The notes below the pieces were generated by a model. It was not told the DNA's origin and made no database searches. It was given only the letters and a program-made list of their open reading frames with translations. A DNA stretch of 64,000 nt from an uncultured Rubrobacteraceae bacterium (GTDB lineage: Bacteria; Actinomycetota; Rubrobacteria; Rubrobacterales; Rubrobacteraceae). The stretch's first letter is position 1. Every line of letters begins with the position of its first letter. Location: positions 62,001-126,000 of the forward strand of contig CADCVE010000001.1 of NCBI GenBank assembly GCA_902806065.1. Direction: 5' to 3'. Positions 1 through 64,000 of the stretch are shown one piece after another. The position numbers and the translations under genes were made by a program.

Positions 1-978
1 CAGCAACAGGCCTTCGCCGAACCCGACGACGTCAGCACGGCGCTCGATGCCGCCGAGCAGTTAATCTACGGTGTCTCAAACCGGCAGATGAAGGAGCATC
101 TCGCGCCCGTATCCGATCTCGCTCCAAGTGCTCTGGAGATGATTCAACGCCTCTACGAGCAAGAGGGAGAGGTCACCGGCGTCGAGAGCGGGTTCGAAGA
201 CCTCGATCGCCTTACTACAGGTTTCCACAAAAGCGACCTCGTAATCCTTGCCGCAAGGCCTGCCATGGGCAAGACGGCTCTAGCCCTTAACATTATCTGG
301 CATGCTGCGGCGGTCAAGGATCTGCCGGTGGCGATCTTCTCCCTGGAGATGAGCAAGGAGCAGCTCGTCCAGCGTCTCATAAGCCAGACCACGCGGATAC
401 GGACGCAAGACTTGAGGAGCGGCAACGTCAAGGCGGAGGACTGGCCCAAGCTCGTGCGCGGGGTGGCGGAGGTGGCTAAAGCGCCGATCTGGATAGACGA
501 CTCCGCCGGCATAACCCTTATGGAGATGCGCGCCAAGGTCCGGCGTCTCGCCAGCCGCCTGAATGCCCAAGGCGAGATTCCCCTCTCGCTCGTCGTCGTC
601 GACTACCTGCAGCTAATGGTGGGGCAGGGGAACCGTTCCGAGAACCGCCAGCAGGAGATATCGGAGATCAGCCGCGGCCTGAAGGTGCTCGCCCGCGACC
701 TCGACGTCCCTGTACTCGCCATCGCGCAGCTCAGCCGCGCCGTCGAAGCCCGCCATGACAAGCGCCCCATGCTCTCCGACCTTCGAGATTCAGGCGCCAT
801 AGAGCAGGATGCGGATATGGTGATGTTCCTCTACCGCGACGAGTACTATAACCCCGACTCTGACGACAAGGGCATAGCAGAGGTAATCGTCGGCAAGCAC
901 CGTAACGGTCCCACCGGCAGAGAGCAATTGGCCTGGCTCGAGCAGTACACCAAATTCGCTTCGCTCGCCCGCAGGTAG
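1..978 (+). CDS. dnaB: Replicative DNA helicase DnaB, C-terminal part (truncated at window start)
   Basis: Frame open from base 1; Walker A 'ARPAMGKTALALNI', 'SLEMSKEQLVQRL', 'VVVDYLQLM', 'DLRDSGAIEQDADMVMFLYR'. Confidence 0.97.
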   Translation, partial: QQQAFAEPDDVSTALDAAEQLIYGVSNRQMKEHLAPVSDLAPSALEMIQRLYEQEGEVTGVESGFEDLDRLTTGFHKSDLVILAARPAMGKTALALNIIWHAAAVKDLPVAIFSLEMSKEQLVQRLISQTTRIRTQDLRSGNVKAEDWPKLVRGVAEVAKAPIWIDDSAGITLMEMRAKVRRLASRLNAQGEIPLSLVVVDYLQLMVGQGNRSENRQQEISEISRGLKVLARDLDVPVLAIAQLSRAVEARHDKRPMLSDLRDSGAIEQDADMVMFLYRDEYYNPDSDDKGIAEVIVGKHRNGPTGREQLAWLEQYTKFASLARR

Positions 979-1663
979 GCCCTCTAGTTGGTCCAGAGTT
1001 AATCCTACCCCCGGACCGTGCCACGCTCTCGATCCCACGACGACCCGCGCGATCGCTGGTCGCACACTAACCGCGCAGCGATACCACAAAAACGATTACC
1101 ACCTGTTAATACACATGACCCCTTCGATGGCGACTCATCCCTTGTGTCGAAACATCCCAGGGCGCGCAAACACTATATGCCGGTACAACTTGCACAGAAA
1201 GAACATCGTGAGGAAGTCAGGCAGCCTCGAAGCGGTTGTTCGACACTACCATGCTATAACCGCGGGTCTGCGGTTGATGACTTCTCTTACTATTGTGGTT
1301 ATGGTCGACAATGACCGCAAAGGCGTCGAAGACCCAACGCATGCCGAACCAGACCCGGCTTCGCCCGTTCTCTATGGTCGTATCCCGCAGACCGTCCTTC
1401 GCCGGAAGTGCCATGCTTGCGCTTGCCACCTTGACAGAGGTGCGGAGATGCCATTGCCACGTGCGCTGAGCGCTCTAAGGGGTGTCTTGGCGTTAATACA
1501 TAAACCTTAGAGCAAGCTGTGAGAATCATAAGGATATTCATAGGAAAGCGAGGTTCATACTTTTGGTGGCGTGAAATCAACCTTTCGGAGGATGGTACAT
1601 CGGGGGGTGAGGGGCGATCATCTGAGCAGTCGTTAGCAAGCTCCAACGAGGAGGTAATGAAAG

Positions 1664-2293
1664 ATGAGGAAGTTTATGATGTTGGGAGCGCTCGTGGCGC
1701 TGGTGGTGGCCGCGCTGGCCCTTCCCGCCCTTGCGCAGGACCGCGGTTTCAGCTTCGAGGATCGCGAGGACTACTACGAGGACCTCTGGAATAGCTACGA
1801 GGACCGCTACGAGGACAGCGCGGGTTGGGACGCCTTCGAGGACCGCTACGAGGACGGCTTCGAGGAGGAAGGATTCCTCGCCTTCGGTAATGACTTCGCG
1901 GACGAGGGCTTCTTCTTCGGTAGGGAAGACTTCGAGGAGGAAGGTTTCTTCTTCGGCGAAGACTTCGAGGACGGGTTCTTCTTCGACGAGGACGATTTCG
2001 ACGGAAGCGGTTCCGACAGCGGGATCAACCAGTCCTTCGAGCAGGACGCCGAGAGCGGCGACGTCAACCAGTCGTTTGAGGTTTCCAACACGGGCGACAA
2101 CTCCAACCAGTGCGTAGGACTCAACAGCGTCGTCAACACCGGCAACATCCAGAATCAGAGTGGCTTCATCCAGTACGGTTCCGAGATCGGTGACTTCGAG
2201 CAGGATGACATCGGCTCCAACATCAACGTGAATGGCAACTCGACGACGACTTGCGATCAGCAGGTCAACCAGGCCGCGGCGGCGGGGCGGTAG
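1664..2293 (+). CDS. Secreted acidic protein (signal peptide, D/E/F-rich repeats, N/Q-rich C-terminal part)
   Basis: RBS GAGGAGG, signal peptide MRKFMMLGALVALVVAALALPALAQ, repeats FEDR.EDYYEDL / EEGFFFGEDFE, then INQSFEQ..GDVNQSFE..NTGDNSNQ. Confidence 0.8.
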   Translation: MRKFMMLGALVALVVAALALPALAQDRGFSFEDREDYYEDLWNSYEDRYEDSAGWDAFEDRYEDGFEEEGFLAFGNDFADEGFFFGREDFEEEGFFFGEDFEDGFFFDEDDFDGSGSDSGINQSFEQDAESGDVNQSFEVSNTGDNSNQCVGLNSVVNTGNIQNQSGFIQYGSEIGDFEQDDIGSNINVNGNSTTTCDQQVNQAAAAGR

Positions 2294-2306
2294 GTAAGCG
2301 CTCGTT

Positions 2307-3224
2307 ATGCTGAAGCCTATGCTAAAGCTGATCCGCAATAGAGGCCGGGGCTTAAAAGCCCCGGCCCTCGCTGCTCGTCCGAACCTTTTTACGCGCCTCT
2401 TGCGCTCGACCCGTGGGTACGCGTTTCTGGGCGTCAGCGTGTCCGTGGCCGCCGTGGTGGTTGTCTCGCTCCTCACCTGGCTGTCTGGCTATGTAGATAA
2501 TGCCATCGGCCGTCCGACCGAGGTGGTCAAGCGCGTACTCCCCGGGGTGCTGGAGCAGGTGGACGACCAACTGGCGACGCTGATCGGTGCGGAGGATGAA
2601 GGGACTTTGCAAGGGGCCGTGCTACGGAGCGCGCGCGATGGCCTGGCCACCGTAAGCTCCGTCCTCCCGCGGCCCGGAACGCCCCGCGAGGCCGCCGCTG
2701 CCAACCGGTCAACCAACGCCCCCAGCGACCCGCAGTCATCATCCGGTCCCACCACCTCTCCAAGATCTCAGGCGGCGACTTCCACCTCCGCCGGAAGCGT
2801 CTCCCCAACCACAAACGAGCCTTCGCCGAAGACGGCGGAGGAGACGCCATCTCAAGGGTCGAGCGAGACACCGCCGTCCGACGGGGCGAGCGAGGAGCCG
2901 GCATCCGCAACGCAAGAGCCACCTCCGCAGAACGCTTCCCCCCAGGAGCCGTCGCCGGAGACGCCTCCGCAAGAGACACCTCCACAAGAGGCGCCTCCGC
3001 AAGAGACACCTCCACAAGAGACACCTCCGCCGCCTATAACGGAAGATCCTCCCCCGCCGGTGACACCAACGCCGCCGGGGGAAGTTCCGGTTCCGCCACC
3101 TGTCACGGAAGCTCCCCCGCCTGTGACGGAAGTCCCACCACCCCTCACGGAAACTCCACCCCCCGCGGCGGGTGAGCCGCCTCTCGTGGTGGATCAACCG
3201 CCACCGACGCCAACAGGCGTATAG
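2307..3224 (+). CDS. Single-pass membrane protein with Pro/Glu-rich repetitive tail (start uncertain, probably downstream of 2366)
   Basis: TM segment GYAFLGVSVSVAAVVVVSLLTWL followed by PPQETPPQEAPPQETPPQ and PPPVTE repeats. Confidence 0.65.
   Translation: MLKPMLKLIRNRGRGLKAPALAARPNLFTRLLRSTRGYAFLGVSVSVAAVVVVSLLTWLSGYVDNAIGRPTEVVKRVLPGVLEQVDDQLATLIGAEDEGTLQGAVLRSARDGLATVSSVLPRPGTPREAAAANRSTNAPSDPQSSSGPTTSPRSQAATSTSAGSVSPTTNEPSPKTAEETPSQGSSETPPSDGASEEPASATQEPPPQNASPQEPSPETPPQETPPQEAPPQETPPQETPPPPITEDPPPPVTPTPPGEVPVPPPVTEAPPPVTEVPPPLTETPPPAAGEPPLVVDQPPPTPTGV
2343..2366. terminator. Perfect 11-bp hairpin GGCCGGGGCTT-AA-AAGCCCCGGCC (terminator-like)
   Basis: Perfect inverted repeat about 50 nt after the stop of the 1664 CDS; no clear U-tract. 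Confidence 0.6.
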
Positions 3225-3459
3225 GCACAAAGGGCTTGCATCTTCAAGGGCAAGTCACCTTTTTGGATCTGTATTTTGCTCGATCCGAGCAGGTTCGCCG
3301 TATTCACGTTTTCCTTGTTTCCCCGTTCACCTGCGATGCCAGTTCGTTACTGTCGCTGGTGGTCTCGCTGCCCGGAGATCCTTACATAAGCAGAAAGAAA
3401 TGGGCCTCTGTGCGTATGCGACCGGCGGTCTGCTCAGCGTTCGCCATATCCATGAAAAC

Positions 3460-3503
3460 TCATAAGTTGTTCACAGGCCGATCATAGCCTTGAGGTCCAG
3501 ACT
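3460..3503 (+). promoter_or_regulatory. TCATARG 11-bp direct-repeat motif (3 units) plus CAGACT
   Basis: TCATAAGTTGT|TCACAGGCCGA|TCATAG-N10-CAGACT. Confidence 0.75.
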
Positions 3504-3680
3504 AGTGAGTAAGAGGTCGAGGAGCTCAAAGAAGCAGCAGTCGCCTCGTAACCTCCAGTCGTGAACGACGACGCGCACGAGAAGGTAATGGACCGGAAGG
3601 AGAGCCAGAGGCTGGAAAAACGCGAACAGGCTTCCGTAAAAGCGATCCGCCGAGGGTCAGTGAGTAAAGGAGATCTAGAA

Positions 3681-3980
3681 GTGAGACGTATGAAGTTGAT
3701 TCTTTCGTTGGCCGCCGTTCTGGCGACAATGGCAGCAACCGCCGTCCCCGCTAACGCCGCCGACCGCGACTACTACACCAACTACGATCGCGACGGGCTT
3801 TACTACGAGTCCTATGAAGACCTGGCGGATTACCGTGAGGACTACTACGAGGACCTGGAGGATTACTACGAGGATTCCTCCGACTACTCTTCCTACAGCT
3901 TCCCTTACTACTCTCCCTACGGTTTCTACCCTCCCTTCTACGGCTACTCTCCCTCCCTCCCCTACAACTTCCGGGACTGA
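3681..3980 (+). CDS. Small secreted Tyr/Asp-rich protein
   Basis: RBS AAAGGAG before GTG 3681; signal peptide KLILSLAAVLATMAATAVPANA; YEDLEDYYEDSSDYSSYSFPYYSPYGF low-complexity mature part. Confidence 0.7.
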   Translation: MRRMKLILSLAAVLATMAATAVPANAADRDYYTNYDRDGLYYESYEDLADYREDYYEDLEDYYEDSSDYSSYSFPYYSPYGFYPPFYGYSPSLPYNFRD

Positions 3981-4068
3981 GCCACCGCCGCGAGAGGCGG
4001 ACCTCCGAAGAGGGCCGTCTCCGTATGGTTCCGGCCTGATACCCGCATCCTTCGAAGGAGGTCGAGCA

Positions 4069-4650
4069 ATGAAAGCCAGTGTCAAGGCGCTTCCGTTCCG
4101 CCAGAGAGCTTTATGGCGCGCGGTATTGAACAGGTACTGTGGGCATATCGTAGGGAGGGCTCCGGTAGAGCTTCGAGGGGAGTTAACCGGGCGCATCCTG
4201 GCTCTCCCGGGCGTAACCGAGGGGCGGAGCACTGTCCCGGGAGTGGAAGGAGCCAGAGCTTTCCTGCTCGAACCGGAATACGCCGGGGGACCAACGGAAG
4301 CATACCTTTCGGGAGGAGAGTTTGCCTTCCTCAATCCTCTCTTTGACGGTGCCCCGCACCTAGCCCTGCCACGTGAGCTGAGCGACGAAGCCGTGGCGAA
4401 GGGATGGGGTGAGTTGCACCCCGTCACGGGCGTCTGGGGCGTCCCACCCATTGCCTTCATGGCATACGACCCGAGAGACGAAGAGGAGTTGGAGGCCGTG
4501 TGGAGCATAGCCCTGGCATCCTACGAGTTCGCCCGCAGCAAACGGGAAACCTCGCCGGACGAGGCGGGTTGTGGTGAGGAGGAGACGCTCCTGCCACGGC
4601 CTGCCTTTGCTGGCGCGGTGGCGTCTTCGAGTGGCGAGGAAAGGACCTGA
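4069..4650 (+). CDS. Luciferase-domain (DUF5519-like) protein
   Basis: RBS GAAGGAGG; C-terminal 'GWGELHPVTGVWGVPPIAFMAYDPRDEEELEAVWSI' typical of the family. Confidence 0.6.
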   Translation: MKASVKALPFRQRALWRAVLNRYCGHIVGRAPVELRGELTGRILALPGVTEGRSTVPGVEGARAFLLEPEYAGGPTEAYLSGGEFAFLNPLFDGAPHLALPRELSDEAVAKGWGELHPVTGVWGVPPIAFMAYDPRDEEELEAVWSIALASYEFARSKRETSPDEAGCGEEETLLPRPAFAGAVASSSGEERT

Positions 4651-4830
4651 ACCCCTGCTAAGGCACGGCTGTAAAGTACCCGCCAGCCGGACCAAGACGT
4701 GTATATGCTGCGTTCCGTCAACGCCGGAAACTTGCACGCGGTACGCGCCAGGAGCTTTATTAGGGGTGGTCTCGGGACTCTTCGTGCTACGCTTGTTTGC
4801 ATGGCTCGAAAGTTCGCGAGCGAGGGCGCG

Positions 4831-6069
4831 ATGAGTGGCAATCCCGTGGCCGGTATCTCCAAGACCCGGTCAACAGACTCCACTCGGCGCCGCGAGCAGC
4901 ATCGTCAACGGCCTAGCCGTAGACTACGTGGCATCGACGTGGCCCGCGCCATCGCGGTGGTGGGCATGGTGATGGTCCACTTCGGGCCGACCCCCGCGCC
5001 GGACACCGCGCTCGGCAACCTCTACGGCCTCTCCCACGGACGCGCCTCGGTGCTGTTCGTGTTGCTGGCCGGGGTAGGGGTGGCGCTGCTCGTTAGTGAC
5101 CGCAGAGACCACTCGGGCCAGCGGTCTGCGCGGTCGCCTGCTCTCTTTCGTGGGCGGCTGGTCTTGCGGGGGGCGATGTTGCTGCCGTTGGGGCTGTGGT
5201 TGGAGGGGCTCGATCACGGGGCGCTCGTGATCCTGCAATATTACGCGATCTACTTCCTGTTTCTGGCGCTGGTCCTCACCGTCCCGGATAGGTGGTTGCT
5301 GGTGGGTGGAGCTGCCGTGCTCGTCGGCGGCCCGCTCGTCTACCTCTGGGCCCAGTCGCTCGCGCCGGAGTTGTTCGCTAGAGGGGAGACCGCCTCTCTC
5401 GACGATCCCGTAGGCAAGATCCTCGACGATCTGTTGCTCACGGGGGCATACCCGCTGGCCGTCTGGGCGACCCCGCTACTTATCGGGATGTGGATCGGAC
5501 GGCGGGATCTGTCAGCTACACCGGTGCGCTGGTGGCTGCTTATCTTCGGGCTGACCGTCGCTGCGGGCTCGGCGGTCGCCGCGGCTCTCGCTACCAACGG
5601 ACTCGCCGCGAGCTTTGCCTTTGACGGGCTGTCACCCGGCGAGCAACCGGGCGGGTTCGCCAGTCTACTGACGGACAGGCCGCACAGTCAGATGCCGCTA
5701 TGGATGCTGGGTTCGGTCGGTTCGGCCTGCGCGGTGCTCGGCGGGATGCTGCTGCTCGCCGACCTGCTGCCGCGGGTGACGTGGCCGCTGGCCGCCACCG
5801 GCCAGATGGCGCTCACCGTGTATGTTAGCCACCTGCTGCTGCTCGCTGCTTACCCGGAGCTGCTGAGGAGCACGGAGGTCCCGGCGGCATTCCTCACCGT
5901 CGGCGTATTCATGCTGCTCGCCGTGGCCGCCTGCACGCTCTGGCGGAGGGTGCTTCCGCGCGGTCCACTCGAAGCTGCTCTCACCGCGCCGTGGTGGGCT
6001 CTCGAACATCTCGTCCAACTGGTCCGCCGGCTCTCAAACGGTCGCGGCAGACCCGGTTCTCGCCGATAA
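4831..6069 (+). CDS. DUF418 / heparan-alpha-glucosaminide acetyltransferase-like multipass membrane protein
   Basis: 'RRLRGIDVARAIAVVGMVMVHFGP', many TM segments; start codon uncertain. Confidence 0.7.
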   Translation: MSGNPVAGISKTRSTDSTRRREQHRQRPSRRLRGIDVARAIAVVGMVMVHFGPTPAPDTALGNLYGLSHGRASVLFVLLAGVGVALLVSDRRDHSGQRSARSPALFRGRLVLRGAMLLPLGLWLEGLDHGALVILQYYAIYFLFLALVLTVPDRWLLVGGAAVLVGGPLVYLWAQSLAPELFARGETASLDDPVGKILDDLLLTGAYPLAVWATPLLIGMWIGRRDLSATPVRWWLLIFGLTVAAGSAVAAALATNGLAASFAFDGLSPGEQPGGFASLLTDRPHSQMPLWMLGSVGSACAVLGGMLLLADLLPRVTWPLAATGQMALTVYVSHLLLLAAYPELLRSTEVPAAFLTVGVFMLLAVAACTLWRRVLPRGPLEAALTAPWWALEHLVQLVRRLSNGRGRPGSRR

Positions 6070-6523
6070 GAGCTGTCCCAAGGGGACGATACAGGCACCC
6101 GCACGCACGAGGGCTGACGAACGCGGGCGAAGCCGTTGAGCGTGCATTTTCTGAAAGTTGCGATCCTATCCCGGAGCGTGCAGCCCATTACCGTCTACAA
6201 GACGCCTTTCTCCGCCTCCTCCTACGCGCGGCGTACCTTCTTGTTCGCGGGACGGCGTGGTCGCTGGCCGATTAAGCTACCTCGATGCTCTGAAGTTCCC
6301 GAGGCCGCTCCGGGTTTGCTCTAATTAGCAGATTGCGGAAGCAGGTTGCGGAAGAATTGACCTTCCAAAACCCGCGCTTTTGGCATTCAGCTTTAGCGCG
6401 GCGCTGTGAGCTGTGCTGAGAAATATCGAAATACCGCGAGTAACTACAGCAGCCCGAGAGTTCTGGCTGGCCGTCTTGCCGGGAGACGGCGCCGCGACAA
6501 CCGGAACCTTCTCTCGCCGCGAG

Positions 6524-7456
6524 TTAGTCATAAACCGTACCGTCGGGCATGGTGGCGCCTTCGAGGGACGCGGTTTGCTCCTCCAACTCTTCTACGGTAA
6601 TTCCCGTGGCGCCCTCAAGGTTGGTGCCGCTCAGGTCTGCATCGGTCAGGTCGGCGCCGGTGAGATCCGCTCCGCTCAGGTCGACTTGCCGCAAGCTGGT
6701 ACTCAACAGGGTGGCTTGATTCAGGTCAGCTTGCCGCAGGCTCGTACCCGCTAAATTAGCATCGGACAGGTTGGCCCGACGCAATACAGACTCGGACAGG
6801 CTGATACGCAGCACCGTGGCGTTCGACAGGTCGGTCTCTGTCAGGTCGGTACCTTCAAGGTAGTCGATCAGGGTCAGGTCAGCCTCGCTCAGGTTGGCAT
6901 TGGCGAGGCTAACGACCGGCTCGACGTCAGTGCCAGGTACTCTACTACCGGCCAATCCCGACTCGGCCAGGAACTCCACGACGCTCCGTCTTTGCTCTCC
7001 GTCAGCCCGCCTCAACAACGCCAACGTGCGCGCTCGCGCCAGGTAACGTGCCTCGTCGTTTTCTTCGGAGTCGAGCAGATCTTCGTCGATGAGCAGGGTC
7101 CCCATCTCTTCGAGGTACGTCTGTAACCTCTCCTCCTGTGCGCGCTGGTCTTCCGCCTCTATCTGCGCCTTGGCGCGATTCTCCTCGGTCTGCACTTGCC
7201 GGTTGTTCTGTGCCTCGTTGAAGAAGAGCGCGCCGAACCCGAGCATTGCCGGGACGATTAGGAGCTGCAGCCAGTCCCAGACCGTTTTGTCGCCGAACCC
7301 CGTACGTTCCCAAGCCCTACCCCGACGAGTCCTCTGCTGTTGTCCCTCCCCCGGCCCCGCACTCGTCCGCTTCCGTGTTTTCCGCTCCACGAAATGCCTC
7401 CACGTTGCTCTGTTGCGCTCCGACAGCCATGCGCTTACCTCATGCCATCTACGCAA
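6524..7456 (-). CDS. Membrane-anchored pentapeptide-repeat protein
   Basis: TM 'WLQLLIVPAMLGFGALFF', coiled coil, then A(D/N)LS pentapeptides (ANLSEADLTLIDYLEGTDLTETDLSNA...). Confidence 0.85.
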   Translation of the reverse strand: MRRWHEVSAWLSERNRATWRHFVERKTRKRTSAGPGEGQQQRTRRGRAWERTGFGDKTVWDWLQLLIVPAMLGFGALFFNEAQNNRQVQTEENRAKAQIEAEDQRAQEERLQTYLEEMGTLLIDEDLLDSEENDEARYLARARTLALLRRADGEQRRSVVEFLAESGLAGSRVPGTDVEPVVSLANANLSEADLTLIDYLEGTDLTETDLSNATVLRISLSESVLRRANLSDANLAGTSLRQADLNQATLLSTSLRQVDLSGADLTGADLTDADLSGTNLEGATGITVEELEEQTASLEGATMPDGTVYD

Positions 7457-7546
7457 TCATACGGGAGACCGCGAGCGTGCGGCTTACGAGCGAGGCACCC
7501 GGCCCGCGTCCCGCGCGGACCGAATGCCTCATGAGGACCTCTGGGC

Positions 7547-8410
7547 TTATCCGTAAGTGGTATCGAGCGCGATGTCGAACGTCGCCGCGTAGCCCTCTCC
7601 AGCCGGGGTCAACGCGAGCGTCAGCTCTTCCCCGCCGCCCTGGTAGATGCCATCGGTGGCGTTCCTCTGGTCGCGTTCCCCCTTCTCGGCATACGGGCCC
7701 TGGGCGAAGACCTCATCCGAGAGAGCGTCGTCGAAGTACAACTGCGACGTGAACTCGTAGCCCTGCTGGGACTCGGCGCTGTCACGGATCGTGAAGTGGA
7801 TGTGGACGGCCCTGCCCTGGTACCAGCCGGGGTAGATCGTCGTGAACCTCGCGGTCCCGTTTTCGTCCGTCAGTTGATACCCGCGCAGGAACGTCGCCCC
7901 CGTGGTGTCGAAATCCCCGGCGGCGTTATCCTGGACACCCGAATACTCACCCAGAGCGTCGCAGTGCCAGACGTCCACTAAAGCGCCGGCCAGAGGACCG
8001 CAGGCTGAGATATCGCCGCCGTCTATCCGCGAGACGTTAAACGTCAGCTCGAACGGGATACCCTCCCTCTCCTCCCGGATGTCCGAGCGTTCGAGGCCCG
8101 TGTCCACGTAGTATGGTCCCTCCGTCTGCTCGGGCTTTACCACGCAGGTAGTAGAGGCCGTCTCCGCTGCCGCCCCGGTCGTCTCGGCAGCGGTCGACGC
8201 GGTAGTAGACGCGCCTGTCGACTCACCCGAGCCGGACTGCTCGCCACCGCCGCAACCCGCGAGGGTCAGGGCCGCCGCCGTCGAGCCCATGAGGCCGAGC
8301 ATCTCCCGTCGGGTGAGGTAGCGAATCCTCGGAACTTCGTTTGCGGGGTCTCTCTCTATCATGTTTGCCTCCTCTTTCTCCTGGTTGATCTTTGACACTA
8401 TTCTTTGCAT
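7547..8410 (-). CDS. Intradiol ring-cleavage dioxygenase-like protein with signal/lipobox
   Basis: 'LTRREMLGLMGSTAAALTLAGCGGG'; 'PEQTEGPYYVD', 'VDVWHCDALGEYSG', 'GRAVHIHF'. Confidence 0.85.
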   Translation of the reverse strand: MQRIVSKINQEKEEANMIERDPANEVPRIRYLTRREMLGLMGSTAAALTLAGCGGGEQSGSGESTGASTTASTAAETTGAAAETASTTCVVKPEQTEGPYYVDTGLERSDIREEREGIPFELTFNVSRIDGGDISACGPLAGALVDVWHCDALGEYSGVQDNAAGDFDTTGATFLRGYQLTDENGTARFTTIYPGWYQGRAVHIHFTIRDSAESQQGYEFTSQLYFDDALSDEVFAQGPYAEKGERDQRNATDGIYQGGGEELTLALTPAGEGYAATFDIALDTTYG

Positions 8411-8830
8411 TGCCTACACACTCCCGTGAGTTGACCCGGCGATTTATACATACATGCCCCCTCCTCATCCGTTACTCGTGCTCACAAGACCATTGTTCAG
8501 GGGAAAGCATTGATTTGCCTATGAGGGGGTTAAGGATTTTCATAGACTGCGTGACAAACGGCTTGCGCCTACCCTCCTCGTCGAGCACGTAGTAGGACGA
8601 AACGCCTTACCGAACCCGATTCACGAGCAACCCTCCTAGTCAGGTTGCTCATCCGGATCAGCGATCCCAAGAGGTTCCGAGCGAACCGCGGGACGATAAA
8701 AACGTGGTCATCCTCGAAAGGAGCGGCGACTATCACTATCCATTACCGGTACTTCGGGTGCTACTGGGATACTATCCTGATGGCGTATTTATAGCGTAGA
8801 AATATCGCTAATCGGATACGCGCTAATCGA

Positions 8831-9646
8831 TCAAACCAGAGCCACGGGGCGGCACCAGCCGCCGCTCGCGCCTTGCACCTTCACCGGGAAGCAGGAGACT
8901 TTGAAGCCGGTGGGACGTGGAATCTTGTCCAGGTTCGCGAGCTTCTCTATCTGACAATACTCCCGCTCTATCCCGGCAAAGTGGGCTTCCCAGATGACCC
9001 GCCCGTCTCCGGTCTTCTCGAACTCTTTGGCCATGTCCGCAAACTTGCGGTCGAAGCCGTAAGCGTCTATGCCTATGACTTTGATCCCCTGCTCGACGAG
9101 CCACAGGGTGGACTCGCGGGTCATCCCTGGTTGCTCGAAGTACTCTTCGCTCCCCAGGTACCGGTCGCGGCCCGTCATTAGCATCACTATGTCCAGGGGT
9201 TTGAGCGAGTATTCGATGCGCCGCAACGCCTCCCGAAGGTCGTCTGCGCCGATCTTCTCCCCGGGCTGCTTGTGGCGCAGATCCAGGACTACCCCGTCGG
9301 AGAAGAACCATTCGAGAGGCAGCTCGTCTATCTTTCTGGCGGGCCTGCCCTCGGACTCCGGGCCGTAGTGCCACGGCGCGTCGACGTGCGTGCCCGCGTG
9401 GGTGATCGCGGTTACCTCCTCGAAGGCGGCTCCCTTACCCCTGGAGTGGACGAGGTCTTCTTCTGTCGCCCCGAAGGTCGCCTTGATCCAGTCCAGACCC
9501 TCACCCTCGTGTGTGAGGTAGCGCACCTTTGGCTTCCACGGCTCATGCGGAGCATCGGGGACTATGCTGACGCCGAGGTCTATCAAGGCACCGTAGGTAA
9601 AGCTCCGCGCTTCGTTGTGATCAGTCTGGAAATCGCTCACCGTCAC
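8831..9646 (-). CDS. Cyclase family protein (kynurenine formamidase-like)
   Basis: 'TAITHAGTHVDAPWHYG' metal-binding motif, 'VVLDLRHKQPGEKI'. Confidence 0.85.
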   Translation of the reverse strand: MTVSDFQTDHNEARSFTYGALIDLGVSIVPDAPHEPWKPKVRYLTHEGEGLDWIKATFGATEEDLVHSRGKGAAFEEVTAITHAGTHVDAPWHYGPESEGRPARKIDELPLEWFFSDGVVLDLRHKQPGEKIGADDLREALRRIEYSLKPLDIVMLMTGRDRYLGSEEYFEQPGMTRESTLWLVEQGIKVIGIDAYGFDRKFADMAKEFEKTGDGRVIWEAHFAGIEREYCQIEKLANLDKIPRPTGFKVSCFPVKVQGASGGWCRPVALV

Positions 9647-9882
9647 TCCTTAAAGTGAGTACGCGTCCGAAAGAACCGGTACTTCCAGGCGCATCTTACA
9701 CTTTTTCGTCTTTCACCTTGCTCCTGGTGACATGGAACCCGTATCGGGCCTACCCGATGTAATTGACGGACATGAGAGCGTTTAGGTCCCGGGGATTCTC
9801 ACGCGCGCCGCCGTCTCAAATGCCTCCGGTAGACCTCCAGTCCCTGGATGGTAGCGCTCTCGAAAACCTTTCCTATGAGAAC

Positions 9883-9926
9883 TCATAAGGTCGCCAAAGG
9901 ACACTCATAGGCTCGCGGTCCAGACT
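9883..9926 (+). promoter_or_regulatory. TCATARG 11-bp direct-repeat motif (outer units conserved) plus CAGACT
   Basis: TCATAAGGTCG|CCAAAGGACAC|TCATAG-N10-CAGACT, 42 nt before GT39 start. Confidence 0.7.
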
Positions 9927-9967
9927 TCCGAGGAAGACGCACGAACAAGGGCGGCAAGAGGAGGAAC

Positions 9968-12112
9968 ATGACGCAAGAATTGACCCGGAAACGCGCCGAA
10001 CGCTCCGCCGGAGCACGTTCGTTGGCCTCCAACCCTCCCTGGCACTGGCTCGCCCTGGCGGCGATCCTGCTCTTGTCCGCCTTCCTGAACCTGTATGATC
10101 TGATGGGCGAGGGATACGCGAACTATTACTACTCCGCGGCTGTCAAGAACATGCTTACGAGCCCGTACAACTTCTTCTTCGTCTCCTTCGACGTTGGTTT
10201 CGTCTCCGTGGACAAGCCGCCTCTGGGACTCTGGATCCAGGCGGCAAGCGCCTACCTCTTCGGCTTCACCGGCCTGAGCGTCCTGCTGCCCCAGGCAATA
10301 GCTGGCGTACTCTCCGTGGCGTTGCTCCACCACCTGGTACGCCGAACCTTTGGCTCGGTGGCGGGACTCCTGGCCGCGCTGGCCCTCGCCCTTACCCCCA
10401 TAGTAGTCGCCACGAGCCGCAACAACACGATGGACATGCTCGTGGTCCTGGCCGTCCTTCTGGCAGCATGGGCCTTCCTCGCCGCCGCCGAGAGAGGGAG
10501 CCTGGGCTTGCTGCTCCTGGGCGCGGTCATGGTAGGGATCGGCTTCAACGTCAAGACGCTGCAGGCTTTCCTGGTATTGCCCGCGTTCTACCTCTTGTAC
10601 CTGCTCGCTGCCCGGACGGACCTCTGGCGGCGGCTACTGCACCTTGGCATCGCGACGGTCGTGCTGCTCGCGGTGTCGCTCTCCTGGGCGCTCGCCGTGG
10701 ACCTGACGCCGTCCGACCAGCGCCCCTACGTGGGCGGTAGCGAGGGCGACTCCGCGCTGAACCTGGCCTTCGGATACAACGGCCTCGAACGCCTGCTCGG
10801 ACGGGAGCAACCCGGAGGCCCGCCTGGAGGCGGCGAACCGGGCGGTGGGAAGGCGGCCGAAAAAGCGCCCGACGCCAAGGCTGAAGATCAAGGCGGCGCC
10901 CCAAAGGGCGGCCCCGGTGGCGGACCAGACGGGCCCGGAGGCGGCGGGCCGGGTGGTATTGGGGAGAACGGCGAGCCAGGGCCTTTGCGGCTCCTCAACC
11001 AGCAAAATGCCGGACAGATAGGATGGCTCCTGCCACTGGCCGTGATCGGACTCTTGGCGGCGGGTTCGCAGAGACGACCCCGCCTGCCACTCGGCCCACG
11101 GCACGCGGCCCTTACCATGTGGGGCACCTGGCTCTTCACGGCGGCGGCCTACTTCAGCATCTCCGGCTACGGACATCGCCACTACCTGGTAATGCTCGCC
11201 CCCGCGGTGGCCGCGCTGGTCGGCATCGGTGCCGTGGCGCTGTGGAGGGATTACCGGAGCCCGGGCTGGCGCGGATGGCTACTACCGCTGACGCTGACCG
11301 GAATGGCCGCCGTACAGGCGTACGTGCTCTTCGACTACCCGGTCTGGCGCGCCTGGATGATACCCGCGGTGGCGGGACTATGTCTGGTCGCCGCCGGGGT
11401 CCTTACCTTCGCGCGCCTGTTGCCATCCTCCAGGGTTCGCTCCTACGCCGTGGGCGTGGCGGTCGCGGGTGTGTTGACCCTCCTCGCCGCCCCGGCGGCC
11501 TGGGCTGCTTACGACGTTTTGTCGTCACAGGGTGGTGGGGGATTGCCAGCCGCTGGTCCCCGGCCTGCCGAGGAGGAGGGAGGCCCCGGCGGGCCTGGTG
11601 GTCCCGGCGGACCTCCGCGTGGAGGAGGCCCGGGTGGGTCTGGGGGAGAGGCAGATCCAGTATTGATGGAATACCTGCAGGCCAACAAGGGTGATGCTAC
11701 GTATCTGGTCGCCGGCCCCAGCTCCATGCCCCTGTCCCCGATCATCCTGGGCACCGACGAGCCGGTCATTAACCTTGGCGGGTTTATGGGTCGTGATCCG
11801 GCCGTCACCCCCGAAGAGCTTACCGGTCTCCTGAACGAAGGCGCCGTGCGCTTCTTCTTGCTGCAAGACAGGGAGCGCATGGAGGAGATGCGGGCCGAAC
11901 AGGAGGCGTCCGGCGGCACCGCTGGGGGGCCTCCCCCGGGCGGTCCTCCGGGCGCGGATAACGAGTCGGTGACCTGGGTGCAAGACAACTGCGAGAAGGT
12001 CCCGGAGGAGCTGTGGAAGTCGCCCGAGGAAGAGGAGGAGCAGGGCGGAGGCGGTCCGGGAGGACCTGGAAGGGCTCAGGCGCTCTACGACTGCGGCATT
12101 GGAGGGAGTTAG
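9968..12112 (+). CDS. Glycosyltransferase family 39 (ArnT/PMT-like) membrane protein with Gly/Pro-rich insertions
   Basis: 'ANYYYSAAVKNMLTSPYNFFFVSFDVGFVSVDKPPLGLWIQAASAYLFGF'; RBS GAGGAGG. Confidence 0.85.
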   Translation: MTQELTRKRAERSAGARSLASNPPWHWLALAAILLLSAFLNLYDLMGEGYANYYYSAAVKNMLTSPYNFFFVSFDVGFVSVDKPPLGLWIQAASAYLFGFTGLSVLLPQAIAGVLSVALLHHLVRRTFGSVAGLLAALALALTPIVVATSRNNTMDMLVVLAVLLAAWAFLAAAERGSLGLLLLGAVMVGIGFNVKTLQAFLVLPAFYLLYLLAARTDLWRRLLHLGIATVVLLAVSLSWALAVDLTPSDQRPYVGGSEGDSALNLAFGYNGLERLLGREQPGGPPGGGEPGGGKAAEKAPDAKAEDQGGAPKGGPGGGPDGPGGGGPGGIGENGEPGPLRLLNQQNAGQIGWLLPLAVIGLLAAGSQRRPRLPLGPRHAALTMWGTWLFTAAAYFSISGYGHRHYLVMLAPAVAALVGIGAVALWRDYRSPGWRGWLLPLTLTGMAAVQAYVLFDYPVWRAWMIPAVAGLCLVAAGVLTFARLLPSSRVRSYAVGVAVAGVLTLLAAPAAWAAYDVLSSQGGGGLPAAGPRPAEEEGGPGGPGGPGGPPRGGGPGGSGGEADPVLMEYLQANKGDATYLVAGPSSMPLSPIILGTDEPVINLGGFMGRDPAVTPEELTGLLNEGAVRFFLLQDRERMEEMRAEQEASGGTAGGPPPGGPPGADNESVTWVQDNCEKVPEELWKSPEEEEEQGGGGPGGPGRAQALYDCGIGGS

Positions 12113-12115
12113 CGG

Positions 12116-13243
12116 ATGGCAGGCGAGAAACCGCAAGGAACTATCGAAGAGGTGAGAGAGCGTCCGAGCGAGACCTCCGGGGAGGAGAAAGTAGGCGCGG
12201 CTCCGTTTGGGCGGCGCGTCTTCAGCCTGCGTAAGGTCGCCGCTTTTCTACTGACTGTGGCCGTCCTGTACCTGGTATACCGGGAGTTGCTCGCCACCGA
12301 TTGGCATGGGGCGTGGGCGAGCGTGCGGGGAGCGAACGCGGCGCTGTTCGCGCTCGCTTTCGCGGTCTTCTACTGCTCGTTCCCTTTGCGCGCCCTGCGC
12401 TGGAAGGCGCTGCTCGGCAACGTTGGATACGATGCTGACGCCGGACGCCCCATGCCCTCGACTGCGAGCCTGACCAGGATCATGTACGTCGCCTGGTTCG
12501 CCAACTGCGTCACGGTCGCGCGCCTCGGCGATGCTTACCGCGGATACTTACTCAAGAGGGCCGCCGGTGTCTCCTTCGCGGTCACGCTGGGGACCATTCT
12601 GGCTGAGCGGCTCCTGGACCTCCTGGTGCTCGCTGCGATGTTGGGGGCGGGTGTGCTCGTCTTGTTCGGCGGTTCGCTGCCGACGGAGGCGACCCGGGCG
12701 CTCGCCGCCGGCCTGGTCCTCTCGGTGATAGGGGTCGTGGGGCTTCTCTCCATGCGGCGTTTCCGGTGGGCGTTCGAAAGCATCTTGCCCGGACGTCTCC
12801 ACGCTCACTACTTTCGCCTGGAGCACGGCGTCATTGACTCCTTCCGCCGCCTCCCGCTGCTCATCGTCCTTTCGGCCACCGGTTGGGTCCTCGAAGGAGC
12901 GGCGCTGTACTTTACCGTCGCCGCCGTCGCGGGCGTCCCGGTTTCGGTAGCGGGCGCTGTGGTGGTCGCGCTGGCCGCCTCGCTCCTGACGGCGGTTCCC
13001 TTCACGCCAGCGGGCCTGGGATTCACCGAGGCTGGCATGATCGTCATGCTTGGCTGGCTGGGATTGGACGCTTCCACCGCTACCGCTGTCACCCTCCTCT
13101 ACCGCGGCATCAATTACTGGAGCATCGTCGTCTTCGGCTTCATCCTCTACCTCTTTAGCCGCGACACGAGCCAGCCCGGCAAGCAGAGACCGGAAACCAG
13201 CTTACCTGTCCAAACACATAAGTTATTCATAGGCCGATCATAG
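12116..13243 (+). CDS. Lysylphosphatidylglycerol synthase TM region / UPF0104 flippase-like protein
   Basis: 'FPLRALRWKALLGN', 'YVAWFANCVTVARLGDAYRGYLLK', 'PFTPAGLGFTEAGM'. Confidence 0.8.
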   Translation: MAGEKPQGTIEEVRERPSETSGEEKVGAAPFGRRVFSLRKVAAFLLTVAVLYLVYRELLATDWHGAWASVRGANAALFALAFAVFYCSFPLRALRWKALLGNVGYDADAGRPMPSTASLTRIMYVAWFANCVTVARLGDAYRGYLLKRAAGVSFAVTLGTILAERLLDLLVLAAMLGAGVLVLFGGSLPTEATRALAAGLVLSVIGVVGLLSMRRFRWAFESILPGRLHAHYFRLEHGVIDSFRRLPLLIVLSATGWVLEGAALYFTVAAVAGVPVSVAGAVVVALAASLLTAVPFTPAGLGFTEAGMIVMLGWLGLDASTATAVTLLYRGINYWSIVVFGFILYLFSRDTSQPGKQRPETSLPVQTHKLFIGRS

Positions 13244-13259
13244 CCCCGATGCGCAGACT
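13216..13259 (+). promoter_or_regulatory. TCATARG 11-bp direct-repeat motif (3 units) plus CAGACT
   Basis: ACATAAGTTAT|TCATAGGCCGA|TCATAG-N10-CAGACT, before the GT2 gene. Confidence 0.75.
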
Positions 13260-13283
13260 GACTAGCGTGACCCGGAACCCGTC

Positions 13284-14213
13284 GTGAAAGGATGGAACCC
13301 TGTGTTTGATGCACGGACGTTTCACGGCGAGGATACGCTGCCCCACAGGCAGGTTAACGTAGAGGTTGTCGTCCCCGTCTACAACGAAGAGAGAACCCTC
13401 CCCGAGAGCATCCCCGCCCTCTTCGCCTACCTGGAAGCCTACTTCCCCTACCGCTGGTCTGTCGTTATCGCCGACAACGCCTCCACCGACTCCACTCTGG
13501 ATGTCGCTGGAAAGCTCGCTGCTACCCACTCCCGACTCTCCGTTTTGCATCTCGACGAGAAGGGGCGTGGACGTGCGCTCAAGACCGCCTGGCTCGCCTC
13601 CGAGGCGGATATCGTCGCCTACATGGACGTGGATCTCTCGACGAACCTTTGGTCGCTCTTGCCGCTCGTAGCGCCTCTCGCGACCGGGCAGAGCGATGTG
13701 GCTATTGGCTCGCGCCTTCTGAGAGGGGCGATGGTCACGAGGCAGTGGAAGCGAGAGGTGATCTCACGTTGCTACAACATGCTGGTCAAGGCGATGTTCG
13801 GCAACCGTTTCTCCGACGCCCAATGCGGCTTCAAGGCTATCAAGAGCGGCGTGGCCAGGGAACTGCTGGCGGAGGTGGAGGACAACGAGTGGTTCTTTGA
13901 CACGGAGCTATTGTTGCTGGCGGAGGAGCGCGGGTTGCGGATCTTCGAAGTGCCGGTTGACTGGGTCGAGGACCTGGATACCCGGGTGAAGATAGCCTCT
14001 ACCGCCGCGAAGGACGTGAAGGGGTTATTGCGAGTCCGGGCGCAGCGCCTGCTCTACCTCTCCAGACGGCTGACGCACCGCGTAGCCCATCGACGCTCCG
14101 TGGAGAAAGAGACCTTCAATACGGATGTCGTCCCCGCGGAGACTCCGGCAAAGGAGCGAGGTGATGTTTTGCTAAGAGCATCCGGAGACGGGTCCTCGTC
14201 CATGAGGCGCTAG
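13284..14213 (+). CDS. GT2 glycosyltransferase (dolichyl/polyprenyl-phosphate sugar synthase-like)
   Basis: 'VEVVVPVYNEERTLPESI', 'ADNASTDSTL', 'YMDVDLSTNL', 'QCGFKAIK'. Confidence 0.85.
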   Translation: MKGWNPVFDARTFHGEDTLPHRQVNVEVVVPVYNEERTLPESIPALFAYLEAYFPYRWSVVIADNASTDSTLDVAGKLAATHSRLSVLHLDEKGRGRALKTAWLASEADIVAYMDVDLSTNLWSLLPLVAPLATGQSDVAIGSRLLRGAMVTRQWKREVISRCYNMLVKAMFGNRFSDAQCGFKAIKSGVARELLAEVEDNEWFFDTELLLLAEERGLRIFEVPVDWVEDLDTRVKIASTAAKDVKGLLRVRAQRLLYLSRRLTHRVAHRRSVEKETFNTDVVPAETPAKERGDVLLRASGDGSSSMRR

Positions 14214-14265
14214 AGAGACCGAACTATTTGCAGATCGAGCATAGTATGGAAGAGGATTCAAGTAG

Positions 14266-15135
14266 ATGACTGAGTACACGAGTCGCTATCCGGCAAGACA
14301 GTCCGAAACGCCGGATCTCTTACGGGATTACTTCTCTTATATAAAGCGGGGCAGGCTCCTTACTCACGAGGAGGAGATCAGGCTCTCCAGGGCCGCGAAA
14401 GCCGGGGATGGGCACGCTCGCCGGAGGCTGGTCGAGAAGAACCTCAGGCTGGTCGTCTCGGTGGCGAAGAAGTACCGTGGGCTGGGGCTGCCGTTCGAGG
14501 ATTTGATCCAGGAAGGCAACATGGGCCTGCTCAAGGCCGTCGAGAAGTTCGACCCCGACCTCGGCTACCGCTTCTCTACGTACGCGACGTGGTGGATCCG
14601 GCAGGGCGTCCAGAGGGCTGTCACGGACAAGGGCCGCGCTATCCGCGTCCCGGTACACATGGTGGAGAAGGCGAGGAAGACCTCCCGCGCCCGCGACGCA
14701 CTTGCCACGCAGCATGGGCGGGAGCCAACCGAAGAGGATATCGCCGCACACCTCGAATGGAGCAGCGAGGAGGTGCGGGCCGCCCTGAGCGCGGCGACAG
14801 AGGTGGTTAGCCTGAACATGACCTTCGACCCCGAGCAGGGAGCGACGGAGATGGGTGACCTCGTGGAGGACGAGCGAACCCCGGGACCGGCGGATACCGT
14901 GATGGGGGAGATGGAGACCCTCGGGCTTCGGTCGGCCGTGGAAGGGTTACCGGATAGGGCGCGCCACGTCCTGGTGCGTCGCTACGGCCTCGACGGCCAG
15001 AATGAGGCGACCCTCGCCGAACTCTCCCGGGAGCTTGGCATCTCCAGAGAGCGCGTCCGGCAAGTGCAGAGGGAGGCCCAAAACCTTCTCAAGACCGGGG
15101 AACACGCCTGGCTTCTCCAAAAGGCCCTGGCATAA
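14266..15135 (+). CDS. RNA polymerase sigma-70 family factor (RpoD/SigA-like, no region 1.1)
   Basis: '[55 protein letters not shown]', '[19 protein letters not shown]'. Confidence 0.95.
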
Positions 15136-15194
15136 ACCGGCGAGCTACTCCGCTCCCTTGCCAGGGTGCGCAGGGGACAAGGAGGTAGCGAAAG

Positions 15195-15641
15195 CTGAGG
15201 AACTCGACGCTCCTGGTGGCAATACTGGCGGTAATAGTGGTGGTCGTCTCTCCACTTGTACCTCTGAACCGTATCTTCGGCGACGACGAAGACCGCTTCG
15301 AGGACCATCTCGCCAGCATGAAGGACCGCCTCGAATACAGCTTCGAAAGCGACGTGCCAGCCGGAGCATACCGCTCCAAAGGCGACTCTGGCGGTGGAAC
15401 GAGGACCGTCCAGCAGCCCGAACAGCAAGCCGAAAGCGGCGGCATCAGCCGGATCTCTGACGTCATAGGCACAGTCGCTACCCCCAACCTCTGCGGCAGG
15501 GACTCCGATGTTACAAACACCGCCAGCGTCCGGAACGTCACAGATTCCATCCAGTACGCCTCCGTTGCCAGCGGATCTGAACCTGGGAAAACCACCGCCG
15601 TCGAGGTAGTCGGCGCCTCTCAGGTAAAGTGCGGCCAGTGA
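15195..15641 (+). CDS. Secreted protein, divergent relative of the 1664 CDS; likely CTG start at 15195 (ORF track starts at GTG 15216)
   Basis: AAGGAGGTAGCGAAAG|CTG context matches the 1664 gene leader; hydrophobic N-terminus NSTLLVAILAVIVVVVSPLVPL; C...NT...IQYxS...C pattern. Confidence 0.6.
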   Translation: MRNSTLLVAILAVIVVVVSPLVPLNRIFGDDEDRFEDHLASMKDRLEYSFESDVPAGAYRSKGDSGGGTRTVQQPEQQAESGGISRISDVIGTVATPNLCGRDSDVTNTASVRNVTDSIQYASVASGSEPGKTTAVEVVGASQVKCGQ

Positions 15642-15895
15642 GTTGACCAGGCGCCGCAGGCTGAAGACACGGAAACGTTACGAGGACGGAACAACTTCTC
15701 TACGCGGATGGCACCACATAAAACTCCGTAGATTGTCCCCCTCGGCGGCAGCATAACCCTTTGTGGCTACTGTACAGTTGGGTGATATGCGTTTCGATGT
15801 CCCTTCGGGAGACAGGAGGGGCGCTGTGGTTGGCTGGTTGCGGGCGGACGTGGGAGAATGGGAGTGTAGCTGAATACCCGCGCAGAGGAGTTGCT

Positions 15896-16519
15896 GTGCT
15901 GCAAGAGACGAACTTGCTCCTTTTTCTGGCGGCCTCGTTAGCGCTCATAATCGCGCCGGGGCCAGATAATATCCTCGTGCTTACCCGTGGCATCGCGCAG
16001 GGGCGCGGGGCCGCGTTGGTCTCGGCGGCGGGCGCCAGCCTCGGGCTCGTCGTTCACTCCATCTTCGCGGCGGTCGGGCTCTCGGCGCTGCTCCAGCAGT
16101 CGGCCACGGCCTTTCTGGTAGTGAAGTACGTAGGTGCGGCGTACCTGATCTACCTTGGCATAAAGACTCTCCTCAGCAGCGAAAACTTCGTCGTCTCCGG
16201 AGAAGCTCCCCCCGCGAGGCTCGGCAACGTCTTCTTCCAGGCTGTCGCCTCGAATATTCTGAACCCAAAGATAGCGCTCTTCTTCCTAGCCTTCCTACCG
16301 CAGTTCGCCGGACCATCCACCGCGGCCCCGCGGCTCCTGTTCCTCGGCCTGACCTTCGCACTACTAACCTGGATGATCTTCAGCATCCTCGGCTACTTTT
16401 CCGGAGGCCTGGGTGATTGGCTGAGGAGCAGGTCCGGATTCGCGCACGGACTGCGCTGGCTAAGCGGCAGCGTTCTCATCGTTCTGGGCCTGCGCCTCGC
16501 CCTCCCGGAACGCCGCTAA
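15896..16519 (+). CDS. LysE/RhtB family translocator
   Basis: 'IIAPGPDNILVLTRGIAQGRGAALVSAAGASLGLVVHS', 'AAYLIYLGIK'. Confidence 0.9.
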   Translation: MLQETNLLLFLAASLALIIAPGPDNILVLTRGIAQGRGAALVSAAGASLGLVVHSIFAAVGLSALLQQSATAFLVVKYVGAAYLIYLGIKTLLSSENFVVSGEAPPARLGNVFFQAVASNILNPKIALFFLAFLPQFAGPSTAAPRLLFLGLTFALLTWMIFSILGYFSGGLGDWLRSRSGFAHGLRWLSGSVLIVLGLRLALPERR

Positions 16520-16703
16520 CAGGGAGCGAACCCTCGTCACGGGAGCGGTTCTCGACGAGTTTGACCTTATTCGGGTTGAGGGATGCTTTATGGCCTTGTA
16601 GAGTATAAAGTCTATTTCTTATGCCCCGAACGGCCCTTTTCGCGAGGTCTCTTCGGGTGGAAGGCGAGGCCAGATCAGCGTTGCAGTAACGGCTATTGTC
16701 GCG

Positions 16704-17759
16704 TTGTTCTTCGGAGTCGCGGGAGCTTTTCTGGGGCACCGCCTGAATGTGCCGGCGGGAGTTCTAGTCGGTACGTTGGTTGGGGTGGGCGTTGCGGTCG
16801 GCGGGGGAACCGCGCTCCTGGGGCTACCGCCGCTCTCGGTCCCCTCCTGGACTAACGGAGTGTTGCAGATCTCGCTAGGCATGCTTGTAGGTTTCAGGAT
16901 GACTAGAGAAGAGTTACGCTCCGGCGTACACGCCCTTGTACCCGCCCTCGTCGTCACGTTCATAATAATCTCTAGTGGAATAGCGGCTGCTCTCGCCGCT
17001 GTCTCCCTGACCTCCATCGACGTGGTCACAGCCGTGTTCGCGGCCACTCCTGGTGGTCTTACGGAGATGAGCGCGGTAAGCCTGGCCTTCGGCGCCGATG
17101 GGGCCGCCGTGGCCACCGTGCAGCTCGTCCGGGTACTACTGGCCCTCGCTGTGGTGAGCTTTCTGTTAAAGAGGTTCGGGCTCGGGGGCGAGCAGGAATC
17201 CGCCTCCAGCCAGGGCTCTAGCCGGGAGCAGGTCACCACTCCGGTAGAGAGGACCGGTTATGCCGAGGACCTCAAGAGGCTCGGGATGGCGGCCCCGTGG
17301 GGAGTTTTGGGTGGGGTAGCCGGGATGTTGAGTGGGGTGCCGGCCGGGGGGATCATCGGTGGGTTGCTCGGCGCGGCGGCCTTTCGTTTGTTGACGGTGA
17401 GGCCCGTGCCGCTAAGGAAATTTCAGGTCGGGGTGCAGGTGCTTGCTGGTGGGGTTATAGGGCTTGGGGTATCGGGTGATTTCCTCGGTGAGATCGCCCG
17501 GCTCGCCGGTGCGGGAGCCTTGATCATCGCCTCCCAGATGCTCTTGTGGGCGGCGATGAGTTGGCTGCTCGTGAAGCTCTTTCACTACGATCTCTCGACC
17601 TCCACCCTCGCCTCATCCCCCGGAGGCTTGAGCGGGGTCATTCCGGCTGCCAGCGACGCCAACGCCGACGAAGTAGTCGTAACTTTCGTCCATCTGGTGA
17701 GGTTGAGTACGATCGTCGTCGTCGTGCCCGTCATTGTCGCCCTGTTCTTCGGCGACTAG
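16704..17759 (+). CDS. AbrB family membrane protein (AbrB duplication domains)
   Basis: Duplicated TM unit; 'FAATPGGLTEMSAVSLAFGAD', 'ASSPGGLSGVIPAASDANAD'; start uncertain. Confidence 0.8.
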   Translation: MFFGVAGAFLGHRLNVPAGVLVGTLVGVGVAVGGGTALLGLPPLSVPSWTNGVLQISLGMLVGFRMTREELRSGVHALVPALVVTFIIISSGIAAALAAVSLTSIDVVTAVFAATPGGLTEMSAVSLAFGADGAAVATVQLVRVLLALAVVSFLLKRFGLGGEQESASSQGSSREQVTTPVERTGYAEDLKRLGMAAPWGVLGGVAGMLSGVPAGGIIGGLLGAAAFRLLTVRPVPLRKFQVGVQVLAGGVIGLGVSGDFLGEIARLAGAGALIIASQMLLWAAMSWLLVKLFHYDLSTSTLASSPGGLSGVIPAASDANADEVVVTFVHLVRLSTIVVVVPVIVALFFGD

Positions 17760-17764
17760 CGAGC

Positions 17765-18646
17765 CTAGCGAACTACGCTCAATACACCGGGTTCGATGTG
17801 GAACGACATGGGGAGCCAGCCCCAGACCTCGCCGTCGATCTGCACGGGAACCTCGGCGCCGGGTGAGGTGGCGCGGATCTCCCCGTCCCCGGTAGCGAAG
17901 GAGCGCATGGAGCGGTCTAGCGGCTTCCTGGCCAGGATACGCGTCAGGATGTCGGCCCGGAGGAGCCGGCTCACGTTGTCCACGAGGACGACTTCGAGCC
18001 TACCGGTCGTGAGGGTGGCGTCTTCCGCTACCTGGAAGTCGCCGCCGTAGTACTGACCGTTGGCGACGATGGCGAACTGCGTTACATACTTACGGTTACC
18101 ATCGAAGATATGTAGCGGTGGCAGGTCCTCTTCAGCGTATACCTTCAAGGCGGCCAGGGGGAAAGCGAGGACCTTCAGGTACTTCTTGAGGCCGGGGCTG
18201 ACCTCGTTGACGACGTGAGCGTCGAAGCCGATCCCGGCCATGCACGTGAAGCGTCGCTCCGTTCCCTGCTGGTCCGTGGCTACTCCCACGTCGATCCGCC
18301 TCTCTCTGCCGGCGAGGATGCGCTCGCAGGCTACCTCCGGCTTCAAGGGCAGACCGAGCTCCCGCGCCATCACGTTCGCCGTTCCCAGAGGGAGTATGGC
18401 GAGGGTCGCGTCCCTCTCCAGGCCGTTTACGACCTCGTTTACCGTCCCGTCACCGCCGGCGGCGACCACGAGGCGGGTTCCGGCCTGGGTCGCGAGCTCG
18501 GTGGCGTGTTCCGGATACTCCGTCGGCCACACCTCCACGTCGAGACCGCCGGACCTCAGGATCTCCGCGTAGCTCTTCAGGTGGTCCTCGCCCCTGTGGC
18601 GTCCCGCGTTCGGGTTGCCGATAATTACAGTCTCTCTACCTTCCAT
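17765..18646 (-). CDS. Diacylglycerol/lipid kinase family protein (YegS/DgkB-like)
   Basis: 'IIGNPNAGRH', 'VVAAGGDGTVNEVVNGL', 'LPLGTANVMARELGLP'. Confidence 0.93.
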   Translation of the reverse strand: MEGRETVIIGNPNAGRHRGEDHLKSYAEILRSGGLDVEVWPTEYPEHATELATQAGTRLVVAAGGDGTVNEVVNGLERDATLAILPLGTANVMARELGLPLKPEVACERILAGRERRIDVGVATDQQGTERRFTCMAGIGFDAHVVNEVSPGLKKYLKVLAFPLAALKVYAEEDLPPLHIFDGNRKYVTQFAIVANGQYYGGDFQVAEDATLTTGRLEVVLVDNVSRLLRADILTRILARKPLDRSMRSFATGDGEIRATSPGAEVPVQIDGEVWGWLPMSFHIEPGVLSVVR

Positions 18647-18702
18647 GTCCTATATCATAGGCCCTCTTTCGCCAAAATTTCTCCTGACGTACCATGTAGC
18701 CT

Positions 18703-19113
18703 ATGGAAAATATGAAAAATTTCGTCGTTCCAGGCATTGGTGTGGACGTGGTAGACGTCGAGAGGATGCAGTTCGCTCTCGAAAGGACCCCGAGAATACG
18801 CCAGAGACTCTTCACCGAAAAGGAGATCGCCTACTGCGAGAAGTACCGTTTCGCCGAGCGCCACTACGCTGGCCGCTGGGCCGCCAAAGAAGCCGTAACG
18901 AAAGCCCTCGGCTGCGGCCTCATACAATGGAACGGCGTCGAAGTCCTTCGCCTCCCGCGCCAGGCCCCGACAGTCCGCATCTTCGGCAAGATAGAACGCT
19001 TCGCGGAGATGGTAGGTGTTCGCCAGGACGAACTCCACATCTCCATAACCCACTCCGAACTCTCCGCGGTAGCCGTCTGCGTCGTCCGGCAGACGGAGAA
19101 AGGCAACCCATAA
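18703..19113 (+). CDS. acpS: Holo-[acyl-carrier-protein] synthase
   Basis: 'VPGIGVDVVDVERM', 'FTEKEIAYCE', 'RWAAKEAVTKALG', 'ISITHSELSAVAVCV'. Confidence 0.95.
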   Translation: MENMKNFVVPGIGVDVVDVERMQFALERTPRIRQRLFTEKEIAYCEKYRFAERHYAGRWAAKEAVTKALGCGLIQWNGVEVLRLPRQAPTVRIFGKIERFAEMVGVRQDELHISITHSELSAVAVCVVRQTEKGNP

Positions 19114-19117
19114 CCCT

Positions 19118-20632
19118 GTGAAACTCTACTCCGCTGACGAAATGACCCGTGCCGACGAGGGCGCTCAGAAGCTCGGCATCCCCGGCGGTGTCCTCATGGA
19201 GCGCGCCAGCGTCGAGATGGCCCGCGCCACACTAGAGCACTTCGGCTCCCTGGAGGGACGCAGAGTGCTCGTCGTCGCGGGTGGAGGAAACAACGGCGGC
19301 GACGGCTTCGTTATCGCCCGCGAGCTCTACCTGGCCGGCGCCGACGTAGCCGTATTCGCCACAAAGGATGAATATGAGGGAGACCCGAAGACAAACCTGG
19401 ACGTCTTGCGCAACCTGGACGTTCACTTCATTGATCGGGACGGGTTCGAGGAAGAGTTGAGCGGGACGGACCTCGTAGTGGACGCACTCCTCGGGACTGG
19501 CTTTCGGGGTGAGGTGCGCGAGGACGTGGTGGAGCTTATACAGGAGATCAACGAGTCGGAGGCCGCTGTCGTCTCGGTTGACGTGCCTTCCGGCGTAGAC
19601 GGCTCGACGGGTGAGGTATGGGGAGCGGCGGTGTGGGCCGATCTGACGGTATGCGGGCACGCGGCGAAGCTTGGCTGCGTCGTCTCGCCGGGCCGGGAGT
19701 ACTCCGGAGAGGTCGTCGTGGTAGAGATCGGGATTCCCCCCGAAGCGGATGTGGAGCCGGAAGCTACGTGGACGGACGCCGGTTCTTTGAAGGGCCTCGT
19801 ACCACGACGGGCCGGGGCATCCCACAAGTACTCGGCGGGGGCGCTGCTCATCGTCGCGGGTTCCAGGATGGCTACGGGCGCGGCGGTTATGGTGGCTCGG
19901 GGGGCGCAGAGGGCCGGGTGCGGCATAATCTTCGTCGCGACCGCTGAGGGCGTCGCCCCCCTCGTGGATGCCCAACTCATCGAGGTGCTCGTCTCCGGGG
20001 TGCCCGAGGACGACGAAGGCGACATGGCCGCCGGCGCTCTGGACACCATACTGGAGCAGGCTCAGGGGGCTTCGGCGGTGGTGCTCGGGCCCGGGATGGG
20101 GGTCGGAGAGGGGGGGCGCGGGATCGTCGAGGGGGTGCTAAAGGAGACCGGCGTGCCCGTGTTGCTCGACGCCGACGCCATCTCGAACCTCTCTGGAACG
20201 GAGGTTCTCGCCGGGAGGGAGACGCCGCCCGTGATCACGCCGCATCCCGGCGAACTCGGAAGGCTCTTGGGGGAGAGTCCCAAGGAGATTCAGGCCCGCA
20301 GGCTCTCCCTGACGCGCCAAACAGCCGGAGAGGGCGGCTGCTGCGTCGTGCTCAAGGGCGCGGATACGCTGGTGGCATACGATGGTCTCGTATCGGTCAA
20401 CTCTACCGGCGGTCCGCAGCTTGCCACCGCGGGGACGGGGGACGTGCTCTCCGGCATCACGGGCGCGCTTCTCGCACGTGGGATGGACCCTTACGACGCG
20501 GCGCGGACCGGCGCCTGGGCGCACGGGCGGGCCGCGGAGCTGTGGCTCGAAGAGAGCGGCTGGCCGCCGGAGAGTATGGTTGCGACCGACCTCTTATCCT
20601 ATTTGCCGCGGGCGTTCGGCGAGATCTACTAG
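19118..20632 (+). CDS. nnr: Bifunctional NAD(P)H-hydrate epimerase/dehydratase
   Basis: YjeF_N 'VVAGGGNNGGDGFVIAREL' plus carbohydrate-kinase-like 'LGPGMG', 'LDADAISNL', 'TPHPGELGRLL', 'TGDVLSGITGALLA'. Confidence 0.95.
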   Translation: MKLYSADEMTRADEGAQKLGIPGGVLMERASVEMARATLEHFGSLEGRRVLVVAGGGNNGGDGFVIARELYLAGADVAVFATKDEYEGDPKTNLDVLRNLDVHFIDRDGFEEELSGTDLVVDALLGTGFRGEVREDVVELIQEINESEAAVVSVDVPSGVDGSTGEVWGAAVWADLTVCGHAAKLGCVVSPGREYSGEVVVVEIGIPPEADVEPEATWTDAGSLKGLVPRRAGASHKYSAGALLIVAGSRMATGAAVMVARGAQRAGCGIIFVATAEGVAPLVDAQLIEVLVSGVPEDDEGDMAAGALDTILEQAQGASAVVLGPGMGVGEGGRGIVEGVLKETGVPVLLDADAISNLSGTEVLAGRETPPVITPHPGELGRLLGESPKEIQARRLSLTRQTAGEGGCCVVLKGADTLVAYDGLVSVNSTGGPQLATAGTGDVLSGITGALLARGMDPYDAARTGAWAHGRAAELWLEESGWPPESMVATDLLSYLPRAFGEIY

Positions 20633-20777
20633 ACGTTCACCGCGAAGGTTGCGCCGGTCCCCTACCAGTACTTCTTGAACTGCGGAAACACCACAACGCG
20701 CGGCGTTAGTGTACGGAGCTAGTATTTGGAGTAGTATCAGCGAGACGGAGACGGATATGTGAAGAGGGGTTTGGGGC

Positions 20778-21257
20778 TTGAAGCAACAAGACATCCGGGA
20801 GCTTAGGGTCGGGGAGATCATGGAGACCGATTGGCCTACTTTAGGGCCCGAGAGTACTATAGAAGAGGCGATCAAGCTCTTCGCCGAGGCCCGCATCTCC
20901 GGCGCCCCGGTCGTCGAGGGAGAGCGTCTGGTGGGGATCATCACCGAGGGCGACCTGATCTTCCAGGACGCCGACATAAAAGCCCCCGGCTTCCTCGACA
21001 TCCTTGGCGGCATTATTCCTCTGGGCAACACCGAGGAGTACCGCAAAGAGGTCCTCAAGAGCGCGGGCGTCACCGTGGGCGAGGTTATGAGCGACGACCC
21101 CATAACCGTTATCCCCGAAGCTACCCTGGCCGAGACCGCGACCGTCATGGCCGAGCAGCGCAAGAAGATACTGCCCGTCGTCGAGGGTGAACGGCTCGTC
21201 GGGGTCATAACCCGCATGGATATCCTTACCCTCCACGTCCTCAAGCCCCGCTTCTAA
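20778..21257 (+). CDS. CBS domain protein (pair of CBS motifs)
   Basis: 'VGEIMETDWPTLGPESTIEEA', 'GAPVVEGERLVGIITEGDLI', 'VIPEATLAETATVM'. Confidence 0.9.
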   Translation: MKQQDIRELRVGEIMETDWPTLGPESTIEEAIKLFAEARISGAPVVEGERLVGIITEGDLIFQDADIKAPGFLDILGGIIPLGNTEEYRKEVLKSAGVTVGEVMSDDPITVIPEATLAETATVMAEQRKKILPVVEGERLVGVITRMDILTLHVLKPRF

Positions 21258-21265
21258 CAGGCCGC

Positions 21266-22369
21266 GTGATCGGCCAGGGTATACCGGAGCCCCCGAGCCG
21301 CACCTGGGCTGAGGTGGATCTCGGCGCGATCCGCCATAACGTCCGCGCCCTGAAACGTCGCGCAAACGGCAGCGGCACCCGTCTCATGGCCGTCGTGAAG
21401 GCCGACGCCTACGGACACGGCGCCGTCCCCACGGCCCGCGCCGCCCTCGAAGCCGGCGCTGACTCTCTAGCAGTCGTAACGGCCGAGGAGGGCGCCGAGC
21501 TAAGAAACGCCGGCATCAACGCCCCGATCCTCGTCTTCACCGACCTCCTTCCAGGCACACTCACCCTCGCCAAAGAGAACCGCTTGCAAGTCACCGCCCA
21601 CTCCATCCCGAGCGCGAAGCGTATCGCGGCGCAGCCCGGCCTCGAAGCGCACCTCAAGGTCAACACCGGCATGAACCGCTGGGGTGTCGAGCCGAACGAA
21701 GTAGGGGAGGCCCGCAAGATATTGGGAGACCGCATGATCGGGGTTTACACTCATCTCGCTTCAGCCGACTCCGATAAACAAGTCACCCACCGCCAGCTAC
21801 ATGCCTTCGATGAGGTTCTCGCCGCGCACCCCTTCGGCGGCGTCCTCGTACACGCGGCTAACTCCGCCGGCACGCTCTGGCATCCTTCCTCCCACTACGA
21901 CTGCATCCGCCCCGGCGTGGCGCTCTACGGCTTGCACCCCGCTGGCGACGAGGGCGACCCGGAGAGAGAAGACTTGAGGCCCGCACTCTCTTTGAAGAGC
22001 TACGTAGCCGGGGTGCGGCGTCTCTCGCCCGGTGAGGGCGTCTCCTACGGGTTGACGTTCAGGGCCGGGGAGCCGATGTACGCCGCGACGGTACCGGTTG
22101 GGTACGCGGAGGGGTACCGCCGCAGCCTCTCCAACAGGGCGGCGGCGCTCGTGCGCGGGGAGCGGCGTCCACTTCTGGGGCGGGTTACCATGGATGCTTG
22201 TATCTTTGGGGTCGATAAAATAGTAGAGGTCGGGGACGAGGTTGTTCTGATCGGCAAGCAAGGTGCGGAGAGCGTTCGGGCTGAAGAGGTCGGCGGGTGG
22301 GCGGGCACGATAAACTATGAGGTAACAACCGGGATACAGGGTCGGCGAGTAGAGAGGAGCTACACATAA
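21266..22369 (+). CDS. alr: Alanine racemase
   Basis: 'TWAEVDLGAIRHNVRALK', 'AVVKADAYGHGAV', 'VNTGMNRWGV', 'ANSAGTL'. Confidence 0.96.
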   Translation: MIGQGIPEPPSRTWAEVDLGAIRHNVRALKRRANGSGTRLMAVVKADAYGHGAVPTARAALEAGADSLAVVTAEEGAELRNAGINAPILVFTDLLPGTLTLAKENRLQVTAHSIPSAKRIAAQPGLEAHLKVNTGMNRWGVEPNEVGEARKILGDRMIGVYTHLASADSDKQVTHRQLHAFDEVLAAHPFGGVLVHAANSAGTLWHPSSHYDCIRPGVALYGLHPAGDEGDPEREDLRPALSLKSYVAGVRRLSPGEGVSYGLTFRAGEPMYAATVPVGYAEGYRRSLSNRAAALVRGERRPLLGRVTMDACIFGVDKIVEVGDEVVLIGKQGAESVRAEEVGGWAGTINYEVTTGIQGRRVERSYT

Positions 22370-22752
22370 TGTTCGAGGACCTTGACTGGAAGGGCGCCTT
22401 CAGGCGGGCCGCCTTCGCCGCCGCGCTGTACCTCTTGTTCGTCTACGTAATGAGCGTCGCGTTCCCGGAGTCCTTCGGTGCCGGCAACTTTACCTCGTCA
22501 CTGATCATCGCCGTATTCTTCTTCTTCGTCTACGCTCCCGTCTTCGCCTTCGCCGAGCGGCGCAAGAAGCGGCGCGTCGCCGAGCTGAAGGCCCAGACGA
22601 AGGGTACGAAGTCAGGCGCGAAGGCCCGAGCCAACCCCAAATCCACGACCGGAGCAGACGACGAGCCCGATCCAGAGAATTCAGAGAACCTCAGGGGACG
22701 CCACAACCCGAATACCAGCCGCAGAAAGGCGTCGAGGCGGCGGCGGCGCTGA
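22369..22752 (+). CDS. Small membrane protein with basic C-terminus, unknown function
   Basis: Start overlaps alr stop (TAATG); two TM segments. Confidence 0.6.
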   Translation: MFEDLDWKGAFRRAAFAAALYLLFVYVMSVAFPESFGAGNFTSSLIIAVFFFFVYAPVFAFAERRKKRRVAELKAQTKGTKSGAKARANPKSTTGADDEPDPENSENLRGRHNPNTSRRKASRRRRR

Positions 22753-22820
22753 AGCCGGAGCCGGAGAGCGCTCCCGTTTTCGAGGCGCTCTCGCGTTCGT
22801 ATCCGCTCGATGTAGAGACG

Positions 22821-23531
22821 TTGCTCCGCGAGGTGCCGGAGCTACGCCTCGCCCGCCACCAGTCACAGGGACCCTTCCACCACCTGGATACCCTGGAGCA
22901 CATCTTAGAGACCGTGCGGGGTGTGGAGAGGGAGTTATCCGAGGGCCGGATCGGCGCGCGGGTCAGCGAGGAGGGGCGCTACGGTCTCTTTGTCGTCGGC
23001 CTTCTGCACGACGTCGCCAAGCCTGTCACGCGTGCGGAGATCGAGGGCCGCGTGCTCTTCGTCGCCCACGATACTTTGGGCGCGCGCATGGCTCACCATG
23101 TCTGCCGGCGGCTCGGGCTCTCCGCCCGCGTCACCGATCTCGCCGTCACCCTCACGGCGCTGCACCTGAAGATAGGCTTCATGGGCAACCCCCGCTCGGA
23201 CTATGAACCCGAAAGGCTCGCCCGGGCCGCGGGACCTTTCGGGGAAGAACTCGCGGTCCTTTCTTGGGCCGACCGTCTCGCCGCCCGAGGCCCACGTCTG
23301 AAGGAGGAGCACATCGAGCGTCACCGCGATCTCTGCACCAGGTTCCTCAACGTCAGCCGCAACCTCGGTCCCTACCCGGAGCCCGACTACAACAGCCTCG
23401 CCAGCAAGACGAATGTCGCGCCCGGTGCCGATGTTGGATACGCCGCGAGTCGGGTGAGGCTTCTCGTGGCCCGTGGGCTATCCGAGAGCGAGGCCGTGCG
23501 CCACGTCGCCAGGGTATCCTGCTCCGCTTAG
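22821..23531 (+). CDS. HD domain phosphohydrolase-like protein (true start probably upstream)
   Basis: 'HHLDTLEHILETV', 'LLHDVAKP', 'HDTLGARMAHHVCRRL'. Confidence 0.8.
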   Translation: MLREVPELRLARHQSQGPFHHLDTLEHILETVRGVERELSEGRIGARVSEEGRYGLFVVGLLHDVAKPVTRAEIEGRVLFVAHDTLGARMAHHVCRRLGLSARVTDLAVTLTALHLKIGFMGNPRSDYEPERLARAAGPFGEELAVLSWADRLAARGPRLKEEHIERHRDLCTRFLNVSRNLGPYPEPDYNSLASKTNVAPGADVGYAASRVRLLVARGLSESEAVRHVARVSCSA

Positions 23532-23640
23532 TTCGCCAAGCTTCACGCAACCGGAGGTTTGCGCTTCCAAAAAAGCGTCGTTGAGGATATTATCGGTCTG
23601 GTTGAATGGAAGCTGTAGCTACGGAGCATGGAGGTTTGGC

Positions 23641-23841
23641 GTGGGCATAAGGCGGGCCAGGAGGGATCGTTGGATCTATGGGGTGTGTGGTGGGATAGCC
23701 CGGCGTTACGGGTGGAGCTCGACGGCGGTGCGGGCAGTAGTCGTACTACTGGCGATCTTGATACCCGGAATCAGCGTGATACCGGCGGTCCTGATCTACG
23801 TCCTCCTCGGATACCTCCTCCCGGAAGCGGACGAGTTTTAA
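23641..23841 (+). CDS. PspC domain protein
   Basis: 'DRWIYGVCGGIARRYGWSSTAVRAVVVLLAILIPG...YVLLGYLLPE'; RBS GGAGG before GTG. Confidence 0.88.
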   Translation: MGIRRARRDRWIYGVCGGIARRYGWSSTAVRAVVVLLAILIPGISVIPAVLIYVLLGYLLPEADEF

Positions 23842-23844
23842 CAG

Positions 23845-24474
23845 TTGGACTTCGCCGAGGCCCAGAAACAAGCGCTTGGTTCACGCAATTGCGGCCCCCC
23901 ATGCAACTCCAGAACACGGGTCGTCTTCGGGGAAGGTCCCCTGAACGCCGAGCTCGTTATCGTGGGAGAAGCTCCCGGCTTCAATGAAGACAAAGAGGGG
24001 AAGCCGTTCCGGGGCGCGTCGGGAATGCTCCTCGACCGTCTCCTCGCCTCCGTCGGGCTGGAGCGTGAAGAGGTCTATCTCACGACCCTTCTGAAGTGCC
24101 GCCCGCCCGACGACCGCTCCCCAAAGCCGGCGGAGATCAATGCCTGCCGCCCATACCTCCTCGCTCAGCTCTCCGCGATAGATCCGAAGGTTGTGGTGGC
24201 GCTCGGGGACCTGGCGAGCCGCTCCCTCACCGGACGCAAGGAGGCCGTCTCGCGCATTCGGGGCCGCGTCATCCCGCTCGACGGCCGCTACGTCTTCCCG
24301 ACGCTCTCCCTGAGCCGGGCGCTCTACACCCCGGCGGATCGCGCGCTCCTAGTCTCGGACTTCTCCCGCCTGCCCGAGCTTCTCACCTCTGAACGCCCGC
24401 TCACCTACGAGACCCTCAACGTCTCCCACGTTCCATCCGCCGAACGCGAACCCCTGCAACCCGGCCTCTGGTAG
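23845..24474 (+). CDS. Type-4 uracil-DNA glycosylase (UDG family 4)
   Basis: 'CNSRTRVVFGEGPLNAELVIVGEAPGFNEDKEGKPFRGASGMLLDRLL', 'LLKCRPPDDRSP'. Confidence 0.92.
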   Translation: MDFAEAQKQALGSRNCGPPCNSRTRVVFGEGPLNAELVIVGEAPGFNEDKEGKPFRGASGMLLDRLLASVGLEREEVYLTTLLKCRPPDDRSPKPAEINACRPYLLAQLSAIDPKVVVALGDLASRSLTGRKEAVSRIRGRVIPLDGRYVFPTLSLSRALYTPADRALLVSDFSRLPELLTSERPLTYETLNVSHVPSAEREPLQPGLW

Positions 24475-24481
24475 AAATCTC

Positions 24482-24961
24482 ATGCAGGAGACCCCCCTCG
24501 AATGGGACGACCTGAACCAGGACGACCTCGAAGCTCTCGCCGCTAGAGTGGCAACCTCTCTCATGCCTGGTGACATAATCGTGCTGAACGGCGAGGTGGG
24601 CGCCGGCAAGACGACCTTTACCCGGGCGGCGGCCCGCGCTCTCGGCGTCCGGGAGACGGTTACGAGCCCAACCTACCAGTTCGCCCGCTCCTACGAGGGC
24701 GAAGCCAACGGGCGTCCGGTCACGATAAACCATCTAGACCTCTACCGGCTTGAGGGTCTAGACGTTCGGGACGCCCTGGAACTCGACGATTATCTGCTAC
24801 CGGGCTCCGTCACCTTCATGGAGTGGGCGGAACCCGCGCTCGACCTCTTGCAAGAGCCAGGGGTCGTGGAGATCCTGCACCGCTCCCCAACCACGCGCCG
24901 GGTGCGGCTCTCCGGTCCCCTGGCCGTACGGCTCTCCCCGGAGCCACCGGCGACGTGCTGA
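24482..24961 (+). CDS. tsaE: tRNA t6A biosynthesis ATPase TsaE
   Basis: 'LNGEVGAGKTTFTRAAARALG', 'VTSPTYQFARSY', 'HLDLYRL'. Confidence 0.94.
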   Translation: MQETPLEWDDLNQDDLEALAARVATSLMPGDIIVLNGEVGAGKTTFTRAAARALGVRETVTSPTYQFARSYEGEANGRPVTINHLDLYRLEGLDVRDALELDDYLLPGSVTFMEWAEPALDLLQEPGVVEILHRSPTTRRVRLSGPLAVRLSPEPPATC

Positions 24962-25650
24962 TACTCGCCCTCGACTCCTCGACAGGCGTCGTTACCGTCG
25001 CCATCGCCCGTGCCAGCGAGTCCGGGCGGGAGGTGCTCGCGGAGGTCTCCGTCCCCTCCCGCGGTGCCTCCGAGGTCCTGCTACCCGCAACTGACGCCGC
25101 CTTGAGCCTCGCCGGGTGCGACCTCGGTGAGGTAGAGCGCATCCTGGTCGGGGTCGGCCCCGGCACCTTCACCGGCATCCGCATCGCCCTGGCCGCTGCG
25201 AGGGGCCTGGCGTTGGCGACTGGCGCTGCACTCTCGAAAAACTCTACTCTAGCCGCCCTCGCCGCCCCGGCATCAGTGAGTATGGAGGAGTCTGATGTGC
25301 TCGCCGTACTCGACGCGAAACGCCGTCAGGTCTTCGTGCAACGCTTCGCTGGCGGACACGCTTCGGAAGAAATACTGTGCATAGCGCCCGAAGAACTTCC
25401 CGCGCCGGACGAGAGCTTGCGGAGGTACCGTACGCTTCTCGTCGGTGACGGCGCCGTACGGTACAGAGCCATTCTCTCCGGTTTGGGGCGTATCCCGCCC
25501 GGCGCTTCGCCGCTGCACCGGGTGACGGCGACGGGGCACGTCCTCTCGGCGGACCTCTCGCCGGTGCCCGCGCGCGAGGTCGTCCCGCTGTACGTCCGCG
25601 AGCCGGACGCCGAGGTGAGGAGGGACCTCAACCCCTGGAGCAGGGGATGA
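24955..25650 (+). CDS. tsaB: tRNA t6A biosynthesis protein TsaB
   Basis: 'LILALDSSTGVVTVAI', 'VGVGPGTFTGIRIALAAARGLA'; GTG start overlaps tsaE end. Confidence 0.93.
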   Translation: MLILALDSSTGVVTVAIARASESGREVLAEVSVPSRGASEVLLPATDAALSLAGCDLGEVERILVGVGPGTFTGIRIALAAARGLALATGAALSKNSTLAALAAPASVSMEESDVLAVLDAKRRQVFVQRFAGGHASEEILCIAPEELPAPDESLRRYRTLLVGDGAVRYRAILSGLGRIPPGASPLHRVTATGHVLSADLSPVPAREVVPLYVREPDAEVRRDLNPWSRG

Positions 25651-26102
25651 AGGAGCCGCGCATTCGTGCGATGCGTCTCTCGGATTTGCCAGCGGTGATG
25701 GAGATTGGAGGGCGAAGTTTGCCCCGCCCGTGGAGCGAGGTTGTCTGGCGCGAGGAGTTTTACAGTCCTTTCGGCTTGTATTTGATCCTCGAAGAAAGCA
25801 GTGCTCTCTGCGGTTTCATCGGCCTCAAACTCATCTCCGATGAGGCGCATGTCATGACGATCGCGGTGTGCCCGGAGCGCCGCCGCCAAGGGCTCGCCCG
25901 GACCCTCATCAAAGCCGCCCTCAGCGAACCAGCCTCCGCCGGAGCCCGCCACGTTTACCTGGAAGTGCGTCCGAGCAACCTCGCCGCCCGCGCGCTCTAT
26001 GCCTCTCTAGGCTTCGTGGAGACTGGTGTCCGCCCCGGTTACTACGGCGACGAGGACGCGCTACTCATGACTCTCGATCTTCGGAAGAATCCTCTCCCGT
26101 AG
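25647..26102 (+). CDS. rimI: Ribosomal-protein-alanine N-acetyltransferase (GNAT)
   Basis: 'IRAMRLSDLPAVMEI', 'VCPERRRQGLARTLI', 'EVRPSNLAARALYASLGF'. Confidence 0.9.
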   Translation: MKEPRIRAMRLSDLPAVMEIGGRSLPRPWSEVVWREEFYSPFGLYLILEESSALCGFIGLKLISDEAHVMTIAVCPERRRQGLARTLIKAALSEPASAGARHVYLEVRPSNLAARALYASLGFVETGVRPGYYGDEDALLMTLDLRKNPLP

Positions 26103-26331
26103 AGTCCTGGCGAATCTCCCGCTCCCTGCGCGCCTCCTCGCGGCGGCGGCGGAGTTCCTCGGGCGGCTCGAAGGGTTTCAGGAGAAACAAGGTCGGGGCG
26201 AGGCAGACCAGGAAGCTCACGAAAATAGCCGAGGCGATAAAAGGGTCTACCGGACCCCGTACCACGTAGATCAGAAACTGGACCAGCATTACCAGCGCGA
26301 TAAAAGCAAATAGCAACGAAAACATACGCAC
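26065..26331 (-). CDS. Small membrane protein, unknown function; probable leaderless GTG start
   Basis: 'VRMFSLLFAFIALVMLVQFLIYVV...ASAIFVSFLVCLAPTLFLL' plus charged tail; minus-strand TATACT-N6-GTG. Confidence 0.65.
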   Translation of the reverse strand: MRMFSLLFAFIALVMLVQFLIYVVRGPVDPFIASAIFVSFLVCLAPTLFLLKPFEPPEELRRRREEARREREIRQDSTGEDSSEDRES

Positions 26332-26831
26332 ATTATTAGTATAGCCGGTAAGCCCGTGAGCCAATACATATTCGGTGAATTCGTTCGGTCTCTGCTAGCC
26401 TCCTCGTCCGGCTGGCGCGGCAGCTATGAAAGGACAATCCCAGTGGCGCAAATCAAAATCTACGGTGTCGGAGAACATCTCGGTCCGATCAAATCCAGGC
26501 TCTCCTGTGTGTTCCGCTCTTGTGCCGTGGATGCGCTCTCGTTCCCGCAAGATAAACGGGCGCACCACTTCTTTTTGCTCGAAGCCGAGGACTTTCGACG
26601 AATGAAGAACCTGATTCGCCTGCTGTTAGAGAGTGCAAAGGGATCTGTACGTGGTCCCCGCTGACCTCGAAGTGACGATCCGGAGACGCCGAAACACAAC
26701 TGGAGTCTGCACCCGTCGTGCACAGCACCGAAGCCGGCCCGGCGCTTCATGACCCAACGAGCCAACCATGCTTGAAGAAATGCACCATCGTCGAAGTAAA
26801 AGAGTCGGTAGCTGGCGGCTATAATCAACCC

Positions 26832-27821
26832 GTGATCCTCGCTATAGAAACCTCCTGCGATGATACGTGCGCCGCTGTTCTAGACTCCAACGGCCGCCGC
26901 GCCCTCTCCAACGTCGTGCACACCCAGACCGAGCACGAGCGCTACGGTGGCGTCGTCCCCGAAGTTGCCTCCCGCGCTCACCTCGAACGCCTCGACGGCG
27001 TAGTGGAGAAGGCACTCACCGATGCCAGAATAGACTTGGATGAGATCGGGCGCATTGCGGTCACGGTGCGGCCGGGACTCATCGGGGCGCTCCTCGTTGG
27101 TCTCTCCGCCGCCAAGGGGCTCGCCTACGCGCGCAAGCTCCCCCTGGTACCCGTAAACCACCTCGAAGGCCACGTCGCCGCCGCCTACCTCGCCGATCCT
27201 ACTCTCGAACCGCCCTTCGTTGCCCTCATCGCCTCCGGCGGGCACACCGCCCTCTACTCCGTAACCGCGGGTGGACTGAACCTCCTCGGCCAGACCTTTG
27301 ACGACGCCGCAGGCGAGGCTCTCGACAAGGGCGCCCGTATGCTCGGACTCGGCTTCCCCGGTGGCCCCGCTATCTCCGGGGCCGCGAGTAACGCCGACGA
27401 CCCGGAGCGTTACGAGTTCCCTGTCGCCCTCAAGGACAAGAATAACCTCGACTTCAGCTTCTCCGGCCTCAAGACCAGCCTGCTCTACAAGCTGAAGGCG
27501 CTCGGCGAGGAGAAGGTCCGGGAAGAGTTGCCGAACCTGGCCGCGGGCTACGAGGCGGCCGTCGTGGAGGCGCTCTCTCGCAAGCTATTGCGGGCGGCGG
27601 AGATACACAATGCCCCGGCGCTGGTCGTCGCGGGAGGTGTGGCCGCCAACGCTTCTCTGCGCCGTACCGTAACCGGAGAGTGCGAGAGGCGGGGCATCAG
27701 GCTCGTCATCCCGCCGCCCGATCTGTGCACCGACAACGCGGCCATGATCGGGGCCGCCGCCGCGACCACTCTCGCCATCCCCTTCCCGGACTACCTCAGC
27801 ATCAACGCACGCAGCGTGTAG
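26832..27821 (+). CDS. tsaD: tRNA threonylcarbamoyladenosine transferase TsaD (GTG start)
   Basis: 'ILAIETSCDDTCAAV', 'VPEVASRAHLE', 'NHLEGHVAAAYL', 'VAGGVAANASLRR'. Confidence 0.96.
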   Translation: MILAIETSCDDTCAAVLDSNGRRALSNVVHTQTEHERYGGVVPEVASRAHLERLDGVVEKALTDARIDLDEIGRIAVTVRPGLIGALLVGLSAAKGLAYARKLPLVPVNHLEGHVAAAYLADPTLEPPFVALIASGGHTALYSVTAGGLNLLGQTFDDAAGEALDKGARMLGLGFPGGPAISGAASNADDPERYEFPVALKDKNNLDFSFSGLKTSLLYKLKALGEEKVREELPNLAAGYEAAVVEALSRKLLRAAEIHNAPALVVAGGVAANASLRRTVTGECERRGIRLVIPPPDLCTDNAAMIGAAAATTLAIPFPDYLSINARSV

Positions 27822-28026
27822 AGATCGCCAGCGCGAGTACGGATGCCCCGCCGGGATGAAACGCGATACTCGCTGCTTGCGTCGCGGTTGATGCTTGCTC
27901 TTGACGGAAGATAGCTACTCTGCAAAAGTACGGGAGCATCCAATTGCCGTTCGATGTTTCCTTAGAATGCCTGGAGGCGTGTAATGGAGGGAGAGTAGCC
28001 TGCTAACGGGTTCCAAGTTCGCGAGG

Positions 28027-30015
28027 GTGTCGTACGCTTTATTCACCGTGGCCGTATTGCTTGCCTTTATGAAGCTCAGCGGTGTTGTGGGCGTGAAGCC
28101 TCTCTTTCTGAGGATGGTGCCCGCGACGACGGTCGCAGAGGCCGTGGAGCCGGTGTCCGCGGAGAAGGCACTTTGGGGCGAGTTGCTGGACCTGCCCGGC
28201 GCGGAGGATTTTGTCCCGGCTCCCGTCGGACATTTGCTAACCACAAACTCCGAAGATCCAACACCGCCGGGCGGAGAGGACCACGCCGGGACTCGAAACG
28301 AGGCCGAGGAACCGTTCGTCGCAGCATCGCAAGATGAAATCCCGGTCTTCCATCGTCCCTCGTTACGGAATGGCCGGGATGTTAGCGGCGGGCCGGTCTG
28401 CGGTAACCTCGGAGATTTACCTAAGAGTAGCCGGGCCGTCTTCCCGCTCCCGAGGGACTACTTCAACTCTTATGAAGACACGTGGGGCGCGGCGCGTCCG
28501 CAGGGCGGGCACGAGGGCAGCGACTTGATGAGCCCGGCCGGAACGCCGGAGTTTGCGATCACTGACGGCGATCTGGTCCCGGTCAGGAGGTCCAACGAGA
28601 ACGGCTGGAACAGGCTCGGCGGCTACACGGTAATGCTCCAGGCGGCCTACGACGCGGGGCCGATCAAGAAAGGCGACCTCTTCTACTACGCCCACATGGA
28701 CCAGAAGAGCGCCCTTCCCATCGGCACGAAAGTCCGGGCCGGACAGCAGATAGGCGTCGTCGGCGACACCGGCGAGGGCCGCGAAGGCACCCGGGGTAAG
28801 TTCCCGCCGCACCTCCACCTTGGCTGGTACGACGCCGGCGCTAGCGCTTCCACGGGCCCCCGCACGAACCTGCAGTCCGGCGCAATGAACCCATACCCGC
28901 TACTCCTGTGGCTCGAACAGAACGGTGGCGCCGTCTCCGGTGGCACGGACGCATCGTACTGCGAGGCCCCCCAGGAGCCCGTCCCCGATTCCCCCTCTAC
29001 GAGCTCCGATCTCGACACCGGCTACGAGAACGACGCCCGGCCCAGCCCCATCGTCGGCCAGAGCCACGATGCTCACAACCACCCCCCGGAGCAAGAGCCC
29101 GCTCGCGAGAACCTCTCAAACGAGAACAACGCAGCGGGTGAGCCCGAAACGTTCGCAGCTACGGACAGCAGCCCAATCACGGAGTCGGAAACGGAGCCAG
29201 GAGCAGGTCCGGCCGGCAGGACTGAGGCTAACGATAAGTCGAAGGGCGAGGGTGGAGAGACCCCCACGCCGGACGAGACCGAGCCGGCTCCGGAACAGGT
29301 GTCCCCTCCGTCCACGGGAGACGACTCGCCAGTCGTAGGGGACCAGGAGAAGGTTCCGCTCCCTGCGCCCTCACAAGCAGACCGAACCTCGCGCCCGTCT
29401 TACACTCCCATCCTCGCGAACGCGTTCGACAAGGACCTGCAATACGGTGATAAGGCGGACAAGAAGAAGCATAAGAAGAAAAATAAGCAGAACAACAAGA
29501 ACCCTGAGCCGGCCGCCCGCGCCGAACCGAAAGACGAGCGCTCCAAAGAGAATCGAGCGGACGCTCCAGACGAGGCCGCGGAATCCAAGGATGGAGCCTC
29601 CCCGTCGTCCGCTCACCAACCGGAAGGGAAGAAGACCGGCGGCCAGCGGTGTGCATCTCCACGAGGAGGTCCGGACAAGGGATACGACGTACACGTTACC
29701 CGCGCTCGCGGCCAGACTGACGCTCAGAGAACTCCTATCAAATATGATGAGTGGCTGAAAGCCGTCGAAGGTGACCCCGAGATGCGTATGCAAGGAGCCG
29801 TGAAGACTACAACTGGCTCCGGTGAGACGCTCCGCTACGAGAATGAGGGTTTAGCGGTGTGGACCGGGCATCCGGTGTGCAGAGAAGTCTGGTTTGACCT
29901 GCGCGGGGGAAACATTGTGGTCGAGAACACGGACGAACTCATTATCGAGAAGATGCGGGAGATCTCCGCCACACTGAACGCGAAAGTACAGGGCCACGGC
30001 GGCGAGGAGTATTGA
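28027..30015 (+). CDS. M23-family (LytM-like) peptidase with long disordered linker and distinct C-terminal domain (start uncertain)
   Basis: 'GGHEGSDLMSPAGTPEFAITDGDLV', 'YAHMD', 'GQQIGVVGDTGEG...PPHLHLGW'; K/E/P-rich linker; C-terminal ~110 aa globular-looking segment. Confidence 0.8.
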   Translation: MSYALFTVAVLLAFMKLSGVVGVKPLFLRMVPATTVAEAVEPVSAEKALWGELLDLPGAEDFVPAPVGHLLTTNSEDPTPPGGEDHAGTRNEAEEPFVAASQDEIPVFHRPSLRNGRDVSGGPVCGNLGDLPKSSRAVFPLPRDYFNSYEDTWGAARPQGGHEGSDLMSPAGTPEFAITDGDLVPVRRSNENGWNRLGGYTVMLQAAYDAGPIKKGDLFYYAHMDQKSALPIGTKVRAGQQIGVVGDTGEGREGTRGKFPPHLHLGWYDAGASASTGPRTNLQSGAMNPYPLLLWLEQNGGAVSGGTDASYCEAPQEPVPDSPSTSSDLDTGYENDARPSPIVGQSHDAHNHPPEQEPARENLSNENNAAGEPETFAATDSSPITESETEPGAGPAGRTEANDKSKGEGGETPTPDETEPAPEQVSPPSTGDDSPVVGDQEKVPLPAPSQADRTSRPSYTPILANAFDKDLQYGDKADKKKHKKKNKQNNKNPEPAARAEPKDERSKENRADAPDEAAESKDGASPSSAHQPEGKKTGGQRCASPRGGPDKGYDVHVTRARGQTDAQRTPIKYDEWLKAVEGDPEMRMQGAVKTTTGSGETLRYENEGLAVWTGHPVCREVWFDLRGGNIVVENTDELIIEKMREISATLNAKVQGHGGEEY

Positions 30016-30123
30016 TCGGCTGTCGGCGATCAGCTGGTCAGTAGCGAGTTACGCGCGGTTTGCTTCCTTATGGCGAGTGGATTCTTCAAGGCTTTTAGCT
30101 GAAGGCTGACGCCTGACCGCTAT

Positions 30124-30363
30124 TCAAGAGAGCGCCCGATCGCGTTCCGCCCCGGTGAGGACGGTGCTCCGGGCGCACTTCATACACGTGGCGTGTACGT
30201 TCTCCGGGTGGTCGTTGAGATACAGCAGTACCATCTTCTTTGGAACCCGGTACAGGATATGCACGGTGTTCTCGCCACATGCCTCGCAGGGGCGCTCCTC
30301 GCGGCCAAGCTCTTTTGGCAATCGGCTCAGGCCGGGCAGTCGGTCGGGACGAAATATGCTCAT
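30124..30363 (-). CDS. Small zinc-ribbon-like protein
   Basis: 'PCEACGENTVHILYRVPKK...HATCMKCAR' two CxxC knuckles. Confidence 0.65.
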   Translation of the reverse strand: MSIFRPDRLPGLSRLPKELGREERPCEACGENTVHILYRVPKKMVLLYLNDHPENVHATCMKCARSTVLTGAERDRALS

Positions 30364-30402
30364 GTTTGAATTGTAACCTCACTCGGATTATACTTCGGGA
30401 TG

Positions 30403-30429
30403 TTGGCACTCTCGTGGGAAGAGTGCCGA
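30403..30429 (+). promoter_or_regulatory. CIRCE operator (HrcA-type)
   Basis: TTGGCACTC-N9-GAGTGCCGA, 9-bp arms with one mismatch, about 50 nt before groEL. Confidence 0.92.
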
Positions 30430-30465
30430 AAGCGGTAGTTTTGCCGCAATTGTTCTGCAGTCTAG

Positions 30466-32103
<1,638 letters not shown>

Positions 32104-32129
32104 GGAGTCTCCAAAAAGAGGCTCTTCCA

Positions 32130-32158
32130 GGCGGCGCCCTTTGGGGCGCCGCCGTTTT
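32130..32158 (+). terminator. Rho-independent terminator of groEL
   Basis: GGCGGCGCC...GGCGCCGCC followed by GTTTTCG. Confidence 0.88.
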
Positions 32159-32245
32159 CGTTCGGGTTCTTTAAGATATTTGTTTCTAGTAGCGGAGAAT
32201 GGGTACAGAAGCGGGCGATGTGACAGCTGAACGGGAGGTAAAGGC

Positions 32246-32332
32246 ATGAGGGGTGGAGTAGGCGGTATCGTCGGCCTTATAGTGGTGATCATTCTGATAA
32301 TAGTGCTGCTTAGGATAGTGGGCCTTTTCTAG
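32246..32332 (+). CDS. 28-aa hydrophobic microprotein MRGGVGGIVGLIVVIILIIVLLRIVGLF
   Basis: Read directly; RBS GGGAGGT; single TM; paralogue at 32492. Confidence 0.7.
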   Translation: MRGGVGGIVGLIVVIILIIVLLRIVGLF

Positions 32333-32402
32333 ACCCTCTCCGGCCACTCTAGCTCGTCGGGAACGGGAGAAGATTTTGATGCTCTCAACCCATCGCGTGC
32401 TC

Positions 32403-32433
32403 CGAACTTGCGGTGCCAAGCACCGCAAGTTCG
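32403..32433. repeat. Perfect 14-bp inverted repeat CGAACTTGCGGTGC-CAA-GCACCGCAAGTTCG
   Basis: Direct reading; lies between the two microprotein ORFs; no T-tract. Confidence 0.9.
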
Positions 32434-32491
32434 AGACTGGCATGTACCATCGGTAGTTGGGATCTAGTCTCGTTAGAGGGGAGGTAAGAGC

Positions 32492-32578
32492 GTGCAGGGA
32501 GGAGTAGGCGGAATAATTAGCCTTATAGTGGCGGTTATCCTAGTTATAGTGCTGCTCAGGGTATTGGGTATCTTCTAA
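32492..32578 (+). CDS. 28-aa hydrophobic microprotein VQGGVGGIISLIVAVILVIVLLRVLGIF
   Basis: RBS GGGGAGGT; GTG start; 19/28 identical to 32246 product. Confidence 0.7.
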   Translation: MQGGVGGIISLIVAVILVIVLLRVLGIF

Positions 32579-32663
32579 ACCCTTTCCGGCTCCTTGACCG
32601 CGAGTGCCGGTCGGGTGTACCCTAAGACAGACTTGCGGTACCTTATAGATAGCAGGCGGCGAG

Positions 32664-32695
32664 AGCCCACAGGGAGAAACCTTGTGGGCTTTCGC
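32664..32695 (+). terminator. Terminator-like hairpin AGCCCACA...TGTGGGCT followed by TTCG
   Basis: 8-bp perfect stem between microprotein locus and guaB3. Confidence 0.6.
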
Positions 32696-32737
32696 GTACC
32701 CATCTAGAGAGCGACGAGAAAGGCGGCCCCATCAAAT

Positions 32738-33895
32738 ATGGATATTGAGATCGGCAAAGGCAAAACGGGCCGGCGGGCTTACGGGCTCGACGAGATAGCC
32801 ATCGTCCCGAGCCGCCGGACCCGCGATCCGCAGGACGTGGACATTTCCTGGTCGCTCGGCAACCTGCAACTGGACCTCCCGTGTCTGGCGAGTGCGCTCG
32901 ACGCTGCCGTCGACCCCAAGACCGCGGGCCTCATCGGCGCTATGGGCGGCCTCGCCGTCCTCAACCTCGAGGGGTTGCAGACGCGCTACGAGGACCCCGC
33001 GCCGGTCTTCGAGGAGATAGCGAGCCTGCCGGAGCAGAAGGTCACACGCATCATGCAGGAGATCTACGCTGAGCCTATAAAAGAGGAGCTCATCTTCCGC
33101 CGCGTCCAGCAGATAAAGGATCAGGGTGTGATCGCCGCGGCCAGCCTCACCCCGCAGCGCGTCGAGCGTTATCACCGGGCCGCCATAGAAGCCGGTCTCG
33201 ACGTACTCGTCATCCAGGGCACCGTCGTCTCCGCCGAGCACGTCTCCAGGAGCGTCGAGCCCCTGAACCTCATGCAGTTCGTCCCGTCGCTAAACGTACC
33301 CGTGATCGTCGGTGGCTGTGCCAGCTACTCCACCGCCCTGCACCTCATGCGCACCGGGGCCGTAGGCGTCCTCGTCGGGGTCGGACCCGGCCGTATCTGC
33401 ACCACGCGCGGTGTGTTGGGCATCGGTGTCCCGCAGGCGACCGCCGTGGCCGACGCCGCCGCCGCGAGGATGCGCCATTACCTGGAGACGGGCGAGTACG
33501 TCAACGTCATCGCCGACGGCGGGATGCGCACGGGCGGGGACATCGCCAAGACCATAACCTGCGGGGCCGATGCCGTGATGCTCGGGAGCGCGTTCGCCAA
33601 GGCAGAGGAGGCCCCCGGGCGAGGCTACTCGTGGGGCATGGCGACCTTCCACCCGACGCTCCCGCGAGGGACGCGCATCAAGACGACCATTACGGGTACT
33701 CTGGAGGAGATCCTCACCGGGCCCGCCCACGAAAACGACGGGACCCGCAACCTCATGGGCGCTCTCAGTACCAGCATGGCTACCACCGGATACCAGAACA
33801 TAAAAGAGTTCCAGAAGGCTGAAGTGATATACGCTCCGTCATTCCATACCGAAGGCAAGCAAGAGCAGGTCGCCCAGCACGTCGGGATGGGTTAG
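32738..33895 (+). CDS. guaB3: GuaB3 family IMP dehydrogenase-related protein
   Basis: '[28 protein letters not shown]', '[29 protein letters not shown]', '[14 protein letters not shown]'. Confidence 0.93.
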
Positions 33896-33907
33896 GGGTA
33901 CCTGGCC

Positions 33908-35431
33908 TTGATCCTCGTCCTCGACTTCGGCGGTCAATACGCCCAGCTCATCGCCCGGCGCGTGCGAGAAGCTCGCGTCTACTCGGAGCTGATCCCCTAC
34001 GATACTCCCGTCGAAGAGATACTGGCGCGCGAGCCGGAGGGCATCATCCTCTCCGGCGGGCCGAATAGCGTCTACGGCGAACGCGCGCCGCGAGTGGACC
34101 CGAGGCTCTTCGATCTCGGTACGCCGACTCTGGGCATTTGCTACGGGATGCAACTCATGGCTCTGGAGATGGGTGGGAAGGTGGAGTCCGCTCAGATCCG
34201 GGAGTACGGCCGCTCTGACCTGTGTATCAAGGAGCATGGGCTGCTCTTCGCCGGCACCCCGGACGAGCAGATAGCGTGGACTAGCCACGGGGACGCCGTC
34301 CTGGCGGTCCCGGAGGGCTTTAGCGTGACGGCGGAGACGCCCTCCGTGCCAATAATCGCCTTCGAGGAACCGGAGCGGGGGTTCTTCGGGGTGCAGTTTC
34401 ATCCGGAGGTGCGACATACCGGGTATGGGATGGAGATCATCAAGAACTTTCTCTTCGAGTCTTGCGGCTGCACCCCGGACTGGACGCCGGTCAACATCAT
34501 TACCGATGCTGTGGAGAAGATCCGGGAACAGGTCGGGAACGCTAAGGTTATATGTGGCCTCTCCGGTGGCGTGGACTCCTCGACGGCGGCGATGCTCGTC
34601 CACCGGGCTATCGGTGACAACCTTACGTGCGTGTTCGTGGACCACGGGTTGCTACGGCATAACGAGGCGGAGCAGGTCGTCGAGGCTTTCGGCAAGAACT
34701 CGGACGTGCCTCTGGTCCATGTGGAGGCCAAAGACCGGTTTGTTAGCAAACTCTCGGGTGTCGTAGACCCGGAGGAGAAGCGGAAGATCATTGGGGAGGA
34801 GTTTATCCGCACCTTCGAGGTGGAGGCTGGCAAGATAGCGGAGGACGCGAAGTTCCTCGTACAGGGGACGCTTTACTCGGACGTCATAGAGAGCGGGACT
34901 CGCGACGCGGCGAAGATAAAGAGCCACCACAACGTTGGCGGGCTGCCGGAGATCATGGACCTCGACCTCGTGGAACCATTGCGCAGCCTGTTCAAGGATG
35001 AGGTCCGCGTCGTGGCGGCGGAACTCGGGATGCCGGAGCGTATGGTGTGGCGCCAGCCATTCCCGGGGCCGGGGCTGGCTATCAGGATCATCGGCGACGT
35101 CACGGCAGAGCGGCTGGAGATACTGCGCAAAGCTGACTTCGTGTTGCAGGATGAGATTCGCGCCGCCGGTCTCTACCGAGATCTCTGGCAGAGCTTCGCC
35201 GTGCTCCCGGCGATCCACTCCGTGGGCGTCATGGGCGACGCGAGGACTTACGCTTACCCCGTCGTTATAAGAGCCGTGACCAGCGACGATGCGATGACCG
35301 CCGACTGGGCGCGGCTACCGTACGATCTGCTGGAGCGGGTGAGCAACCGCATTATCAACGAGGTCTCCGGGGTAAACCGGGTGGCGCTGGACATCACCAG
35401 CAAGCCGCCGGGCACCATTGAGTGGGAGTAG
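33908..35431 (+). CDS. guaA: GMP synthase (glutamine-hydrolysing)
   Basis: '[26 protein letters not shown]', '[21 protein letters not shown]', C-terminal '[10 protein letters not shown]'. Confidence 0.98.
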
Positions 35432-35483
35432 GACTAGTCCAAAACGCCGCGCTCCCGTAAGTGACTCTTGTACGCATTCGCCG

Positions 35484-35527
35484 GTACGTTTTGATTTAAC
35501 CTAGAGTTTTCGTACCTTTAACCAAAC
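35484..35527 (+). promoter_or_regulatory. PHO-box-like 11-bp direct repeats upstream of ugp-type operon
   Basis: GTACGTTTTGA|TTTAACCTAGA|GTTTTCGTACC|TTTAACCAAAC; TTTAACC repeated exactly 22 bp apart. Confidence 0.6.
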
Positions 35528-35556
35528 AGCGTGCGGTGGTAGCTAGCATGCCACGG

Positions 35557-36480
35557 GTGCGCGTAGGGAGAGACAAGCGAGCGGAAGACGGCGGCGCGAA
35601 GAAGCATCGCGTACAGCGGGAGCACCTTCTGTTTCTAGCGTTTATCGCGCCCAACTTCCTGCTCCTGGGCGTCTTTACTTACTGGCCGATGATCTATCAG
35701 GGCTACCTGAGCCTGACCCGTTGGAACATGCTAGCCCCACGCAAGACGTTCGTGGGGCTAGACAACTATGCCAGCATGTTCGGTGGAGTGGAGTTCTGGG
35801 GGGTGCTGTTCAAGACGTTCTACTTTATGGGCACGGTCGTGTTGGGCAGCGTGGCCCTCGGCCTGGCTATCGCTATATTGCTCAACCAGCGGCTGCGGGG
35901 ACGTAACTTCGTGCGCTCCGTGGTCTTCGCGCCGGTGATCCTCAGTGGGGCAGCCGTCGGACTCGTATGGGCCTACATCTTCGATCCGAACTACGGGCTC
36001 ATGCGGACTTTTCTGGAGCCCATAGGGATATCCTCGCCGGACTGGCTCGGTAGCACCGAGTATGCGATGCCTGCCATCATCATCGTGTACCTGTGGAAGA
36101 GCCTCGGGTTCAGCGTAGTGATCTACCTGGCCGGGTTGCAGAATATTTCGAAGGACCTTTACGAGGCCGCGCGGATAGACGGCGCGAGCAAGTGGGTCCT
36201 TTTCCGGCACATAACGTTGCCACAGCTCTCCCCGGTGACCTTTTTCGTGGTGTTGACCACGATCATCAACTCCTTTCAGGCTTTCGATATCATCGCCGTG
36301 ATGACTGGCGGGGGGCCGGCGGGCGCTACGACCACCCTGATCTGGTACATCTACCAGGAGGCATTTGTTGCATTCAGGGCCGGCACTGCTGCGGCGGCGG
36401 CGATCGTCATGTTCTTGCTGCTGTTGGTCATAGCGGTCTTCCAAATTCGTTATTCGCAGCGGGGGGTGCATTACAAGTGA
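35557..36480 (+). CDS. ABC sugar/glycerol-3-phosphate transporter permease (UgpA-like; GTG 35557, ATG 35548 or GTG 35536 possible)
   Basis: 'HLLFLAFIAPNFLLLGVFTYWPMIYQGYLSLTRWNM', EAA loop 'EAARIDGASKWVLFRHITLP'. Confidence 0.88.
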   Translation: MRVGRDKRAEDGGAKKHRVQREHLLFLAFIAPNFLLLGVFTYWPMIYQGYLSLTRWNMLAPRKTFVGLDNYASMFGGVEFWGVLFKTFYFMGTVVLGSVALGLAIAILLNQRLRGRNFVRSVVFAPVILSGAAVGLVWAYIFDPNYGLMRTFLEPIGISSPDWLGSTEYAMPAIIIVYLWKSLGFSVVIYLAGLQNISKDLYEAARIDGASKWVLFRHITLPQLSPVTFFVVLTTIINSFQAFDIIAVMTGGGPAGATTTLIWYIYQEAFVAFRAGTAAAAAIVMFLLLLVIAVFQIRYSQRGVHYK

Positions 36481-37310
36481 CGGCGGTAAGGGCTCGCGGT
36501 GGCAAGCTAGTACGGTACGCATTGCTGATACTGGTCGCGCTCGTCTTCGTCGTGCCGCTGTACTGGCTCTTCAGCGCCTCCCTCAAGGACCTGCGGGAGA
36601 TATACACCTTCCCGCCCGTGTGGGTCCCTACGAACCCCAAATTCTCCAACTACCCCGAGGCGTGGAACGCGGCGCCGTTTGGCCGTTTCTACCTCAACAC
36701 GATAATCACCACGTTCTTCGGGGTGTTGTTAGAGGTCGTGAACGCGGTGCTGACGGCGTACGCACTAGTGTTCTTACGCTTCCCCGGCAAGAACATCATC
36801 TTTATCGGTATGCTCGCGGCGTTGATGATCCCCATCCACGTGACCATACTCCCCAACTACCTCACCGTGGCCTCGCTCGGTTGGGTCAACACTTACCAGG
36901 GGATAATCCTGCCCGGGGCGGCGGTAGCCTTCGGGGCTTTCCTGCTCCGCCAGCACTTCCTCACTTTGCCGGGCGAGATCCTGGAGGCGGCGCGTCTGGA
37001 TGGTGCTACGCACCTGCAGATCCTGTGGTACGTGATCCTGCCAATCTCAAAACCCATGATCGTTACCGTGACCCTCATCTCTTTGGTGACCAAGTGGAAC
37101 GACTTCTTGTGGCCGCTGATCGTGACCAACTCGACGGAGATGCGAACGCTGCCCATCGGCCTCTCGTACCTCTTCAGCCAGGAGGGACCGAGCCGGTGGG
37201 GGATCATCATGGCGGCGACCATCTTCGTCATCCTTCCCGTCCTGCTGCTCTTCTTGCAGTGGCAGAAGCACATAATCTCCGGGCTCACCTCGGGGGCGAC
37301 CAAGGGTTGA
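36477..37310 (+). CDS. ABC sugar/glycerol-3-phosphate transporter permease (UgpE-like)
   Basis: GTGA overlap with previous gene; 'EAARLDGATHLQILWYVILPISKP'. Confidence 0.9.
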   Translation: MTAVRARGGKLVRYALLILVALVFVVPLYWLFSASLKDLREIYTFPPVWVPTNPKFSNYPEAWNAAPFGRFYLNTIITTFFGVLLEVVNAVLTAYALVFLRFPGKNIIFIGMLAALMIPIHVTILPNYLTVASLGWVNTYQGIILPGAAVAFGAFLLRQHFLTLPGEILEAARLDGATHLQILWYVILPISKPMIVTVTLISLVTKWNDFLWPLIVTNSTEMRTLPIGLSYLFSQEGPSRWGIIMAATIFVILPVLLLFLQWQKHIISGLTSGATKG

Positions 37311-37332
37311 AACTCAAACAGAGGAGAACACG

Positions 37333-38667
37333 ATGATGAACAGGCGCATAAGCAGGCGCAACTTTCTGGTCGTCTCCGGCGGCACGCTGGTCTCTCTGGC
37401 GGCCTTCGGCTGTGGCGGCACGGGTGGCGTGCAGCAGCCGGAGGGCGAGACGCCGGAGGAGGCAGAGGGACGCACGAGAGTCGTGTTCTGGACGGCCTTC
37501 GACGCAAAGAACGGCGAGGCCATGCAGAAGCTCGTCGACGACTTCAACGCCTCCCAGGAGGATATCTTCGTAGAGAACCAGTTTCAGGGTAACTACGAGG
37601 AGACGGCCCAGAAGCTCGCCACGGCGCTCGCGGCGCAGCAGGTCCCGGATATGGTAGTGCTCTCCGAGGTCACATGGAACAGGTTCTTTCTGGACGACAC
37701 TCTGGAGCCGCTGACGAGCTACTTTGGCGGGGGCGACCCCGACCCGGAGGACTACGTGGAATCCCTGATAGGGGAGGGGACGAGGGAGGGCGAGATCTGG
37801 TGGGTGCCGTTCGCCCGCAGCACCCCGCTCCTATACTACAACCGCGATATGTTCGAGCAGGCTGGTTTGCCGGACCGCGGCCCCGAGACCTGGGACGAGA
37901 TGCGCGAGTGGGGGCAGGACCTCGTCCGCCTGAGTGGAAACCCCAAGGCCCACGCCTTCACTGCCGCCGCAGAGTACAACGCCTGGTTCTTTCACGGCAA
38001 CGTCTGGCAGTGGGGCGGTAACTACTCCGACGAGAACTTCAACATACTGATCGCCGAGGACCCTGCCGTAGAGGCTGGCGAGTTCGCGCGCAGGCTCATC
38101 CACGAGGACGAGCTAGCGTACATGGCCGACAACCAGGAGGTAGACTTCGCCAACGGGCTAGCCGCAACGACACTTGCGTCCACCGGCGGTCTGGGTGGCA
38201 TAACCGACTCGGCCCAGTTCGAGGTGGGAACGGCGATGCTGCCGGAGCAGCGGAACTTTGGCTGTCCGACCGGGGGAGCGGGGCTAGGGATTCTCGCCGC
38301 GGCCCCCGACGAACGCAAGCAGGCCGCCTTCGAGTTCATCAAGTTCGCGGCCCGGCCCGAGAACGTGGCGTTTTGGTCTACGAATACCGGCTATATGCCC
38401 GTCACCAAGTCTGCCCAGGAGTCCTCGGAGATGCAGAGTTACTTCCAGGAGAACCCGAACTTCAAGGTAGCCGTGGACCAGCTTCCCAGCACCCAGCCGC
38501 AGGACACCGCCCGCACCCTGATACCGAACGGCGACAACACCATAGGCACCGGCCTGGAGCGTATCTTCGTGAGCAACGAGCCCGCCGAGAGCGTCTTCCA
38601 GGAGGTTGCCCAGCAGCTCGAGACCGACGCGCAGGATGTCAGGGAGCAGGCGGCGGGACGCGTGTAA
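37333..38667 (+). CDS. ABC transporter substrate-binding lipoprotein (UgpB-like)
   Basis: Signal 'RRNFLVVSGGTLVSLAAFGCGG'; extracellular solute-binding protein family 1 features. Confidence 0.88.
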   Translation: MMNRRISRRNFLVVSGGTLVSLAAFGCGGTGGVQQPEGETPEEAEGRTRVVFWTAFDAKNGEAMQKLVDDFNASQEDIFVENQFQGNYEETAQKLATALAAQQVPDMVVLSEVTWNRFFLDDTLEPLTSYFGGGDPDPEDYVESLIGEGTREGEIWWVPFARSTPLLYYNRDMFEQAGLPDRGPETWDEMREWGQDLVRLSGNPKAHAFTAAAEYNAWFFHGNVWQWGGNYSDENFNILIAEDPAVEAGEFARRLIHEDELAYMADNQEVDFANGLAATTLASTGGLGGITDSAQFEVGTAMLPEQRNFGCPTGGAGLGILAAAPDERKQAAFEFIKFAARPENVAFWSTNTGYMPVTKSAQESSEMQSYFQENPNFKVAVDQLPSTQPQDTARTLIPNGDNTIGTGLERIFVSNEPAESVFQEVAQQLETDAQDVREQAAGRV

Positions 38668-38675
38668 ATACGACT

Positions 38676-39347
38676 GTGACTTACACCATAGGGCACAGAG
38701 GCGCGGCGGGCCTGGAGCCGGAGAACACCTTGCGCTCTTTCCGCCGGGCCGCCGCTGAGGGTGTGGACGCCGTGGAGCTTGACCTGCGCCTGTCCCGCGA
38801 CGGACGCCTCATCATGCTGCACGATCCAACCGTGGACCGCACGACAAACGGCAGCGGCCCGGTGGCGGACATGACGCTGGACGAAATCCAGCGTCTCGAC
38901 GCCGGTTTGGGGGAGCGGATACCGACTTTGGAGGAGACGTTAGATGCTATCGAACTACCGATCCACGCAGAACTAAAGACGGTCGAAGCTGCGGGGCCGC
39001 TAGCGGATCTGATCTTCGCGAGAGGACTCGCCCAACGGGTTACGCCCATCTCTTTCCAGGCCGAGGCCCTGCGCCGGATAAAACTGTCCCTGCCGGATCT
39101 CCCCGTGGGCCTTATCGTCTCCGGTGCCGTGTACAGCCTTGTCCCGGCGCTCCAGATCGGCGCCGCCCTCGTCTCGTTGGAGGCCGCGTACCTCAGCGCG
39201 GCCGTAGTCGAGAGTTGCCGGGAGGCCAGCGTTCACGTCACCGCGTGGACGGTGAACGAGCCGGAGGAGATGCGGCGTGTCTTCGATTTGGAGGTGGACG
39301 GGATCGTCACGGATCGACCGGACCTCCTGGCCGAGTTGATGGTTTAG
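38676..39347 (+). CDS. Glycerophosphodiester phosphodiesterase
   Basis: 'IGHRGAAGLEPENTLRSFRRA', 'VELDLRLSRDGRLIMLHDPTVDRTTNG'. Confidence 0.95.
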   Translation: MTYTIGHRGAAGLEPENTLRSFRRAAAEGVDAVELDLRLSRDGRLIMLHDPTVDRTTNGSGPVADMTLDEIQRLDAGLGERIPTLEETLDAIELPIHAELKTVEAAGPLADLIFARGLAQRVTPISFQAEALRRIKLSLPDLPVGLIVSGAVYSLVPALQIGAALVSLEAAYLSAAVVESCREASVHVTAWTVNEPEEMRRVFDLEVDGIVTDRPDLLAELMV

Positions 39348-39511
39348 ATCCTTCCCCGAACCAGCGACGGGGCCACGTCCGTTCTTCTTCTATGGCACGC
39401 CTACTGCTACTCTGTTTTCACCCTAATTTAGACTGACCGGCGTGCCATCTCTTCTTGAACCGAGCCGTGGGCGAATAACGAGACGGCCGGAGCAGTAAGT
39501 ATCCGCCTACT

Positions 39512-39537
39512 ACGGCTGCAACGGCGGTTGCAGCCGT
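39512..39537. repeat. Perfect 11-bp hairpin ACGGCTGCAAC-GGCG-GTTGCAGCCGT
   Basis: Direct reading; intergenic between GDPD and lipoprotein locus. Confidence 0.85.
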
Positions 39538-39744
39538 CCCCGGCCCACGCTGTCAGAGTAAGCGCCGACTACAACGGTTACGAAAACAGCAGGAGAATTC
39601 TCTACTCTGATCGGAGGGCCGAGCGGCAGCTCACTCAGCAGCGCCGTCCTCACTAATTGCTGGCGCCCATCACGTGAGAGCTACAGCCTCGAATTGTCAC
39701 CCCGCTAGTAGAGAGACAAGAAGCCGAAGACGCATGAATTTCGT

Positions 39745-39809
39745 GCAACATGGACTTAAACATGAGTTTACGTAACTGCAACCAAGGATCCAAATTAATG
39801 TCTTATAGT
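39745..39809 (+). promoter_or_regulatory. PHO-box-like 11-bp repeats plus -10 TATAGT
   Basis: GCAACATGGAC|TTAAACATGAG|TTTACGTAACT|GCAACCAAGGA, then TATAGT at 39804; same register as at pstS. Confidence 0.7.
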
Positions 39810-39892
39810 CCCGCGTTGAAAAGTTCGCGCCGGAGACCGGGTTGCAGTAGACCCGGGTCGGTTGGGCGCGAAGATCAGAAAGGGGAGTAGTT

Positions 39893-40105
39893 TTGAGTAG
39901 AGCAGCACAGTTGAAGCGACTGATGGGAGCCTTCCTCCTGTCCTTGATGGTGATCGTGGCCGGCGCCTGCGGTGGCGGCGAGGAGAAGAAGAAGGAAGAC
40001 GAGAAGAAGGACGAGAAGAAGGAAGAAGAGAAGAAGGACGAGAAGAAGGACGAGAAGAAGGAAGAAGAGAAGAAGGACGAGAAGAAGGAAGACGAGAAGA
40101 AGTAG
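39893..40105 (+). CDS. Small lipoprotein made of signal/lipobox plus (D/E)EKK repeats (TTG start)
   Basis: 'LLSLMVIVAGACGGGEEKKKEDEKKDEKKEEEKKDEKK'; leader homologous to pstS leader. Confidence 0.7.
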   Translation: MSRAAQLKRLMGAFLLSLMVIVAGACGGGEEKKKEDEKKDEKKEEEKKDEKKDEKKEEEKKDEKKEDEKK

Positions 40106-40186
40106 TAGTTAGAGGAAGGGCTGTGACGTAAGGCTTCGGGCTTTATCTCCACTGCCCTTCGGTTTTCGAGGCAATGTTCCGCGCCT

Positions 40187-40414
40187 GTGGTTGGCTACTC
40201 AACCGCAGGCGCGGTGATCTGCAAGGAGAGCAATTCGAGCGCGGCAGTGCGGTCGAGGCGGGTGACGAGCGCGCTCTTGCTGTCCCTGGTGGTTCTGTCC
40301 GGCGCTTGCGGCTGTGGCGGCAAAGAGAAGAAGTATTGTTGGCAAGAGAAGGGCCGTGACAGGAGGGGCCGCCTGGACTCTCACCGCGTCTCCCGCACGC
40401 ATGGCGAGTTGTAA
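40187..40414 (+). pseudogene. Degenerate third copy of the lipoprotein signal/lipobox module
   Basis: 'ALLLSLVVLSGACGCGGKEKK' then no EKK repeat; nucleotide similarity to 39893 copy. Confidence 0.5.
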
Positions 40415-40416
40415 CG

Positions 40417-40446
40417 AGATCACCTGGGCCAACGCTCAGGTGATCT
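40417..40446 (+). terminator. Terminator AGATCACCTG...CAGGTGATCT-TTGCTTT
   Basis: Perfect 10-bp stem with T-rich 3' side. Confidence 0.85.
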
Positions 40447-40471
40447 TTGCTTTGGTGATAAGTAGGACCGT

Positions 40472-40536
40472 GTAACACAGATTTAATGACCCGTTTACAC
40501 ATGTGAAACCATAGACGGGTGACAATTGCATATAGT
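40472..40536 (+). promoter_or_regulatory. PHO-box-like 11-bp repeats plus -10 TATAGT upstream of pstS
   Basis: GTAACACAGAT|TTAATGACCCG|TTTACACATGT|GAAACCATAGA, then TATAGT at 40531. Confidence 0.75.
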
Positions 40537-40613
40537 CCCCCATTGAAGATAGTGAAGACTTTGGGCCGGAGACAAGGAAGCTACGGGCTGACCGGCATGT
40601 ATCTGAGAGGAGA

Positions 40614-41762
40614 GTGTTGTTGAGTAGAACTGTGCGTTCGAGCGTTTTAGTGGGGGTGCTTCTCCTGACCCTGGCGCTGATCCTGGCCGGTTGCGGCGGC
40701 GGGGGAGAGAAGGAAGAAGAAAAGAAGAAAGAGGAAGAGACCAAGAAAGAGGAAGAGACCAAGAAAGAGGACACCAAGGCGCAGAAAGGTGGCGGTGGCG
40801 GTACTCCGGGTCAGATCGCCGTCGAGGGTTCCAGTACAGTCCTTCCGATCACCCAGGCGGCGGCCGAGGGGTTCAACCAGCAGAACCCTGACGTGCAGAT
40901 AACCGTCGGTGGCGCCGGTACGGGCGACGGCTTCGAGGCGTTCTGCAGCGGTGATACTCAGATCGCCGACGCTTCCAGGCCGATCCGTGACGAAGAGGCT
41001 CAGACCTGCGAGGAGAACGGCATCGAGTTCCTCGAGTTGGCGGTCGCGCAGGACGGCATCACCGTCGTGGTCAACCCCCAGAACGACTTCGCTAACAACA
41101 TAACGCTCGAGCAGCTCGGGACGCTGTGGTCGCCGGACGCGGAGGGCCAGGTAGATAGCTGGAACGACGTGAATCCGGAATGGCCCGATCAGCCCGTCAA
41201 CCTCTACGGCCCCGGTACAGAGTCGGGTACCTTCGAGTTCTTTACCGAGAAGGCCAACGGTAAGGCGAAGGAGAGCCGGACGGACTACCAGGCCAGCGAG
41301 GACGACAACGTGCTGGTGCAGGGCGTCTCCGGTGACCCGAACGCCCTTGGGTACTTCGGTTTCGGCTACTTCGAGCAGAACCAGCAGCAGCTCAAGGCAC
41401 TCACCGTCGATGACGTTGCGCCCACCGTGGAGACCATCCAGTCAGGTCAGTACCCGTTGGCGCGGCCGCTGTTCATCTACGTGAGCGTGCAGGCCCTCGA
41501 CGAGAACCCGTCGGTCGAAGAGTTCGTGAGCTACTATCTGGAGAACCTCAACCAGTTCGTAGAGCAAGCTCTCTACGTGCCGCTCGCCGAGCAGTCTCTC
41601 CAGGAGACCCGTCAGCGGTTCCAGGACCGCATCGCGGGGACGGATCCTCAGAGTGCCTCCGCGGGTGAGTCGAAGGAGCAGAACGCCAAGGAGAAGGAGG
41701 AGAAGGAAAAGAAAGAGGACACCAAGAAGGAAGAGAAGAAAGAGGATACGGAGAAGAAGTAG
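40614..41762 (+). CDS. pstS: Phosphate ABC transporter substrate-binding lipoprotein PstS
   Basis: 'VEGSSTVLPITQAAAEGFNQQNPDVQITVGGAGTGDGFEAFCSGDTQIADASRPI'; lipobox LAGCGG. Confidence 0.96.
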   Translation: MLLSRTVRSSVLVGVLLLTLALILAGCGGGGEKEEEKKKEEETKKEEETKKEDTKAQKGGGGGTPGQIAVEGSSTVLPITQAAAEGFNQQNPDVQITVGGAGTGDGFEAFCSGDTQIADASRPIRDEEAQTCEENGIEFLELAVAQDGITVVVNPQNDFANNITLEQLGTLWSPDAEGQVDSWNDVNPEWPDQPVNLYGPGTESGTFEFFTEKANGKAKESRTDYQASEDDNVLVQGVSGDPNALGYFGFGYFEQNQQQLKALTVDDVAPTVETIQSGQYPLARPLFIYVSVQALDENPSVEEFVSYYLENLNQFVEQALYVPLAEQSLQETRQRFQDRIAGTDPQSASAGESKEQNAKEKEEKEKKEDTKKEEKKEDTEKK

Positions 41763-41819
41763 CTAATAGCTCCGATCTTCGCCAACATTGACTTGACGGC
41801 GATATATTGCCGGTAGAAT

Positions 41820-41848
41820 ATACGGGGCCGGTCCATTCGGCCCCGTAT
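41820..41848. terminator. Perfect 10-bp hairpin ATACGGGGCC...GGCCCCGTAT between pstS and pstC (attenuator/processing-like)
   Basis: Direct reading; followed by TGTGTATTTT. Confidence 0.75.
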
Positions 41849-41906
41849 TGTGTATTTTCGGCGGCTCCAACCATATTTATGGGACGAAAAGCAACTGGAG
41901 GTTTTA

Positions 41907-42848
41907 GTGGCGGTTGAGGCGAGACCAGGTTCGGGTCCTGAATCCGGGATGTGGCAGCAGGAGAACCGGGGAAGGCACCTCCAAGAGCGGGTCGTGAAGA
42001 TCGTGCTTACGGCGTGCGCGTACCTCTCTGTCTTGACGACCTTTGGGATCGTCTTTGTCTTGCTCTTTGAGACCGTTAACTTCTTTACTCAGGTCTCGAT
42101 ATTAGACTTCTTCACCGATACGAGATGGGCGGCCTCGTTCGCCAACCCGAGCTTCGGCATCATGATACTTGCGAGCGGCACTCTGATGACCACTTTGATC
42201 GCTATTCTCATCGCGCTCCCGATAGGGCTCCTCGCGGCGATCTACTTGAGCGAATACGCCTCGACGCGCTTGAGGCGCTGGCTGAAGCCGGCCCTGGAGA
42301 TCCTGGCCGGAGTGCCGACCATCGTATACGGCTACTTCGCCCTGACGTTCGTCACGCCGCTTCTGCGGGCGACTATTTTCCCAGAAATGGCAATCTTCAA
42401 CGTCCTCAGCGCGGGGCTGGTGATGGGCGTGATGATTATTCCGACCATCGCCTCGGTTAGCGAGGACGCCATCTACGCGGTCCCGAGGTCTTTGCGGGAA
42501 GGAGCCTACGCGCTCGGGGCTACCAAGCGCGAGACGGCGACCAAAATCGTCGTTCCGGCCGCGCTTTCGGGCATTGTTGCGGCGACCATCCTCGGTATCT
42601 CTCGGGCGGTGGGGGAGACCATGATCGTGGCCGTAGCAGCGGGGAACCTCGCGCAGGCTTGCGTGGATCCACTTCAACCCTGCCAGACCATGACGGCTTT
42701 CATAGTACAAGTGGCCTCCGGAGATACGCCGACAGGCTCGCTGACTTATCAGACTATCTTCGCCGTCGGCTCGACCCTGTTCTTGATGACCCTGGTCCTG
42801 AACATCATCAGCTACATTTTCGTGCGACGCTTTAGGGAGGCTTATTAA
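41907..42848 (+). CDS. pstC: Phosphate ABC transporter permease PstC
   Basis: '[22 protein letters not shown]', '[28 protein letters not shown]'. Confidence 0.95.
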
Positions 42849-43771
42849 TGGCGACGAAGAGCGGCACTCAGACCTCGCGCAAGGGTGGTCCGGAACAGGG
42901 TCCGCTCTTCCAGAGTTCCACGTCCGCGCGGCACACACTCGATCGTATGTTTGCGGTCCTCGTGTTCATCGCGACCATGATCGGGCTGGTCGTGCTGGTG
43001 GTTCTGCTCGTGGACATCGCCCTGGACGGTCTGCCACGCTTGAGTTGGGACTTCATTACCAGTTACTCCTCGGTCATCCCCGACAACACGGGTATCTACC
43101 CGGCCTTACTCGGCTCGCTGTGGCTGTTGGCGCTTACGGGGATCATAAGCGTTCCTCTAGGTATCGGAGCTGCTACCTATCTGGAAGAGTACGCCCCCGA
43201 CAACTGGCTGACCCGTCTGATCGAGATTAACATCTCCAACCTCGCCGGTGTTCCATCCATAATCTACGGCTTGCTGGGCTTGGGCATATTCGTGAACCTG
43301 CTAGGGCCTATAACCGGCGGGCAGACTATTGTCGCCGGCGCCCTGACCTTGAGTCTGTTGATCCTGCCCGTCATCATAATAGCCACGCGGGAGGCTTTTC
43401 GTACCATCCCGGGCGCAGTACGGGAGGGAGGGTACGCGCTGGGAGCGACGCGCTGGGAAGTGATCAAGGCGCATCTGTTGCCGATGGCCGTACCCGGTGC
43501 GCTTACCGGCACGATCCTCGCGCTCTCGCGTGCGATCGGGGAGACGGCGCCCTTGATCGTCGTCGGGGCCGCGACCTACATAACCTTCGCCCCCGAGAGT
43601 CCGTTGAGCAGCTACAGCGCGTTGCCCATCCAAATATACTCCTGGGTCTCCCAGCCGCAGCCGGGGTTCCAGATCGCCGCGGCGGCGGGCATAGTCGTGC
43701 TGATGGTCGTGCTGCTGCTGGCAAACTCGGTGGCGATCTGGCTGCGGAACAAGTATCAGAGGCGCGTGTAG
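42848..43771 (+). CDS. pstA: Phosphate ABC transporter permease PstA
   Basis: '[19 protein letters not shown]', '[27 protein letters not shown]'. Confidence 0.95.
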
Positions 43772-43811
43772 GCGCTACGGAGAGCTTTACCAAAAGGACG
43801 GTGCGAGTCTG

Positions 43812-44711
43812 ATGACTTCCAGAGAAGAGAAAGCTAGAGAGGCTGGAGAGGGGCATTTCCTGTCTGACATAACGAACAAGAGGGCCGGTAGCGACGAGGG
43901 AGATCAGCGCTCCTCCGCGGAGCCTGCGTCTGTGGGAGGGCCTGCCATGCTCGGTATGAAGATCGAGGACCTCTCGGCGTTCTATGGTTCCTTCAAGGCC
44001 GTTACGGGCGTGAGCATGAACATCCAGGCGAACAAGGTTACTGCCCTGATAGGCCCTTCAGGCTGCGGTAAGAGCACTTTCCTGCGATGCCTGAACCGCA
44101 TGCACGAGGTGATACCTGGGGCTTACGCCGAGGGAGGCGTGCACTTGGGGGACCAGGACATCTACGCCAAGGACGCGGACCCGGTGACCATCAGACGCCG
44201 CATCGGGATGGTCTTCCAGAAACCGAACCCGTTCTCCAAGTCTATCTACGAGAACGTGGCGTGGGGCGCCCGGATCAACGGCTACAAGGGCGATATGGAC
44301 GAGCTCGTGGAGAGGTCCTTGAGGCGGGCCGCTCTGTGGGAAGAGGTCAAGGACAAGCTCAAGAAGAGCGGCTTCGACCTGTCGGGTGGCCAGCAGCAGA
44401 GGCTCGTAATCGCGCGTACGCTCGCGGTCGAGCCGGAGGTGATCCTGATGGACGAGCCAGCGAGTGCCCTGGACCCGGTCTCGACCCAGAAGATAGAGGA
44501 CACGATGGCCGACCTCAAGAAGCGGTACACGGTGGTAATCGTGACGCACAACATGCAGCAAGCGGCCCGCATCTCCGATTACACGGGCTTTTTCTACATA
44601 GAGCACATGGGCGACCCGGGCCGCCTCTGGGAGTTTGATGAGACGGACAAGGTGTTCTCCGCTCCAGGCCGCAAGGAAACCGAGGATTACGTCACTGGCC
44701 GCTTCGGCTAG
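43812..44711 (+). CDS. pstB: Phosphate ABC transporter ATPase PstB
   Basis: Walker A '[20 protein letters not shown]', '[33 protein letters not shown]'. Confidence 0.97.
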
Positions 44712-44722
44712 AGGAGCATCTT

Positions 44723-45421
44723 ATGCCAAGAGAGACTTTTCAACAGGAGCTCGACCATCTTGTCGGAGACATGGTGGCCTTGGGTCGGGAGGTCGAGGCC
44801 AGCATGGATACGATGGTCGAGGCCATGCAGGCACAGGACGCCGAGATAGCCCGGCGGGTGATCGGGGTAGACGCCGGCTACAAGCAGCGGGGGTTAGAGC
44901 TTGACGAGGAGTGCATAATCCTGCAGGCTCGCCAGGCCCCGGTGGCCCGCGACCTGCGCCTGATCTACACTGTCCAGGCCGTGACGAACCACCTGGTGCG
45001 GGCCGGTACCCTCAGCGAGCACATCTGCCGGGCAATAGTAGACACCGGCGGGGTGGAACACGACCCTGACCTTGCGTCTACCCTCTCTGAGATGGCGCGG
45101 GCGGCTCGCAACCTCTTTCACGAGGGCCTGAACGTGTTCGAGATGCGCGACATTGATCGCGCACGCGACCTGGAGGCGGCCGATGACAAGGTCGACTTGC
45201 TCTACTCAGAGGCGATGAACCTGATCGTCAACCCCTCGGATAACGGTGGCGGCTCCCCCGAGTGGCGCATCCGCGCCGCGCTTATAGTCCACTACCTCGA
45301 GCGTATCGCGGACCACGGGGTGGACGTCGGCGGGCGCACAGTGTTCCTCGTTACCGGCGAGCGTATGGAGAGCGCCATGCAGCAGTACCGTGAGCGCCGC
45401 GTCGAGTCGGACGAAGACTAG
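44723..45421 (+). CDS. phoU: Phosphate uptake regulator PhoU
   Basis: 'RETFQQELDHLVGDMVALGREVEASMDTMVEAM', 'YLERIADHGVDVG'. Confidence 0.95.
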   Translation: MPRETFQQELDHLVGDMVALGREVEASMDTMVEAMQAQDAEIARRVIGVDAGYKQRGLELDEECIILQARQAPVARDLRLIYTVQAVTNHLVRAGTLSEHICRAIVDTGGVEHDPDLASTLSEMARAARNLFHEGLNVFEMRDIDRARDLEAADDKVDLLYSEAMNLIVNPSDNGGGSPEWRIRAALIVHYLERIADHGVDVGGRTVFLVTGERMESAMQQYRERRVESDED

Positions 45422-45530
45422 CCGTAAGTCTAGAACCGTCTCCAGGGTCCGTTTAAGCCTCTCTGCTGGCAGGCGTATGCTACAATACAGGCGTAGTTTT
45501 ACTCTCCGTGCAAGGATGGGAATCGGCAGT

Positions 45531-46007
45531 TTGAGGTTGACGCAGAAAAGCAAGTATGCGGTGCGGGCGCTTATGGAGTTGGCGCTCGATGAATGCGGCT
45601 CCCCTCTGGGGGTGTACGAGATCGCGCGAAGGCAGCGCATCCCCGAGAGGTTCCTGGAGCAGATTTTTGGCGACCTCAGGCGGGCGGGTATTCTGGAGAG
45701 CCGCCGCGGGGCGCATGGCGGTTTCTGCTTCGCTACGCCGCCGGATGAGATAACGGTCCTGGATATCGTGGGGCTCCTGGACGGCGAGGTTCGTCCGGCG
45801 CGGTGCTCCGCCGGGGGCACCTGCTACATCGCCGATGCTCCGCTATGCACGACCAGCAAGATCTGGGACGAAGCCCGGGTTGCCTTGGAGGATGTCTTTG
45901 GCCGCTATACCATAGCCCAGATAGCGACGGCCGAACGCGAGAACCGCATCGCCCATGCCGAAGAGGATATGCCGGCCGAAACCATCGTCGCCTCTTCCAC
46001 TAGATAG
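45531..46007 (+). CDS. Rrf2 family transcriptional regulator
   Basis: 'LTQKSKYAVRALMELAL', 'RQRIPERFLEQIFGDLRRAGILESRRGAHGGF', Cys triad in C-terminal part. Confidence 0.92.
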   Translation: MRLTQKSKYAVRALMELALDECGSPLGVYEIARRQRIPERFLEQIFGDLRRAGILESRRGAHGGFCFATPPDEITVLDIVGLLDGEVRPARCSAGGTCYIADAPLCTTSKIWDEARVALEDVFGRYTIAQIATAERENRIAHAEEDMPAETIVASSTR

Positions 46008-46033
46008 ACGGACCTTCCCGAGAAGAGAAACTC

Positions 46034-46699
46034 TTGCAGCGCCTCCGGGCGCATCTCCGCGACCGTACCAGACTGGTCGAGATCCGCGTCGAGGTTGGAG
46101 ATGTGGCGTATTGCATAACGTGCCCCGCCGCCGCTGACGCGCTCATAGACGAGCAAGAGTTTGCCAGGGACGAGCGTCTCCCTTACTGGGCGAATCTCTG
46201 GCCGAGCGCCATAGCGCTGGCGCGGTCGATCTCGATGCGGAACCTTGCGGATTTTCGCGCCATCGAACTCGGCTGCGGCGTGGGGCTCCCAAGCATGGTC
46301 GCCCTCACTCGCGGAGCGAGAGTCACCTCTACGGACCATTACGATGCCGCCCTCGATTCCGCTCTCTACAACGCCCGCGTGAACCTCGGCCGGGAGCCCG
46401 AGACACGACTACTCGACTGGCACGCTCCCCAGATGTCGGGGTTCGGTCACTTCGACCTCGTCCTCGCGGCCGACGTGCTCTACGAGGCCAGAAACATCCC
46501 GGCGCTCGCCGCCCTGATCCCCACCCTACTCGCTCCGGGTGGAGAGGTTGTGATCGCCGACCCCCGCCGCAATGACGCCCCCGTGTTTTTGGAGAGAATG
46601 AGGGAGAGCGGCTTCGACTCCGCAACGGAGGAATGCTTTGTGGTCTCAGAGGGGCAAGAGGTAAAGGTAATGGTGCATCGGCTATGGCGACGCTCGTAG
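46034..46699 (+). CDS. SAM-dependent methyltransferase (METTL23/nicotinamide N-methylase-like)
   Basis: 'LPYWANLWPSAIALARS', 'AIELGCGVGLPSMVAL', 'DLVLAADVLYE'. Confidence 0.85.
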   Translation: MQRLRAHLRDRTRLVEIRVEVGDVAYCITCPAAADALIDEQEFARDERLPYWANLWPSAIALARSISMRNLADFRAIELGCGVGLPSMVALTRGARVTSTDHYDAALDSALYNARVNLGREPETRLLDWHAPQMSGFGHFDLVLAADVLYEARNIPALAALIPTLLAPGGEVVIADPRRNDAPVFLERMRESGFDSATEECFVVSEGQEVKVMVHRLWRRS

Positions 46700-46810
46700 G
46701 TGACGCGTTTGTATTGCTTGGCTCCGGGGAGAAACGTCGAGTTGGCTCCGCGCGGTGTGGACTGGAAGTGAGTGACGTAGCTTGTTGGTGAGGGTTGAGG
46801 GGCGTCTGTC

Positions 46811-47230
46811 GTGAGGTTGATAGGGATCGTCGGGGGCGTGGTCCTCGCCGTGGCCGTGGTCGCCGTCGTTCTGGTGGCGCTCGTGATCGCGGACCCGAGC
46901 GCCGAGGAGGTCGTGCGGGCCTTCCGCGATGAGGGGCTGGAGGCCGGAGAGGCGCATCAGGTAGACCGCGACGCGGATTGGAGTTTCGTACCCAAGACTT
47001 ACGAGGAGCAGGTGAGTTTCTCCATACCGTCCGCCGGGGAGAGAATCGCCGGCCGCGTCTTTACCTTCGAGTCCGGTGAGGACCTGGAGCAGGTTCGCGA
47101 GCACTACGAGGGGTTCGGCGACCTATTCGCGGCCTACGTCTATGTGGAGGGCAACGTGCTCGTCCAGATCCCCGGTAGCGTGCCGGAGGAGCAGGCCGAG
47201 CGGTATGGGGAAGTCCTGCAAGAGGCGTGA
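46811..47230 (+). CDS. Membrane-anchored/secreted protein, unknown function
   Basis: N-terminal TM 'IGIVGGVVLAVAVVAVVLVALVIA'; coherent ORF with GTG start. Confidence 0.6.
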   Translation: MRLIGIVGGVVLAVAVVAVVLVALVIADPSAEEVVRAFRDEGLEAGEAHQVDRDADWSFVPKTYEEQVSFSIPSAGERIAGRVFTFESGEDLEQVREHYEGFGDLFAAYVYVEGNVLVQIPGSVPEEQAERYGEVLQEA

Positions 47231-47270
47231 GGCCGGGCGGAAGCCAGCCCACGGCTGCTATACTGCTCGC

Positions 47271-49445
47271 GTGCTTGTAGACCAGCTAAACCCTACGCAA
47301 TTCGACGCCGTTACGCACACTGAAGGGCCATTACTAATCCTCGCCGGGGCCGGCAGCGGCAAGACGCGCGTACTCACGCATCGTATCGCTTATCTGCTAG
47401 AGCAGGGTCTTGCGGCGCCCGATGAGGTGCTGGCTATAACCTTCACCAACAAGGCCGCGAAGGAGATGAAGGAGCGAGTCGCGCTCCTCGTCGGTCCCGA
47501 CTCGCGCAAGATGTGGGTCTCGACCTTCCACGCGTTCTGCGCCCGTATCTTGCGCGTGCACGCCGAGAAGCTCGGGTACCGGCGGGAGTTCACGATCTAC
47601 GACTCCGCGGATCAAACCAGACTCGTCAAACGATGCATCATCGAGCTTGGTAAAGACCCCAAACGGTTCAATCCGAGGTCTTTCCACGCCCAGATAAGCT
47701 CCGCCAAGAACCTCCTACTAGACTCCAGCGACTACCTGCGACAGACTGAAGGCTACATGGCCGAGAACGTCGCCGAGGTCTACGACCTGTACCAGACGCG
47801 GCTCTACGAGAACAACGCGATGGACTTCGATGACCTCATAATGCAAACCGTAGCCCTGCTCGAACTCTTCCCCGAAGTCCGCGAGCGCTACCAACGCCGT
47901 TTCAAATACATCCACGTCGACGAATACCAGGATACCAACCACGCTCAATACCGCCTCGTGAACGCTCTAGCCGCCGCACATCGGAACTTGTGTGTCGTCG
48001 GCGATGATGATCAGTCGGTATATAGTTGGCGAGGGGCGGATATTTCTAACATATTAAACTTTGAGAGAGATTATCCGGAGGCGAAGGTCGTAAAGCTGGA
48101 GCAGAATTACCGGTCGACGCAGACGATTTTGGCTGCGGCGAACGCGGTAGTGTCCAACAACGCTTCGCGCAAGGCGAAGGAGTTGTGGACTGCCGGTGAT
48201 GAGGGGGAGCGCATCCGGGTTTTTACGGCGGCGGATGATTATGCGGAGGCGCGGTTCGTGGTTTCGGAGGTTTTGCGGCTCGCGGGATCCGGGGCGAGTT
48301 TGCGGGATGTGGCGGTGTTTTATAGGACCAATGCTCAGAGTAGGACGTTAGAGGATGTGTTGGTGCGGGAGGGAGTTCCGTATCAGATCGTCGGGGGCGT
48401 GAGGTTCTATGAGCGGGCGGAGGTCAGGGATGCCATGGCTTATCTGGCAGTGATCTCGAACAAAGATGCCTCGGTCTCCCTGGAGCGTATCCTCAACGTA
48501 CCCAAGCGAGGCTTGGGGGCGACGTCGGTGGCGCGTCTGCAGGAGTATGCTTCCCGGGAGGGCATCTCGCTATATGATGCTCTGGCGGACGCGGGTGAGG
48601 CCGGGCTTACGGGGAAGGCTAGCGCGGCTTGTTCGAAAGTACGGGATCTCTTTGAAGGTTGGCGGGTGGCGGCCAGGGAGGTACCGCCCGCGGAGATTAT
48701 AGGGGCGGTGCTGGATGAGTCCGGGTACAGGGCGGAGCTTACGGCGGAGAACACGGTGGAGGCCGAGTCGCGTCTGGAGAACCTGGTGGAGTTGGTGAAC
48801 GCCGCTGCGGAGTACGAGAGGGTATCTGGTGCGGAGGCTACGCTGGATGGGTTTCTGCAGGAGCAGGCGCTGTTTTCGGAGGCGGATAAGCTGACGGGTG
48901 AGGGCAGGGTTACGTTGATGACGCTGCACAACGCCAAGGGGCTTGAGTACGACCACGTCTTCGTGGTGGGGATGGAGGAGGGGACGTTCCCGCACGCGCG
49001 GTCCCTGGATGAGCAGAACCTGGAGGAGGAGCGGCGGCTGTGTTACGTGGGGATCACCCGGGCCAGGAAGACGCTGACGCTGACGTACGCGCGCATACGC
49101 ACGACCTACGGCGAGCGGGAGTATCAGATGGCCTCGCGTTTCCTCTCGGAGATACCGGAGAAGTTCAAGGCTGGTACCGTTCCGGGCGCGTCCGCGAAGC
49201 GCGACGGATGGGGTGGTGCCCTGACAGGTGGCACAGGTAGCGCCTCGCCGGGGCGCGTGCGGCCGGAGAGGGCCACCAGTATGTCTACCGCCGGGGCTAC
49301 CGCTTTTAGTGCGGGGGAGAAAGTGCGCCATGCCAAGTTCGGGGTGGGGGAGGTCGTTGAGGCGGGTGATGGAAGAGTTGTCGTTCGGTTCGGGTCTCAG
49401 GAGAGGATCTTCGTGCCCGAGTTGGCTCCTTTGAGTAAGGCGTGA
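47271..49445 (+). CDS. pcrA: UvrD/PcrA-type DNA helicase (GTG start)
   Basis: 'LNPTQFDAVTHTEGPLLILAGAGSGKTRVLTHRIAYLL', 'VDEYQDTNHAQY', 'VGDDDQSVYSWRGADI'; C-terminal 'VRHAKFGVGEVV'. Confidence 0.97.
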   Translation: MLVDQLNPTQFDAVTHTEGPLLILAGAGSGKTRVLTHRIAYLLEQGLAAPDEVLAITFTNKAAKEMKERVALLVGPDSRKMWVSTFHAFCARILRVHAEKLGYRREFTIYDSADQTRLVKRCIIELGKDPKRFNPRSFHAQISSAKNLLLDSSDYLRQTEGYMAENVAEVYDLYQTRLYENNAMDFDDLIMQTVALLELFPEVRERYQRRFKYIHVDEYQDTNHAQYRLVNALAAAHRNLCVVGDDDQSVYSWRGADISNILNFERDYPEAKVVKLEQNYRSTQTILAAANAVVSNNASRKAKELWTAGDEGERIRVFTAADDYAEARFVVSEVLRLAGSGASLRDVAVFYRTNAQSRTLEDVLVREGVPYQIVGGVRFYERAEVRDAMAYLAVISNKDASVSLERILNVPKRGLGATSVARLQEYASREGISLYDALADAGEAGLTGKASAACSKVRDLFEGWRVAAREVPPAEIIGAVLDESGYRAELTAENTVEAESRLENLVELVNAAAEYERVSGAEATLDGFLQEQALFSEADKLTGEGRVTLMTLHNAKGLEYDHVFVVGMEEGTFPHARSLDEQNLEEERRLCYVGITRARKTLTLTYARIRTTYGEREYQMASRFLSEIPEKFKAGTVPGASAKRDGWGGALTGGTGSASPGRVRPERATSMSTAGATAFSAGEKVRHAKFGVGEVVEAGDGRVVVRFGSQERIFVPELAPLSKA

Positions 49446-49468
49446 GCGACTGGAAAGGGAAATTATCT

Positions 49469-51088
49469 ATGTCACATATTTACGTTACAGGTCATAGGAG
49501 TCCGGACACGGACACGATCGCGTCGGCGATTGGATACGCGGAGCTCAAGGGTAAGCTCGACCCGGAGAGCGTCTACGCTCCGGCGCGCCTGGGGGAGGTA
49601 AACGCCCAGACGCGGTGGGTTCTGAACCGGAGCGGGGCCAGGGAGCCGAAGCTGCTCAATCACATAATGCTGAGGGTCAAGGACGTAATGAAGGACGTCG
49701 TGACGGTACACAAGAACGACCCCTTGCGAAGCGTTGGGTTGGCGATGGCGAAGAACACGATAAGCCAGGTGCCAATAGTGGACGATGATGACGCTCTGGT
49801 CGGCATCGTCACGGAACGGAGCCTGGCGCGCATGTACATCCGGGAGTCGAGGGAGGCCTCGACTTTTACCTCGACCCCCGTCTCGGTGCGCTCGATGGTC
49901 GAGGTTCTGGAGGGAGAGTTGCTCGCAGGCGAGTACAAGGAGGCGAGCGGCAAGCTGTGGGTGATCTCCATGAGCGTTGACTCCATGGGTAAGTCCATGG
50001 ACCCCGGCGACATAGTGGTAATCGGGGATCGACCGGAGGGCCAGCGGCGGGCGATAGAGTTGGGGGCGGGCGTGATCGTGATTTCCAACGGCGTCCGGCC
50101 CGACGACGACGTTTTGAAGATGGCCGAGGAGAACGGGACGTCGATAGTGCTCAGTCCTCTCGACTCGTACGTGACCAGCCGGATGATACAGCTCTCGGTA
50201 CCCTGCTGGGAGGTAATGAGCGAGGATCCGCTGACTGTGGACCCGGAGGCGCTCGTCACGGACATAACCCGGCAGGTGATGGAGGTCCACTATCGGGCGG
50301 CGATAGCCGTAGACGAAGACAGAGTGCCCATAGGCATAATTACGCGGACGGATCTCCTCAACCCGGAGCCGCGCAAGGTCTTGCTCGTGGACCACGCCGA
50401 GAGGGGACAGAGCGTGCCCGGGGTAGAGCAGGCCGAGGTCGTGGAGATCCTCGACCACCACCATCTGGGCAACATCGAGACCAGGATCCCGATACCGGCC
50501 ACCTTCGACCCCGTGGGCTCGACGGCGACCTTGATCCTGGAACGTTATAAGGTGAATGGGATCCGGCCGCAAGACTCCACGGCGATGATGCTGCTCGCGG
50601 CGATCCTCTCGGATACGGTGATCTTCAACTCCCCAACGACCACGGAGCGCGACCGCGAGATCGTGCGTTACCTGGAAGATATGCTGGACGTGGACGCGAA
50701 GGAGTTCGGGATGGAGATGTTCGAGGCATCGTCAGACGTCTCCGGCCTCTCACCGCAGGAGATCATAGACCGCGACCAGAAGGAGTACGACCTGGGCGAA
50801 TTGGGTGCCATGAGCATCTCCCAGATAGAGACTGTAGGTACGGGTCTCCTGGAACGTAAGGGCGAGCTACTCGACTCTCTTGAAGAGCTGCGGCAGAAGA
50901 ACGGCTACCTCTTCACGGCGCTCATGGTTACGGATATCATCGGCCAGGGCACCGAACTCCTATGCGCGGGGGACTGTGACTCCGTCGAGCGGGCCTTCGA
51001 TGTCCGTGCCGAAGACGGGGTCATAGACCTGCCCGGCGTCATGAGCCGCAAAAAGCAAGTCGCCCCCAAGCTCCTCGCGGCGTTTTAG
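49469..51088 (+). CDS. Manganese-dependent inorganic pyrophosphatase with CBS and DRTGG domains
   Basis: 'IYVTGHRSPDTDTIASAIGYA', 'DHAERGQSVPGVEQAEVVEILDHHHLG', 'SDTVIFNSPTTTERD'. Confidence 0.93.
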   Translation: MSHIYVTGHRSPDTDTIASAIGYAELKGKLDPESVYAPARLGEVNAQTRWVLNRSGAREPKLLNHIMLRVKDVMKDVVTVHKNDPLRSVGLAMAKNTISQVPIVDDDDALVGIVTERSLARMYIRESREASTFTSTPVSVRSMVEVLEGELLAGEYKEASGKLWVISMSVDSMGKSMDPGDIVVIGDRPEGQRRAIELGAGVIVISNGVRPDDDVLKMAEENGTSIVLSPLDSYVTSRMIQLSVPCWEVMSEDPLTVDPEALVTDITRQVMEVHYRAAIAVDEDRVPIGIITRTDLLNPEPRKVLLVDHAERGQSVPGVEQAEVVEILDHHHLGNIETRIPIPATFDPVGSTATLILERYKVNGIRPQDSTAMMLLAAILSDTVIFNSPTTTERDREIVRYLEDMLDVDAKEFGMEMFEASSDVSGLSPQEIIDRDQKEYDLGELGAMSISQIETVGTGLLERKGELLDSLEELRQKNGYLFTALMVTDIIGQGTELLCAGDCDSVERAFDVRAEDGVIDLPGVMSRKKQVAPKLLAAF

Positions 51089-51101
51089 AGCGAGGTAGCT
51101 T

Positions 51102-51953
51102 GTGGCGAAGATACTAGACGGCAAGGCTGTCGCGGCGACGATACGAGCCGAGGTCGCGGAGAGTGTCGCGGAGCTCGAAGCCCGGAATATCCCCGTACGC
51201 CTCGACGTGGTGCTCGTGGGCGACGACCCGGCGTCCGCGACCTACGTGCGGATGAAGCAGAGGGACTGCGAAGAAGTAGGCATCGAGTCCCGCGCCCATC
51301 GTTTCCCGGCGGATGTTTCGCACGAAAAGCTTGCGGCACTCGTCGAAGAGTTGAACCAGAATGGGGCCGTCTCGGGGTTCTTTATTCAGCTCCCGCTGCC
51401 TCCCGGCCTGGATGCCTTGCCCCTGATCTCCGCTATAGATCCTTCCAAAGACGTGGACGGTCTCAGCCCTCTAAGCATCGGGCGTCTCTCCATCGGCCTA
51501 CCAAGCCTCTTGCCTTGTACCCCACATGGCGTCGTTCAACTACTCCGCCGCAGCGGAGTGGAAATAGAGGGCCGAGAGGCCGTAGTCGTCGGGCGCTCCA
51601 ATCTGGTCGGCAAGCCCCTGGCCCAGCTCCTCCTCCGCGAGAACGCCACCGTTACTGTCTGCCACTCTCGCACGAAAGACCTTGCGGAAGTAGCGCGGGG
51701 GGCAGATCTGCTGGTGGTCGCAGCCGGGAGGCGCGAGTTCGTGGGCGCGGAGTACGTGAAAGACGGCGCGGTGGTGGTGGATGTGGGCATCCACGGTAGG
51801 GAGGGTGGTGGTCTAGTCGGGGACGTAAGGTTCGAGGAGGTCGAGCCGATAGCGTCCTATATTACGCCGGTGCCGGGCGGCGTGGGGCCAATGACGCGGG
51901 CGATGCTGCTATACAACACCTTGCAGGCGGCCCGCGCCCAAGCCGAGGCATAG
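51102..51953 (+). CDS. folD: Methylenetetrahydrofolate dehydrogenase/cyclohydrolase
   Basis: 'SATYVRMKQRDCEEVGI', 'PLPPGLD', 'DVDGLSPLSIGRL', 'VVVGRSNLVGKPLAQLLLRENATVTVCHSRT', 'TPVPGGVGPMTRAML'. Confidence 0.97.
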   Translation: MAKILDGKAVAATIRAEVAESVAELEARNIPVRLDVVLVGDDPASATYVRMKQRDCEEVGIESRAHRFPADVSHEKLAALVEELNQNGAVSGFFIQLPLPPGLDALPLISAIDPSKDVDGLSPLSIGRLSIGLPSLLPCTPHGVVQLLRRSGVEIEGREAVVVGRSNLVGKPLAQLLLRENATVTVCHSRTKDLAEVARGADLLVVAAGRREFVGAEYVKDGAVVVDVGIHGREGGGLVGDVRFEEVEPIASYITPVPGGVGPMTRAMLLYNTLQAARAQAEA

Positions 51954-52211
51954 AGTACGCGAGAGCATGAGGGGCGTGGCCACTCCCACCACACTCATCG
52001 AAATAGCCGGGCTTCTCTCACTTTGATCCTTCGCGCCTGAATAACCTGCAAAACAAGCATTCGTAAACGCAATTGCAGGAGCGGGAACCCTCCGATGGTA
52101 TACATGTTGTGTGCAGGGAATGTTACGGATGCCGTACTCTTTCTGGTCTCTGGAGAATCCTTTGGTGGGCTTTGGATGATGGGAGAGAGACCGGGATCGA
52201 GGAGGGTTTTG

Positions 52212-53965
52212 TGGACAACGGTAGTGCGCGTACGCGGATGAGTGTGTCGAACGTTCTGGTGATCGGGTCAGGGGCGGCTGGTTTGCGTGCCGCTATCGCT
52301 GCTTACGAGGCCGGCACGGAGGTTGTGGTAATTGGCAAACGCCAGCGTAAGGACGCCCACACGGTGCTCGCGGCGGGGGGTATCAACGCTGCTCTTGGCA
52401 CGCGTGACCCCGAGGACTCTTGGCAGCAGCATTTCGCCGACACTTTGAAGGAGGGCTACTATCTCTCCGACCCGCGGGTCGTGGAGATCATGGCGAAGGA
52501 GGCGCCGCGCGCTATCAACGAGCTCGTCGAGTGGGGCTGCCCGTTCGCCAGGACCGAGGATGGCGAGTTGGACCAGCGCTTCTTCGGGGCACATAAGTAC
52601 CGGCGCACCTGTTATGCGGGGGACTACACGGGACGGGCGATGCTGTACACGCTAGCGGACAAGGTCGAGGAGCTCGGCATACCCGTGATCGAAGGCCAGT
52701 ATGTATCGAAGCTGTTGGTCCACGAAGGGCGGTGTTTCGGCGCTCTGGCTTTCGATATAGAGAGTGGTGAGCGCACCGTGCACCTCGCCGACGCCGTGAT
52801 CCTCGCGGCCGGCGGCCACACCCGACTGTGGCGCCGCAGTTCCTCCAGGCGTGACGAGAACACTGGCGATGGGATGTTCCTGGCGCTTGAGGCGGGCTGC
52901 CGGCTCTCTGACATGGAACTCGTGCAGTTTCATCCCACCGGCATGGTTCACCCCGAGGACTGGGCGGGCACCCTCGTGACCGAGGCCGTCCGCGGCGAGG
53001 GCGGCAGGCTGTACAACGCGAACGGCGAGCGTTACATGGAGCGCTACGATCCGGAGCGGCTCGAACTATCCACCCGCGACAGGGTCGCCCTGGCGAACTA
53101 CACGGAGATAGCGGAGGGACGCGGCACCGAGCATGGTGGTGTATACCTCGACATCTCGCACCGCGACAAGGCCTATATACTGGAGAAGCTGCCCAGGATG
53201 TACCGCCAGTACCTCGATGCCCTGATGCTCGACATCTCCAGCGAGCCGATGGAAGTCGCGCCGACGTCTCACTACTCCATGGGCGGTATTCTCGTGGAGC
53301 CCGAGACTCACGCGACGGACGTGGAGGGCTTGTATGCAGCGGGGGAGACTACTGCTGGGCTGCACGGGGCCAACCGTCTTGGGGGCAACTCGTTGTCGGA
53401 GACTATGATCTTCGGCCGGCGCGCCGGAGCCGCGGCCGCTGAGTTCTCGATGGCCTCCGACATGCAGCTTCGCTCCCGCGCCGCCATCAAGGAGGCCAAC
53501 GACGAGTTGAGCAGCTTCATTCACGAGGGAGATGAGTTCGCCCGTCCTCTGCAGCGGGCCGTGCGGGACACCATGTGGGAGAACTGTGGTGTCGTTCGCG
53601 ATGAGGAGAGGCTGGAGAAGGGCTTGAAGAAGCTCACCGAGATCCGGGAGGCCGCCAGGAACGTCGACGTTCGCCCCAGCTCCGAGGGCTACGCCGACCT
53701 GGCGCATGCCCTCGACCTGCGCGCCTCACTCGTGACCGCTGAGGCTAGCTTACTTGGGGCCGTGGAGCGGAAGGAGAGCCGCGGCGCCCACAGCCGCTCC
53801 GACTATCCGGAGACCGATCCCAACCTCAAAATAAACTTCGTCATCACCAGGGGTGAGGATGGCGGGCTCAGCGTATCCCCCCAGGCCGTGGAGGTCGTCC
53901 CCGATGAACTCCAGGAGCGGCTCGACGACGAGGAGATCCAGGCCGCCGGACGGCTGCTGGAGTAG
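52212..53965 (+). CDS. FAD-dependent succinate dehydrogenase/fumarate reductase/L-aspartate-oxidase-type flavoprotein (start uncertain)
   Basis: 'VLVIGSGAAGLRAAIAAYEAGTEVVVIGK', 'LAAGGINAALG', 'FHPTGMV', 'TSHYSMGGILVE', 'GANRLGGNSLSETMIFGRRAG'. Confidence 0.9.
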
Positions 53966-53990
53966 TCTTCTCCAATACCAGAGGTATATG

Positions 53991-54024
53991 AGCGGGGGCG
54001 TGACTGTGTGCCCCCGCTGTCTTT
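53991..54024 (+). terminator. Terminator AGCGGGGGC...GCCCCCGCT-GTCTTT
   Basis: Perfect 9-bp stem after the flavoprotein stop. Confidence 0.8.
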
Positions 54025-54218
54025 GCCCGGGTATGTTCTTCGCCGGTCTAGCCGAGGATGGTTCGAGTTTTCGGAAGCTGGCTAGTAAAGCCGATTAGCG
54101 AGTCATTGCTAGCTTTTTCAGTCGGTGTCCGGACGTGTTGTATCATCGCCCGGCGGCGCTTTCCTGGAGGCCGCTGTAGTAAGAACCATTGTTCGTTCGG
54201 ATAAATGGGAGGAAAATT

Positions 54219-55013
54219 ATGGACTTGCGGCTTGGAGGGAAGCGGGCTTTAGTGACGGGTTCGACAGCCGGGATCGGTTTTGCGGCTGTGGCGCGGCTGG
54301 CGGAGGAGGGCGCCTCGGTGATGGTGAACGGACGGTCGGCGAAGCGTGTCGAGGAGGCCGTTCGGCGTGTGCGGGAGAGGGCGCCAGGGGCCGAAGTGTC
54401 GGGGGTGGCGGCTGATCTCGGTTCGGCGGAGGGCGTCGAGGAGTTGGTGCTGCAAGTCCCGGAAGTGGACGTTTTGGTCAACAGTCTCGGCATCTTCGAG
54501 CCCAAGGACTTTCAGGAGATCACAGACGATGACTGGTTCCGTTTCTTCGAGACCAATGTGATGAGCGGGGTGCGGCTGGCGCGTCATTACCTGCCCGGGA
54601 TGAAAGAGCGGGACTGGGGCAGGGTCGTCTTCGTCTCCAGCGAGTCGGCAGTTCAAATACCGGTCGAGATGATCCACTACGGCGTGACCAAGACGGCTCA
54701 ACTCGCCGTCGCTCGCGGGCTGGCGGAGACTACCGTGGGGACTGGCGTGACGGTCAACTCGGTGCTGCCAGGCCCTACCGCCTCCGAAGGCGTAAAGACC
54801 TTTGTCGGGCAGATGGCCCAGGAGCAGGGCAAGGATGAGGCCGCCGTAGAGGAGGAGTTCTTCCAGATGGCTCGCCCCTCGTCACTGTTGCAACGGTTCA
54901 TCGAGCCCGAAGAGGTGGCCGGGATGATCGCCTTTGTCTGTAGCCCGGTCTCCTCCGCGACCAACGGCGCCTCCCTGCGCGCCGACGGCGGTGTCGTCCG
55001 CTCTATAATCTGA
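54219..55013 (+). CDS. SDR family oxidoreductase
   Basis: 'LGGKRALVTGSTAGIGFAAVARLAEEGASVMVNGRS', 'NSLGIF', 'MIHYGVTKTAQLAVARGLA'; RBS GGGAGGAAA. Confidence 0.93.
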   Translation: MDLRLGGKRALVTGSTAGIGFAAVARLAEEGASVMVNGRSAKRVEEAVRRVRERAPGAEVSGVAADLGSAEGVEELVLQVPEVDVLVNSLGIFEPKDFQEITDDDWFRFFETNVMSGVRLARHYLPGMKERDWGRVVFVSSESAVQIPVEMIHYGVTKTAQLAVARGLAETTVGTGVTVNSVLPGPTASEGVKTFVGQMAQEQGKDEAAVEEEFFQMARPSSLLQRFIEPEEVAGMIAFVCSPVSSATNGASLRADGGVVRSII

Positions 55014-55072
55014 GAGCCGCAACACTTGATAGGCTAAGTACGGCGGAGACGCTAGAGAGCCAGAGGTAGAAG

Positions 55073-55465
55073 ATGATATCCAAAGCAAGGATGGAGGCTT
55101 CGCCATGCCCTAAGTGTGGAAGCACGAGCTTTGGTTTCTGGACATCGTCAAGCACAGGCAAGCAGCATCGCTATTGCCTCCCTTGCCGTCGGAAGCGGGC
55201 CGATACCTACTCCCAGCGTAAGAGAGCCAGTGGTGGTTCGCACACGTCCCGTCAATGGCTCGAAAAACTTAAACAGTACGAAAGATGTCCGCGTTGCGGA
55301 CGGCCTTGGCAGGACATCCCGCGACGACCGGATAGACGCTACAAGTATGTATGGACTAAAGATCATATTGTTCCGCTTTCAGTAGGTGGTACAGACGGTA
55401 TCGAGAATATTCAGCCTTTGTGCTATCGGTGCAACTCTGCTAAATGCAACAGAGAAGGTTCATAG
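55073..55465 (+). CDS. HNH endonuclease with N-terminal zinc finger
   Basis: 'CPKCGSTSFGFW...YCLPCRRKR', 'CPRCGRPW', 'WTKDHIVPLSVGGTDGIENIQPLCYRCNSAKCN'. Confidence 0.9.
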   Translation: MISKARMEASPCPKCGSTSFGFWTSSSTGKQHRYCLPCRRKRADTYSQRKRASGGSHTSRQWLEKLKQYERCPRCGRPWQDIPRRPDRRYKYVWTKDHIVPLSVGGTDGIENIQPLCYRCNSAKCNREGS

Positions 55466-55528
55466 TAACCTCAGCAGACTGTGCGCTAAGATAACGATGG
55501 ATCCGCTAGAGAGAGTTAGAGGTAGAAG

Positions 55529-55810
55529 ATGATATCTGAAGAAGAGGTGCGCCACGTCGCTAACCTGGCTCGTCTGGGTTTGACGGACGAAGAGGTGGAG
55601 AAGATGAGCGGTCAACTCGGGGATATCCTCGACAATATTGACCAGATCGGGGAGCTGAACCTGGAAGACGTTCCGCCCACGGCCAACGCCCTAAACCTGA
55701 CGAACGTCCTTCGCCCCGACGAGCCGCACGCGGAGCTATCGCCGGAGACGGTCCTCTCCACGGCGCCAGACGCTGCCGACGACCTCTTCGCCGTTCCGAG
55801 GATAGATTGA
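55529..55810 (+). CDS. gatC: Asp-tRNA(Asn)/Glu-tRNA(Gln) amidotransferase subunit C
   Basis: 'ISEEEVRHVANLARLGLTDEEVEKMSGQLGDILDNIDQIGELN'. Confidence 0.95.
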   Translation: MISEEEVRHVANLARLGLTDEEVEKMSGQLGDILDNIDQIGELNLEDVPPTANALNLTNVLRPDEPHAELSPETVLSTAPDAADDLFAVPRID

Positions 55811-57273
55811 TGGCCGAGGATTCGCGGAGCGAGTTGCTAAGCCTCTCGGCCTATGAGCTGGCGAAGAAGATAGAGGCGCGCGAGGTCTCCGCCACGGAAG
55901 CTGCCCGTACCGCCAACGCCCGCGTCGAGGAGGTCGAGGGCGATGTCAACTCTTTCGTCACTACTACCCCGCAGCTTGCTTTGGAACGAGCTGAGAGGGT
56001 AGATGCTCGGATGAAGAACGGTGGCATAAAGCTGTGGGAGAGCGTGCCCATAGCCGTCAAGGACGTGCTCTCGACAAAGGGCGTGCGCACGACTTGTGGG
56101 TCCAACATTCTCTACAACTTCGAGCCACTTTATGATGCCTCGGCGTTGCTGAATTACGGTGAGGACATGATCGTGGTCGGTAAGGCGAACTGCGACGAGT
56201 TCGCGATGGGCTCTTCAACGGAGAACTCCGCCTATGGTCCGAGCCGCAATCCCTGGGACCTGGATCGCGTCCCGGGTGGCTCCTCTGGAGGCTCGGCATC
56301 TGCGGTTGCTGCTGGCGAGGGTTGGTGGGCTCTGGGTACGGATACCGGAGGCTCAGTAAGGCAGCCCGCCGCACTTTGCGGGATCGTGGGTTTGAAGCCG
56401 ACTTACGGGCGGGTCTCGCGCTACGGGCTCATAGCATTCGCTTCGTCGCTGGATCAGATCGGGCCTATGACCCGCGACGTGCGCGACTCGGCCCTCCTCC
56501 TGCAAGCCATCGCCGGCCACGACCCTCGTGACTCCACGAGCGCGAACGTCGCGGTCCCGGACTACCTTGCAGAACTCGAAGGCGGTGTCTCCGGCCTGCG
56601 AGTCGGGGTAGTCAAGGAGCTGATGGGCGAGGGCGTCCAGCCCGGTACGCGCGAGACCGTGGAGAGCGTCGTCCGTGGGCTCGAAGGGGCCGGGGCGGAG
56701 GTGGGGGAGGTCAGCTTACCGCACTCCCGCTACGGGCTGCCGGCCTACTACATCATCGCGCCAGCGGAGGTCTCCTCCAACCTGGCCCGCTTCGACGGGG
56801 TGCGCTACGGTCTACGCGTCCCGGCCGCCGGTGTCCATGAGATGTACCGCAAGACGCGCGAGGAGGGCTTCGGGGACGAGGCGAAACGGCGCATCATGCT
56901 CGGCACCTACGCCCTCTCCTCCGGTTACTACGACGCCTACTACGCCCAGGCCCAGAAGGTCCGCACAAAGATAATCGAGGACTTCCGCGATGCCTTCTCG
57001 CGCTACGACGTACTCGTCTCTCCGACCTCGCCAACGGTAGCTTTCGAGATAGGATCCAAGATAAACGACCCGCTCGCCATGTACCTCTCGGACATCTGCG
57101 CCGTCCCCGTGAATCTGGCCGGCATCCCATCCATAAGCGTTCCCGGTGGTCTCTCCGAAGGTCTCCCGGTAGGCGTACAACTCATGAGCGACCACTTTAC
57201 CGAACCAACGCTCCTGCGTGCCGCCCGCGCCACCGAACAGGTCTCGGACTTCAAGTTCACTCTGAAGCCCTGA
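55810..57273 (+). CDS. gatA: Asp-tRNA(Asn)/Glu-tRNA(Gln) amidotransferase subunit A
   Basis: Amidase signature 'SAYGPSRNPWDLDRVPGGSSGGSASAVAAGEGWWALGTDTGGSVRQPAALCGIVGLKPTYG'. Confidence 0.98.
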   Translation: MAEDSRSELLSLSAYELAKKIEAREVSATEAARTANARVEEVEGDVNSFVTTTPQLALERAERVDARMKNGGIKLWESVPIAVKDVLSTKGVRTTCGSNILYNFEPLYDASALLNYGEDMIVVGKANCDEFAMGSSTENSAYGPSRNPWDLDRVPGGSSGGSASAVAAGEGWWALGTDTGGSVRQPAALCGIVGLKPTYGRVSRYGLIAFASSLDQIGPMTRDVRDSALLLQAIAGHDPRDSTSANVAVPDYLAELEGGVSGLRVGVVKELMGEGVQPGTRETVESVVRGLEGAGAEVGEVSLPHSRYGLPAYYIIAPAEVSSNLARFDGVRYGLRVPAAGVHEMYRKTREEGFGDEAKRRIMLGTYALSSGYYDAYYAQAQKVRTKIIEDFRDAFSRYDVLVSPTSPTVAFEIGSKINDPLAMYLSDICAVPVNLAGIPSISVPGGLSEGLPVGVQLMSDHFTEPTLLRAARATEQVSDFKFTLKP

Positions 57274-58024
57274 CTTGATCGATCACCAGCGGCGACACCA
57301 CACGGTCAACCGTCCAGCAACGCACCTGTAACCGGGAGTCCTCGTGAACCCCACGGGGACGCCCACGGGTGCAGAGTCTCGGTTCAGGCCAGGCTTACTC
57401 CGGTCGTCCGAAAGGAGTTGGCGGGCTCTTCGAAGGACGAGATCCTGCACTCTTGGCTTTACGCCGGTGACCGTGAGGACCACGGGGTACCGTACTGAAG
57501 ATACAAGGGGACTTCACTCGTAACGGGTGGGGGTAGCGATGGAAGCGGTCGCAATGGGCAAGGAGAAGAGCGGATGAGAGAGGCGGCAAGTGATTTGGCG
57601 GTGGCCAATGCGGACCCTGTTCGGGCAAACGGATCGGGACGCCACCGCGACCGGGCTCGGCGCACTCGGGTTTATCGGCGTGTAGAAGAGCATCGCCTGT
57701 GCTTGCGGCTCGAGGACTACCTCGTGCGGCTCGATGGTAATGAAGCGCGCCGGTTGTACTATGCAGGGTTGTAGCAAGACGCTCCACGATAGAGACGAAG
57801 CATATCTTCCAGGGCCGGGGCCTCTTCGAGACTCCGGCCTCACTCTCTGACCTGTTAGAACACCCACAGCCCGTCTTCAAATCCGGGACATGAGCCGGAT
57901 GTGCGCAGAGGACTATCTGGCGTCCTTCACTGCCCCGATTCGACATACGATGCATGCTGCGCTACAGTGTTGCGGTTCCTGTTATGGCCCTGGTAGCGGT
58001 AGGGTTTAGAGAAGGGGTGAGAAA

Positions 58025-59635
58025 ATGCAAAGGTCGGCGAATTCCACGGTTGACCCTGGGGTATTTGGGATTGCGGTAGGCATCTCGGTATTGTTTGTTT
58101 TGTGGGGCGTGCTCTTCACGGATGGCCTCGCGAGTGTTGCTTCGACCACGCTGAGTTACTTGATCACTACTTATGGATGGGTATTTATACTGGCTACGTT
58201 CGGCTTTCTGGTCTTCGTAGGCTATTTAGCGTTTAGCAGGTATGGCAAGATACGGCTAGGCAAGGACGACGACCGGCCGGAGTTCAGGACTGCGACCTGG
58301 ATCGCCATGATGTTCAGTGCGGGGATGGGTATAGGCTTGATGTTCTTCGGGGTCGCCGAGCCTATCTTGCACTTCGCCACTCCGCCACACGGCCTCGCGG
58401 AGGCCGGCTCGACGGATGCCGCCCGGACGGCGATGCAGTATTCCTACTTCCACTGGGCGCTGCACCCGTGGGCCGTTTATGCTGTTGTTGGACTGGCGCT
58501 TGCGTACTCCACCTTTCGCAAGGGGAGGAAGAACCTCATAAGCTCGGCGTTCTATCCCATACTCGGGGAGCGGGTGAACGGCCCGATCGGCAAGGCCATA
58601 GACATCCTGGCGATCTTCGCGACCCTGTTTGGCACGGCCACCTCGCTGGGGTTGGGGGCCATGCAGATCAACGGTGGGCTCGACTTCCTGTGGGGTGTAG
58701 GGAGCTCGACGACGTGGGCTATCGGGATCATCCTGACGATAACGCTGCTGTTTACCATCTCGGCGGTCACAGGGGTACACAAGGGGATCAAGTACCTCAG
58801 TGAGATTAATATGATCCTGGCCGCGATACTCTTGCTCTTCCTGGTGATCGTGGGCCCGACGGTGTTTATGCTGAACATCTTTACGGAGTCTTTTGGCGCA
58901 TACGCGAGTAACCTGGTCGGGATGAGCTTCAGGACGGCGGCCTCCGGAGACCAGGAATGGCTGGCCGCCTACACCCTATTCTACTGGGCGTGGTGGATCT
59001 CCTGGACCCCGTTCGTTGGTATGTTCATCGCCCGCATCTCCAAGGGGCGTACGATCCGGGAGTTCATCCTCGGCGTACTGCTGGTCCCGAGCCTGGTCAG
59101 CTTTGTGTGGTTCGCCGTTTTCGGAGGGGCGGCCATCAACCTGGAGCTCTCCGGCGCCACCAGCCTCGCCGCGACCGCGACGGAGAGCCCGGCCAACGCG
59201 CTGTTCGAGACCCTTAACCAGTTCCCGCTGGCGACGGTCACGTCGATCCTGGCGATCCTCCTGGTCGCGCTATTCTTTGTTAGTGGGGCGGACGCGGGGG
59301 CGGTCGTGCTCGGCATCCTCTCCTCACGCGGCGCCATGAAGCCCAAGACGTGGGTCCTCGTTACCTGGGGCGTGCTCACGGGCCTCTCCGCGGCGGTCCT
59401 CTTGCTCGCCGGGGGCAACAACGCCTTGCAGTCCCTGCAGCAGGCCTCGATCATCGCCGCGGCGCCTTTCTTGCTCGTGATGATCGCCATGTGCTACGCT
59501 CTCTTCAAGGAGCTGCGCGCCGAGCAGTTGCCGCAAACACTGACGGCGCCGGAGCCCGGGAGGGCAGTGACCCGCCCATCAGGCGCCCCCGCACCACAGC
59601 AGTCCAGCCCCGTGGACCCCAATACCGGCAGATAA
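58025..59635 (+). CDS. BCCT family (betaine/carnitine/choline) transporter
   Basis: 'MMFSAGMGIGLMFFGVAEPILHFATPP', 'YFHWALHPWAVYAVVGLALAY', 'WWISWTPFVGMFIARISKGRTIREFI'. Confidence 0.95.
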   Translation: MQRSANSTVDPGVFGIAVGISVLFVLWGVLFTDGLASVASTTLSYLITTYGWVFILATFGFLVFVGYLAFSRYGKIRLGKDDDRPEFRTATWIAMMFSAGMGIGLMFFGVAEPILHFATPPHGLAEAGSTDAARTAMQYSYFHWALHPWAVYAVVGLALAYSTFRKGRKNLISSAFYPILGERVNGPIGKAIDILAIFATLFGTATSLGLGAMQINGGLDFLWGVGSSTTWAIGIILTITLLFTISAVTGVHKGIKYLSEINMILAAILLLFLVIVGPTVFMLNIFTESFGAYASNLVGMSFRTAASGDQEWLAAYTLFYWAWWISWTPFVGMFIARISKGRTIREFILGVLLVPSLVSFVWFAVFGGAAINLELSGATSLAATATESPANALFETLNQFPLATVTSILAILLVALFFVSGADAGAVVLGILSSRGAMKPKTWVLVTWGVLTGLSAAVLLLAGGNNALQSLQQASIIAAAPFLLVMIAMCYALFKELRAEQLPQTLTAPEPGRAVTRPSGAPAPQQSSPVDPNTGR

Positions 59636-59711
59636 CGATTCAGCACAGCCTGCACGCTACGCCTGGCCGTGCGTGTGGGTCTCTTGCAAGTACGCATTGA
59701 AAGGACGGCAA

Positions 59712-62700
59712 GTGAGTACCGGTCGAGAAAGCCTCTGTCTGCACCAGCTATTCGAAGAGCAGGCGTGGAGATCCCCGCGCGCGCCCGCCGTCGTGGATAC
59801 GGAGGGCATGCTTACCTACGAGGAACTGGACCGGCAGTCGGAACGCCTCGCGGTCTACCTCCGCGGCGCGGGTGTACGTCCCGATGAGGTAGTGGGTGTC
59901 TACATGGAGCGTTGCGCGGGGTATATAGTCGCATGCCTGGCTGCCCTGAAGGCGGGCGGAGCCTTTTTGCCTCTCGAACTCGCCTATCCTGCCTCGCTGC
60001 TTGCGGAGGTTATCGACGACGCGAAACCCCGCATCGTCCTCACGCACGAGCACTACGCGGAGCGCCTCCCCCGGGGACAATCACGCCTTTGTCTGGATAA
60101 CGGTTGGGAAGAGACGGTTGGCGACGGCGCTTTGGAGAGCGCGCTACAACCCGATCTCGATAACCTGGTCTTCGTGTCTTACTCATCGGGTACTACCGGC
60201 AAGCCCAAGGGCATCGCCAATCCTCATCGCGCGGCGGTTCGCTCCTACCTCTGGCGCTTCGGTATCAGCGATTACGGTCCCGGGGACAAGGTGGGTTGCA
60301 ACGTCTTCTTTATCTGGGAGATGTTCCGGCCACTCCTACGGGGCGCGATCACCGTAGTAATCCCCGACGACGTTATCTACGACCCCGAGGCGCTCGTCCG
60401 CTTTATGGAGGAGTTCGGGATCACCGAAGTCTTGATGACCCCTTCACTACTCGGCGCGGTGCTCAACGCGGGCGGCCCCGAGGTGGGGTCCCGCCTACAG
60501 GCCCTCCGGGTGCTATGGCTCAACGGCGAGGTCGTCACCAGGACGCTGGCGCGGCGCGTGCTGGAACTGCTGCCCGGCACCCGCGCGCTCAACGTATACA
60601 GCATCAGCGAGACCCACGAAGTCGCCGCGGGAGATCTGCGCGACCTTATCGACGACGCCTCCGCGACGTACTGTCCCGTGGGACGCCCCATGGACCCGGA
60701 TCATCTCTATCTGTTGGATGAGGACATGCAACCCGTCCCGGACGGGGCGGCTGGTGAACTCTACGTCGGTGGTGACACTCTGGCGCGCGGCTACGTGAAC
60801 CGCCCCGAGCTCACTGCGCAGCGCTTCGTGGAGGACCCATTCTCCTCCGAGGATGGGGCGAGGATGTACCGCACCGGGGACAAGGCGCGTCTGCTGCCCG
60901 GTGGGAGCCTGGAGGTGCTGGGACGCGTAGACTTCATGGTGAAGGTCCGGGGTTACAGCATCGAGCTCGGCGCGGTGGAGGCTGCCATCGAGAAGCACCT
61001 CGCGGTGAGGAGTTGCGTCGTGGTCACCGAGGGTGAGGAGGGCGAGGACAAACGCCTCATCGCCTATCTGGTCCCCTCTTCCGACCCTGCCGAGTACGGG
61101 GGGCGCTACGCCGACTGGAGCATAGACCCGAGAACGGGTCGTGAACCGGACATTCGACGCCGGTTACAGGAGAGTCTGCCACACTACGCCATCCCCGCAG
61201 TCTACGTAGAGTTGGAGGCGCTGCCGTTGCAGGACACCACGGGCAAGGTCGACCGCAAGCAACTCCCGTCTCCTCCCGCCCGCGTGGAGAATACCGATTT
61301 CGACCCGGTGAAGCATGCTCGGGCGCTCTCCTCGGAGGCGCCCCGGCACGAGAAGGAGGCTCTGCTCGTCCGGCTCTGGGAGGAGGTTCTGCGCCTGGAA
61401 GAGGGTGACGTGCGGCGCGACGACGACTTCTTCGACGTCGGTGGGCACTCTCTCGCCGCCGCGCAGCTACTCAGCAGCGTGGACGGCGTCTTCGGGGTGC
61501 GCCTCTCGATGCGCGCGTTCCTCGAGAACCCTACTGTCGAGGGGATGCGCGAGGGGATCGAAGCTTTACAACGGCGCCAGGGGCACGAAGAAACGGGCCA
61601 TCCGGGCCAGGAACCTCCAGCGCGACCGGACCTGCGCTCCGAAGCCGTTCTGGAGCCGGGTATAGAGCCAGGAGGGGCAAGTCCTGCCGGCACAACCTCC
61701 TTGCACGATGCCCGGAGCGTCTTCCTGACCGGCGCCACCGGTTTCCTGGGGGCGTTTCTGCTCGACTCGTTGCTTTCGCGAACCAACGCCAGGATTTACT
61801 GTCTGGTCCGTCTCCGCAAGGGTGGAGAAGCGGACCTGATGGCTCCTATCCGCGCCAACTTGCGGCGGTACGGCCTCTGGAGTCCGGAGCATGCAGAGCG
61901 CATCGTCGCGGTGGCTGGAGATCTGAGCAAGCCCCTGTTGGGGATCGAAGAAGATGATTTCGATGCTCTGGGGCGTGAGTTGGATCTTGTGGTTCACGGT
62001 GGCGCGGTGGTCAACATGATCTACCCTTACGCCGCCCTAAAGTCGGTGAACGTAACCGGAACACAAGAAATCCTGCGCCTGGCCTGCCTACACAAGACCA
62101 AGCCCGTACACTACGTCTCGACCAACGGCATCTTCGCGCCCGGCACGCCTCTGTGCAGAGAGGATGTGGCTCTCGACTCTCTAGCCGAAGCTCGCGACGA
62201 CGGCTACGGCCAGTCCAAGTGGGTCGCCGAGAAGCTGGTGTGGCAGGCTGCGGAGCGCGGGCTGCCGGTCGCCGTATACCGTCCCGGCAACATCTCCGGC
62301 CACAGCACCAGCGGGGCCTCGAACCCCAGGGACTTTCAGGGTGCTCTCATCGCCGAATCTCTACGTCTGAGTTCCGCGCCCCGGGTGGATGGATGGCGCA
62401 TGGAGATGACGCCCGTGGATTTCGTGAGCCACGCGATCTGTCACCTCGCCAGTGAGCCGAACAACCTGGGACAGGTCTTCCACCTCGCCGACCCGAACCC
62501 CGTGCCGGCCGAAAGAGTCTTCACCTGGCTGGAAGAGATAGGCTACCCTCTCAAACGTCTGGATTACCCGCTCTGGCTGGAGGCGGTGCGCGAGTCGCGG
62601 AGTGCACCGTTCTATCGTGAAGCCGACAGCGATGACATCGTCGGCGGCATCTTGGGCGAAGCACCCGAGACGCACGAGCTCTGGGACGGCAATATCTACG

Positions 62701-62876
62701 ACGACTCCAACACGCGGTATGCGCTGCGGGGGAGTGGTTTGCGGCGGCCCCAAGTCGACGCCTCGCTTCTCCGCAATTACGTGGATCACTTTGTGAGAGA
62801 GGGCCGGGTTGAAGAGCCTCCGAAACTCTCCAGCGGGCGTCGGAAGATCTCCCGTTTAGGATCCCGCAATACATAG
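59712..62876 (+). CDS. NRPS-like enzyme: adenylation, PCP, thioester reductase (A-T-R)
   Basis: A domain 'VFVSYSSGTTGKPKGIANPHRA', 'YRTGDKARLLPGG'; PCP 'DDDFFDVGGHSLAAAQLL'; reductase 'VFLTGATGFLGAFLLDSLLSRTNARIYCLVR'. Confidence 0.92.
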   Translation: MSTGRESLCLHQLFEEQAWRSPRAPAVVDTEGMLTYEELDRQSERLAVYLRGAGVRPDEVVGVYMERCAGYIVACLAALKAGGAFLPLELAYPASLLAEVIDDAKPRIVLTHEHYAERLPRGQSRLCLDNGWEETVGDGALESALQPDLDNLVFVSYSSGTTGKPKGIANPHRAAVRSYLWRFGISDYGPGDKVGCNVFFIWEMFRPLLRGAITVVIPDDVIYDPEALVRFMEEFGITEVLMTPSLLGAVLNAGGPEVGSRLQALRVLWLNGEVVTRTLARRVLELLPGTRALNVYSISETHEVAAGDLRDLIDDASATYCPVGRPMDPDHLYLLDEDMQPVPDGAAGELYVGGDTLARGYVNRPELTAQRFVEDPFSSEDGARMYRTGDKARLLPGGSLEVLGRVDFMVKVRGYSIELGAVEAAIEKHLAVRSCVVVTEGEEGEDKRLIAYLVPSSDPAEYGGRYADWSIDPRTGREPDIRRRLQESLPHYAIPAVYVELEALPLQDTTGKVDRKQLPSPPARVENTDFDPVKHARALSSEAPRHEKEALLVRLWEEVLRLEEGDVRRDDDFFDVGGHSLAAAQLLSSVDGVFGVRLSMRAFLENPTVEGMREGIEALQRRQGHEETGHPGQEPPARPDLRSEAVLEPGIEPGGASPAGTTSLHDARSVFLTGATGFLGAFLLDSLLSRTNARIYCLVRLRKGGEADLMAPIRANLRRYGLWSPEHAERIVAVAGDLSKPLLGIEEDDFDALGRELDLVVHGGAVVNMIYPYAALKSVNVTGTQEILRLACLHKTKPVHYVSTNGIFAPGTPLCREDVALDSLAEARDDGYGQSKWVAEKLVWQAAERGLPVAVYRPGNISGHSTSGASNPRDFQGALIAESLRLSSAPRVDGWRMEMTPVDFVSHAICHLASEPNNLGQVFHLADPNPVPAERVFTWLEEIGYPLKRLDYPLWLEAVRESRSAPFYREADSDDIVGGILGEAPETHELWDGNIYDDSNTRYALRGSGLRRPQVDASLLRNYVDHFVREGRVEEPPKLSSGRRKISRLGSRNT

Positions 62877-63443
62877 CGGTTGCTCGTGGCGCGCAGGTGA
62901 GTACGTTAACCTGGTGGTCGAAGGCATGGTCAGGGTTGCACAGTAGACGCACGATGAGCTGGGGCCACCGAAGCAGGATGAGGAGGCCTCGTCGCGCCGG
63001 ATTCTTATTCACGGGGGTGCGGCGTTCTTCAGCCTCTTTTTACGGCCTGCCGTCTCGCAGGTTTGCGGTATCTCTGAGGGGCAGAAGCACTGAATCTAGA
63101 CTCATCTTCTCGTTCCCAAGCCTCCTGGACGACCCGTGGGCGTCGGCCGACTTCTTGGGTGAGGTCGGCGAGGCTCACTACCTCAGAAAACGTATTATCT
63201 CCTGCTGTCGAAAGCCGAAAGAGATCTGTTCTAAGATCTAGGCTCCCTACAGCATCGACCCCAGCGGAGCTTCGCATGGCTCGGTCATATCCGACGTTTG
63301 GTCGTCTGCTACGAGTGGAGGGCGGACAACTTTTTGGTCTCCCGCACCTGGAGTGCATCGTCATCCTACTCGGGTGTTTTGCTGGGTTAGTTTAGGAGAA
63401 GCTCAACGAGGCTACACTGGGACGAAGTATCCGATACTCAGGA

Positions 63444-64000
<557 letters not shown>

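Follow-up and report, generated by a model that had tools for sequence, protein, structure and literature searches.

A conserved four-half-site operator at cell-surface genes of an uncultured Rubrobacteraceae bacterium and its predicted two-component regulator

Three sites in a 64-kb stretch of DNA (the window), designated B, C and D, are real and evolutionarily conserved, and are predicted to switch on cell-surface genes. With a probability of roughly 0.86, one dedicated two-component system would run these sites and two weaker ones, E and A, as activator-dependent promoters. The box and its geometry are read from comparative sequence, and the identity of the regulator from genomic linkage and recognition-helix covariation: across the family, the residues with which this one matching regulator of the genome reads DNA shift together with the letters of the site. 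The boxes, the genes next to them and the signaling proteins are as follows.

Box B: 3448..3505, + strand; inverted unit 3450-3455, direct units at 3460/3471/3482, -10-like CAGACT 3498-3503; 57.7 bits
Box C: 9871..9928, + strand; inverted CTATGA 9873-9878, units at 9883/9894/9905, CAGACT 9921-9926; 50.6 bits
Box D: 13204..13261, + strand; degenerate inverted unit 13206-13211, units at 13216/13227/13238, CAGACT 13254-13259; 47.4 bits
Box E: 8490..8547, - strand; CTATGA-AAAT-CCTTAA...TCATAGG...TCAATG-N10-AACAAT; 27.0 bits (family profile)
Box A (weaker): 1488..1545, - strand; 5' of the secreted acidic protein 1664-2293 and facing away from it; 23.5 bits (family profile)
Predicted target of B: 3681..3980, + strand; small secreted Tyr/Asp-rich protein with a signal peptide and no Pfam domain
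Predicted target of C: 9968..12112, + strand; GT39/YkcB-like (PMT_2 + YkcB_C) glycosyltransferase
Second gene of the C operon: 12116..13243, + strand; LPG_synthase_TM protein
Predicted target of D: 13302..14213, + strand; GT2 glycosyltransferase
Gene directly after GT2: 14266..15135, + strand; Sigma70-like factor, regions 1.2-4
Predicted target of E: 7547..8362, - strand; Tat/lipoprotein-type intradiol dioxygenase-like protein
Putative target of A: 1664..2293, + strand; secreted Asp/Glu/Phe/Tyr-rich protein
Predicted regulator: G000:C27:44759-45445 (= L061:8760-9449); OmpR/PhoB-type response regulator with a receiver domain and winged-helix Trans_reg_C
Adjoining kinase: L061:9461-10789; membrane histidine kinase

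The three-site layout described in an earlier note on this DNA was confirmed at every base on the + strand of the window: units are phased at 11 bp, the last unit and CAGACT have starts 16 bp apart, and B and D share 27 of 30 bases. The triple-unit pattern, with up to three mismatches allowed, has three matches in the window against 0.02 expected from dinucleotide shuffles, and a scan of the 3.75 Mb genome with the same pattern and tolerance returned B, C and D only (0 matches for the reversed-pattern control in that scan). These three are also the only occurrences of TCATAG-N10-CAGACT in the whole genome. A search of the whole window against Rfam gave no RNA element match.

In its complete form, the box consists of an inverted CTRTGA followed by the direct units TCWYAK, NCAAAG and TCAYAG, at spacings of 10, 11 and 11 bp. 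Of the three units reported earlier, the 11-bp direct repeats thus stand, but the half-sites number four and one of them is inverted. This conserved inverted CTATGA half-site, located 10 bp 5' of the first unit, had been overlooked, as had two weaker boxes in the window and one at the regulator gene, which lies on another contig. At exactly N10 after the box an nAnnnT hexamer occurs in 51 of 59 sites, which were picked using columns 1-40 only, and in 0-5 at any other offset. This spacing supports the sequence-testable part of the proposal that an activator replaces the -35 element.

It is possible, with the odds clearly against it, that these promoters fire via the Sigma70-like factor of the window (14266-15135), which would read the unusual C at -12 and complete a feed-forward loop of regulator, sigma factor and targets. 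The sigma gene lies behind box D, and in other genomes its homologs and the regulator gene are divergently oriented. At the position equivalent to E. coli T440 the window sigma carries Q and both primary-type sigmas of this genome carry T; in E. coli, Q437H and T440I suppress a T-to-C change at -12 (PMC2613000). The TAnnnT-like character of the regulator's own -10-like sequences also fits such a loop. However, a second sigma factor (L231) likewise has Q at the T440-equivalent position, the reading of C at -12 by Q is an assumption, and with an activator at work a weak -10 may simply be good enough.

The exclusively head-to-tail arrangement of half-sites, usual although not obligatory in the OmpR/PhoB family, is not found here, since the upstream unit is inverted. 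The upstream half of the box is an inverted repeat and the downstream half a direct repeat, and the majority of OmpR-type regulators use head-to-tail binding (PMC8345958), so that two proteins might share one box: a palindrome binder would occupy CTATGA-N4-TCATAG, leaving the direct repeats to an OmpR-type activator. This is improbable, because the inverted and direct units switch letters jointly in each genus and paralog, and because head-to-head binding has also been reported for OmpR-family proteins (PMC8345958). The inverted unit covaries at base 4 with direct units 0 and 2, and only in reverse-complement orientation; for direct unit 2 the value is 0.71 against 0.36 expected (0/5000 shuffles), the shuffles ignoring phylogeny and the tree giving no more than about four to five independent co-changes of helix and site. 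The middle unit, NCAAAG, showed no co-variation with the other units in this test.

The preferred reading, a single OmpR/PhoB-type regulator as the earlier note had suggested, is supported by the box at the promoter of nearly every ortholog of the regulator in the family and by the covariation of recognition helix and half-site. In this genome the regulator's own box lies ~50 bp before its ATG and faces away from it; where family genomes include the full region upstream of the regulator, the distance is 38-105 bp, always facing away, with L094/L120 as the sole exception. In G001, a GT39 gene is divergent from the regulator and the box sits between the two. Counting against this reading, G007, a 75%-complete assembly, has four boxes, and no close regulator ortholog was found in it. 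Regulator and kinase are probably co-transcribed, and since its own promoter bears a box, the regulator is probably autoregulated.

Across the family, the helix SVVELYVSYL pairs with TCATAG, NVVDLYVSYL with TCACAG and SVVEHYVSYL with CCTAAG, a Y-to-H helix change pairs with CGACAG, and His or Tyr at the Ser219 position pairs with TCAAA. TCATAG is used in this genus and TCACAG in most other genera. The covarying residues map onto DNA-contact positions of Mycobacterium tuberculosis PhoP, in whose crystal structure Asn212 touches base 4 (C7) and Tyr220 base 2 (C5) of TCACAGC (PMC4832192). A PhoP-like response regulator of this genome, L024 (helix SNVVETYVSYLRRK), is an improbable binder of the boxes. 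Its helix (NVVETYVSYLRRK) comes very close to that of M. tuberculosis PhoP, a protein that recognizes direct repeats of TCACAGC at an identical 7+4 spacing (PMC4832192), and L024 might in principle recognize DNA of this kind. However, the L024 locus has no box match, the Asn at its base-4 contact predicts TCACAG whereas this genus combines TCATAG with a Ser-bearing regulator, and the regulators to which the box is linked across the family are orthologs of the one in L061.

The first profile detected the box in 7/10 genomes of the genus, and it is also found across Rubrobacteraceae; the co-occurrence of box and regulator outside the genus is partly circular, because regulator-promoter boxes from other genera had gone into the training of the family profile. 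With that profile, six boxes were found in this genome, every one 5' of a gene: B, C, D, E, A and the one before the response regulator-kinase operon. Box E has the top score in the window after B, C and D and sits in the training set of the family profile (R2), to which box A does not belong. Matches in the genome scans, a check that the earlier note had proposed, lie only upstream of genes. In a draw of 150 genomes from the phylum, the top match outside the family reached 19.2 bits, against 23.5-51.5 in this genome. Low-complexity look-alikes, i.e., tandem repeats of CCATAGGTACA in G035:C42 and of TCATAGCCTCT in G011:C9, were discarded.

Individual boxes have counterparts in relatives. Box B corresponds to L222:5612 in G001 (+ strand, synteny retained) and box A to L222:4137 in the same genome (- strand). 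Counterparts of box C precede the GT39 orthologs in L064, L065, L071 and L072, and in L074 a box precedes a start with N-terminal similarity to the GT39 target of C. Boxes of the E type precede dioxygenase homologs at L062:4988, L063:8885 and L077:2471. Orthologs of box D are present at L065:1826 and L075:5298, and its conservation is at the DNA level, because the upstream ORF in L075 ends ahead of the box. Although site D overlaps the last codons of the LPG_synthase_TM ORF (12116..13243), a chance or coding-sequence repeat without regulatory role is ruled out for practical purposes by the shuffles, the genome counts, the phylum control and this conservation where the ORF stops earlier.

The genes downstream of B, C and D are of the kinds named before (a Tyr/Asp-rich secreted protein, a GT39/YkcB-like PMT_2 protein and a GT2 enzyme, respectively). 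Box B lies ~175 nt from its gene start, against the usual 33-40; G001 has a Tyr/Asp-rich protein of similar composition behind a box, with no BLAST match to the B target. Secreted, membrane or glycosylation proteins make up most of the predicted targets, and a sigma factor is also among them. The envelope part of the envelope/exopolymer regulon put forward earlier agrees with these mostly exported, membrane or glycosylation targets, but "exopolymer" is too narrow, because targets in other family genomes include an HtrA protease, GlsB/YmgE, transglycosylases and a sigma factor.

In the proposed mechanism, the phosphorylated L061 regulator would bind the four half-sites (inverted CTRTGA and three direct units, 10/11/11 bp), the last two of which, spanning about -39 to -23, would stand in for a -35 element. 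RNA polymerase would then open the weak -10, CAGACT, at N10 downstream, and the regulator's own box would provide autoregulation. The outputs, i.e., envelope and secreted proteins and a sigma factor, would most resemble an envelope-stress or surface-remodelling response. Phosphorylation, the activating sign, the signal, the envelope-stress role and the sigma cascade are what we infer.

Rubrobacteraceae are known for radiation- and desiccation-tolerant members. A wider reading, tentative and short of even odds, is that the family possesses a lineage-specific paralogous two-component family in which regulators and four-half-site operators have co-diverged into at least five specificity types, with the sigma factor adapted to C-12 promoters. 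The five types proposed are TCATAG, TCACAG, CCTAAG, CGACAG and TCAAA. If true, this would amount to a natural recognition code for OmpR-type regulators. The parallel changes of helix and operator offer a natural experiment on how OmpR/PhoB specificity shifts after duplication. The half-site predictions are checkable with a handful of point mutants. A literature search on Rubrobacter regulators yielded nothing on this system, and transcription studies of the family are almost absent from the literature searched; the two-component regulon described here, with its regulator, operator and targets, seems to be the first one defined in this actinobacterial family.

Among known systems, M. tuberculosis PhoP, whose recognition helix is NVVESYVSYLRRK, resembles the one described here in the 11-bp direct repeat with the 4-bp spacer of TCACAGC-N4-TCACAGC and in a near-identical helix (NVVESYVSYLRRK vs SVVELYVSYLRRK). 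It differs in that this genus uses TCATAG, a fourth, inverted half-site is present and the gene set is another; moreover, the most PhoP-like helix of this genome belongs to L024 and not to the L061 regulator. In the E. coli Pho box, 11-bp repeats end ~10 bp before the -10 and replace the -35, and the same arrangement of 11-bp repeats ~10 bp ahead of the -10, with the -35 replaced, is predicted here. A Pho-regulon reading was not adopted: the regulator scores 213.7 bits against a PhoB equivalog cut-off of 296.2, and among the box targets annotated no phosphate-transport (pst/pho) gene was seen. MprAB of mycobacteria and Corynebacterium is reported to control its own operon, sigma factors and HtrA in envelope stress (PMC12113857). 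The likeness lies in the targets and not in membership, with boxes before regulator, sigma factor and HtrA-like protease genes, though not in one and the same family member, whereas the reported C. glutamicum MprA motif TKTTAAGAAM is unlike the box and the sigma factor here is RpoS/RpoD-like, not ECF SigE. Finally, HP1043 and OmpR illustrate that OmpR-family proteins can bind inverted half-sites (PMC8345958), but the box described here differs from theirs in uniting one inverted and three direct half-sites in a single conserved operator.

The three sites at 3460 (B), 9883 (C) and 13216 (D) of the window each carry the sequence reported for them in the earlier note, and the claimed spacing is correct, with units 11 bp apart and CAGACT beginning 16 bp downstream of the last unit's first base. 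When up to three mismatches are allowed, the three-unit pattern has three matches in the window versus 0.02 in dinucleotide shuffles, and a scan of the whole 3.75 Mb genome adds no further match; B, C and D are also the sole three occurrences of TCATAG-N10-CAGACT. The gene upstream of box D shares its final codons with the box (overlap at window 13204-13243), and both here and in a relative's genome (G001) it gains a box-encoded C-terminus (HKLFxGRS).

Several other genomes of the genus share the arrangement, whereas a reversed-pattern control was almost empty. Alignment of 10 sites revealed a new element, the inverted half-site CTRTGA, 4 bases upstream of the first TCATAG, and the box is a series of inverted, direct, direct and direct half-sites. 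The middle direct unit (unit 1, columns 24-29 of box alignment A3) reads NCAAAG in all boxes. A sequence-only profile built from these 10 sites (R1) matches about 30 places in 7/10 genus genomes; one of these is a fourth place in the genome that the window comes from. The family profile (R2, 41 training sites, among them box E and the regulator box but not box A) has six matches in this genome, all scoring above the best out-of-family match (19.2 bits) in a 150-genome draw from the phylum. Besides B, C and D, these are:

Window 1488-1545: box A, upstream of a secreted acidic protein
Window 8490-8547: box E, upstream of a Tat/lipoprotein-type intradiol dioxygenase
G000:C27:44661-44709: the fourth R1 place; about 50 bp beyond it starts an OmpR/PhoB-type response regulator gene (229 aa, Response_reg and Trans_reg_C), followed downstream by a histidine kinase (442 aa)

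In another relative, a tandem array (G035:C42:17664-17714) is made up of a half-site-like unit of 11 bp (CCATAGGTACA) and by appearance is a simple repeat.

The genes downstream of boxes in relatives encode GT39 and GT2 orthologs, dioxygenase lipoproteins, an HtrA-like protease, GlsB/YmgE proteins, transglycosylases, a P-type ATPase, NhaA, a Rieske lipoprotein, small secreted proteins and a sigma70-like factor. A script assigned the start codons and some of the weak targets, and not all of these are certain. The predicted products are for the most part exported proteins or membrane proteins, which favours the envelope reading proposed earlier. Box A additionally carries a + strand footprint (TCATAAGRATMTTCATAGGA...TTCATMCTTTTGG, 12-bp spacing), conserved between window 1517-1566 and L222:4172-4222 in G001, that faces the secreted protein gene at 1664-2293 and has a geometry unlike the standard box. 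Syntenic small secreted proteins rich in Asp/Glu/Tyr/Phe, with no Pfam match, occupy window 1664-3980 and L222:4324-6090, adjoined by a Pro-rich membrane protein; they are possibly surface matrix components.

Among 59 sites picked on the four half-sites alone, 51 place an nAnnnT hexamer precisely at N10 (other offsets, 0-5 each), upholding the proposed anchor; CAGACT is the commonest hexamer (15), and 30 lie within one mismatch of it. With the hexamer set at -12 to -7, units 1 and 2 would fall at about -39 to -23, a position that suggests they replace the -35 element, as the earlier note held for its activator. In many targets the box lies 33-40 nt upstream of the start. The box -10 has C at -12, where T is usual, and a sigma70-like homolog is encoded after GT2 behind box D. 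A feed-forward loop in which this sigma reads the C is possible, since its residue equivalent to E. coli Thr440 is Gln (Thr in both primary-type sigmas of the genome) and E. coli Q437H and T440I suppress a T-to-C change at -12 (PMC2613000), although another sigma of the same genome has this Gln too.

Close orthologs of the regulator (64-89% identity) are present in most Rubrobacteraceae genomes; the remaining OmpR-type regulators in the family listing reach about 51% or less. Where the upstream region is complete, ortholog promoters contain the box with a single exception (L094/L120). It sits 38-105 bp from the ATG, for the most part at 45-53 bp, and is always oriented away from the regulator, some promoters having variant half-sites; in G001 the divergent gene is GT39 itself. 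Across 40 family genomes, regulator and box are both present in 20, regulator only in 4, box only in 2 and neither in 14 (Fisher p ~1e-5), a comparison with partial circularity, since the profile's training set included some of the boxes at regulator promoters. Outside the genus, a hand tally finds extra boxes away from the regulator in 7/15 regulator-bearing versus 0/15 regulator-lacking genomes (p 0.006). G007 has boxes, and no ortholog was detected in its 75%-complete assembly. In the near-complete G002 the ortholog lies in two frames (C1:1254192-1254883; a real frameshift or an assembly error), with box and divergent P-type ATPase gene apparently intact. The window's genome has a second response regulator with a PhoP-like recognition helix (NVVETYVSYLRRK; L024, G000:C14:9907-10134).

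Half-site letters vary by group, and recognition-helix residues vary alongside:

SVVELYVSYL: TCATAG
NVVDLYVSYL: TCACAG
SVVEHYVSYL: CCTAAG
Tyr-to-His change (three paralogs): CGACAG
His or Tyr at the Ser219 position: TCAAA-type boxes

One ortholog (L087) groups with the Ser clade but has Asn in the helix, and it retains TCACAG. In 66 sites, base 4 of the reverse-complemented inverted unit equals base 4 of unit 2 in 0.71 versus 0.36 expected (0/5000 shuffles, which ignore relatedness of sites; the tree suggests about 4-5 independent helix/site co-changes). No association appears in these sites without reverse complementing, nor does the middle unit covary with other half-sites. The base-4 agreement on the reverse complement indicates that a single protein most likely reads the inverted and outer direct units. 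In the crystal of M. tuberculosis PhoP on TCACAGC, Asn212 bonds the fourth base (C7) and Tyr220 the second (C5) (PMC4832192); these are the bases that vary here when the residues equivalent to Asn212 and Tyr220 do.
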